Assembly (NCBI GenBank): GCA_900299125.1
Contig: OMIR01000094.1
Coordinates: forward strand, 1-38,520
DNA: 38,520 nucleotides
Source of the DNA: Nitrosopumilales archaeon
Lineage (GTDB): Archaea > Thermoproteota > Nitrososphaeria > Nitrososphaerales > Nitrosopumilaceae
Reading direction: 5' to 3'
Positions within the stretch are counted from its first letter, which is position 1, and the number at the start of each line of letters is the position of its first letter. The notes under the pieces are model-generated. The model did not search any database and was not told the origin of the DNA. It saw nothing but the letters and a program-made list of their open reading frames with translations. A program made the position numbers and the translations under genes. Below, piece by piece: positions 1-38,520 of the stretch.

Positions 1-1
1 C

Positions 2-1432
2 AAAGGGGCACATGCACCAAATGTAATGATCGAAAAATGTTCTTGTCCTAATAACTGCGGTTTATGCTCAAATCACTTGTCTCACAGCGGTCTTGCAAAC
101 ATGATCGTAACAAACAGATGTGACTTGACATGCTGGTATTGCTTTTTCTATGTAAAGAAAGGACTCGAAGGTGCATACATGTACGAACCATCACATGACC
201 AAGTTCGTGCAATGATGAAGACACTAAAAGCAGAGCGACCAATTCCAGGCAACTCTATCCAAATTACTGGCGGAGAGCCAATGCTCCGAGACGATATCAC
301 TGATCTTATCAAAATAATGAAGCAAGAAGGCGTTGACCATGTCCAGATGAACACAAACGGCATCAGACATGCACTAGACCCAGAAGCAGCACGAGAAGTA
401 AGACTGGCAGGATGCAACAATCTATACCTAAGCTTTGATGGCGTCACCGCAAGAACAAATCCAAAGAACCACTGGGAAATTCCTTATGCACTGGATAGCT
501 GCAGAAAAACAGGTACAACAGTAGTTTTTGTTCCAACAGTAATCAAATCAATTAACGACCATGAATTAGGTGGCATTATTCGATATGCACAAAAGAACAT
601 GGATGTAGTTCACGCAGTAAACTTCCAACCAGTATCACTGACTGGAAGAATGGGCAAGGCAGAACGTGAAAAATACAGAATCACAATTCCAGATTGTATC
701 CAAAGAATCGAAGAGCAAACAAACGGCGAAGTCACAGTTGATGACTGGTTCCCAGTCCCAAGTTGCATGCCATTGACCAATGTTATTGAAGCATTTTCTA
801 GCAAACCAAAATACGAGTTATCGATTCACTTTGCATGTGGTGCAGGAACCTATGTCTTTGAAGATGCAGAGACAAAGAAGTTCGTCCCACTACCAAGATT
901 TGCAGACATTCAAGGCATGCTAGAACTATTCGAAGATAAAGCAGAAGAAATTCGTTCTGGCAAAAACAAATACTTTACAATGCTAGAAGTTGTACGAAAA
1001 CTCTCTAGTTTTGTAGACAAGAAAAAGCAACCAGCAGGCCTAGACTTGGCAAAGATGTTTGGCAATATTCTAATGAAGAGATCATTTGATGCAGTTGGCT
1101 CTTGGCATGTCAAAGGATTATTCTTAGGCATGATGCACTTCCAAGATAAATACAACGAAGACCTCGAAAGACTCCAAAGATGTGATATTCACTATCTGAC
1201 TCCAGACCTTAGAATCATTCCATTCTGCGCATTCAATGTAATTCCAGAATGGTACAGAGACAGAATCCAAAAGAAATATTCTATCACTGTTGAGGAATGG
1301 GAACAAAGAGAAGGTGTTAAACTAGAAGATGGTTTGTACAGAGGCCTCATGAGAAGAGGAAAAGGCGATGAGCTTGCAGCAGGATGTGCAAAAAGCCAGA
1401 TGATGCACGAAGCATCACAAGCATTGATGTAA
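2..1432 (+). CDS. tes: Radical SAM tetraether lipid synthase (Tes/GDGT-MAS)-like, 5' end cut by window
   Basis: The reading frame is open to the left edge, and residues before the first ATG (position 26) still fit the family, so the true start lies outside the window. Numbering from that ATG, C5/C7/C11/C14 resemble the family's cysteine-rich stretch before the radical SAM core. C32-x3-C36-x2-C39 is the [4Fe-4S]/SAM motif and GGEP at 82-85 is the SAM-contacting motif. A long C-terminal part holds further cysteines. Known for the family: Tes joins the phytanyl tails of two archaeal diether lipids into membrane-spanning tetraethers. The NRC..C core and the preceding C-rich SNH segment match the MJ0619/Tes group; the substrate is inferred, and another radical SAM role of that group is possible. 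Codons look more C-ending than in the glycan genes downstream, which suits a well-expressed core gene. Confidence 0.72.
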   Translation, partial: KGAHAPNVMIEKCSCPNNCGLCSNHLSHSGLANMIVTNRCDLTCWYCFFYVKKGLEGAYMYEPSHDQVRAMMKTLKAERPIPGNSIQITGGEPMLRDDITDLIKIMKQEGVDHVQMNTNGIRHALDPEAAREVRLAGCNNLYLSFDGVTARTNPKNHWEIPYALDSCRKTGTTVVFVPTVIKSINDHELGGIIRYAQKNMDVVHAVNFQPVSLTGRMGKAEREKYRITIPDCIQRIEEQTNGEVTVDDWFPVPSCMPLTNVIEAFSSKPKYELSIHFACGAGTYVFEDAETKKFVPLPRFADIQGMLELFEDKAEEIRSGKNKYFTMLEVVRKLSSFVDKKKQPAGLDLAKMFGNILMKRSFDAVGSWHVKGLFLGMMHFQDKYNEDLERLQRCDIHYLTPDLRIIPFCAFNVIPEWYRDRIQKKYSITVEEWEQREGVKLEDGLYRGLMRRGKGDELAAGCAKSQMMHEASQALM

Positions 1433-1446
1433 ATCAATCCAAGACC

Positions 1447-1458
1447 TTTTAAAATAAT
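1447..1458 (+). promoter_or_regulatory. TATA-like box for the GT4 gene at 1477
   Basis: The A/T run TTTTAAAATAAT lies about 26 bases before the TTG start. That is the archaeal TATA-to-transcription-start distance, so the mRNA probably begins at or near the start codon. This also supports the TTG start. Confidence 0.5.
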
Positions 1459-1476
1459 ACAAACAATTTTGATTCA

Positions 1477-2418
1477 TTGAAAATTCTTTTTATTTCACCT
1501 CGATATTCTGGAGGAATCGGTGGACATGCAGCGATGCTTGCATCACAACTACAAAAATCAAAGATACAAGTTGATTTTGTGGATCCACCAAAAATCCCAA
1601 TCAAGAATCTCAAAAATCCAAGTTTTGTCATTACTAGCTCTGTCTCGAGTTTTTTCAAGGGAAGCTATGATATTGCACATGGATTCAATGTGCCTTCTGC
1701 ATTTGCAATGAAAACAGCAAGAGCAAAAAAAAGAGTTCTTTCTATTCATGGAGTGTTCAGTGATCAGGTAAACGCCCTTCATTCCAGTGCGTTAGGCGAC
1801 ACTGCTAAATCTGCAGAACAAAATGCACTCAAATGGGCAGACAAGTTAACAACTGATTCCAAAATGACACAAAAAACCTACAAGGAAAGATTAGGGGTAG
1901 ATTTTGAATATCTCCCCAGTCCAATTGATGCAGAAAAGCTAGATGGTATCTCTGATGTAGAAAAAAAGGACAAACAGATAGTATATGTTGGCAGAGACAG
2001 TTATGAAAAAGGAATTGATATTCTACGTGGAATAGAATCACAAATCAAAGGAAATGTGGTTTACTGCACAAATCTTCCCTGGGAAAAAGCAATGTCTACG
2101 CTAAAATCCTCAAGTATGTTAGTAGTTCCATCGCGAATGGAAAGTTTGCCAACTGTTGTAAAAGAAGCATTTTACCTCAAAATCCCTGTGGTTGCAACAA
2201 ATGTTGGAGGAATACCGGAACTAGTCACCAGCAAAACCGGAGTTTTGGTTCCACCAGAAGATCCTCAAACACTGCTGTCTGAAATCAATTCTATACTAGA
2301 AGACAAGGAAAGGGCAAAAAAGCTAACACATGAAGCATTTGATTTTGTAAACAAAAATATGACTTGGAATTTCTGGCTTCCAAAATATGTTGAATTTTAC
2401 AAAAAACTCCTGGAATGA
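1477..2418 (+). CDS. Glycosyltransferase family 4 (GT-B), short form
   Basis: Cytoplasmic retaining glycosyltransferase that probably adds one sugar to a lipid-linked glycan; donor and acceptor are unknown. Visible: an N-terminal Rossmann strand followed by a glycine-rich SGGIGG loop (residues 11-16), a VGRDSYEKG motif (171-179) opening the donor domain, and the E-x7-E motif at E222/E230 followed by a VATNVGGIPEL stretch typical of GT4. At 313 aa it is shorter than the usual 350-400 aa, because the N-terminal domain is compact. The start is TTG, supported by a TATA-like box 26 bases upstream. It ends one base before the 3' end of the convergent epimerase gene. Confidence 0.85.
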   Translation: MKILFISPRYSGGIGGHAAMLASQLQKSKIQVDFVDPPKIPIKNLKNPSFVITSSVSSFFKGSYDIAHGFNVPSAFAMKTARAKKRVLSIHGVFSDQVNALHSSALGDTAKSAEQNALKWADKLTTDSKMTQKTYKERLGVDFEYLPSPIDAEKLDGISDVEKKDKQIVYVGRDSYEKGIDILRGIESQIKGNVVYCTNLPWEKAMSTLKSSSMLVVPSRMESLPTVVKEAFYLKIPVVATNVGGIPELVTSKTGVLVPPEDPQTLLSEINSILEDKERAKKLTHEAFDFVNKNMTWNFWLPKYVEFYKKLLE

Positions 2419-2419
2419 T

Positions 2420-3322
2420 TCACAAGGGGAAAAATATCTTTAGGCCCTCGTCCAGCTTGGTTTGATATTCCCATGACAAGAGTCTTTTTGTCATATTTGT
2501 ATCTGCTTGACTGATAAATACATCTCCAGCAAGAGGCTTTTCGTGTTTTGGTTCTAGATTTAATCCTGAAAGGGCAATCATCTGATCTGCTAGCTGCCTA
2601 ATGGATGTGGTAAGACCGGTTCCAACATTGAAAAAACCACGTTTGATATTGCTTTTCATTGCAGCAATGTTTGCTCTTGCAATGTCTTCTACAAAGATAA
2701 AGTCCCTTTTTTGTTGCCCATCACCAAAAATTATGGGCCGCTTTTTCTCTTTTAGATTGTTGATGAATTTGGTAATTACACCTGCATAAGAACCAGTTTG
2801 GCCTATCCCATAGATGTTAAAGTATCTAAGACCAATTATTGAAGTGCCATCTTTGGTGTAATTTTCAGCTAAAAACTCGTCCTCCAGCTTTGTATTGCCG
2901 TATGGATTGATTGGGGCACGCTCGCTGTCTTCTGTTATGGGGGTTCCTTCTGGATTGCCATAGACACTTGAGCTGCTAGCATAAACTACTTTGATTCCAA
3001 ACTCCTTTGCGATTTTGAATACATTTTCAGTGCCTCGTACATTTACATCTACGTATTCTTCTTGTTTTGTAAATGATTCCTGTACATCTGTAAGTGCTGC
3101 CTCATGAAATACTCCATCTGAATTTTTTATTATGTTTCTCATAGAATCAAAATCTCTAATGTCCATTTTTTGAAATTCAATATCTTTGGAAACTTGTGAT
3201 ATATTTTCGAGCTTGCCCCTGTACAGACTATCTAATACTGTAACATTGTGATTTTCTTTGACGAGCATTTTTACCAAATAGCTTCCAACAAAACCTGCTC
3301 CACCAGTTACTACAAATCTCAC
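2420..3322 (-). CDS. NAD-dependent epimerase/dehydratase (UDP-glucose 4-epimerase-like)
   Basis: Extended short-chain dehydrogenase (SDR) acting on a nucleotide sugar. The N-terminal TGGAGFVGS (6-14) is the NAD-binding GxxGxxG. SSSSVYG (117-122) gives the catalytic Ser/Thr, and Y141-x3-K145 is the catalytic pair. The 300 aa length and the DSLYRGK segment after the second strand fit GalE-type 4-epimerases. The exact sugar (Glc/Gal, GlcNAc/GalNAc) cannot be told. The start is GTG with a TATA-like box 27 bases upstream. It converges on the GT4 gene with one base between stops, and its promoter is back to back with that of the uronate dehydrogenase. Confidence 0.82.
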   Translation of the reverse strand: MRFVVTGGAGFVGSYLVKMLVKENHNVTVLDSLYRGKLENISQVSKDIEFQKMDIRDFDSMRNIIKNSDGVFHEAALTDVQESFTKQEEYVDVNVRGTENVFKIAKEFGIKVVYASSSSVYGNPEGTPITEDSERAPINPYGNTKLEDEFLAENYTKDGTSIIGLRYFNIYGIGQTGSYAGVITKFINNLKEKKRPIIFGDGQQKRDFIFVEDIARANIAAMKSNIKRGFFNVGTGLTTSIRQLADQMIALSGLNLEPKHEKPLAGDVFISQADTNMTKRLLSWEYQTKLDEGLKIFFPL

Positions 3323-3345
3323 AAAACGTGATGATGTCGGGACAT

Positions 3346-3353
3346 CTTTAAGT
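3346..3353 (-). promoter_or_regulatory. TATA-like box for the epimerase at 3322
   Basis: Minus-strand ACTTAAAG is centred 27 bases before the GTG start, so the transcript is predicted to be leaderless. The 93-base divergent spacer 3323-3415 must hold this promoter and the one for the gene at 3416. Confidence 0.5.
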
Positions 3354-3415
3354 CTTGAGCAAAATCAGACAAAACTAAATAAAGAATTGATATTGAACAT
3401 GACCTGAAGCATGTT

Positions 3416-4801
3416 ATGACTAAAAGTACCAAAATTATGGACATGAGTACAGCTGAAGTCGTACAATCTATTCAATCTGGAGAGTTAAGGATATGTGTAA
3501 TTGGTATAGGACGTATTGGACTACCAACAGCGCTATCCTTCGCAAATTCGGGGTTACCAACAACAGGCGTTGATATCAACGCACAACTAGTCTCAATGAT
3601 TAACTCTGGAGTTTTCCCACTAAAAGATGAACCTGGTTATGATGTCATATTTGAGAATGTAATAAGAGATAAGAAATTTACTGCAACAACAAAGATCGAG
3701 GATGCAGTTCCTGTATCTGATGTGATACTCTTATCACTGCCAACCCCAATGGATGATAACAAAGTTCCAAATTATTCTGCTCTGAAATCTGTTGGAAAAC
3801 AACTTCATGATCTGCTGTCCCCTGGCTCGCTTGTAATTATAGAAAGTACGGTAGAACCTGGATTTGTCGAGGATGAGATGACTCCAATCATAGAAGGTGA
3901 CAAAAGCAGGTTAATTGCTGGAAAGAATTTTGGTATAGGTGTGTGCCCTGAGACTGCCAATCCGGGCCAAATCATGAATGATTTTGAAAGACTTCCAAGA
4001 CTTGTTGGAGCAATAGATGATAAAATTGCAAATATAATCACTAGAATCTACAAACATGTTTTTACCGTTGATCTAATCCCGATGCCTGACTGTAAGACTG
4101 CTAATGCAGTAAAACTGACCACAAACGTATTTCGCGATATCAACATTGCATTTGTTAATGAGTTAGCTGTACTATTTGAAAAAATAGGAATTGATATAAT
4201 GAAAGTATTAGAAGCAGCAAAAACCAAATATAATTTTCAAGTACATTATCCAGGTGCAGGTGTTGGCGGACCATGCCTTCCAGTAAATTCATATCAAATG
4301 TTAAATCTTGCAAAAAGAGTAAATGCAAATTCGTTAAAAATTGTAAAAACAAGTAGAGAAGTTAACGAGTCAATGCCAGAACATGTAATTGATATTCTAA
4401 AAAATGCATTTGACGAAGCAGGAAAAAATATAAAAAATTCTCATGTCTTGATCTTGGGCGTATCGTACAAACCTGATGTAAAAGATATCCAGCTTACTCC
4501 AGCTGAACAAGTTATTGACAAATTAAAAGAATTACAAGCTAATGTGAGAATATATGATCCACATTTCAAATCCTCTGAAGTATTTGGAATAAAAACAGAA
4601 CACAATCTAGTTGATGTTCTAAAAGATGTTGATGCTGTTATACTCGTAACGGCACACAAAGAGTTTCATGATCTAGAACCAACATTCCTTGTTACAAAAA
4701 TGAAGACCCCAATAGTAGTTGATTCTAGGGGAATAATAGATCAACATGCAGCAAAGAAAGCAGGCTTGATTTATAGAGGATTAGGCCGTGGCAAAGTCTA
4801 A
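3416..4801 (+). CDS. Nucleotide-sugar 6-dehydrogenase (UDP-ManNAcA dehydrogenase/WecC type)
   Basis: Oxidises C6 of a UDP-sugar to the carboxylate with two NAD+, giving a UDP-hexuronate. Visible: NAD-binding GIGRIGLPTA (30-39), a middle domain, and the catalytic-cysteine motif GVGGPC with C287. The residues after the Cys are LPVNS rather than the common IPVDP. The C-terminal domain contains GVSYKPDVKD. The GGPCLP form points to the WecC/WbpA branch that acts on UDP-N-acetylhexosamines rather than to UDP-glucose dehydrogenase; a second, UGD-type enzyme sits at 19054-20370. The C-terminus overlaps the amidotransferase gene by 14 bases, so the two are probably translated together. Confidence 0.85.
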   Translation: MTKSTKIMDMSTAEVVQSIQSGELRICVIGIGRIGLPTALSFANSGLPTTGVDINAQLVSMINSGVFPLKDEPGYDVIFENVIRDKKFTATTKIEDAVPVSDVILLSLPTPMDDNKVPNYSALKSVGKQLHDLLSPGSLVIIESTVEPGFVEDEMTPIIEGDKSRLIAGKNFGIGVCPETANPGQIMNDFERLPRLVGAIDDKIANIITRIYKHVFTVDLIPMPDCKTANAVKLTTNVFRDINIAFVNELAVLFEKIGIDIMKVLEAAKTKYNFQVHYPGAGVGGPCLPVNSYQMLNLAKRVNANSLKIVKTSREVNESMPEHVIDILKNAFDEAGKNIKNSHVLILGVSYKPDVKDIQLTPAEQVIDKLKELQANVRIYDPHFKSSEVFGIKTEHNLVDVLKDVDAVILVTAHKEFHDLEPTFLVTKMKTPIVVDSRGIIDQHAAKKAGLIYRGLGRGKV

Positions 4802-6014
4802 AACCACTCTAGTCCCAAAATCTATCAAAAGCATACTCACTTTTAGGTATGATTACACACAAAAACCAATTCTCCCCAAACTTACATGGAGGGATTTTAC
4901 AGAAAAACAAGTTACTGATCCTGAAAACCATGTTGAAAAAATTATTGTTGATTCGATTAAAAAAAATCTTGGAAATTTAAAATCATCAAATGTTTGTATT
5001 GCTCTGAGTGGTGGTATAGATTCCACATTAACACTTTGTTTACTCAGAAAATCGTTTGCGGATATTAAAATCAATGCTCTATCAGTAAAATTTGCTAACA
5101 GTGTTGATGAATCAACTGATGCACGTATCATAGCGGATAAGTTTAGTGCCAATCATCAAATCATGTACATAGAAAATTACTTCAGGGAGCTACCAAAGGC
5201 AATCAGTGTAACAAAACTACCTTTTTGGGATCTACACTGGTATCATGTGGCAAAAAAAGCAAAAACACTTTCTAATGTCATTGTATCCGGTGATGGCGGC
5301 GATGAGTTATTTGGTGGATACACTTTTAGATATAAAAAATTCTTATCCTTAATTAATCCGAATTCTCCATACAAGGAAAAAATCCAAGTATATCTTCAAT
5401 GTCACGAAAGAGACTGGGTTCCTGATCAAACTGAAGTATTTGGCAAAAAGATTCGTTTTTCATGGGATGAAATGTATGGGTATCTAAAACCATATTTTGA
5501 TAATCCATTACCTCCACTAGCACAAGTTTTTCTTGCCGATTTTAATGGTAAATTACTGTATAATTGGCTACCACTCTATTCACAAATACATAAACATTTT
5601 GCAATAAAATCACTCACACCAATTTTATCCAAAAAAATGATCTCATATGCGACACATATTCCGCATGAACTAAAATATGATGATCAAAAACAACTAGGAA
5701 AACTCTTACTCAGAAATATTCTAGATAAGTACATAAAAAATAAACTCTTATTCAAAAACAAACAGGGATTCTCGGTAGATACAAAAAATTTCTTCAATTC
5801 TTATGGATACGATCTCTGCAAGTATTATTTGTCTAATGCAAGAACAACAAAAGCTGGTTTGATAAATAATGATTGGATAAAAAAACACTTGAGAAAAGTT
5901 GACGATGCTGCTGACATCAAATATGTAAACAAATTCCTTGGATTACTTGCACTTGAAATCTGGTTTAGATTATTTGTTACAAAAGAAATGAAGCCAAATA
6001 CCGTTTTATCATAG
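4788..6014 (+). CDS. Asparagine-synthase-like amidotransferase lacking the glutaminase domain
   Basis: Resembles the C-terminal synthetase half of AsnB. The ATP-pyrophosphatase PP-loop SGGIDS is at 74-79, SGDGGDELFGGY at 167-178, and a late KNKQGFSVD motif contacts the substrate. The N-terminal class II glutaminase domain with its Cys2 nucleophile is absent: the protein starts MAKSK and only about 70 residues precede the PP-loop. Such proteins (WbpS is an example) are thought to amidate the carboxylate of uronic acids in surface polysaccharides by adenylation. The 14-base overlap with the uronate dehydrogenase supports that role (inference). The nitrogen source would be free ammonia or an unseen partner. 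GTG start. Housekeeping asparagine synthesis is the alternative but is less likely here. Confidence 0.75.
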   Translation: MAKSKTTLVPKSIKSILTFRYDYTQKPILPKLTWRDFTEKQVTDPENHVEKIIVDSIKKNLGNLKSSNVCIALSGGIDSTLTLCLLRKSFADIKINALSVKFANSVDESTDARIIADKFSANHQIMYIENYFRELPKAISVTKLPFWDLHWYHVAKKAKTLSNVIVSGDGGDELFGGYTFRYKKFLSLINPNSPYKEKIQVYLQCHERDWVPDQTEVFGKKIRFSWDEMYGYLKPYFDNPLPPLAQVFLADFNGKLLYNWLPLYSQIHKHFAIKSLTPILSKKMISYATHIPHELKYDDQKQLGKLLLRNILDKYIKNKLLFKNKQGFSVDTKNFFNSYGYDLCKYYLSNARTTKAGLINNDWIKKHLRKVDDAADIKYVNKFLGLLALEIWFRLFVTKEMKPNTVLS

Positions 6015-6044
6015 TAATTATTTCTTAGGATTCATTTCATAATA

Positions 6045-7097
6045 TCATTTGACTGTTTTTAATACTGAAACTAAATTCTTGGCTATTTTATTCCAACTGA
6101 AATTATCCTCAACGAATTGTTTTCCAACATCACCCATCAACTTTGCTTTTTTGCTATCGTTTAACAAGATTGATAATTTCTCAATTAGATCACCTTGATT
6201 GCCTTTTTCTACTAGAAAACCGGTTTCATGGTCTTTCATTAACTCTGGTATCCCTCCCACGTTTGTGGCAATAACCGGTTTTTTCATTAGTTGTGCTTCA
6301 AGTAATGTTAATGGTGACATATCTATCCCGCTTATTAGCGCATAAACATCAATTTCTGACAGATATTCTCTTATTTTATCTGGATATTGCATACTTCCTA
6401 ACCACTTGAAATTATCATGTTTACTCAATAATGGCAAAACATCTTTTCTATATGGCCCATCTCCGACCCAGTAAAATGTAACATTGGGAAATGCCTCCAG
6501 TATATCTTTTAGAATCAACATCTCTTGTGTTTTTCCCCAAATCATAGAGCTTTGTAGTAAACCCACACATGGATGTTTTAACTCCATACCGTCAACATGA
6601 TACCATCTTTTAGGATCTATGCCTTGATGAAAAGTTGTTATAGGTTTTTCTGGATAGCGTGTTTTTACAATTTTACTCAAATAATCACAAATAGGCAAAA
6701 TATGCGTGCTATTTGTAAAACATTTTTCTGCGATCCTGTTTTTCCACCATAACACATTTCTTTTTATGAGATCTTTGTATAATGTCTCTCTTGCCCATTT
6801 TACCTCTGACCAATAATCTCCTCTTAGGTGAACAAGTAAAGGAAGATTAGCTTTGACTGCAGCTAAACCAAAACGTACCTGTCTATCTACAAACACTGCA
6901 TCAGGCCTGAATTCTTCTACTAGTTCATTGAATTTCTTGAGTGTCTGAAACCAATCTTTGATATTTCTACTCGGAAATCCATTTACAACTTCTACATCGT
7001 GAACCAGTTTGTATTCTATATTGAATTCTGTGAGTGCGTCACCAAGTTCTTTTAGATGAAAAAACTTGGAGCTTGCCCCACCAATAAGCAATCTCAA
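6045..7097 (-). CDS. Glycosyltransferase family 4
   Basis: GT-B glycosyltransferase. Visible: an N-terminal MRLLIGGASSK strand and loop, a central segment with VGDGPYRKDV (donor-domain strand), and near residues 259-267 a D-x7-E version of the E-x7-E motif (GIDMSPLTLLEAQ), followed by VIATNVGGIPEL. The first acidic residue is Asp rather than Glu. The frame is open to a TTG at 7115, but the next TTG (7097) fits better: the TATA-like box at 7124-7132 is only about 13 bases from 7115 but about 31 from 7097, and the protein then starts on the first beta strand. It is convergent with the amidotransferase gene (30 bases apart). Confidence 0.82.
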   Translation of the reverse strand: MRLLIGGASSKFFHLKELGDALTEFNIEYKLVHDVEVVNGFPSRNIKDWFQTLKKFNELVEEFRPDAVFVDRQVRFGLAAVKANLPLLVHLRGDYWSEVKWARETLYKDLIKRNVLWWKNRIAEKCFTNSTHILPICDYLSKIVKTRYPEKPITTFHQGIDPKRWYHVDGMELKHPCVGLLQSSMIWGKTQEMLILKDILEAFPNVTFYWVGDGPYRKDVLPLLSKHDNFKWLGSMQYPDKIREYLSEIDVYALISGIDMSPLTLLEAQLMKKPVIATNVGGIPELMKDHETGFLVEKGNQGDLIEKLSILLNDSKKAKLMGDVGKQFVEDNFSWNKIAKNLVSVLKTVK

Positions 7098-7123
7098 TCT
7101 TACTGATAAAATCAAATCAAACT

Positions 7124-7132
7124 TGTATAAAC
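7124..7132 (-). promoter_or_regulatory. TATA-like box for the GT4 at 7097
   Basis: Minus-strand GTTTATACA. Its spacing favours the TTG at 7097 over the one at 7115 as the real start codon. Confidence 0.45.
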
Positions 7133-7194
7133 TTATGAGAAAATGCAGACACCATCAGCATGCGGTAATTCAACTAATGACATTGGTTATGATT

Positions 7195-7202
7195 GATATA
7201 TC
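7195..7202 (+). promoter_or_regulatory. TATA-like box for the membrane protein at 7222
   Basis: GATATATC is centred about 24 bases before the ATG at 7222, consistent with a leaderless transcript. Confidence 0.35.
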
Positions 7203-7221
7203 TCTGCAGTGTAGAAAATGA

Positions 7222-7713
7222 ATGAATGTAAAGAAATTATCATTTCGTGCTTGGTATTATTTCAGACAAGGCTGGAGCACTTATTTTGCTTTCATATTTG
7301 CAGCTATAAACACTTTAGTCACAACCTATTATCTTGCAATAAAAAATATACCTTATCTGACCCAGATATTTCCTACATTCTCTGTATATGTTGGTGTAGT
7401 TGTAAGTACTGGGATCCCAATTCTTGTAGCTATAGGTTATGTCCACTTTAAAAAAAGTGCTGCGTTTTCTTCTGAACAAGATGTAAATGCCGAATCTAAC
7501 CCATATCTTTTCAAACTACCGCCTGGTTACAACGTGGAAGTTATTTTTCCGATGTATCTAGTTCTCACTAAATATTTGATGAAATGGTCAAGAGATGAAA
7601 AATTAACAAATGAAGAAATCAATGAGATATATGAATTGCAGAAAAAAATTAATCTATTAATTGATGGTGGTTATGTTGGAAACCATCCCAGACAATCTAA
7701 ATTATCTAAATAA
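7222..7713 (+). CDS. Hypothetical small membrane protein with two TM helices
   Basis: I do not recognise a family. The 163-residue protein has a basic, aromatic N-terminus (residues 1-18), a hydrophobic helix at about 19-40, and a second at about 50-72 (VYVGVVVSTGIPILVAIGY). A soluble C-terminal half of about 90 residues follows, with an acidic, helical segment (DEKLTNEEINEIYELQKK). The N-terminal positives suggest both ends lie in the cytoplasm. It sits alone between two minus-strand glycosyltransferase genes and has its own TATA-like box. A role in anchoring or organising the glycan machinery is possible but nothing in the sequence shows it. The overlapping frame from 7218 is rejected. Confidence 0.6.
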   Translation: MNVKKLSFRAWYYFRQGWSTYFAFIFAAINTLVTTYYLAIKNIPYLTQIFPTFSVYVGVVVSTGIPILVAIGYVHFKKSAAFSSEQDVNAESNPYLFKLPPGYNVEVIFPMYLVLTKYLMKWSRDEKLTNEEINEIYELQKKINLLIDGGYVGNHPRQSKLSK

Positions 7714-7736
7714 AATGATAAATTAGATTTACGAAA

Positions 7737-8948
7737 TTAGTTATGCTTTAGCATCTTTAATATTTTTTTAATGTGTAATCTATTTGCAATTACAAAAAAT
7801 AATATCCTAAACTTAATTACTATTGACGAAGAATCTTTCCTGATACTTTTGTAATTCCTAGATAGATCTACAAAAAGATCATCCCATTCGGCAGCAGCTT
7901 TGTCTGGATCTGTCATCTCTCTGACAAAATTATATTCATCTTCTGCTAATTGTTCTCTAAATTCTTTTGATTCAACTATTTTATCTATGAGATCTGCTAA
8001 TTCTTGCGGATCTTGTGATTTTGGCAGAAAAGGCTCTGACAGTGACTTTCCATCAATCATGTACCTCATATTTGGGTTAGAATATTGTAATACTGGTTTT
8101 TTACACAACGCTGCTTCTCTTTCAACTGCTGCACCTATTCCAATTCGCATCTGTCCTATCACCGCATCTGAAAATGCGTAGTATTTAGCTAATTTCTCTC
8201 TATTCATCATGGGAATCAATTTTACCTGATGTGGAATGGCATCAAGTAATCTCTGTGAATTTTGTTCTTCTTCTGGAGTCTTTCTATCGTACCAATTTAC
8301 TTGGTGTAATTCAAAATCTGATTTACACAATGATAGTGCCTTCCATATTATGTCGTAACCTTTTGGTAAACCGATTCTTTGCGGGCTAAAAAATGTAAAT
8401 TTTTCCTTTTTTTGTTCAAGTGGTTTTACATCTGGATTAAAAATTTCTGTATCGACAGCAAGTACGTCTATCCTTGTCCCATCTTTTCTGTACTTTTGTA
8501 AATGAGTAAATAATTCTGGCCCCCATGTCACACATGCCACTGCGTTATCATAAACCCATTTATAAAATCGCCTTTCCAAGAAATTCAGATTGTAGTAAGG
8601 CTGTTTTAACACCAAGTTATCTGTTACATTCTTTACGAACATAGGAGCTCTTATTGCATCGCCTACAAAATACCACACATAATTCAAATCTGCTAAATAA
8701 GCAATTCTTGCCCCCGCTGGAGAAACTACCATACATAAATCAAAATTGTCTTTAATGTCATTTATTGTTCTTACCTGCTCAACAGTTTTCAATGAATTAA
8801 AAAACTCAACATCTTCATTTACATCAATGCTTGTCCCTTTTCCCTCCCAAGGAAAATTCACTAAATGAATCGTTGATTTTTTAACATATTTTCTTAAGAT
8901 CACAATATTATTTGCTAAATCCCCTATAGCAAGAATCCTTATGGTCAT
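7737..8948 (-). CDS. Glycosyltransferase, GT-B fold (family 4-like)
   Basis: 403 aa. It starts with MTIRILAIGDLANN, a GT-B first strand. Mid-protein VDTEIFNPD followed by TFFSPQRIGLPKGYDI is the linker and donor-domain entry usual in GT4 (cf. PxRxxxxKG). The E-x7-E region reads RIGIGAAVEREAALCKKPVL: the second Glu is present, but the residue eight before it is Gly, so the motif is degenerate. The last 30 residues form a basic, hydrophobic helix (IVIKFRILFFVIANRL) that could dock on the membrane. Donor and acceptor are unknown. It has its own TATA-like box and converges with the small membrane protein gene. Confidence 0.72.
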   Translation of the reverse strand: MTIRILAIGDLANNIVILRKYVKKSTIHLVNFPWEGKGTSIDVNEDVEFFNSLKTVEQVRTINDIKDNFDLCMVVSPAGARIAYLADLNYVWYFVGDAIRAPMFVKNVTDNLVLKQPYYNLNFLERRFYKWVYDNAVACVTWGPELFTHLQKYRKDGTRIDVLAVDTEIFNPDVKPLEQKKEKFTFFSPQRIGLPKGYDIIWKALSLCKSDFELHQVNWYDRKTPEEEQNSQRLLDAIPHQVKLIPMMNREKLAKYYAFSDAVIGQMRIGIGAAVEREAALCKKPVLQYSNPNMRYMIDGKSLSEPFLPKSQDPQELADLIDKIVESKEFREQLAEDEYNFVREMTDPDKAAAEWDDLFVDLSRNYKSIRKDSSSIVIKFRILFFVIANRLHIKKILKMLKHN

Positions 8949-8970
8949 TTGTAATGTCCCTCTGAAACAA

Positions 8971-8980
8971 TCAATATATT
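8971..8980 (-). promoter_or_regulatory. TATA-like box for the glycosyltransferase at 8948
   Basis: Minus-strand AATATATTGA is centred about 27 bases before the ATG; the transcript is predicted to be leaderless. Confidence 0.5.
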
Positions 8981-9008
8981 AGATATATCTATTATTGGAG
9001 AAATTTTA

Positions 9009-9953
9009 TTATGCTTTTTGATATTTTACAAAAAGATCATTTATTGTAATTGGACCGATTTTCTCAATTTGTTTTAGTTTCACAGAACGACACAAACTAT
9101 CAAATTCAGAATTCCTGATATGTTTGAGGTGAAATTGATCTTCTGCACCTTCAGGTATCTCCATTTTTTGTACAATTGCTTTCTGTTCGTTTTCTCTTTG
9201 TAGTTGTGTAGTGATGATTTCTTTAGATGATTTTTTGGAAAAAATAGTTCGTTTTGCTTTATTTATCGCACGTTTGACTATACTAGGTTTTGCTGGTATG
9301 TCATCATTTATCCAAAAACACATGGTTCCATCTTTTTTTAATATTCGTCTTACTTCCTTTAACACTGTTATCGGCTCTATCATATGATCAAACGATGTTG
9401 CAAAAGATATGACATCAAATGTTTCATCTTTAAAAGGAAGAAACTCGCCTATACCTCGAAATAAATCAACATCTGATAATAAATTATTGTTGAAAGAAAT
9501 TAATGGATCCATACCTATTGCTAATCTCACATTTTTGTTATTTTCTAGGTAAATCGGCATACGTGGGCCACATCCTACATCTAACACAACTCCATGAAAA
9601 GAACAAAACTTTTTGAATTCATTCATATCATTTCTAGTTTTAACTGCACAATTTAGTTCAGGAAATTTAGCATATACTATTTCCCCGTTATCTTGTAATT
9701 TATCCCATGCAGCTAATAATTTTTTGTCGATAGAAATATCACTACGTTTAGGCATCAGATCAACAATACCGTTTTGAATGATATACTCATTACCTGATTC
9801 TGAAACTAAAACACCGTCAATTATGTGACCATCACGAATTCTATTGTCCGCTAGTTTGAGTGAACTTTTACTAACAGGGTCAACTAGGATACCTAATGTT
9901 TCTTTTAACAACACCCTTATCTGAATAATTGATATTAAAACTAATCTCATCAA
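9009..9953 (-). CDS. SAM-dependent methyltransferase with N-terminal Trm112-like domain
   Basis: Residues about 16-68 (LLKETLGILVDPVSKSSL through NGIVDLMP) look like the small Trm112/UPF0434-type domain, here without its zinc cysteines. The class I methyltransferase core follows, with motif I VLDVGCGP at 123-130, an acidic residue after the second strand (GMDPL) and FDVISFATSFDHM as motif II. In glycan loci this architecture usually methylates sugars or lipid-linked intermediates; the target is unknown. Start is uncertain: TTG at 9953, ATG at 9950, or a TTG at 9911 that begins right at the Trm112-like domain and has a TATA-like TTTTAATATC about 25 bases upstream. The hydrophobic first 14 residues may therefore not be translated. 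Confidence 0.75.
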   Translation of the reverse strand: MMRLVLISIIQIRVLLKETLGILVDPVSKSSLKLADNRIRDGHIIDGVLVSESGNEYIIQNGIVDLMPKRSDISIDKKLLAAWDKLQDNGEIVYAKFPELNCAVKTRNDMNEFKKFCSFHGVVLDVGCGPRMPIYLENNKNVRLAIGMDPLISFNNNLLSDVDLFRGIGEFLPFKDETFDVISFATSFDHMIEPITVLKEVRRILKKDGTMCFWINDDIPAKPSIVKRAINKAKRTIFSKKSSKEIITTQLQRENEQKAIVQKMEIPEGAEDQFHLKHIRNSEFDSLCRSVKLKQIEKIGPITINDLFVKYQKA

Positions 9954-10007
9954 ATCCTGAAATAAACATGCTCATAAAAATAAAGTAAATCATCTCAAAA
10001 TTATAAA

Positions 10008-10015
10008 TTTATTTA
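10008..10015 (+). promoter_or_regulatory. TATA-like box for the PIG-L deacetylase
   Basis: TTTATTTA is centred about 28 bases before the ATG at 10040. An overlapping TTATAAAT at 10001-10008 is the alternative. Confidence 0.4.
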
Positions 10016-10039
10016 TGTTGCTAGAAAATAAAATTTAAT

Positions 10040-10750
10040 ATGAATTTTGCTAGAGAGAGACTTTTGGTAATTGCTCCTCATGCAGACGACGAAATTCTAG
10101 GATGCTTTGGATTGATGAATAAAATCAAAGAAAATGGGGGTCAAGTATACGTTTTAGTCTTTACACTAGGTGGATATTCAAAAGTAGGCTCCGGAAGATT
10201 ACAAAAAGAGCAATGGAAAAAAGAATTTCTCAATGTAGTTAAACTACTAGGAGTGGACGGTTATGATATTGCATATTATAAGGATCAAATTGAACATCTT
10301 GATAAAATAAAACTAGAATTTCTTATTAACAAAATAGAATCTAAAAGCAAAGTTGCAATATCGAAAATCAAACCCACTATAGTTGCCATGCCTACAATTT
10401 TCTCTACGCATCAGGATCATGCTGAAGTTTACAAGGCAACCACTATTGCTTTACGTGCTCATCCTCAGAAATCATCTCATTTCACAAAATTATTGTTATC
10501 GTACGAATTCCCAGACAACAATTTCTGGTCTCCTTATAATGAATTTGGAAGATTCTCACCAAATCTGTATCTCGAAATGTCACAAAAGGAGATCGAAAAG
10601 AAAGCACTTGCAATGAATTTGTATAAAAGCCAAATTAGAAAAGATCATAGAGACGGACAAGAAATCATTGCTCTGGCAAACATCCGTGGCAGTGAAGTAG
10701 GATCTGACTATGCAGAAGCATATCATGTTCATCGTTTTCTCCTAAAATAA
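10040..10750 (+). CDS. PIG-L/LmbE family N-deacetylase
   Basis: Zinc-dependent de-N-acetylase of the PIG-L/MshB/BshB superfamily, which removes acetyl from N-acetylated sugars or lipid-linked GlcNAc. Visible: the metal motif PHADDE (H14, D17) at the end of the first strand and the second motif THQDHAEV with H124 and H127. The 236 aa length matches the family. In this locus it would expose an amino group on a glycan sugar, perhaps for acylation (inference). It has its own promoter-like box and converges on the transglutaminase-like gene, eight bases apart. Confidence 0.85.
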   Translation: MNFARERLLVIAPHADDEILGCFGLMNKIKENGGQVYVLVFTLGGYSKVGSGRLQKEQWKKEFLNVVKLLGVDGYDIAYYKDQIEHLDKIKLEFLINKIESKSKVAISKIKPTIVAMPTIFSTHQDHAEVYKATTIALRAHPQKSSHFTKLLLSYEFPDNNFWSPYNEFGRFSPNLYLEMSQKEIEKKALAMNLYKSQIRKDHRDGQEIIALANIRGSEVGSDYAEAYHVHRFLLK

Positions 10751-10758
10751 TATACACA

Positions 10759-11715
10759 TCATTCAGAATAGAACTGCTTTAGGAATTGTTCTTTATTCAT
10801 ATGTTTGTAATAGCTTGAATAACTCATTACACGAGATATGTCTGAATCATTGAAAAAATAATTGAATTTGCCGTCTCCAATAAGTGGGACTTGCATAACT
10901 CGTTTGTACCATTGTTTACGAGAGTTCTCATTTGCAAATCTGGCTTCTATTAAAAAGGCATAATCATAATCTGTCTTGTCGTCTACAAAATTTGCAACAT
11001 CTACATTTACATTACTGGCCAAATAGTTTATCATATAATCTGAAACAGCTGAATGTGTAGAAAATTCTATTAATGATAAAGGTGTTCCGTTTGTTGAAAA
11101 AAACGAGTTATTGTCAAGATCATAAACAACCCATTTTTTAAAGTCATTCCTATACACCTCAAGTAAAATGTGGCCGTTATCGTAACTATTCCATTGTTCT
11201 AATGTTAAACTGGAAACAATTCTTGCTTTAATGTTATTTTCTTCAAGTATTTTCTTTGCCCATTCTGATATTGAACCGCACGTGGCAAAAATTTTTGAAT
11301 ATAATACTTTTTCATTTATCTCTTGATACGTCTTGTTGTCATCAGAATTTCCATGTGAATATATCCAAGAAATACCTGAAAGAAGTGCGTCAATATTTTT
11401 TTCATAAACAATTCTCTGATGATTTTCTTTTCCTGGATAAACAAATCTGTATAGTCCTTCTCTGTTGAGATCATATGTTTTCTCATCGAATTTGAATTTC
11501 CCTGGCCTGATAATTAATGAGTTAGGAAGCTCTGTCGAACCGATTATTCCCTCTATACCATGTATGATCTCTATAGTGTCGAAATATGCATAATAAACAA
11601 AAGGCGAGTTACTCTCTATTGACGGTGGCTCGATAATTTTTTCTCTTACTCCTACTTTTCCAAGAACCTTCACAGCTAATTTTCTCACACGCAGTCCGAA
11701 TTTTTTATTATTCAT
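10759..11715 (-). CDS. Transglutaminase-like (papain-fold) domain protein
   Basis: The middle of the protein carries a transglutaminase-like Cys-His-Asp arrangement: C146 in ATCGSISEWAKKIL (Cys at the N-cap of a helix), H182 in NGHILLEVY and D199 in WVVYDLDNN, with the usual spacing. No signal peptide or membrane helix is evident, so it is probably cytoplasmic. The first 100 residues and the last 100 (rich in Tyr, Asn and Phe) have no domain I recognise. Family members act as peptidases, amidases or acyl-transferring enzymes. The ATG directly abuts the stop of the WbqC-like gene with no spacer, so they form one operon and probably one pathway. Product unknown. Confidence 0.62.
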   Translation of the reverse strand: MNNKKFGLRVRKLAVKVLGKVGVREKIIEPPSIESNSPFVYYAYFDTIEIIHGIEGIIGSTELPNSLIIRPGKFKFDEKTYDLNREGLYRFVYPGKENHQRIVYEKNIDALLSGISWIYSHGNSDDNKTYQEINEKVLYSKIFATCGSISEWAKKILEENNIKARIVSSLTLEQWNSYDNGHILLEVYRNDFKKWVVYDLDNNSFFSTNGTPLSLIEFSTHSAVSDYMINYLASNVNVDVANFVDDKTDYDYAFLIEARFANENSRKQWYKRVMQVPLIGDGKFNYFFNDSDISRVMSYSSYYKHMNKEQFLKQFYSE

Positions 11716-12417
11716 TTATGGTATCACTAAATTTCTAACGTTCTTTAGTATTTCTTGAGAATTATCTCCTTCATTGAATAATAGATCTATGGCCGCCATA
11801 TTTGGCATAAATGGATGATAGCACTGTGTGTATGTCGGATGTTGAAATTCTTCAAATCGTACATTAATGTTGTTTTTTGCAAAATCCTCCAACTTTAGAT
11901 TATTCTTTGCCCAGGTCGCTCCTGAAATATAATACTCGCATCCAATAGCCTTGCAAATGTTTAGAACTCTATCCGATCCTGTCTCAGAAATGTGTAATTC
12001 TGATGAAAAAATTGTCCTAGTCTTTATTCCTAATTTCTCCATAATGTATTTGATAATCTCAATATCAATATCGATAAGCAAGTCAAATTTTTTATCATAA
12101 ATCTTTTCTATGAATTCTTTATGAGTTTCGAAGTATTTTGCCTTTGAATAATTTGTTAATATTGATTTTTTGTGTTTTAATGCCCAATTCTTTGTATTGT
12201 CTATTTTGACCTCATTTGTTTTAGAATCAAAATTAGATATGGTTGGAATTGTCAGTAACGTTGAACCGTTACTGGTTCTAATGTAATTCCTGTTATACCA
12301 GTTCTTTTTTTCATATTGTGAATCATCTAAAAACACAAACACATCACAGCTGATCATTTTCTTAAAGAATCCTAACCATGGTTGATATCCTGGCTGATGA
12401 ATTGCTGCTGTTATCAT
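11716..12417 (-). CDS. WbqC-like family protein
   Basis: Matches the WbqC family (PF08889) by its start AIHQPGYQPWLGFFKKM, by the DDSQYEKKNWYNRNYI block (residues about 31-46) with NGSTLLTIP after it, and by the ISGATWAKNNL and FQHPTYTQ...FMPNMAAIDLLFN segments near the C-terminus. The length of 233 aa is normal. WbqC proteins occur in O-antigen and capsule loci and have been suggested to modify amino sugars, but I know of no settled reaction. It is the first gene of a pair with the transglutaminase-like gene. A TATA-like box lies about 28 bases before its ATG. Confidence 0.82.
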   Translation of the reverse strand: MITAAIHQPGYQPWLGFFKKMISCDVFVFLDDSQYEKKNWYNRNYIRTSNGSTLLTIPTISNFDSKTNEVKIDNTKNWALKHKKSILTNYSKAKYFETHKEFIEKIYDKKFDLLIDIDIEIIKYIMEKLGIKTRTIFSSELHISETGSDRVLNICKAIGCEYYISGATWAKNNLKLEDFAKNNINVRFEEFQHPTYTQCYHPFMPNMAAIDLLFNEGDNSQEILKNVRNLVIP

Positions 12418-12439
12418 TAGTATCGTTTCATAACTATGA

Positions 12440-12450
12440 TAATTATACTT
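12440..12450 (-). promoter_or_regulatory. TATA-like box for the WbqC-like/transglutaminase-like pair
   Basis: Minus-strand AAGTATAATTA is centred about 28 bases before the ATG at 12417. Confidence 0.45.
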
Positions 12451-12630
12451 AAATTAAATCCTCTAATGTATCGCATTGAAATTATTACTGAAGACAGATT
12501 CTATGCTGTACATCGGTAATTGTTTGACTTGTTCTCTTAGAGTGGGCATATCACATACAATCTAAATGGTCAAAAGAAGGAACTTGCATGGAAATCAAGT
12601 TGCAATAATATTTTCACCCATTTTTAAATG

Positions 12631-12640
12631 ACATATATAC
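12631..12640 (+). promoter_or_regulatory. TATA-like box in the 12418-12761 gap
   Basis: ACATATATAC, preceded by TTTTTAAATG. It is 126 bases before the membrane-protein ATG at 12762 but 27 bases before a short ATG frame at 12663, so the transcript would have a leader of about 100 bases. Confidence 0.4.
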
Positions 12641-12662
12641 AAATAAGGAAAAATGTCATTAT

Positions 12663-12746
12663 ATGAAAAAAGTATCTGATACTGATTTCTATGGGTTATC
12701 AAAAATTACGAGTCAAAATATTTGTAGTCGATTACAAATTGTTTGA
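12663..12746 (+). CDS. Possible 27-codon leader-peptide or small-protein frame
   Basis: ATG to TGA encodes a 27-residue peptide starting MKKVSDTDFYGLSK. It has no recognisable family. The only support is its position 27 bases after a TATA-like box, where other genes here start, and that it lies just upstream of the 12762 gene. It could equally be chance. Confidence 0.15.
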   Translation: MKKVSDTDFYGLSKITSQNICSRLQIV

Positions 12747-12761
12747 TAGGTTAAACCCCAA

Positions 12762-13712
12762 ATGAATACGTACAACAAATTACTCCTAATCATAGTCTAC
12801 ACTATTTCGCTCTATGCCGCATTTTTGATATTTTCTGATCTGAAGCAAATCTATGAAAAAATCTATTCCTTGAAAAGTGTTTATTATTTACCGATTCTTG
12901 TTATTGCACCCTTATCTTGGTTCGTTCTCTTTCTACGATGGCACTTACTGTTAAAAAATCTAGGAATTAATATCCCAAAAAAAGATAGCTTCAAAATTAC
13001 TCTGGCAGGATATGCGTTATCAATTACACCTGGAAAAGTTGGCGAATTATTCAAAGCTCATTTCGTAAAGACAAAATTTGGAATATCTCAGAAAAATGTC
13101 ATGTCAGTAGTAGTGGCTGAACAATTCTACACGTTAATGGGGTTGACTATTGTTGGGTCTATTGGAATTTTGTATTTTAAATTCGCTCCATACGTAATGA
13201 TTGCATCTGCGTCATTTTTGGTTTTCATAATAATCGTACTCTCATCATCACTTATATTCAAAAAATCTTCTAATCTCATATCTAAAATCCCGATTCTATC
13301 AAAATACTCTTCTCAATTCCCTGATTCTCAAGTAGTAATCAAATCATGTTTCAAGAAACCAATTTTTGTCCATGCTACTGCATTGTCTGTTATCTTCTGG
13401 ATTTTGGAAAGCCTGATAGTATACTTGGTACTTTTGTCTTTTGATCTATCTACAATCCATTTTTTCAATCTAACGTCCATGTATGCGACATCTATAATTT
13501 TTGGAGTTATTTCCTTCTTACCTCTTGGTATTGGCGTGGTTGAAGGAAGCTTGGCCGGATTTCTTACTCTTCAAGGAGTTAATGTTACTACGTCGTTAAT
13601 TGTGGTTATAATGATCCGAATTTTTACAAGATGGTATGGAGTTTCAATAGGATTATTTGCGCTAAAACTGGTTGGAGGTTTCTCTTTAAATAATAACACT
13701 GCTAATGACTAA
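12762..13712 (+). CDS. AglD/UPF0104-type integral membrane protein (LPG synthase TM family)
   Basis: A multi-pass protein with about eight hydrophobic helices across 316 residues, matching PF03706. The diagnostic segment FLRWHLLLKNLGI (helix end, residues about 51-65), then ITLAGYALSITPGKVGELFKAHF (residues about 78-100) and a later FGVISFLPLGIGVVEGSLAGF block are typical. Relatives include the membrane domain of bacterial lysyl-phosphatidylglycerol synthases (flippase part) and archaeal AglD-associated proteins. A role in moving or handling polyprenyl-phosphate sugars is plausible but inferred. Its 3' end overlaps the convergent galU gene by 11 bases. Confidence 0.8.
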   Translation: MNTYNKLLLIIVYTISLYAAFLIFSDLKQIYEKIYSLKSVYYLPILVIAPLSWFVLFLRWHLLLKNLGINIPKKDSFKITLAGYALSITPGKVGELFKAHFVKTKFGISQKNVMSVVVAEQFYTLMGLTIVGSIGILYFKFAPYVMIASASFLVFIIIVLSSSLIFKKSSNLISKIPILSKYSSQFPDSQVVIKSCFKKPIFVHATALSVIFWILESLIVYLVLLSFDLSTIHFFNLTSMYATSIIFGVISFLPLGIGVVEGSLAGFLTLQGVNVTTSLIVVIMIRIFTRWYGVSIGLFALKLVGGFSLNNNTAND

Positions 13713-14526
13713 AACTATCCAAATACGATTCAGCAGTACCTACATCTATAATGCGTTCATTTTTGTCCATTAATATGGCATTTATCTTACCGCCACGGTC
13801 TATTAGTTTTTGAATTGCGTCTGTTAATTGTAATTCTTTTTGTCCATGTTTGATGTCTCTTAAGGCAGAAAATATTGAAGGCCTAAATTTGTATAGAGCG
13901 ATTATGGATAAATTTGATTTTGGTTTTTGAGGCTTTTCTTCCACATTTTTTACCAATAAACCATTTTTTGTGTCTGCAACAACTGCCACTCCAAACCTTC
14001 TTGGGTCATCAACTTCCTTTAGAATAATTAACGCATCGTTTTTTCCTTTTAGTCTAGTTTTCATCAGTTTTGTCATCATGTCCTTGCTCTCAGGAATTAA
14101 AGTATCTCCAGCACTGACAAGAAACTCTTCATCTCCTACAAAAGATTCTGAATATAATACAGCGTCTCCAAAACCCCTCGGTTTTTGTTGATTTATCCAA
14201 AAAACTTTGGTTTTTTTCAACATATCATAGAAATGCTCAAGATCTTTTCTCAAAGGATTTTCATCCTTTAAGCTCTGTAGTAATTCTCTGTCTAATGTAA
14301 AATGATCTTCGATGGCCCTTTTCTGTCTACCAACAATTACACAATAATCTGTGATTCCAAGTTGAAAAAATTTTTCAAATAGTGCTTGTATCAGTGGTTT
14401 TACAATTATTTCGCCAGATTTACTCCTTAGGAATATCGGCATCATTTCTTTTGGAATTTCTTTTGTAATGGGTAGTAATCTTGAACCTAGGCCTGCAGCA
14501 GGAATTACAATTTTTTTAACCATCAT
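13702..14526 (-). CDS. galU: UTP-glucose-1-phosphate uridylyltransferase
   Basis: Makes UDP-glucose from UTP and glucose-1-phosphate. The N-terminal nucleotide-binding signature AAGLGSRLLPITKEIPKEMMPI (around residues 9-30) is the GalU form, with Ser where many have Thr. Further GalU features are VSAGDTLIP for the metal-binding Asp and the VEEKPQKPKS segment. It is 274 aa with no C-terminal beta-helix, unlike the RmlA at 36218. Start is ATG 14526 or the adjacent ATG 14523. It is the last gene of a seven-gene operon whose first gene is UDP-glucose dehydrogenase, so its product is the substrate of that enzyme. Confidence 0.9.
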   Translation of the reverse strand: MMVKKIVIPAAGLGSRLLPITKEIPKEMMPIFLRSKSGEIIVKPLIQALFEKFFQLGITDYCVIVGRQKRAIEDHFTLDRELLQSLKDENPLRKDLEHFYDMLKKTKVFWINQQKPRGFGDAVLYSESFVGDEEFLVSAGDTLIPESKDMMTKLMKTRLKGKNDALIILKEVDDPRRFGVAVVADTKNGLLVKNVEEKPQKPKSNLSIIALYKFRPSIFSALRDIKHGQKELQLTDAIQKLIDRGGKINAILMDKNERIIDVGTAESYLDSFSH

Positions 14527-14538
14527 GTGTAAATCTAC

Positions 14539-15540
14539 TTAAATTACTTTTATGTTAATCGTTTTGTTTCTAACGTTTGACATCCTACATGCCTCCATAA
14601 TCTGTGCCTGATGTGAGAGGTCTTTCTCATATGGAAACAATGATGGTTTTGTATGTTTTAGAACATCACAAAAATTTTTAATCATCAGAATTGACTGATT
14701 AGTTGCAGGTAACGTTACTATCTTTGTTTTTTGACCATTGTATGTGATGATCGGTTTTCTTTCGGATCTTATGTTGTATGAAATTTCTGATCTTATTGTG
14801 TTCTTGTTGGAAATCATATCATAATTTGCTTCATAATCATGCTCATATCCAAAAACCCCAAATGCATAGCGATTATTGGTGAATTCTAAAAGAAGATTAC
14901 CGTGTAAATCAACATGACTCTTTTTTCTTTGATATAGGCTACATCTCACAGAAATTGGTTCAGAGTTGAACATATTTCTGCTAGCACAAATTATGTAGCA
15001 ACCTAAGTCATTTAGAGATCCTCCACCCAATTCCTTTTTGAATCTAAAATCATTGAAATCCTCTGTCATCGGAATCAAAAATTTACTCGTAAACAATAGG
15101 GGTTTTCCAAATGACTTGCTGTGAATAATTTTTGTAAAGTACTCGTGTTGTGGGTGAAATCTAAATGAAAATCCTTCTAATATTCTTACTTTATTTTTAG
15201 CACAAGCATTTAGCATTCTCCTTGCTGCCACAAAAGACGTGCAAGCTGATTTCTCACAAATAATGTGTTTTCCAGCTTTAGCAGCTCTAATTGCAATGTC
15301 TTCCTGTAATCCTATGGGCAGTGATATGTATACGGCATCTATGTTTTCATCATTTAACACATCATCATAAGTGCCAAATTGTTTACATGAAAATTGTCTA
15401 GCAAATTTTTCAGCTTTTGTTGCGTCTCTACTTCCTATTCTTTGTAAATGTGCATTTTTTGTATTGATTATTGCAGGAATTATAGTCCTCTTAGCAACAG
15501 AAGAACATCCAATTACTCCAAACCTAATCTCTGATCTCAA
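14539..15540 (-). CDS. Gfo/Idh/MocA family NAD(P)-dependent sugar oxidoreductase
   Basis: 333 aa. The N-terminal Rossmann motif FGVIGCSSVAKR starts at residue 7. The EKS motif (CEKSACTS, around 95) holds the catalytic Lys seen as EKP in most members, with Pro replaced by Ser. GGSLNDLGCYII near residue 180 is the second domain's conserved block. Members oxidise or reduce ring hydroxyls of sugar nucleotides. In this operon it could reduce a keto-pentose left by the decarboxylase or C-methyltransferase (inference). TTG start, 27 bases after the GT2 stop and 12 bases before galU. Confidence 0.8.
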   Translation of the reverse strand: MRSEIRFGVIGCSSVAKRTIIPAIINTKNAHLQRIGSRDATKAEKFARQFSCKQFGTYDDVLNDENIDAVYISLPIGLQEDIAIRAAKAGKHIICEKSACTSFVAARRMLNACAKNKVRILEGFSFRFHPQHEYFTKIIHSKSFGKPLLFTSKFLIPMTEDFNDFRFKKELGGGSLNDLGCYIICASRNMFNSEPISVRCSLYQRKKSHVDLHGNLLLEFTNNRYAFGVFGYEHDYEANYDMISNKNTIRSEISYNIRSERKPIITYNGQKTKIVTLPATNQSILMIKNFCDVLKHTKPSLFPYEKDLSHQAQIMEACRMSNVRNKTINIKVI

Positions 15541-15567
15541 CGTGGTGATGTCAAATGATAAGAATTT

Positions 15568-16281
15568 TTATGTATTTATACCGAGTCTTTCTCTTATCAT
15601 GGCTAGAATTATTCCAATTACGTGCTTAGGACGAATTTTTTTGCCCTCTTCATACGTTCTACCATAATATGAAATTGGAACCTCATAGTAAACTCTGGCA
15701 GTCTTCACTATCTTACTCAAAATCTCAGCTTGTTGTTCCCAACCTACCGTCTTAAGCTTATTTGGATCTATCAGATTCTTTCTGTATATCAAATAACCAG
15801 TGTAGATGTCAGTGAATGTGGTATTGTTCAAAAAATTAAAAATTGTTGTAATTATTTCATTTCCTTTTTTGTTCCAGAAATAATGAACTCTAGTTAATGG
15901 TGGTGCGATCAATCTGCTACCTATGACAAGATCAGCATTAAATTTTTTGATTGGCAATAGCAATCTTTCATAATCAGAAGGATCATACTCAAGATCTGCA
16001 TCTTGAAATAATATGTAATTTCCAGTTGCAATCTTGAGGCCTTCTTTAACAGCTCCGCCTTTGCCTGTATTATTTTTTTGTTGTACAAGTTTAGAATAAA
16101 GATGATTATTGTTTTTTAGTAAATTTAATGAATTATCCGTGGATCCATCATCTATTACAATTATTTCTAATTCCACATCATCAATTCTTTGTTCATGAAT
16201 TTTTGTTAAGATCGGAATGATTGTATCTTGTTCATTGTACACCGGAATAATGACACTAAGCTTGTATGCTTTATCTAGCAA
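15568..16281 (-). CDS. Glycosyltransferase family 2 (dolichol-phosphate mannose synthase-like)
   Basis: GT-A fold enzyme of 237 aa. LSVIIPVYNEQD (8-19) is the first strand and loop, VIDDGSTDNSL the nucleotide-contacting loop, NTGKGGAVKEGL the following helix, and QDADLEYDP the metal-binding DxD region. No transmembrane helices follow, as in soluble DPM1-type enzymes. It could load a sugar on polyprenyl phosphate or transfer it to a glycan. TTG start only three bases after the epimerase stop, so it is embedded in the UGD-galU operon and probably uses a sugar made there. Confidence 0.85.
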   Translation of the reverse strand: MLDKAYKLSVIIPVYNEQDTIIPILTKIHEQRIDDVELEIIVIDDGSTDNSLNLLKNNNHLYSKLVQQKNNTGKGGAVKEGLKIATGNYILFQDADLEYDPSDYERLLLPIKKFNADLVIGSRLIAPPLTRVHYFWNKKGNEIITTIFNFLNNTTFTDIYTGYLIYRKNLIDPNKLKTVGWEQQAEILSKIVKTARVYYEVPISYYGRTYEEGKKIRPKHVIGIILAMIRERLGINT

Positions 16282-16284
16282 AAT

Positions 16285-17349
16285 CTACTCTCCAATGTAG
16301 TTCATGTCTGTCCAAGACAAGAAACGTTTTAGACCGTCTTCTAATGATACTCTTGGTTCATATCCTAAATGGACTCGTGCCTTTTGAATATCTGGGCATC
16401 GCCTGTTTGGTTCATTTGCGGGATATTCGTCTGGATAGCCAATTATCTCGTATGGTATCTTGTAGTCAAGAACCTTTGTGATCATATCAGCTAACTGAAC
16501 CACGGATATCTCTGGATTAGGATTTCCAATATTGTATATCTCATTTGGTTTCCCTCTCAAAATAACTTGGAGTAATCCAGTTAACGCATCTGTAATATAA
16601 CAAAATGTTCTGGTTTGATCTCCGCGCCCGTAGATTTTCAGTGGTTTTTTAGATTTAATCCTGCTTGCAAAATTTGGCAACACTCTGTAGTCTTTTTCTT
16701 GCATTCCAGGACCAAAAAAATTGAAAGGTCGTATTATGTTAGTTCTGACTCCAAAATGCTCGCTGAAAATATAGCATAATGTCTCTCCAACACGTTTACT
16801 TTCATCATAGCACGCACGTGGTCCTAGTGATGAAACATTACCTCGATATTCTTCTTTTGTAGGTATGTTTTGTGTGTCTGGATCACCATAAATTTCGCTA
16901 GATGAAAAAAAAGTAAAGCGAGCATTTTTTTGCTTAGCTAATTGCAGCATATTTTTAGTTCCGTTGATGGCAACTTCAAGTGTCTCAAGTGGATATTTTT
17001 GATAATACTGTGGGCTAGCTATACCAGCTGCATGAATTATGTAGTGTATCTCCTCATCCAAAGAAAATGGTTTTGTGACGTCATGCTCAATAAATTTGAT
17101 ATTTGAATCATCAATTGACTGTTGTGCCAGTTTTCCAGCAGTAATTAGATTATCTACGGCAAATACCTTTACTGGAGAATTCAACTGTTTGTCATTCATT
17201 TGTTTGAAAATTTCAATAAGATAACGACCTAGGAAACCTCTAGCGCCAGTTATCACTATTGTTTTATTAGAAATATCTTGCCCAATTGTCTGTATTCCTT
17301 GTAGAATTTCCTCAATATCTGATTTAATAAAAAACTCATTCAATATCAT
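16285..17349 (-). CDS. UDP-glucuronate decarboxylase (UDP-xylose synthase)-like SDR
   Basis: An extended SDR with a 29-residue N-terminal extension before the NAD site VITGARGFLGRYL. The block from FSSSEIYGDP to RGNVSSLGPRACYDESKR, with YDESK as the catalytic Tyr-x3-Lys, closely follows the UXS pattern (EVYGDP...GNV...GPR.CYDE.KR). UXS oxidises and decarboxylates UDP-glucuronate to UDP-4-ketopentose and usually reduces it to UDP-xylose. The operon supplies UDP-glucuronate through GalU and UGD. It could stop at the 4-keto stage to feed the C-methyltransferase next door (inference). Its start overlaps the stop of that gene by ATGA. Confidence 0.82.
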   Translation of the reverse strand: MILNEFFIKSDIEEILQGIQTIGQDISNKTIVITGARGFLGRYLIEIFKQMNDKQLNSPVKVFAVDNLITAGKLAQQSIDDSNIKFIEHDVTKPFSLDEEIHYIIHAAGIASPQYYQKYPLETLEVAINGTKNMLQLAKQKNARFTFFSSSEIYGDPDTQNIPTKEEYRGNVSSLGPRACYDESKRVGETLCYIFSEHFGVRTNIIRPFNFFGPGMQEKDYRVLPNFASRIKSKKPLKIYGRGDQTRTFCYITDALTGLLQVILRGKPNEIYNIGNPNPEISVVQLADMITKVLDYKIPYEIIGYPDEYPANEPNRRCPDIQKARVHLGYEPRVSLEDGLKRFLSWTDMNYIGE

Positions 17350-18587
17350 ATCACCTTTAGAGTAGGTAGTGGCACTATGAAATGTCCTCCGTTCATTCTA
17401 TATGCTTCGTGCTTTTCCATTATTGACTCTGCAAAATTCCATGCTAATATAATTAGATAATCAGGTTTTTTCTCATAGATTGCTTGAGATGGTAATACGG
17501 GTATGTGTTTTCCAGGTGAGTACAATCCTTGTTTTAATGGACTATCATCAACAATAAAATCTATTGAAGATTGGTCGAGTCCAAAATGATAGATTAGCGT
17601 TGTAGCCTTTGCAGGCGCACCATAACCTGCTATTGTTTTGTTTTCTCGTTTTAATTGACGAATTAACGTCTGAAATTTATCTCTAATTTCGTTAATATTT
17701 TTAGCAAATGTCTGATATGTCTCAGCTTTATCTAAATGAAGTTCTTTTTCAATTCGAATCGCGCTTTTCACTGATTCTCCTATACTATAAGGACCGTTCT
17801 TCACCTGTGCAATACCCCGAATAGAACCACCATGAGTATCTATCCTGATAATCTCAATAAGCTCCATATCGTTTGATTCAAAAAATAAGATTAAAGGAAG
17901 AACAGAATGATATGAAAGATGTTCATGATACGTCATATCAAATAATGTTTTTTGTATGACATCTGCCAAATACGAAACCTCAAATGAAAAAACACCATCT
18001 GCTTTTAGTAAATAACGTACATTTCTAATAAAACCAATTAAATCATCAATATGTGCAAAAACATTATTTGCTGTAACTACATTTGCTCCCTCGTACTTGG
18101 CACGAATGTTTTCGGCAACAGATCTATCAAAAAATATTGGTAATGTTTCTATGCCGTTTTTAGTTGCAGTTTGTGTAATCTCTTTTGCAGGATCAACTCC
18201 TAATACGCGATGCCCATTTTCTTTAAAAAAACGCAGTAATGTGCCATCGTTGGAACCGATATCGACCACAAACGAATTTGCATCAAGATAATTATCCATG
18301 ATGAATTTGGAATATCTATCAAAGTGGTCCACAAATACTTGAGACGTGCCAGATACATAGACATAATTCTCAAATAATTCGCTTGGATCCACAATATCTA
18401 AAAGCTGGACATGAAAGCAATTCTCACAAAAATACACATCTAGTGGAAAGTTCTCTTGCTCTCTGGCTAAAAATTCCTTTTTTACAAATGCGTTTGCAGG
18501 CGGGGTTGGAGTTAGCTGAAAAACTAGTGTGAGACCTTTACTATTGCATAATCTACACGTGTCTCTGTGCCTGTAAGTCTGACTCAT
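17346..18587 (-). CDS. Sugar C-methyltransferase (TylCIII/NovU-type three-domain SAM enzyme)
   Basis: 413 aa with the three-part layout of NDP-ketosugar C-methyltransferases. An N-terminal zinc domain has C11/C14 and C54/C57 (CRLC and CENC), followed by the PTPPANAFV block. The SAM core has VVDIGSNDGTLL (107-118). The C-terminal domain (PF08484 type) shows GYGAPAKATTL and FIVDDSPLKQGLYSPG. Known members methylate carbon 3 (or 5) of 4-keto sugars; some relatives act on other keto-sugar intermediates. Overlaps of four bases at both ends (ATGA) with the cupin and UXS-like genes strongly suggest a common substrate. Confidence 0.88.
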   Translation of the reverse strand: MSQTYRHRDTCRLCNSKGLTLVFQLTPTPPANAFVKKEFLAREQENFPLDVYFCENCFHVQLLDIVDPSELFENYVYVSGTSQVFVDHFDRYSKFIMDNYLDANSFVVDIGSNDGTLLRFFKENGHRVLGVDPAKEITQTATKNGIETLPIFFDRSVAENIRAKYEGANVVTANNVFAHIDDLIGFIRNVRYLLKADGVFSFEVSYLADVIQKTLFDMTYHEHLSYHSVLPLILFFESNDMELIEIIRIDTHGGSIRGIAQVKNGPYSIGESVKSAIRIEKELHLDKAETYQTFAKNINEIRDKFQTLIRQLKRENKTIAGYGAPAKATTLIYHFGLDQSSIDFIVDDSPLKQGLYSPGKHIPVLPSQAIYEKKPDYLIILAWNFAESIMEKHEAYRMNGGHFIVPLPTLKVI

Positions 18588-19021
18588 CTAAATGCCAAAT
18601 CATGACTGATCAGTTCTGTACGAACAAGATCCGATTCATATGACTGTTGTTTTCTTGAATTCCTTCCTAATGTTAAAAATTCTGTGTCTTCCTTGAAAAC
18701 CATGGCATGCTCTATCATTGGAGGCGTAAAAAATAATTGCCCTTTGTTGATCAAAACTTTCTCTGGCTTTTCTTTACTACCAACTGGTCTGTGATAATAT
18801 TCTATGATACCTTTTAACACATAGCAAAAATGCCAATCTGTTTTATGATAGTGATTGGCTCTTATGGTTCCTTTCTTTGATATAATCAATACACAACTAC
18901 TCATCGTCATGTCGACTAATGGAATAATTTTACCTCGTTCATCGACAAATGGTTTGTCAAGATCAATGATTATATCTTTAGGTAAAATTTCCTTCTCTTG
19001 TCTTGTGTTTGGCGATGACAT
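18584..19021 (-). CDS. Cupin-fold protein, sugar-nucleotide epimerase/isomerase-like
   Basis: A single small cupin of 145 aa. The first cupin motif is RANHYHKTDWHFCYVLKG (residues about 55-72) and the second is GQLFFTPPMIEHAMVF (residues about 96-111); His residues suggest metal or keto-sugar binding. It has the size of the RmlC/FdtA-like cupins that epimerise or isomerise 4-keto sugars, but lacks a clear full RmlC signature. Lying between UGD and the C-methyltransferase, it probably acts on a keto-sugar intermediate in this operon. A regulatory or binding role cannot be excluded. Confidence 0.68.
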   Translation of the reverse strand: MSSPNTRQEKEILPKDIIIDLDKPFVDERGKIIPLVDMTMSSCVLIISKKGTIRANHYHKTDWHFCYVLKGIIEYYHRPVGSKEKPEKVLINKGQLFFTPPMIEHAMVFKEDTEFLTLGRNSRKQQSYESDLVRTELISHDLAFR

Positions 19022-19053
19022 AAAATATTATCTTGCACTCCGCATAAATTTTT

Positions 19054-20370
19054 TCACTTTCCTATTCCCAAACTAACCTGTGTTATATCTTTATTTTTCA
19101 TTGAAATGACTCTCCTAGTATCAATTATGATGGGACTTTTCATAACTAGAACATCTTTTTCTTTAATGTTCCTGTATTCTTGCCATGGCGTCATTATCAC
19201 TGCACAGTCTGAATCAGTTAAGGCGTCTTTGAGTGATTTTGTATATGTAATCTTATTACCAAATATTATTCGAGTATTATCAATTGCTTTTGGATCGTGA
19301 CCGCATACTTTGCAACCATTTTTCAATAATAAACTAATAATCTTGGTTGAAACTGACTCTCTAATGTCGTCGGTATTTTCTTTAAACGCTAAACCAAGAA
19401 TTGCTACTTTTTTACCATTTAAATTTTTGATATTCTGTTTTATTAAACTCATGACAGCGTTTACTTGTGAGCTGTTTGTATTTTTGACAGCATTGAGTAG
19501 TACTGAATCATAACCTATGTTATGCGCAAAATTAATCAGCGCCTGAACATCTTTTGGAAAACATGATCCTCCGTAGCCGGGACCAGCCTTTAGGAATTGT
19601 CTTCCTATTCTGGGGTCCATGCCTATTATCTCTGCAATTTTGTCCACATTTGTATCTGGAAGCTTTTGACAAATGTTTGCTATCGAATTGATGAAACTAA
19701 TCTTTGTCGCAAGAAATGCATTATTGGCATATTTTATTACCTCGGCAGTTATGTTATTTGTTTCAACAATGTTTTGTTTTTTCTTGTATGCTGATTTGTA
19801 TATGTCTGTCAATTTTTGAATTGCCTTCTGGTTTGAACCGCCTATAACAATAACATGTGGTGCAATTGTATCCTGCATGGCGGAGCCCTCTCTTAGGAAT
19901 TCTGGATTGGTTAACAGATCAAAATCTTCAGATTCTTTCAAATCGTATTTTTCTAAAATTGGTTTTATTACTTGTAAAGTTGTGCCTGGAATAACTGTAC
20001 TCTTGATTACAATGGTCGGTTTATTCTTTGCATTTGCAAGATTTTTTGCAATATCTGATGATACGGCCTTGATGTTACTCAAATCAATACTGCCAAATTT
20101 GTCTATTGGCGTGCCAACTGTAACGAATATGATATCGCATGAAATAATCTCACGATCAATTTTATCCGTAAACGTCAAACCATTTTTTATTGCTCGTTTC
20201 AAATAGAATTTTATCTTTGGTTCGTAAAAATACGAAATACCTTTCCCTAATGCTGTAATTCTATTTTTATTTGAATCAACCCCAATAACTTTGAATTTAC
20301 TTCCTAGAAATACAGCTAATGATAATCCAACATAACCTAAGCCAATAATTGCAATCTTTTTCTTTATCAT
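19054..20370 (-). CDS. ugd: UDP-glucose 6-dehydrogenase
   Basis: Oxidises UDP-glucose to UDP-glucuronate with two NAD+. NAD site GLGYVGLSLA (10-19), NPEFLREGSA (155-164) contacting substrate, and the catalytic motif GPGYGGSCFPKD with C270 are the classic UGD set. LGLAFKENTDDIRES in the C-terminal domain is also typical. The length of 438 aa is normal. It is the first gene of the operon, with a TATA-like box about 25 bases before its ATG. It provides the substrate for the UXS-like decarboxylase downstream. It differs from the WecC-type dehydrogenase at 3416. Confidence 0.93.
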   Translation of the reverse strand: MIKKKIAIIGLGYVGLSLAVFLGSKFKVIGVDSNKNRITALGKGISYFYEPKIKFYLKRAIKNGLTFTDKIDREIISCDIIFVTVGTPIDKFGSIDLSNIKAVSSDIAKNLANAKNKPTIVIKSTVIPGTTLQVIKPILEKYDLKESEDFDLLTNPEFLREGSAMQDTIAPHVIVIGGSNQKAIQKLTDIYKSAYKKKQNIVETNNITAEVIKYANNAFLATKISFINSIANICQKLPDTNVDKIAEIIGMDPRIGRQFLKAGPGYGGSCFPKDVQALINFAHNIGYDSVLLNAVKNTNSSQVNAVMSLIKQNIKNLNGKKVAILGLAFKENTDDIRESVSTKIISLLLKNGCKVCGHDPKAIDNTRIIFGNKITYTKSLKDALTDSDCAVIMTPWQEYRNIKEKDVLVMKSPIIIDTRRVISMKNKDITQVSLGIGK

Positions 20371-20390
20371 GATTATTTTGTTATTGTGAA

Positions 20391-20400
20391 TTATTTAATT
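20391..20400 (-). promoter_or_regulatory. TATA-like box of the ugd-galU operon
   Basis: Minus-strand AATTAAATAA is centred about 25 bases before the ATG at 20370. It is the only strong promoter-like site seen upstream of the seven tightly packed genes. Confidence 0.5.
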
Positions 20401-20460
20401 ATTGTAGTAGGCAGTTAGTAATAATGATCTCTATAAATGAGGAAATTAGGATCCTATAGG

Positions 20461-20470
20461 TTTTATAAAA
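20461..20470 (+). promoter_or_regulatory. TATA-like box for the methyltransferase at 20489
   Basis: TTTTATAAAA, one of the most TATA-like sites in the window, centred about 24 bases before the ATG. It lies back to back with the ugd operon promoter in a 118-base spacer. Confidence 0.55.
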
Positions 20471-20488
20471 GACTTCTCAGATTATAAT

Positions 20489-21208
20489 ATGCATAATGAT
20501 GATCTGTATCAGCTTGAAACGCTAGAAGTAGATTACCTACCGGTTTTAAAAGCTAAATGTAATCTATTCCTTAAAATGTTAAACGGAAAAAAAATACTAG
20601 AAGTTGGGTGTGGTACTGGTAACCTACTACGACTATTATCTAACAATAATCTTGACCTTTTTGGAACTGATTACTCAAGTGACTATTTGGCGTATGCAAA
20701 AAATAAAAGTCCCACAATAAATTTTTTCCAAGGTGATCTACTCGAACCATATCTGTGGAAAAAATATGAAAACTCGTATGATTCTATCATATGTTCAGAA
20801 GTTTTAGAACACATTACTAACGATCTGGCCGCACTAAAAATAATCTTCTCTATTCTAAAACCAAATGGGACCCTCATAGTTACAGTTCCAGCACTTGATT
20901 CATTATATTCTGATTTTGACAAAAAAATAGGACATCATAGAAGGTACTCCAAAAAATCTATTTCTGATGTTATAAAAGAGGCTGGATTTACTATTGAAAA
21001 AGCAAGATATTGGAATTTTCTAGGCATGTTTGGCTGGTTTATCTTATTTAGATTATTAAAACAAGATATCAAAAAAACATCGCATCCAATTCTAGGAAAG
21101 TTATTGGGCACTTGGCTAAAACTAGAATCAAAACTAACTTTTCCATTAGGGCAAACAATAATTGTACACGCACAAAAGTCTCACAAAGCTGATTTGTCAC
21201 AAAAATAA
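20489..21208 (+). CDS. Class I SAM-dependent methyltransferase
   Basis: 239 aa. Motif I is ILEVGCGTGNLL (residues about 36-47), FGTDYSSDYL gives the acidic ribose contact, and YDSIICSEVLEHI is motif II (the SEVLEH form common in UbiE/Methyltransf_11 relatives). After LKPNGTLIVTVPA there is a C-terminal hydrophobic stretch FLGMFGWFILFRLL, as in methyltransferases that act on membrane-bound polyprenyl or glycolipid substrates. The target is unknown. It is followed after four bases by a membrane glycosyltransferase gene, so it may methylate the same lipid-linked sugar. Confidence 0.8.
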   Translation: MHNDDLYQLETLEVDYLPVLKAKCNLFLKMLNGKKILEVGCGTGNLLRLLSNNNLDLFGTDYSSDYLAYAKNKSPTINFFQGDLLEPYLWKKYENSYDSIICSEVLEHITNDLAALKIIFSILKPNGTLIVTVPALDSLYSDFDKKIGHHRRYSKKSISDVIKEAGFTIEKARYWNFLGMFGWFILFRLLKQDIKKTSHPILGKLLGTWLKLESKLTFPLGQTIIVHAQKSHKADLSQK

Positions 21209-21212
21209 TCTA

Positions 21213-22862
21213 ATGTCTAAATTAATTACAGCTAATGTGAATTATGGATTTTACTTAACTATAGTAATTCTGGCCTCACTTTTTTTTAAATTATATACTG
21301 TTGATTTTTCGTTACCTGTAAATAGCGATAATCTATCTTATACCCTTCATGCAATATCTATAAGCCATGGAAATTTTGCCCAAAACCCTCAAAGAGGAGC
21401 TGGTTGGCCTCTCTTCGCATCAATTTTTCTGACACCAGTAAGCTCTGATAATCTTGTTGATTATTCAGTAATTATTCGTGGTCTAACACTAGGGATATCT
21501 AGCTTCACAATAATCGCAGTGTATCTTCTGGGCACAAAATTTTTCAACAAAAAATACGCTTTCATTATGGCCTGTTTATTTGCATTTGAACCGCACCTTA
21601 ATTTCCAATCTAGTTTAGGTCTGTCTGAACCATTGTTTCATCTTGTAATGATTAGCGGTTTTTATTTTCTCTTATCCAATAAAAACAAATTTTTCTTTGT
21701 ATCGTTTCTTTTAGCTGGATTAACATGGTGGATAAGACTAAATGGGTTTATGGTTTTCATAGCTTTTTCTTTAATCTATTTAATCAATTTTCGAAAATCC
21801 TCAAATTATCTGCGTAATTATGGTGTATGCGTTGCGATTTTTCTTTTGGTGATGTCCCCAATGTTAATACAACGTTATGAACAATTTGGTAATCCAGTGT
21901 ATGTGTGGTATGCAGACAAAATTTTTGCTGGAACCTATTTGGCAAGTCTGAGCGAAAATGCAGAAAATCAGAATGGTGGAGCTGTTGGGTATATTGAGAA
22001 AAATGGAATTAATGCATTTGTACAGAATTTCATTATTAAAGGAATGCATAATATCCTGCTTACTGTAGCTAAATTGACATTTCCATATCTGTTTGTTTTA
22101 GTAATCCCAGGAATGATTTTGTCGTTCAAAAAACATGACGAGAACAAAAAGGAGCTGATTAGAGCAAACTGGATAATGATTCTAATTACGATTAGCGTTC
22201 TTATTATCCCGTTTGCGGTAGTTGCAGAAAAAAGATTTGTCTATTATCTCTTGCCATTTTTGATTATCTTTGCAGTTATATCTATAAACAGAGTAGTTGG
22301 ATATGGAATAAAAAAATGGTCATTAACTTCTAGTCGTGCAAATGTCTTTCTGATAATTTTTATTAGTGTGGTTGTACTCAGTTCTGGATTTTATGTAAGT
22401 AAATATGGTAAACCAGATTCAATTTTAGAGAATGAAAAAATTAAATTTGCTAACTATGTATTTGAAAATCTTAACGGCAAGATGCTAAATGATCCTAGTC
22501 CTGTTTTTGAGTATTTTAATTACGTAAAAGTAAACAAATTACATGTAATCAAAAATATAGGAATAACAAACAAACAAGATTCTGATACATTTCTTAATTC
22601 GATTGATAATAATGTATCGAGATTATATGTCAATGGAACCACCTTACACGAAGTCATCTCTAATGGGGAAAAATATGAATTAAAATACATTGTGAGCTCT
22701 GATCAGAATGTATTCTATCCGTTCTTGGATAATGTTCATGCGAACGAAAGAAACTTTCCATATCTAATTAAGATTTTTGATTCTACTACTTCTGGATTTT
22801 CTAAACTAAAAGTAAAGGTATTTGAGATAGATTATCAACAATTCTATTCTAAAAACGATTAA
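21213..22862 (+). CDS. PMT/ArnT-type membrane glycosyltransferase (GT39/GT83-like)
   Basis: A polytopic protein of 549 aa with about 11-12 hydrophobic segments, then a soluble C-terminal part of about 150 residues. The first extracytoplasmic loop contains PVNSDNLSY, with an Asp at the place of the catalytic acid of protein O-mannosyl and ArnT transferases, and then RGAGWPLFASIF. Such enzymes use polyprenyl-phosphate sugars on the outer face of the membrane. I chose ATG 21213 rather than an in-frame ATG at 21162, because the latter overlaps the preceding gene by 47 bases and gives a polar leader unlike the paralog. The stop overlaps the convergent paralog at 22859 by four bases. Confidence 0.8.
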   Translation: MSKLITANVNYGFYLTIVILASLFFKLYTVDFSLPVNSDNLSYTLHAISISHGNFAQNPQRGAGWPLFASIFLTPVSSDNLVDYSVIIRGLTLGISSFTIIAVYLLGTKFFNKKYAFIMACLFAFEPHLNFQSSLGLSEPLFHLVMISGFYFLLSNKNKFFFVSFLLAGLTWWIRLNGFMVFIAFSLIYLINFRKSSNYLRNYGVCVAIFLLVMSPMLIQRYEQFGNPVYVWYADKIFAGTYLASLSENAENQNGGAVGYIEKNGINAFVQNFIIKGMHNILLTVAKLTFPYLFVLVIPGMILSFKKHDENKKELIRANWIMILITISVLIIPFAVVAEKRFVYYLLPFLIIFAVISINRVVGYGIKKWSLTSSRANVFLIIFISVVVLSSGFYVSKYGKPDSILENEKIKFANYVFENLNGKMLNDPSPVFEYFNYVKVNKLHVIKNIGITNKQDSDTFLNSIDNNVSRLYVNGTTLHEVISNGEKYELKYIVSSDQNVFYPFLDNVHANERNFPYLIKIFDSTTSGFSKLKVKVFEIDYQQFYSKND

Positions 22863-24439
22863 TGTCTGTCTAATTCATCATATCTGATCTCAAAGATTTT
22901 TACATGATATTTATATCCGTGATCATGAGAATCGAATTCTTTGTGTAAATATTTGTAATTTTTTTCATTGATAAAAACATCTTTAAGAAATTTTACCTGT
23001 CTTGGACTGTCGTCTATTACTAGATATTTCAATCCGTTTTTTTCACCAGATTTCAAGTATTCCTCAATATTCTGGAAGTCTTTTGTTTCTATGAACTGTA
23101 TTTGCGGTATTTCGGCATTCAGAACTGGAAACTTTGGTAGAAGCGCAAGATTTGCAATACGAAAATATTTTGTTTCTGGTATTGATAATTCCTCGGCGTA
23201 TGAATGGTTGATCACTTTGGTTTTTTTGACCACTTCTTTTGCTATGTCATAAGCTTCTTGTTCATGCTCATAATCATTTTTTTTTAATTCCAAAAATAAT
23301 ATCGAACTTGTTAAAACTAGGACAAATATGGCCCAGAAAACTAGATTGCTTCTTTTGAATTTTGTAAATAGTTTTTGTATTGTAAAACCAGATATCACAC
23401 ATAATATTGGATAAATTATTAGCAGATATCTTGTTTCCTGAATGTTTCTAGAATATGCATAAAATGAAGGGAGCAGTAATGCAAACAAGCATGTAATTAT
23501 TATATAATTTTGTATGTTGCGATTTTTGAATATGAAATAAATTCCAACTGGAAGGAAGAAAAGAAATATTGGTATGGTAGACCATCCTACATATTTTATC
23601 AGATTTGTCATACCAGTAACGATCAAATCAAAAATTATTTCCTCAGAAGACTTGATGCTATTTTCAGATACGTGTTTGTAATATGATGGACCTGCAGATA
23701 CGTTACTAATTATACCGTCACTGCCAATTGTTTCAGATCTTACATAACTCATTGGCAAAATTGTTATGACAAATATAGATAACATAATTATATAATGTAA
23801 AATTACTTTTCTGTCCTTTCTGAATCTGATAAAAAACATAACAGTGAATGGGAAAACTAGTAAAAATCCCTCATATCTGATCAGAGTAAATAATCCTAGA
23901 GTCATAAATGATAAATAAATTAATTTTTTATTATGACTCAGAAAAAATACTATTGACCACGTACCAAGGAAAATAAAAAGTGATTCAGTAATTCCTAGTG
24001 TTGAATTAAGAATTATTTTTGGCTCAAAAGCAAACAATAATGTAGACAACAATGCGATTTTCTTTTCAAAAAATTTTCTACACAGTAAATAGACTGGAAT
24101 AATTGTTAATGTCGATAATACAACTGTGATAACGCGTTGTAAAGACATGTAATCAATTATATTCGTAAAATGAAAAATCGAAAAGAACGCCGAGAGAAAC
24201 ACTGGCCAGCCATTATTTGGAAAATAATATCCAGTAGGGAACTTACCTAAAATGCTCATATCAATAGCGTATGAAAAATATCCTTGTGCATCAAGCGTTA
24301 ATGGAATGTTGAATGGCAAGATACAGAGCCTGGTGATTATTGAGATTGCACCTATCAAAGATAGCGATAAAATAACGTTTTTTGTAAAAATCTCTGATTT
24401 CTTTTCAAAAACTTCTGTTATTTGCTCAATTTTGAACAA
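22859..24439 (-). CDS. PMT/ArnT-type membrane glycosyltransferase (paralog of 21213-22862)
   Basis: 526 aa and the same architecture as its neighbour: a first loop with LTLDAQGYFSYAI and then NNGWPVFLSAFF, repeated membrane helices, LLFAFEPKIILNSTLGITESLF (the neighbour has a matching FAFEP...SSLGLSEPLF), and a soluble C-terminus ending in VKIFEIRY (the neighbour has VKVFEIDY). A polyprenyl-phosphate sugar donor is inferred. TTG start; a TATA-like box about 26 bases upstream suggests a leaderless transcript separate from the flippase gene upstream. The overlapping tail-to-tail position with its paralog is unusual. Confidence 0.8.
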   Translation of the reverse strand: MFKIEQITEVFEKKSEIFTKNVILSLSLIGAISIITRLCILPFNIPLTLDAQGYFSYAIDMSILGKFPTGYYFPNNGWPVFLSAFFSIFHFTNIIDYMSLQRVITVVLSTLTIIPVYLLCRKFFEKKIALLSTLLFAFEPKIILNSTLGITESLFIFLGTWSIVFFLSHNKKLIYLSFMTLGLFTLIRYEGFLLVFPFTVMFFIRFRKDRKVILHYIIMLSIFVITILPMSYVRSETIGSDGIISNVSAGPSYYKHVSENSIKSSEEIIFDLIVTGMTNLIKYVGWSTIPIFLFFLPVGIYFIFKNRNIQNYIIITCLFALLLPSFYAYSRNIQETRYLLIIYPILCVISGFTIQKLFTKFKRSNLVFWAIFVLVLTSSILFLELKKNDYEHEQEAYDIAKEVVKKTKVINHSYAEELSIPETKYFRIANLALLPKFPVLNAEIPQIQFIETKDFQNIEEYLKSGEKNGLKYLVIDDSPRQVKFLKDVFINEKNYKYLHKEFDSHDHGYKYHVKIFEIRYDELDRH

Positions 24440-24460
24440 GTTATTTGACTAGTCTGATCT

Positions 24461-24470
24461 CATATTAAAG
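24461..24470 (-). promoter_or_regulatory. TATA-like box for the membrane glycosyltransferase at 24439
   Basis: Minus-strand CTTTAATATG is centred about 26 bases before the TTG start; it supports that start and a leaderless mRNA. Confidence 0.5.
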
Positions 24471-24491
24471 AAGATATTGGAGAAATTATTA

Positions 24492-25667
24492 TCAAGATAA
24501 AATAGATTTTCCTCTCGTCTCGAAAAATCTACTAGTTACTAAATAGAATATGCAAGAGGCTAATGAGCACAATACTAGAGAGGTTGCAACCCCATTTGCT
24601 CCAAAGAACTTTCCTAGTAGAAGAATGCTAGTAATTTGTATACTGACATGTATTATTGAACCTATTAGCACAATCTTAACTTTCTCATTTCCAAAATATT
24701 TTGATTGATAAATTGTGGTTATGGTGTCTGGAACCAAAGACAAACTTATTATCTGAAAAACTTGGACTGCATTTTCATATTTTGGAAATAATTTTGGAAT
24801 TATAAACGGTGAAAGAACTATTCCACAGAATGTAAATATAGCTGAAATAATAATTATTACCTTTTTGAGATTTCTATTGGGATTACCGCTTGCATCTTGC
24901 GGTAATATGTACTTGTAAACAATAGAAGGTAATATTTGTAGAACGGCTAAGAACTGTATTCCCAATTGGTAATTACCCAATATGCCTAAGCCAAGTAATG
25001 GTACTATGATTAATTTATCGATGGATCCAGTAAATCCAGATGAAAGATTTAACACGTAACTGTTAGACATAAAAGCAAAACGATCTTTTATTAGTCTAAA
25101 ATCGATTTTTGATTCTCTGAAACCCTTGTAAATTATAATCAGATATGGAGTTGATGACAAAGTAATACCAATAAGTATTCCTTCAAAACCAATCGTATAA
25201 TACATAGACATTGATAATGAAATCATCAATAGCTTTTGTACAATAATATACTTTGAATAATTTTTATATAATTTTTTTCCAATTATTGTAGCATTTCCCA
25301 AACTAGTTAACATCAATCCAATAACAAATATGGTTGCGATTACATCATGTATGAAAAAATATAAAATGCTAGATGCTAACAACCCACAAATTATTGAAAT
25401 GAAATATACGGTTGATTCAATTTTTACATTTTTTGCTGTATATACTGTCAGCATATTCGTAGAACCAATTAGTGAAATTGTTGAGGTCAGGCTAGCAATT
25501 GAAATGAGATAACTTACTTTACCGTATGACTCCGGACCCAATATGCTTGCCATGTAAAACCAAAAAAGTGCAGCAATTCCAGTACCAACAATGTCTGTAA
25601 CTCCTATACTAATCAAACCTCTAAAATCACAAAAAATGGTTTTAATTGATTCCCAATTATATTTCAT
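24492..25667 (-). CDS. Wzx-like polysaccharide flippase (MOP/MVF superfamily)
   Basis: 391 aa, about 10-12 membrane helices and almost no soluble loops. The N-terminal ALFWFYMASILGPESYGKVSYL is the signature of polysaccharide-synthase flippases (LGPxxYG). The total is a little shorter than usual bacterial Wzx (about 420-480 aa). It would flip polyprenyl-linked glycans from the cytoplasmic to the outer face. The start is 25 bases after the stop of the GT2 gene, so they are co-transcribed. It serves the same lipid carrier as the PMT-like transferases that follow. Confidence 0.83.
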   Translation of the reverse strand: MKYNWESIKTIFCDFRGLISIGVTDIVGTGIAALFWFYMASILGPESYGKVSYLISIASLTSTISLIGSTNMLTVYTAKNVKIESTVYFISIICGLLASSILYFFIHDVIATIFVIGLMLTSLGNATIIGKKLYKNYSKYIIVQKLLMISLSMSMYYTIGFEGILIGITLSSTPYLIIIYKGFRESKIDFRLIKDRFAFMSNSYVLNLSSGFTGSIDKLIIVPLLGLGILGNYQLGIQFLAVLQILPSIVYKYILPQDASGNPNRNLKKVIIIISAIFTFCGIVLSPFIIPKLFPKYENAVQVFQIISLSLVPDTITTIYQSKYFGNEKVKIVLIGSIIHVSIQITSILLLGKFFGANGVATSLVLCSLASCIFYLVTSRFFETRGKSILS

Positions 25668-25692
25668 ATTAAATTCTTCTATATTACCAAAA

Positions 25693-26595
25693 TCAATACT
25701 GGCCTCTACGTCCTTCTCTTACAACATTGACTAGTGAATATAGCATGATGGCCGTTATTATGAGCATAGTTCCAAGAATAGTGGAAGCAAGACCAACTAA
25801 TGCCGCATTTGTAAGAACTACTCTAGATACGGAAAACACTTGGAGCGTCCACACTAAAAATCCTAATCCTAGTACAAGGAAAATCATTCCAGGTATTCCA
25901 TAAAACTTCAAAGGATGTTCTATGGATATGAACTTCATTGTACTAAGTATGACAGATGCACCATGTGATAATGGATTGTGTGTTGAAGTATCACCTTCAT
26001 ACAGAATTGTTATTGGAACTTCCTTAATCCTAAATCCCTTCTTGCTTGCTTTTATTAGAATCTCATTTGATACTCCCATTCCATAATCTGATGGTGTTAT
26101 CTCAGACAAAACTTGTTTGTTATATGCACGAAAACCACTTTGGGAATCAGTAATTTTACTATCTAGTGATGTATTGGCCAATTGAGTAATTGCTTTGATC
26201 CCAATCTTTCTAATTGTTGGAACATTTGTCCCGTTTGATTCTAAAAATCTTGATCCAATAACAAGATCTGCCTCATTATTAATTATTGGCTCTACAACTT
26301 TGTGTATGTCTTCGCTTCTGTGCTGGCCGTCTGCATCAAACGTCACTAAAATCTCCGCATTTAAGTCGGTTGCTTTCTTAAAGATGCTTCTAATTGCTGC
26401 CCCATACCCCATATTTTTCGGATGATTGACTACCACTGCTCCCATTTTCTCAGCTATTTTTCCAGTTGAATCAGAGGATCCATCATTGCAAATTATTATC
26501 TTACTTGCTATTTTTTCTAATTCTAGTATGATTGCAGCAATATTTTCTTCTTCATTATAAGCTGGAAGCCCTACTATGATTTCTGATTGTTTCAA
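25693..26595 (-). CDS. Glycosyltransferase family 2 with C-terminal membrane helices (polyprenyl-P-sugar synthase-like)
   Basis: The GT-A core has IVGLPAYNEEENI (7-19), ICNDGSSDSTG (34-44), NMGYGAAIRSIF and TFDADGQHRSEDI, the metal-binding DxD being DAD. HPLKFYGIPGMIF then leads into two membrane helices near the C-terminus (residues about 235-290). This is the layout of dolichyl/undecaprenyl-phosphate hexose synthases that make the lipid-linked sugar donor for PMT-like enzymes, two of which lie just downstream. TTG start with a TATA-like box about 30 bases upstream. First gene of a likely operon with the flippase. Confidence 0.85.
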   Translation of the reverse strand: MKQSEIIVGLPAYNEEENIAAIILELEKIASKIIICNDGSSDSTGKIAEKMGAVVVNHPKNMGYGAAIRSIFKKATDLNAEILVTFDADGQHRSEDIHKVVEPIINNEADLVIGSRFLESNGTNVPTIRKIGIKAITQLANTSLDSKITDSQSGFRAYNKQVLSEITPSDYGMGVSNEILIKASKKGFRIKEVPITILYEGDTSTHNPLSHGASVILSTMKFISIEHPLKFYGIPGMIFLVLGLGFLVWTLQVFSVSRVVLTNAALVGLASTILGTMLIITAIMLYSLVNVVREGRRGQY

Positions 26596-26620
26596 TATTC
26601 TTAAAAGATGAGAATAAAGT

Positions 26621-26630
26621 TACTATATAA
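26621..26630 (-). promoter_or_regulatory. TATA-like box for the GT2 at 26595
   Basis: Minus-strand TTATATAGTA is centred about 30 bases before the TTG. It separates this transcript from the aminotransferase gene that ends at 26645. Confidence 0.5.
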
Positions 26631-26644
26631 AAAGTGCTATCAAA

Positions 26645-27817
26645 CTATAGATTACTCTCTCTAATACATTTGACCACTAAATCTTGCTCTCTTTTAGATA
26701 TTTGTGGATAAAATGGCAATGAAAGAATTTCACTGTATGCACTTTCTGAATTTTCAAGTTTGTTTCCAACTCTGATGTATTTTCTATATGTAGAAAATTT
26801 ACTTAGTGGTTTGTAATGAACAGACGTCCTTATTCCACGCATTAACAGTTTTTTAAATAATTTATCTCTAGATAAGCCAAACTCTTTTTTTACGCGAATG
26901 ATGTACAAGTGACATGCATGTCCAGAATCGCTTTGTGTAAGCGGTGTTATACCAATAATTGATTTTAATTCATCGCTATAATACTGAAAGGCTTTTCGTC
27001 GTCTTTGATTTAGTTGTGTAAGAGATTTTAGCTGGTTAAGACCTAATGATGAACGAACCTCGTCAAGTCTGTAGTTGTAACCAGGTTCGGTTATTTCATA
27101 ATCCCAAGGTTTTCCATGATTATATCTCTGAGAGAGTGATTTGGCAATTCCATGATTTCTTAGAACTCGTATATGCTCAGCTAATTTTTTTGAGTTAGTT
27201 ATGACCATTCCACCTTCAATTGTGGTTATGTTCTTTGTTGGGTAGAAACTAAAACACCCCGCATCTCCAAATGAGCCGGCGTGTTGCGTGTATAGTGTGG
27301 AGCCAAGTGCATGTGCACAATCCTCTATGATCAACAGATTGTTCGTTCTTGCAATTTTGGTTAAAACATTCATGTCGCACATTTTACCTGCAAAGTGTAC
27401 TGGTAAGACAGCTTTAGTTTTCTTGGTAATGCTGTTGAGCACTGACTTGGATGACAAATTCAAATCTTCATTGACATCTGCTATGACTGGTGTTGCTCCA
27501 GTTAGAATAACTGCATTGATAGTTGCAACAAAAGTCATGTTTGGAACTATCACCTCATCGCCAACACCGATTCCAAGTGCCTTCAATGACAAATGAAGAG
27601 CAGAAGTGGCATTAGAGACGCCTACTGCGTATTTTGTACCTGTAAATTTTGCAAACGCTTCTTCAAAATTTCTCAAGATTGGACCATCTGTTAATAACGA
27701 AGAATTTAATGTCTTTAGTATCGAGTTCTTATCGCTACTAGTAATTAATGGAGAAAAGAATGGAACTTTGATTGCAGAACTAAACGCATCTTTTGAATTT
27801 CGCAAGTCTATAAACAA
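26645..27817 (-). CDS. DegT/DnrJ/EryC1/StrS family sugar aminotransferase
   Basis: A PLP-dependent aminotransferase that converts a keto sugar nucleotide to the amino sugar, with glutamate as usual donor. Visible: VPFFSPLITSSDKNSI N-terminus, GVSNATSALHLSL (66-78) binding the phosphate, EDCAHALGS with D166 for the PLP nitrogen, and FYPTKNITTIEGG with K195 as the Schiff-base lysine. The length is 390 aa. Candidate substrate: the dTDP-4-keto-6-deoxyglucose from RmlA/RmlB at the right end (inference). TTG at 27817 is used, 17 bases after the GT4 stop; an in-frame TTG at 27805 is an alternative. Confidence 0.9.
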   Translation of the reverse strand: MFIDLRNSKDAFSSAIKVPFFSPLITSSDKNSILKTLNSSLLTDGPILRNFEEAFAKFTGTKYAVGVSNATSALHLSLKALGIGVGDEVIVPNMTFVATINAVILTGATPVIADVNEDLNLSSKSVLNSITKKTKAVLPVHFAGKMCDMNVLTKIARTNNLLIIEDCAHALGSTLYTQHAGSFGDAGCFSFYPTKNITTIEGGMVITNSKKLAEHIRVLRNHGIAKSLSQRYNHGKPWDYEITEPGYNYRLDEVRSSLGLNQLKSLTQLNQRRRKAFQYYSDELKSIIGITPLTQSDSGHACHLYIIRVKKEFGLSRDKLFKKLLMRGIRTSVHYKPLSKFSTYRKYIRVGNKLENSESAYSEILSLPFYPQISKREQDLVVKCIRESNL

Positions 27818-27834
27818 ATAAGTTTTTGAACTTA

Positions 27835-29019
27835 TTAACCATCTGCAATGATCTTTTCATACACCTTTAGAATCTTTTGTGTCATAGCTTTAGAATTACA
27901 TATTTCTTGAACTAGCTTGAACCCGGAATCCCCAAGTCGAGACCTCTTGTTTTTATCTCTAATCAAATCTAAAATTGCATCTGCTAATCTATCAGAATTT
28001 TCTGATTCTACTAGTATGGAATTTTCATCATTTTTAATGGTGTGGGGTATGCCGTGAGCTGTTGTACTGATTGTTGGTTTTCTGAAAGCAAATCCTTCAA
28101 GCGGTGTCAGGGGAGATAGCTCCCATCTTGATGGTAGTGCTAAAAAGAGACATTGTGAATACGCGCCCAAGACATCCTCTCTTGGAGGATTTTTTATCAC
28201 TATTGTGCTGTCTTTGAGACCCAAATCTTTGATCATACCCATCATTTCAGATTCAAATCCGAAATCTACTCCCATGATAACGAGTTTTGTATTGTTATGA
28301 TCCACACCAGAAATTTTTTTCCACGCATTCACTAGAATATCTACACCTTTTACTTTCGCAAATCTCCCAACGAATAACACAAAATCACTATCAATTTTGT
28401 ATTTGGATTTTAGATCTGGTAGCTGTATTGAATACTGATCCAAATTAATCCCATTCTCTATGACTGTGATTTTATCAGATGAAGAAAAGTTTGAAAAAAT
28501 ATCTTTTTCATACTGATTTGGAACACTAATTTTTGTAGATTGTTTTATGATAAATTTTACAAATGGTTCTTGTATTCTATATGCCAATTTTCCAATAATA
28601 TTTGTACCGTCTATGTCTGGATGTGTTGTCAGCCCGCCCTGATCAGAAATGACTAAAGGGATTTTGTATTTCTTTGATATAATGGCGGCAACCAGTGACT
28701 GAAAACTTCTAATCCCAACAGTGTGTATTATATCGGGTTTATCTTTTTTCATCTGAAAATACATTCCAGGATTCACAAAAAATAATTTGAATGATAACCA
28801 TGCATGAGTTCGATTTATTTTAAAACCACTATGTAATTCAAGACGTGGTAAATTTTTATTAAATGTATTTGCATTATTAGCAAAATCTAGATCCGTTGTG
28901 TATATTGTGACCTCATGGCCTATCTTTGCTGCTTCTCGTGCAATATCAACACACAAAAACAATATGCCACCAAATTGAGTTGCTGGCAGAGATGCAGGAC
29001 AAACTAGTGCGATTTTCAT
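27835..29019 (-). CDS. Glycosyltransferase family 4
   Basis: GT-B enzyme of 394 aa. The N-terminus MKIALVCPASLPATQFGG holds the glycine loop; the donor domain opens with LFVGRFAKVKGVDILVNAW, the classic VGR...KG motif. The E-x7-E region reads SRWELSPLTPLEGFAFRKPTI, with both Glu residues present. This RWELSPLTPLE form is close to that of mannosyl and glucosyl transferases in archaeal N-glycan loci. Donor and acceptor are unknown. It lies between the FkbM methyltransferase (89 bases upstream) and the aminotransferase (17 bases downstream). Confidence 0.88.
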   Translation of the reverse strand: MKIALVCPASLPATQFGGILFLCVDIAREAAKIGHEVTIYTTDLDFANNANTFNKNLPRLELHSGFKINRTHAWLSFKLFFVNPGMYFQMKKDKPDIIHTVGIRSFQSLVAAIISKKYKIPLVISDQGGLTTHPDIDGTNIIGKLAYRIQEPFVKFIIKQSTKISVPNQYEKDIFSNFSSSDKITVIENGINLDQYSIQLPDLKSKYKIDSDFVLFVGRFAKVKGVDILVNAWKKISGVDHNNTKLVIMGVDFGFESEMMGMIKDLGLKDSTIVIKNPPREDVLGAYSQCLFLALPSRWELSPLTPLEGFAFRKPTISTTAHGIPHTIKNDENSILVESENSDRLADAILDLIRDKNKRSRLGDSGFKLVQEICNSKAMTQKILKVYEKIIADG

Positions 29020-29108
29020 ATCCGTTCTGTTGTTTTATACATGTGAAAACCTAACCTATGATATTAAGTGCGCCATAATATTTTATGATGCTATCAAAGC
29101 TACCTATT

Positions 29109-29882
29109 TTATCTTGATGCATACAGTAAACCCATATCTGGCGATGTTTCTGTTTGTGTTATTCTGAAAGTAAATCTCTGTAGTCTATCTATTAGTTGGT
29201 CTAATGATTTCCGTCTGACGTCTGCCAAATGATATTCCATACAGATCCTTTTAATTTTGGAATAATGTGAATCCGGCAAAGCATTCATTATTGAATATTC
29301 CTCTCCTTCACAATCCAGCTTCAAAAAATCACAATGCTCGATAGAATTTGAATCAAAAACACTCTGCAAAGAAACTGATTTTGTTTCTACTTTTTTTGAT
29401 CCTACTACATGCATGCTATGCCCAGACTGGTCTTCATTTAGATAGATTGTGACAATTCCGTTATCTGTAGATACTGCTGTATTCATTGCAGTAATGTTTG
29501 TAATTTTATTCAATTCTATGTTTGTTGTTAACATTTCAAAATTTTCTTTAATTGGCTCAAAACAAAAAATTTTTCCAGATCTACAAAATTGTGATGCATA
29601 CAGTGCAAACAATCCTATGTGTGCACCAACATCTATCACCGTATCATTATTTCTGATTTCAAATCCTGGGTTTCGATATTCTTCTACAAGCCATACATTA
29701 GTAAATGCCATCAAATCTGTCGAATTTGTTCTGAGCTTTATCTTGATCCCGTTTCTCATCTCTAAAATTGTATATTCTGATCTTATTTTGTGAAAATAAA
29801 GATTAACAAAGATATGCCAATTTTTTATGATCTTAATTGCTTTGAATAACACGATGATTTTTTCTACTAATCTGATGCTCAA
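29109..29882 (-). CDS. FkbM family SAM-dependent methyltransferase
   Basis: 257 aa. The FkbM-type core (PF05050) is visible from VIDVGAHIGLFALYAS (83-98) through FCFEPIKENFEML and LKLDCEGEEYSI, the LDCEGEE form being diagnostic. Family members O-methylate sugars or small metabolites; here a glycan O-methyl group is likely. The N-terminal 80 residues form a basic amphipathic region common in these proteins. TTG start with a TATA-like box about 26 bases upstream. It heads the minus-strand run FkbM-GT4-DegT and is divergent from the epimerase at 29967. Confidence 0.87.
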   Translation of the reverse strand: MSIRLVEKIIVLFKAIKIIKNWHIFVNLYFHKIRSEYTILEMRNGIKIKLRTNSTDLMAFTNVWLVEEYRNPGFEIRNNDTVIDVGAHIGLFALYASQFCRSGKIFCFEPIKENFEMLTTNIELNKITNITAMNTAVSTDNGIVTIYLNEDQSGHSMHVVGSKKVETKSVSLQSVFDSNSIEHCDFLKLDCEGEEYSIMNALPDSHYSKIKRICMEYHLADVRRKSLDQLIDRLQRFTFRITQTETSPDMGLLYASR

Positions 29883-29904
29883 CTAAACCAATCTAGCATT
29901 ATTT

Positions 29905-29912
29905 GATTAAAT
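29905..29912 (-). promoter_or_regulatory. TATA-like box for the FkbM gene
   Basis: Minus-strand ATTTAATC is centred about 26 bases before the TTG at 29882. Confidence 0.45.
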
Positions 29913-29933
29913 AGATAACGTCAATCAGTATGA

Positions 29934-29941
29934 ATTTTTAA
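29934..29941 (+). promoter_or_regulatory. TATA-like box for the epimerase at 29967
   Basis: ATTTTTAA is centred about 29 bases before the ATG. It is divergent to the FkbM promoter within an 84-base spacer. Confidence 0.4.
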
Positions 29942-29966
29942 CTAACTGTTAAACTGCATTAACGTA

Positions 29967-30899
29967 ATGAAAATCATGATAACTGGTGGTGCAGGTTTTA
30001 TTGGAAGTCATTTATGCGATGAGTTTGCCACAAAAAATGAGGTGATAGTTGTAACAAGAAATACTACCAATCTAGATCGTATCTTACATCTGTTGAACAA
30101 AATCATTGTAGAGAAAGCAGATGTCACAAACTATGACGAGCTAGGAGGAATAATAGAAAAACATCGTCCAGATGTAATAATACATCTAGCAGGTGAAACA
30201 TCACACTCAAAATCTTTTGAAAATCCGCTTTATGATCTTGATGTTAATACAAAGTCTACATTATACATACTTGAAAAACTAAAACAACTAAACCTAAAAT
30301 GTCGATTCATTCTTGGCAGTACTTTCATAGTTATAGGAAAACCGCAAGGATTACCTGTCAATGAACAAAGCATATGCAATCCCACTACGATTTATGGTGC
30401 AAACAGACTTGCAAGTGAGGTCTATTGTAAAATATATCATAATGTGTATGACCTAGATACTATTACTTTTAGAATCACAAATTCTTTTGGCCCAAGAGAG
30501 CAATACATCCCAAGCAAAAATGCAATAAACTTCCTCGTACACAAAGCTTTCAAAAAAGAAGCAATACCAATTTTCGACGGGGGTGATTTTTTCAAAGATG
30601 TTGTATATGTATCAGATGTAGTATCTGCAATTAAAACCATAATGGAAGAAGGTAAATCTGGTGAGCTATACTGGATTTCTTCTGGAAGTAAAACATGGTT
30701 TTATGATCTTGGAAGCTGGCTTGAAGAATTGACTGGTGCAAAAGTACAATATGTCGAATCTCCACAATACACAAAAAAAACAGATGTAGGTAATTTCGTA
30801 GTAGATAACTCTAAGCTAAGATCTCTTGGTTGGAATATCCAAACATCAGTAAAGGATGGAATCAAAAAAACTTTAGAATATTTTGAAAACCTGAATTAA
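29967..30899 (+). CDS. NAD-dependent epimerase/dehydratase-like SDR with YxxxR instead of YxxxK
   Basis: 310 aa extended SDR. NAD site ITGGAGFIGS (5-14) is intact, as are HLAGETSH and the later FRITNSFGPRE. The usual SSSxVYG region reads LGSTFIVIG (116-124), with Thr/Ser kept but Tyr lost. The catalytic pair is Y143-G-A-N-R147: the lysine that lowers the tyrosine pKa is replaced by arginine. The sugar reaction is therefore uncertain; the protein may be slow, specialised or non-catalytic. Its sequence otherwise resembles GDP-mannose 4,6-dehydratase/RMD or CDP-paratose-epimerase types. Its end overlaps the convergent deacetylase by four bases. Confidence 0.78.
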   Translation: MKIMITGGAGFIGSHLCDEFATKNEVIVVTRNTTNLDRILHLLNKIIVEKADVTNYDELGGIIEKHRPDVIIHLAGETSHSKSFENPLYDLDVNTKSTLYILEKLKQLNLKCRFILGSTFIVIGKPQGLPVNEQSICNPTTIYGANRLASEVYCKIYHNVYDLDTITFRITNSFGPREQYIPSKNAINFLVHKAFKKEAIPIFDGGDFFKDVVYVSDVVSAIKTIMEEGKSGELYWISSGSKTWFYDLGSWLEELTGAKVQYVESPQYTKKTDVGNFVVDNSKLRSLGWNIQTSVKDGIKKTLEYFENLN

Positions 30900-31729
30900 T
30901 TTGTCGTGTTGATGTATTTTTCAAATGATGTGAACTTGAATTTTTTTATCAAATTATCCATTTTTGACATGGCCTTATCTAAATTATGATATGTGATAAA
31001 TCTGTCAACTAGAGGAAGAGCAACTCTTGGCATATGTTCTGGTGTTAGCTCCCATGAATGAATGTAAAATGTTGCCGGCTTGTTTTCTGATTCGTACTGC
31101 TTTACTGCATTTTCAATGGTGGTGAGGGGTAAAAATCTAAGATAAAATCCTCCTCCCGCAGGAATTTTTTTACCAAAAAATCTAGTTATCATCAAAGGAA
31201 ATTCTAACATTTTTGCATTAGGATCGTTTTGGTTTATTTTATGTGAAGAGATCTTGTATGGTTTTGTCTGTGCATCTGGAATCCCATACAATCTCGTTTC
31301 TGCAGGCACAATACTGCTATCATACAAGTAGTTATTCTCTTCTAAGACATCAAGCGCCCAATTTGTTCTGTGATTTAATGAAAATGTGGGAGCTCTGAAT
31401 CCCTTTGATCTGTTGTTTGTAATTCTTGCAAATTCTTGTACCTCTTTTCTAAAGTCTGCCCTTGTGGTATTGTCAAGTCTTTTGTGATGCATGCTGTGAA
31501 ATGCAATCCCGTGTCCATTCTCCACTATTTTGTCTAGAATATCTGGTCTTGTTTGTAAAATCTCACCTACTACAAAAAATGTAGCAAAGGTTTCATTCTT
31601 GCGGAGCCAATCTAATATTTTGTCAATTCCATTAACTATCTGTGGTTTGTTATTGTTACCTTTTAGATGTGGTTGTATGAGTTCTGGATGATACCATTCT
31701 TCAAAATCTATGCCAAGTAGATTTATCAT
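30896..31729 (-). CDS. NodB-type polysaccharide deacetylase (DUF3473/XrtA-associated subfamily)
   Basis: 277 aa carbohydrate esterase 4 fold. Motif 1 is GIDFEEW (6-12) with the metal/base Asp pair. Motif 2 is FHSMHH, the HSxxH zinc ligands. FRAPTFS is motif 3 and YDSSIVPAETRLYG is motif 4. The C-terminal FYIHSWELTPEHMPR fits the DUF3473 tail of exosortase-linked deacetylases. It would remove N- or O-acetyl from a glycan. No signal peptide is seen, so it may act on cytoplasmic lipid-linked intermediates. It is three bases after the acyltransferase gene, so both form an operon; acetyl removal and acyl addition may be coupled. Confidence 0.85.
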   Translation of the reverse strand: MINLLGIDFEEWYHPELIQPHLKGNNNKPQIVNGIDKILDWLRKNETFATFFVVGEILQTRPDILDKIVENGHGIAFHSMHHKRLDNTTRADFRKEVQEFARITNNRSKGFRAPTFSLNHRTNWALDVLEENNYLYDSSIVPAETRLYGIPDAQTKPYKISSHKINQNDPNAKMLEFPLMITRFFGKKIPAGGGFYLRFLPLTTIENAVKQYESENKPATFYIHSWELTPEHMPRVALPLVDRFITYHNLDKAMSKMDNLIKKFKFTSFEKYINTTN

Positions 31730-31732
31730 TGT

Positions 31733-32287
31733 TTACACATCAATTTTTTTTACTATTCTTGCTGGATTACCAATTACCACACAGCAATCTGGTACATCTT
31801 CAAACACTACGCTTCCTGCACTGACTAATGCATTTTTGCCAATTGTTACACCGGCAGTGATTATACAGCCTGGAAATAATACTGCACCAGTTTTGATATT
31901 TACTGGTTCAACTTTTCTTGGATATCCGTTTCTCTTTAGAAATAAATTCGTAGTTGGATTTGCATGTGCAAAAATCGATGTATTACTGCCTACTGTAACA
32001 TTATCTTCTATGGTTACAAGCTGCGGATACAATAAATCAATTAAAACATATGGAGAAATATGACAATTTTTTCCTATTTTAACACCTCTTGATCTTTGCA
32101 TTGATATTGCAAAATTTGAAAGTGGTGTTGAATATGCTAGTCCATGCAGTAACCATGTCTTGATGAACTTGCATCGTAACTTGAATTTGCCATAAGCGCC
32201 GCCATATCCATAATATTCCATAATCTCTTGCTCGTTTATGTGAAAAACATCATTGTTTACCATGATTACAGCCTCAAATCTATACAT
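31733..32287 (-). CDS. Left-handed beta-helix (hexapeptide) acyltransferase
   Basis: 184 aa. Hexapeptide repeats run from about residue 70 to the end: GVKIGKNCHISPYVLID, VTIEDNVTVGSNTSIF, VNIKTGAVLFPGCIITAGVTIGKNALV, and the closing GNPARIVKK, typical of WbbJ/serine-acetyltransferase-like enzymes. The His in FAHANP may be the catalytic base. It probably O- or N-acylates a glycan sugar, using acetyl-CoA or, possibly, an acyl-ACP made by the cassette just to the right (inference). The ATG at 32287 is used; a later in-frame Met at residue 9 is possible. Confidence 0.85.
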   Translation of the reverse strand: MYRFEAVIMVNNDVFHINEQEIMEYYGYGGAYGKFKLRCKFIKTWLLHGLAYSTPLSNFAISMQRSRGVKIGKNCHISPYVLIDLLYPQLVTIEDNVTVGSNTSIFAHANPTTNLFLKRNGYPRKVEPVNIKTGAVLFPGCIITAGVTIGKNALVSAGSVVFEDVPDCCVVIGNPARIVKKIDV

Positions 32288-32382
32288 TATCTAAAACCTT
32301 TCTGAGAAAAAATACTTGCTCGTTTGGTCGTAATAAATAATTAGTACAAAGCTTATTGAGACTATGATTTACTAGGAAAATC

Positions 32383-34134
32383 ATGAAAGAAGAAAAACTA
32401 TCGTATTATGTCAACAAAGCATCAGAACTGAACAATTCTTTGTTTGATAATAAAATCCGTGTTGCTATATTGAGCAGTTTTACATTAAATGGACTCGCTG
32501 AAACAATACAAGTAAAATGTGCAGAAAAAAAAATTCAGTGCTTTACATATGTGGGCAACTACAATCAATATAATCAGGATATACTAAATCCACAAAGCGA
32601 TCTTTACAAATTCAAACCGGACTTGACATTTCTTTTTATAGATACAAGAGCATTGCTAAAAGAACTGTTTCATCACCCACATTCTATATCTGTTGGAGAA
32701 AGAAAAACTTTGGTAACTGAAAAAACAAATGAAGTTTCAATACTAGCAACAAAGTTTTCTGATACAATAAAATCAAAACTAGTTCTGGCCAATTTCTCAA
32801 TTCCAACATTTTCACCATATGGAATATCTGAGAATAAGACTGACTTTGGTTTTCATCGAATGCTCAATGAGATTAATAACAACATAGCTGACCGTTTTTC
32901 AAAATCTGATTCTGTGTATGTTTATGATTTTGACAAATTTGTAACAAAATTTGGCGAAAAAAATGTCTTTGATTATAAACAGTTTTTCTTTGGGGACATG
33001 AAGATATCCATTGATTATATCCCGTATCTGGCTTCTGAGATGATATCATATGTAATAGGATATCTTGGAATATCAAAAAAATGCATAGTACTAGATCTCG
33101 ACAATACTCTATGGGGTGGAATAGTGGGTGAAGATGGTTTTAATGGCATCAAGCTAGGACCAGAACCTCCTGGCAATGCATTTTTAGAATTCCAAAAAAC
33201 ATTACTTTCTTTTCATCAACGGGGAATAATTCTGGCAATAAATAGCAAAAATAACTATGATGATGCCATCGAGGTAATACGTGAACATCCTTACATGCAA
33301 CTAAGAGAGGACAATTTTGCTTCATTGAAGATAAATTGGAATGATAAAGTATCTAATTTAAAGGAAATTGCATCTGAAATTAATATTGGCCTTGATAGTA
33401 TTGTCTTTTTTGACGATGATCCAATAAACAGAGAGTACGTAAGAGTCAACCTTCCGCAAGTTGAAACTGTTGAGCTGCCCAAAGATCCATCCGAATTTAC
33501 AAATGTTTTGCAGCATCTGAATGAATTTAGCATATTAAAAATCACGCAGGAGGACCAGCGAAGAGGTAAAATGTATGCAGAGCAAAGGAATAGATCTGAT
33601 CTAGAAAAATCAGCACCTAGCTTGGAAGAATTTTTACAACAATTAGATGTCAAAGTATCAATAAAAAATGCTAATGATTTCACAATTCCAAGAATATCTC
33701 AGCTTACATTAAAGACAAATCAATTCAATTTGACTACAAAAAGATATCAGGAAAGTGATATCAAGAAATTTGTTCAAGATTCAAGTTATCTTGTTGGGTG
33801 TGCCCAAGTTGAAGACAAATTTGGTGACAATGGAATAACCGGGGTTTTCATAGTAGATAAAAAAAATCCAAAGGAATGGCATTTGGACACATTTTTGCTA
33901 AGTTGCAGAGTCATGGGCAGAGAAGTCGAGAAAGGTATTCTTAATTATATCATAAATAAAGCAAAAGAATCTGGAGCTCAAAAAATAAGGGCAGAATTCA
34001 TTCCCACACAAAAAAACAAACCCGTTGAAGATTTTCTCCCTAACTGTGGATTTACAAAAGAATCTGACTCGTGGGTTTATTCTGTTAACTTGCCATTTGA
34101 AATACCAAACTATATTACAGTTAGTGCTGAGTAA
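32383..34134 (+). CDS. FkbH-like HAD-superfamily protein (SGNH-like + HAD-IIIC + GNAT-like)
   Basis: 583 aa, three regions. Residues about 20-225 form an SGNH-like N-terminal domain. The HAD-IIIC domain starts at LDLDNTLWGG (237-246), with the metal-binding and nucleophile Asp pair, and VFFDDDPINRE (residues about 337-347) as the later motif. The C-terminal third (residues about 420-575) resembles the GNAT-like part of FkbH proteins (LDTFLLSCRVMGREVEKGIL, EFIPTQKNKP). Characterised FkbH proteins transfer the glyceryl group of 1,3-bisphosphoglycerate to an ACP. The ACP gene starts in its stop codon (TAATG), so this link is strong by context. It is the first gene of the cassette. Confidence 0.88.
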   Translation: MKEEKLSYYVNKASELNNSLFDNKIRVAILSSFTLNGLAETIQVKCAEKKIQCFTYVGNYNQYNQDILNPQSDLYKFKPDLTFLFIDTRALLKELFHHPHSISVGERKTLVTEKTNEVSILATKFSDTIKSKLVLANFSIPTFSPYGISENKTDFGFHRMLNEINNNIADRFSKSDSVYVYDFDKFVTKFGEKNVFDYKQFFFGDMKISIDYIPYLASEMISYVIGYLGISKKCIVLDLDNTLWGGIVGEDGFNGIKLGPEPPGNAFLEFQKTLLSFHQRGIILAINSKNNYDDAIEVIREHPYMQLREDNFASLKINWNDKVSNLKEIASEINIGLDSIVFFDDDPINREYVRVNLPQVETVELPKDPSEFTNVLQHLNEFSILKITQEDQRRGKMYAEQRNRSDLEKSAPSLEEFLQQLDVKVSIKNANDFTIPRISQLTLKTNQFNLTTKRYQESDIKKFVQDSSYLVGCAQVEDKFGDNGITGVFIVDKKNPKEWHLDTFLLSCRVMGREVEKGILNYIINKAKESGAQKIRAEFIPTQKNKPVEDFLPNCGFTKESDSWVYSVNLPFEIPNYITVSAE

Positions 34135-34373
34135 TGTCCAAAAAATTATACGAATTAATTGCAAGAGTAATGAATGTGCCAGTAGCATCAGTTACAGATA
34201 GTTCAGGACCAGAATCAATCGAAAGCTGGACATCGTTTAAGGGATATGTTTTGCTTTATGAACTAGAAAGTGAATTCAAAGTTAAGTTTACTATAGATGA
34301 AGCTATGGATGTAAAGAAAGTCTCTGACATAAAACGTCATCTCACAAATCATGGAGTTGTATTACATGACTGA
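34134..34373 (+). CDS. Acyl carrier protein
   Basis: 79 residues, acidic and helical, with the carrier fold. ESIESWTSFKGYVLLYELE aligns with the second helix of FkbH-partner ACPs, and S34 takes the place of the phosphopantetheine serine, with TSF where most ACPs have DSL. The C-terminal helix VKKVSDIKRHL is normal. Apo-ACP would be loaded by the AcpS three genes on. One-base overlap with fkbH (TAATG). ACPs are rare in archaea, which generally lack FAS II, so this protein is best seen as a dedicated carrier for a glycan acyl or glyceryl group. Confidence 0.85.
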   Translation: MSKKLYELIARVMNVPVASVTDSSGPESIESWTSFKGYVLLYELESEFKVKFTIDEAMDVKKVSDIKRHLTNHGVVLHD

Positions 34374-34794
34374 CATGCCAAATGAGTACAAATTTGAAGA
34401 TATTGAAATAGGACTTGAACACAAATTCACAGAAAAAATTACCAATCTGATCCTTGATAATTTTGCAAAGCTCTCTGGAGATCACAATCCTCTTCATATG
34501 GATGCGGATTATGCGAAAGGCACCAAATTCAAAAAACAGGTGTGCCACGGCATGCTCTTGGCGTCTTTTTTTTCCAAGCTAGTTGGCATGTATATTCCAG
34601 GAAAAAATGCACTATATTTCTCTCAGAGTCTGAATTTTCAGTCACCATGTTACATCGATGACACTGTAACAGTTAGAGGTGAAGTCATTGACAAAAGTGA
34701 TTCAACAAGAATCATCACTATGAAGACCTCAATATACAATCAACAGGGAACATGTCTGATTGATGGCATCGCTAAAGTAGTGATACGTCAATAG
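34366..34794 (+). CDS. MaoC-like hot-dog dehydratase
   Basis: 142 aa from the ATG at 34366. An ATG at 34375 (just past the ACP stop) is equally good; an in-frame ATG at 34351 overlaps the ACP gene more deeply and is not needed. The hot-dog catalytic stretch is SGDHNPLHMD, with D39 and H44 as the MaoC/R-hydratase residues, followed by the VCHGML helix. Family members hydrate enoyl-CoA or dehydrate (R)-3-hydroxyacyl thioesters. With ACP and FkbH beside it, dehydration of a hydroxyacyl-ACP is plausible. It overlaps the ACP gene by eight bases. Confidence 0.85.
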   Translation: MTDMPNEYKFEDIEIGLEHKFTEKITNLILDNFAKLSGDHNPLHMDADYAKGTKFKKQVCHGMLLASFFSKLVGMYIPGKNALYFSQSLNFQSPCYIDDTVTVRGEVIDKSDSTRIITMKTSIYNQQGTCLIDGIAKVVIRQ

Positions 34795-34800
34795 ATACAC

Positions 34801-35154
34801 ATGCTCAACAACATTTCCATAGGAATTGACATAGTGGACGTAAAAAGATTCAAACAAATTCCATTCAAATCAAAACCAGGTTTTTACAAAAAACTCTTTC
34901 ATAAATCCGAAATAAATTACTGCTTGAAATACAAAAATTCCTATGAACATTTTGCTGGTAAATTTGCGATTAAGGAGGCAGTAATAAAATCAATACCAGA
35001 CAAAATTTCTATGATTAATATTGAAACCTATCATGTAAAATCAAAACCACATGTTAAAATCAAAAACCTGAAGAAAAATTATCTATTTCAAGTATCACTC
35101 AGCCACGAAAATGATCTTGCAGTCGCAGTTGTACTATCTGAGTTAAGAGTTTAA
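34801..35154 (+). CDS. acpS: Holo-acyl-carrier-protein synthase (AcpS-type phosphopantetheinyl transferase)
   Basis: 117 aa, the length of bacterial AcpS. ISIGIDIVDVKRF (5-17) carries the magnesium-binding Asp (D10), FAGKFAIKEAVIK holds the catalytic Glu/Lys (E59 region), and VSLSHEN near residue 100 is the third conserved motif. It moves 4'-phosphopantetheine from CoA to the ACP serine. It sits six bases after the MaoC gene in a run FkbH-ACP-MaoC-AcpS, so it is almost certainly dedicated to that ACP. AcpS-type enzymes are uncommon in archaea, suggesting acquisition from bacteria. It ends three bases before the convergent GT2 stop. Confidence 0.9.
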   Translation: MLNNISIGIDIVDVKRFKQIPFKSKPGFYKKLFHKSEINYCLKYKNSYEHFAGKFAIKEAVIKSIPDKISMINIETYHVKSKPHVKIKNLKKNYLFQVSLSHENDLAVAVVLSELRV

Positions 35155-35157
35155 AAA

Positions 35158-36210
35158 TTATTTTATAATCCTGTTTTTGGCTTTTTGACTTAGCTTTTTT
35201 AATAATAAATTGAAAACATAACTACCAAATCCGCCACTGACATTTTTTGGAATAAATACCTCATCAGGAAATGACTTGATTAGCTCTGTGTCTGGCACTG
35301 TTTTCTTTGATTCTAATTCATTGTATCTTTGTTGGATATGTTTTTTGTTCTTAATTATCTCCAATTCTGCCCTTATTTTTGGGCCAACAAATCCCTTTGT
35401 TAGATAAAACAACCAGACCAAAATTTCTGCCTGTAACAAATAAGGGAACATTTTCTCGTATGTGTTTTTTGAGTAGTGTGTTAGAAGACAATATCGTCTA
35501 TTGCGTTCAAGCCAATAAAATTTCTTTGAACTCCATTTGAAATTATAGCTCTCTACGTGATATACTGCAGATGATGGAGCATAGTATGATTTAATATTGA
35601 TTTGAGCTGCCCTCCAACCCAAATCAAGGTCATCATGGTACAAAAATAAAAAAGGATCAAACAAACCAATTTTTTTTAAAACTTTTTGTGAGGTAAAAAG
35701 ACAAGTACCGGATGCATATCCTACTTGTTCTATCTTGTTTCTTTTATTAGAATCAACAATTCCTTTGTCCCTAGCAAAACCAAATCCAAAAAGATGTATC
35801 ATATTACCCGTACTCTGTAGGATATTCTCTTCATACAAAGAAATTATCTTTGGTTGGTATAGTCCATCTCCGTATTTGTTATATGCTAAAACAAGCTCTG
35901 TTATCCAGTTGTGATCTACAATGGTATCTGGATTAAGTATTACGATGAATTCCCCAGCAGCTTCTCTAATTCCAACATTATTTCCTTCACAATATCCAAG
36001 ATTTTGTTCATTCTCAATTAGTATGATTTTACTGAATTTCTCTTTGCATTTTTTATGACTCTGATCCTTTGACGCATTATCAACTACTAATACCTCGATG
36101 TTGTTGTATGATGTCTTAAAAACCGATTCTACACAATTAATCAAGAGATCTCCAGCATTATAATTTAGTATTATTATGCTCACTTTTGGATTGTTTGTTA
36201 GGTTTGTCAA
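35158..36210 (-). CDS. Glycosyltransferase family 2 (rhamnosyltransferase/WbbL-like)
   Basis: 350 aa. VSIIILNYNAGDLL (10-23), VVDNASKDQS (41-50), NLGYCEGNNVGI and VILNPDTIVDHNW (NPD as metal-binding motif) are the GT-A signature of the WbbL/RfbF-type group. LFLYHDDLDLGWRA is its typical catalytic block. This group adds rhamnose or related deoxysugars to surface glycans, in keeping with the RmlA/RmlB genes directly upstream. A C-terminal hydrophobic LLQAEILVWLFYLTKG suggests membrane contact. TTG start, seven bases after the RmlA stop. Operon RmlB-RmlA-GT2. Confidence 0.87.
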   Translation of the reverse strand: MTNLTNNPKVSIIILNYNAGDLLINCVESVFKTSYNNIEVLVVDNASKDQSHKKCKEKFSKIILIENEQNLGYCEGNNVGIREAAGEFIVILNPDTIVDHNWITELVLAYNKYGDGLYQPKIISLYEENILQSTGNMIHLFGFGFARDKGIVDSNKRNKIEQVGYASGTCLFTSQKVLKKIGLFDPFLFLYHDDLDLGWRAAQINIKSYYAPSSAVYHVESYNFKWSSKKFYWLERNRRYCLLTHYSKNTYEKMFPYLLQAEILVWLFYLTKGFVGPKIRAELEIIKNKKHIQQRYNELESKKTVPDTELIKSFPDEVFIPKNVSGGFGSYVFNLLLKKLSQKAKNRIIK

Positions 36211-36217
36211 TTTATGA

Positions 36218-37279
36218 TTAAAGAGAAATCTTTGTTCCTTCCCCTAACAAGAATATCTTGCTTAAAGTATCCGATTTTTTAATTTCGCAATTAAATGCAA
36301 TTATGCTATCCTTAATTGTAAAGTCTCCATTAATATCACATCCAGACATAATTATGGAATTCTCAATGTTGCATCCCGATATCTTCGAATCATATCCTAT
36401 GCTTATGTTTGGACCAATAGTTGAATTGGGACCGATTTTACAATTCTGACCTATTATTACAGGGCCAATTATTTTACTGCCGTTTTTAATAACAGTTCCA
36501 GCTCCGACCATGATATTTCCAGAAATAGTAACGTTTTCTTCTTTTGTACCATCAAAGTATGGTTTCATGTCGTTCAAGATCACGTGATTTGCATGTATGA
36601 TATCATGAGGAGTGCCAGTATCTTTCCAATAGTCAGTTACTGTGTTGTAAACAATCTTGTGTCCTTCTTCTAATAGCATCTGTAAGGCATCAGTTATCTC
36701 ATATTCATTTCTCCAAGATGGCTTTAGTCTGTCTATTATATCGAATATTGTATCTGTTAGAAGATAGATTCCAGTTACTGCAAGATTAGTGGGAGGGTTC
36801 TTGGGTTTTTCCATTATTTTTTTAATCACACCGTCTTTCACATCGGCAATTCCGAATTGTGTAGGGTTATCTACCTCACATAATAAAATTGAAGCGCTGG
36901 CGTTTGAATCATTAAATTTTTTTACATAATCTGCAATGCTCTTCTTAAGTATGTTGTCGCCAAGAAACACTACAACTTTTTCACCATTTACAAATTCTTT
37001 ACATAATCTGATTGCATGTGCAATTCCTCGTGGGGAATCTTGGAAAACATAACTGATCTTAACGCCGAATTTCTCTCCATTACCGTAGTATTCTTGAACT
37101 TTGTTTGAACCTGTACCACCAATAATTATTGCGATATCTTTTATCCCTGCATCTCTTAATGATTCTAAACAATACTGTGACATTGGTTTGTTTGCAATGG
37201 GAAGTAACTGTTTGGGACCTGTATGGGTAAGTGGTCTTAATCTCGTTCCATGGCCACCGTGCAAAATTATTCCTTTCAA
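36218..37279 (-). CDS. rmlA: Glucose-1-phosphate thymidylyltransferase, long form
   Basis: Makes dTDP-glucose from dTTP and glucose-1-phosphate. The nucleotidyltransferase signature GGHGTRLRPLTHTGPKQLLP (residues 8-27) is present, as are FLGDNIL for the metal Asp, MEKPKNPPTN, and TDYWKDTGTP. A C-terminal left-handed beta-helix of about 100 residues (ISGNIMVGAGTVIKNGSKIIGPVIIG...) makes this the archaeal/StrD-like long form of 353 aa. The product feeds RmlB, 25 bases upstream in the operon. TTG start. A different base preference cannot be ruled out; GalU at 13702 already covers UDP-glucose. Confidence 0.9.
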   Translation of the reverse strand: MKGIILHGGHGTRLRPLTHTGPKQLLPIANKPMSQYCLESLRDAGIKDIAIIIGGTGSNKVQEYYGNGEKFGVKISYVFQDSPRGIAHAIRLCKEFVNGEKVVVFLGDNILKKSIADYVKKFNDSNASASILLCEVDNPTQFGIADVKDGVIKKIMEKPKNPPTNLAVTGIYLLTDTIFDIIDRLKPSWRNEYEITDALQMLLEEGHKIVYNTVTDYWKDTGTPHDIIHANHVILNDMKPYFDGTKEENVTISGNIMVGAGTVIKNGSKIIGPVIIGQNCKIGPNSTIGPNISIGYDSKISGCNIENSIIMSGCDINGDFTIKDSIIAFNCEIKKSDTLSKIFLLGEGTKISL

Positions 37280-37304
37280 TTAACCAAACTGCCTTTTCGT
37301 TATC

Positions 37305-38291
37305 TTATCTAGTTTTCCAAAAAGTTGTAAGCGTTTTGTTTGATATGTTCTTCTGCCATTCAATGTTATGCTGATACCAGTCTATGGTCTTTTCTAAACC
37401 GTCGTCAAATCTATGTGTTGGTTTCCATGATATGTCCCTGCGTATTTTATTTGAATTGAGGCTATATCTAAAATCGTGACCTGGTCTATCCGAAATAAAT
37501 TCAATCAAATCATCTGATTTTCCCATAATTTTGAGAATGTTTTTCACTATGGTGATATTGTTTACTTCATTATTTGTTGAGATATTATAGGATTCACCGC
37601 TTTTTCCTTTAAACAGAATTTTTAGGATTGCATCGCAATGATCCAATACAAAGATCCAATCTCTGATGTTTTTTCCAGTCCCATAAATTGGAATTTTTTT
37701 ATTTTGTTTAGCTAAAAGTATTGTTTTTGGAATCAATTTTTCTGGTGATTGTCTTGGACCATAGTTATTGGTACACCTAGTAGTTATAACATCACAATCA
37801 TATGTTATAAAATATGAATTTACGAGATTCTCAGCTGCGGCTTTAGATGCGGCATAAGGACTTGATGGGTTGTAACGATATGATTCTGTGGCACTAGACG
37901 ATTTAAGACTACCAAATACTTCATCGGTAGATATCTGGATTAACTTTTTCTTGTATTTTCGAACTGCTTCTAATATCGTGTACACACCATGAATGTTTGA
38001 ATTGATAAATGGAAGTGGATCAGAAATACTTCTATCCACATGAGATTCTGCGGCAAAATTGATGACTACATCTGAACCTGAAACAAGTTTTTCAATTGTT
38101 TTTTTGTTGGTGATGTTGCCTTTTACGTAATTATAATTCCTGTTTGTTTTTACTTCTCTTACATTTTTCATATTTGATCCTGGCAAACAGGCATCAATGT
38201 TTGTAATCCTGAATTTGTACTTGCTTTGTAATGCATACAAAATAAAATTACTCCCAATAAATCCTAATCCGCCTGTCACTAGAATCTTCAT
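37305..38291 (-). CDS. rmlB: dTDP-glucose 4,6-dehydratase
   Basis: Converts dTDP-glucose to dTDP-4-keto-6-deoxyglucose. Numbering from ATG 38291: NAD site VTGGLGFIGSNF (4-15), AAESHVDRSI, ISTDEVFGSL (the Asp-Glu pair of RmlB), Y-AASK catalytic in SSPYAASKAAAEN, and RCTNNYGPRQSPEKLIP. All are close to RmlB. A TTG four codons upstream (38303) is possible, but a TATA-like box at 38315-38322 is about 27 bases from the ATG, so the ATG is preferred. First gene of RmlB-RmlA-GT2; divergent from the cupin-like gene at 38393. Confidence 0.92.
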   Translation of the reverse strand: MKILVTGGLGFIGSNFILYALQSKYKFRITNIDACLPGSNMKNVREVKTNRNYNYVKGNITNKKTIEKLVSGSDVVINFAAESHVDRSISDPLPFINSNIHGVYTILEAVRKYKKKLIQISTDEVFGSLKSSSATESYRYNPSSPYAASKAAAENLVNSYFITYDCDVITTRCTNNYGPRQSPEKLIPKTILLAKQNKKIPIYGTGKNIRDWIFVLDHCDAILKILFKGKSGESYNISTNNEVNNITIVKNILKIMGKSDDLIEFISDRPGHDFRYSLNSNKIRRDISWKPTHRFDDGLEKTIDWYQHNIEWQKNISNKTLTTFWKTR

Positions 38292-38314
38292 TACAACATT
38301 CAAAACAGTACGTC

Positions 38315-38322
38315 AATTAAAG
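38315..38322 (-). promoter_or_regulatory. TATA-like box for rmlB
   Basis: Minus-strand CTTTAATT is centred about 27 bases before the ATG at 38291; it favours the ATG over the upstream TTG. Confidence 0.45.
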
Positions 38323-38363
38323 TAATTCTAACTAATGATCTAGGGTCTATTGGAAGTAATGAA

Positions 38364-38371
38364 TTTTTATA
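38364..38371 (+). promoter_or_regulatory. TATA-like box for the gene at 38393
   Basis: TTTTTATA is centred about 25 bases before the ATG; divergent from the rmlB promoter. Confidence 0.45.
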
Positions 38372-38392
38372 CTGTAAATTATTCATAAAACT

Positions 38393-38520
38393 ATGAAAAA
38401 TGATACTATTAGATCAATCAAGCTAGAAAAACATGATACTAGAGATATTCTGGATAATCATGTAAATGGCTCGTTAACGGTAATTTGGCGAGACTGGGAT
38501 AAAATTCTTGAAGTTGAACC
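38393..38520 (+). CDS. Start of a cupin-like dTDP-sugar epimerase family gene (cut by window)
   Basis: Only 42 codons are inside the window. The start resembles cupins near RmlA/RmlB: LEKHDTRDILDNHVNGSLTV followed by IWRDWDKILEVEP, similar in my recollection to archaeal dTDP-4-dehydrorhamnose 3,5-epimerase-like proteins. The catalytic His residues would be further right, outside the window. Its position divergent from rmlB, with a shared short spacer (38304-38392), fits a step after the 4-keto-6-deoxy intermediate. Identity is tentative; the frame and promoter-like box are the firm parts. Confidence 0.5.
   Translation, partial: MKNDTIRSIKLEKHDTRDILDNHVNGSLTVIWRDWDKILEVE

Follow-up and report, generated by a model that had tools for sequence, protein, structure and literature searches.

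In the dlt operon (D-alanylation), which comprises the ligase DltA, the carrier DltC, the MBOAT DltB and DltD, a small carrier protein bears an acyl group destined for an envelope polymer, and exosortase A (XrtA) EPS loci have a polysaccharide deacetylase together with an AMP-forming ligase. Glyceryl loading by FkbH enzymes has been described in other systems (available parts of PMC7489565 and PMC8949500), including the methoxymalonyl-ACP and tetronate pathways, where FkbH works with a stand-alone acyl carrier protein (ACP) and 1,3-bisphosphoglycerate as donor, e.g. Mad7/Mad8 and Mad14/Mad12 of tetromadurin (PMC7489565, in part). A reference within the available part of PMC4847154 names GmACP3 of Geobacter metallireducens as a specialized ACP that may take part in LPS synthesis. 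ACP and holo-ACP synthase (AcpS) are regarded as absent from most archaea, according to the accessible text of PMC3533463.

The window, by which we mean the whole 38,520-nucleotide stretch of Nitrosopumilales DNA that was analyzed, contains the following genes and sites:

29109–29882, minus strand: FkbM-type methyltransferase of the sugar locus, 2.5 kb away; close by in a number of relatives too
30896–31729, minus strand: polysaccharide deacetylase (PDA; Polysacc_deac_1 plus DUF3473)
31733–32287, minus strand: hexapeptide (left-handed beta-helix) acyltransferase (AT), the likely acceptor-side transferase, from a family match and an AlphaFold model
32383–34134, plus strand: FkbH-type glyceryl transferase/phosphatase, from family models, with D238/D240 in the DLDNT region, SKNN, D344/D345 and SCRVMGRxxE with C508
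34132–34136, plus strand: TAATG, in which the FkbH stop shares bases with the ACP start
34134–34373, plus strand: ACP, 79 aa, from alignment, profile, AlphaFold model and structure match
34233–34235, plus strand: codon of ACP Ser34, the predicted phosphopantetheine site
34366–34794, plus strand: protein resembling MaoC / (R)-specific enoyl-CoA hydratase, whose SGDHNPLH stretch contains D39 and H44
34801–35154, plus strand: AcpS, from family models and conserved residues D10/E59/K63
35158–36210, minus strand: GT2 glycosyltransferase (family match), the end of the conserved block
36218–37279, minus strand: RmlA-type nucleotidyltransferase (TIGR01208, 404 bits against a cut-off of 320), part of the glycan context

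From these gene families, we propose that the cassette probably builds a carrier-bound C3 acyl group and attaches it to a sugar of the surface glycan.

Gene content compared with known systems

As in the methoxymalonyl-ACP and tetronate pathways (available part of PMC7489565), the block pairs an FkbH-like protein with a stand-alone ACP, but these are the only two of the five methoxymalonyl-ACP genes that it holds. It has no PKS, FabH-like ligase, dehydrogenase pair or O-methyltransferase, and it carries its own AcpS, MaoC, AT and PDA. Of a dlt-like set the block has only the carrier; MBOAT and ligase are missing, and FkbH stands as the donor enzyme. Partial dlt-like sets are found in four other loci, with DltB-like MBOATs identified by family scan in L056 and L094 and, in L069 and L095, by a custom profile built partly from those two. 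L095 also encodes a DltD-family protein (24.8 bits against 22.7), and the partner protein of the L056 MBOAT gave no Pfam match. Two features resemble those of the exosortase A loci: the nearest model of the PDA is the XrtA-type TIGR03006 (207 bits, under the cut-off of 276), and the ligases of a sister cassette match TIGR03098, again under the cut-off.

A rival reading assigns the cassette to fatty acid, polyketide or methoxymalonyl/tetronate synthesis. Chain-building pathways employ MaoC and FabG-like SDRs. In bacteria, FkbH-ACP pairs serve methoxymalonyl/tetronate synthesis (PMC7489565, in part). We consider this rival reading very improbable. The earlier note on this DNA had remarked that no ketosynthase is present, and the same held for the whole bin, in which PF00109 found no match at E 0.001 (positive control, 14 of 14 known genomes). 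The malonyl transacylase FabD (TIGR00128) likewise had no match in the bin at E 0.001; with matches to neither of these parts of bacterial type II fatty acid synthesis, this is hardly fatty acid synthesis, and the fatty acid/polyketide reading was dropped. The lack of a dehydrogenase pair and O-methyltransferase in the cassette and the glycan context of the window also argue against this rival reading.

An ORF check bore out the gene layout that the earlier note had described. FkbH, ACP, MaoC and AcpS all lie on the plus strand at the coordinates above, FkbH and ACP overlap in TAATG, MaoC overlaps the end of ACP by eight bases (34366–34373) if the ATG at 34366 is its start (a longer ORF has an alternative start at 34351), and six bases separate the MaoC stop (34794) from the AcpS ATG (34801). 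These overlaps are conserved: with the longest start taken, FkbH and ACP shared one base in 19 of the 35 archaeal loci that were measured, and ACP and MaoC shared eight bases in 17 of 23 measured MaoC loci. The search for the four-gene order that had been suggested found it in dozens of genomes, so the arrangement is not due to chance. Nitrosotenuis chungbukensis MY2 also bears the cassette (locus L098). The four genes are part of a larger conserved unit with divergently oriented AT and PDA, ordered <PDA <AT >FkbH >ACP >MaoC/VOC >AcpS <GT2. Compared with relative L043, dN/dS was 0.03–0.11 for AT, FkbH, ACP, MaoC, AcpS and GT2; compared with L037, it was 0.06–0.22 in four of the six genes and undefined for ACP and MaoC, with dS at or near saturation in both comparisons.

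Carrier protein, synthase and loading enzyme

The window ACP had no match in Pfam and fell below the PP-binding gathering score (20.8), which two relatives passed (L041 ACP, 23.0; C41 copy, 23.5). On its own it gave weak NCBIfam ACP matches (best E 0.007) and matched 2lml at E 0.004. Among solved ACPs, a profile of the archaeal ACPs best matched 2lml (E 9e-11), which we take to be the bacterial GmACP3. Trp32 and Ser34 are invariant in 31 aligned sequences. The AlphaFold model (pLDDT 91; TM about 0.8 to ACP structures) is a helical bundle in which Ser34 opens a predicted helix at 34–48. Judged by Trp32/Ser34, the profile match and this model, the gene at 34134–34373 is an ACP.

AcpS scored above cut-off for PF01648 (53 bits against 25) and TIGR00556 (61 against 45), without reaching that of the TIGR00516 equivalog (49 against 60), and D10, E59 and K63 are invariant in 26 sequences.

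FkbH scored 328 bits against a cut-off of 147 for TIGR01686 and 76 against 27 for FkbH_N, and its DLDNT, SKNN, DD, TNQFN and SCRVxGRxxE motifs (HAD and C-terminal) align with those of six bacterial FkbH. A catalytic Cys just before the SKN motif was rejected because Asn stands there in the archaeal members: position 287 is Asn in 36 of 36 archaeal sequences and Cys, Val or Ala in the six bacterial ones. Asn287 makes an altered specificity possible. C508 is the sole all-Cys column across the 36 archaeal and 6 bacterial sequences and is the better candidate for the catalytic Cys, with glyceryl carriage by it putative.

Distribution among relatives and origin of the contig

We searched 250 genomes of the archaeal family with profiles, using E thresholds of 1e-20 for FkbH, 1e-5 for AcpS, 1e-3 for ACP and 1e-30 for AT. 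FkbH was found in 35 genomes, AcpS in 45, ACP in 45 and AT in 44. ACPs overlapped by antisense ORFs (e.g. L066) were called with profile guidance, and that of L078 is known from the profile search. All 35 FkbH genomes had AcpS, 34 had ACP and 33 had AT; among the 45 AcpS genomes, 43 had ACP. Every gene pair gave a Fisher p of 3e-29 or lower, Fisher/hypergeometric values that ignore relatedness. In the sister cassette an AMP-ligase stands in place of FkbH, and ACP and AcpS stay paired, along with AT in five of seven loci.

The bin to which the contig belongs has 5.74% contamination, 109 contigs and extra partial copies, as would be expected if the cassette came from bacterial DNA in a mixed metagenome bin. 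However, the same block is present in two single-contig genomes of the same genus (G003 and G287; FkbH 80% and 69% identical), for which reason this explanation was dropped, and the window FkbH falls in a 34-row, all-archaeal group (SH-aLRT 100). We regard contamination as scarcely credible. The FkbH tree was a quick LG+G4 tree of 115 rows (71 of odd composition) without bootstrap, used solely for large groups and minimum numbers of swaps.

Outside the family, FkbH-ACP occurs with AT in Asgard archaea and with MaoC or VOC in many bacteria. Two candidate-phylum MAGs (Doudnabacteria L159 and Sungiibacteriota L165) have AcpS-FkbH-ACP-MaoC-MBOAT, and Rhodobacteraceae plasmid pSC52_6 has ACP, FkbH, MBOAT, VOC and an acyltransferase. 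The loader, carrier and tailoring genes of the bacterial loci are of the types seen in the window, but the loci differ in gene order, in MaoC often standing with or being fused to a FabG-type SDR, and in having an MBOAT instead of the hexapeptide AT. Because the same set with swappable parts recurs in other archaea and many bacteria, the form is not peculiar to archaea. We found no function for the bacterial FkbH-ACP-MaoC/VOC loci in the open-access literature.

Alternation of MaoC and VOC

The window MaoC scored 74 bits against 27 for PF01575, has D39 and H44, invariant in 19 sequences, and aligns SGDHNPLH with SEDFNPLH of 1iq6. Its slot is repeatedly taken by a methylmalonyl-CoA-epimerase-like VOC protein, as in L041. 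MaoC was present in 27 and VOC in 17 of 80 named loci, and in 24 and 13 of the 38 archaeal loci, never together. A FabG-type SDR was nearby in 19 of 47 MaoC loci (e.g. L048) and in 0 of 28 VOC loci; the window MaoC has no adjoining SDR, like 28 of the 47. Seven of the 80 named loci, from the same genomes as unnamed ones, are left out of the tree and SDR counts and kept in the 80-locus counts. The four-gene set of the earlier note therefore stood in part: FkbH, ACP and AcpS hold as core, but MaoC is one of two options for its slot, and AT (with PDA) belongs too. The core is FkbH, ACP, AcpS and AT (plus PDA).

Both the MaoC and the VOC fold are able to act on a thioester's alpha proton. The two proteins exclude each other and have been exchanged at least nine times across FkbH lineages (quick tree), as if they did comparable jobs. 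Both might then perform only alpha-proton chemistry, e.g. as epimerases, after glyceryl-ACP is formed, and D- or L-glyceryl would be transferred. We think this rather unlikely, since MaoC retains the hydratase Asp/His pair and an epimerase would have no need of the SDR that accompanies MaoC in some loci and VOC in none.

The acyltransferase and its neighbors

The AT model (pLDDT 92) best matched solved acetyltransferases, e.g. VCA0836 and galactoside/maltose O-acetyltransferases (TM 0.56–0.68), with the AntD sugar N-acyltransferase further down; the nearest solved relatives are acetyl-CoA enzymes, and none uses acyl-ACP. Together with the placement of AT and PDA on the strand opposite to the cassette, this would fit an ordinary acetyl-CoA sugar acetyltransferase, the ACP-bound group going to a lipid or small molecule. 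However, 41 of the 45 family genomes with AcpS have AT, against 3 of the 205 without AcpS, and AT also lies within ligase-type cassettes, which makes an unconnected acetyltransferase quite improbable. AT was absent from 3 of 38 archaeal FkbH loci and from four AcpS genomes. Synteny and co-occurrence thus favor the neighboring hexapeptide enzyme as the transferase, one of two candidates named earlier; the other, the GNAT-like part of FkbH, is less likely because AT is still found with ACP and AcpS in loci that lack FkbH.

PDA adjoins AT in 28 of the 38 archaeal FkbH loci; a single-sequence profile did not find it in the other 10, and a laxer search found one each in L038, L040 and L045. GT2 is present in 26 of the 38. 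The suggestion of a dedicated carrier-protein pathway within a glycan locus is supported.

Discussion

If the gene products act as their families do, AcpS would move phosphopantetheine from CoA onto ACP Ser34, and FkbH would take glycerate from 1,3-bisphosphoglycerate, strip the phosphate and load D-glyceryl on the ACP thiol; PGK is present in the bin. MaoC enzymes are better known on longer 3-hydroxyacyl chains. Here MaoC would act on the ACP-bound unit, in our preferred reading by C2-C3 water loss giving enolpyruvyl/pyruvyl-ACP; a FabG-type SDR beside it could reduce this to lactyl-ACP, and a VOC epimerase in place of MaoC could invert C2 of the glyceryl group. The hexapeptide AT would then transfer the acyl group, which may be glyceryl, pyruvyl, lactyl or another, to a sugar, probably at an amine freed by PDA.

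More tentatively, and with some doubt on our part, ammonia-oxidizing archaea may have a modular form of glycan acylation by carrier proteins without a fatty acid synthase, with swappable loaders (FkbH or AMP-ligase), tailoring enzymes (MaoC, MaoC plus FabG-type SDR, or VOC) and transferases (AT plus deacetylase, or DltB/DltD-like membrane enzymes). In that case the window MaoC would turn glyceryl-ACP into pyruvyl-ACP, and carrier-bound pyruvate (with the SDR, lactate) for surface sugars would be made from 1,3-bisphosphoglycerate by a new route.

We found neither a description of such a cassette nor biochemistry on any of its members in the open-access literature, subscription papers lying mostly outside the search, and the available part of PMC6138646, on ammonia-oxidizing archaea and ACP, contains no such cassette. 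The cassette looks like a real, testable pathway. Within one archaeal family, a distinct subset of members repeatedly has ACP and AcpS, tied to surface-glycan genes, which gives an archaeal ACP a concrete job. The MaoC/VOC and FkbH/ligase swaps also offer a route to working out the chemistry of the bacterial FkbH loci. In abundant nitrifiers, the cassette marks strain-level envelope variation.

A larger unit in a glycan locus

The window makes up all of contig C94 in a bin of 1.557 Mb (109 contigs, 99.5% completeness, 5.7% contamination). The FkbH, ACP, MaoC and AcpS genes are present as the earlier note described, with the TAATG overlap joining FkbH to ACP and six bases ahead of AcpS; MaoC, which the note had overlapping or abutting the ACP stop, overlaps ACP by 8 bases. 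The true unit is larger than these four genes, and also includes a polysaccharide deacetylase (PDA), a hexapeptide acyltransferase (AT) and GT2:

30896-31729, minus strand, PDA
31733-32287, minus strand, AT
32383-34134, plus strand, FkbH
34134-34373, plus strand, ACP
34366-34794, plus strand, MaoC
34801-35154, plus strand, AcpS
35158-36210, minus strand, GT2

Relatives keep this order with few exceptions: PDA and AT share one strand, the opposite strand carries FkbH, ACP, a gene that varies and then AcpS, and GT2 and often RmlA come next. Of 38 archaeal loci (L004, L035-L071), ACP was found in 36, AcpS in 34, AT in 35 (adjoining PDA in 28), PDA in 28 and GT2 in 26, with truncated contigs and two decayed cassettes among the sources of missing parts. 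In the decayed pair, L050 and L051 (genomes G239 and G386), FkbH is broken, which suggests that the cassette has been lost in some lineages.

Except for 2 of the 20 window proteins scanned with Pfam, and the ACP reading frame, all were assigned a known family. The matches include sugar-nucleotide enzymes, glycosyltransferases, an aminotransferase, a flippase-like protein and methyltransferases, supporting the glycan-locus setting that had been proposed from sequence.

Pfam and NCBIfam both back the identities of FkbH, MaoC and AcpS. The window ACP is too divergent to match Pfam, but its profile matches solved ACPs, its predicted structure has the ACP fold, and its Trp32 and Ser34 are invariant in 31 aligned archaeal sequences. 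AcpS, ACP and FkbH keep the expected residues, and MaoC retains its hydratase pair. FkbH residue 287 (window 33241-33243), ahead of the SKN motif, is Asn in all 36 archaeal FkbH aligned and Cys, Val or Ala in the six bacterial ones.

AcpS and ACP accompany the cassette

Of 398 genomes sampled across the phylum, 17 carry an FkbH above cut-off, as do 33 of 250 from the family (35 at E 1e-20). Profile searches of the same 250 genomes found AcpS in 45, ACP in 45 and AT in 44; AcpS and ACP coincide in 43 of 45 genomes, and AcpS occurs in all 35 FkbH genomes. Given this co-occurrence, the cassette's job seems to be what AcpS and ACP are retained for. The bin has AcpS at three sites: the window, a second cassette version on C41 and a contig-end piece on C56. 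It gave no match to ketosynthase or FabD, and encodes phosphoglycerate kinase. The C41 version (L002:2793-2996; L004:10687-10890) carries, in the MaoC slot, a methylmalonyl-CoA-epimerase-like gene (VOC) with an in-frame TAG. Fragments also lie on C60, C69, C11 and C56, which suggests that the bin mixes strains.

Ten family genomes have AcpS without an FkbH match (L078-L087). One is an FkbH cassette broken across two contigs (G563) and one a contig-end piece (G500); in the remaining eight, ACP is divergent from AcpS. Wherever the contig continues (7/7), the next gene after ACP encodes a protein of 475-487 aa; the two scanned with Pfam are AMP-binding ligases, and NCBIfam agrees for the three scanned. 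AT lies directly next in five of these seven loci, with PDA after it in two. The tendency of AT to remain with ACP and AcpS despite the change of loader is the best argument that it would take acyl-ACP as donor. L082 also has a LuxE-family gene and L081 a LuxC-family gene.

The variable slot holds MaoC or VOC

Among the 38 archaeal loci, 24 have MaoC close to FkbH and 13 have VOC, never both; one truncated locus has neither. The slot is mostly between ACP and AcpS, and in three loci labelled f14 VOC sits beyond AT. VOC is nearest to methylmalonyl-CoA epimerase, as its solved relatives also indicate; the VOC of L041 scores 70 bits to TIGR03081, short of the 115-bit cut-off, which a separate epimerase in the bin exceeds (134 bits). 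The FkbH tree (115 rows) requires at least nine MaoC/VOC changes.

In a scan of a species-genome collection, we took the best 80 of 580 relatives. ACP was nearby in 65, MaoC in 27, VOC in 17 and MaoC together with VOC in none, a result with a chance of 3e-4 assuming independence, which related loci do not have. Across 111 loci, 19 of the 47 with MaoC have a FabG-type reductase (SDR) close to it or fused with it, compared with 0 of the 28 with VOC and 1 of the 36 with neither; all five fused proteins scanned were MaoC plus SDR. As SDR is linked to MaoC and not to VOC, we read MaoC as feeding SDR, in a handover that would take carrier-bound glyceryl to pyruvyl and then lactyl.

Related cassettes in bacteria and other archaea

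Cassettes of this kind extend beyond archaea: judged by title, bacteria account for 61 of the best 80 of 580 loci. Among the matches listed, the arrangement AcpS-FkbH-ACP-MaoC-MBOAT (MBOAT, a membrane transferase) is found in Doudnabacteria L159 and Sungiibacteriota L165, and Parcubacteria L149 has AcpS, FkbH, MaoC, FabG-type SDR and MBOAT. Rhodobacteraceae plasmid pSC52_6 has the order ACP-FkbH-MBOAT-hypothetical-VOC-acyltransferase, with genes for sulfate activation and sulfotransferases in the vicinity. In seven loci from Asgard archaea and one from Bathyarchaeum (L110-L114, L116, L118, L168; among the matches listed), AT lies on the strand opposite AcpS-FkbH-ACP, and five of the eight have VOC. 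On the FkbH tree, the family sequences group with two Nitrososphaerales MAGs (34 rows, L047 outside), and a separate group of 11 rows is made up of the f14, Bathyarchaeum and Asgard sequences. On a Nealsonbacteria MAG contig (L107), an FkbH that shares 50% identity with the archaeal query lies beside a B12-binding radical SAM gene, reflecting either transfer or misbinning.

Four loci of ammonia-oxidising archaea have genes that recall Dlt-like transfer of acyl groups from carrier to membrane, as judged by sequence.

Dlt-like genes beside ACP in ammonia-oxidising archaea
L056:9282-11694, DltB-like MBOAT
L069:4382-6788, DltB-like MBOAT
L094:8966-10441, DltB-like MBOAT
L095:5010-8732, DltB-like MBOAT and DltD-family gene

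A probable role in sugar acylation

Accounts of bacterial natural-product pathways (PMC7489565, PMC8949500) have FkbH loading glyceryl. Here, PDA would release the acceptor amine on the sugar. AT is structurally like sugar O-acetyltransferases; further down the list, with a lesser resemblance, comes AntD, a sugar N-acyltransferase whose structure was solved with 3-hydroxybutyryl-CoA. Our open-access literature searches found no description of such a cassette in archaea. We conclude that the cassette is conserved and dedicated, that its carrier protein most likely serves to place a C3 acyl group on a surface sugar, and that it belongs to a broader kind shared by bacteria and archaea.
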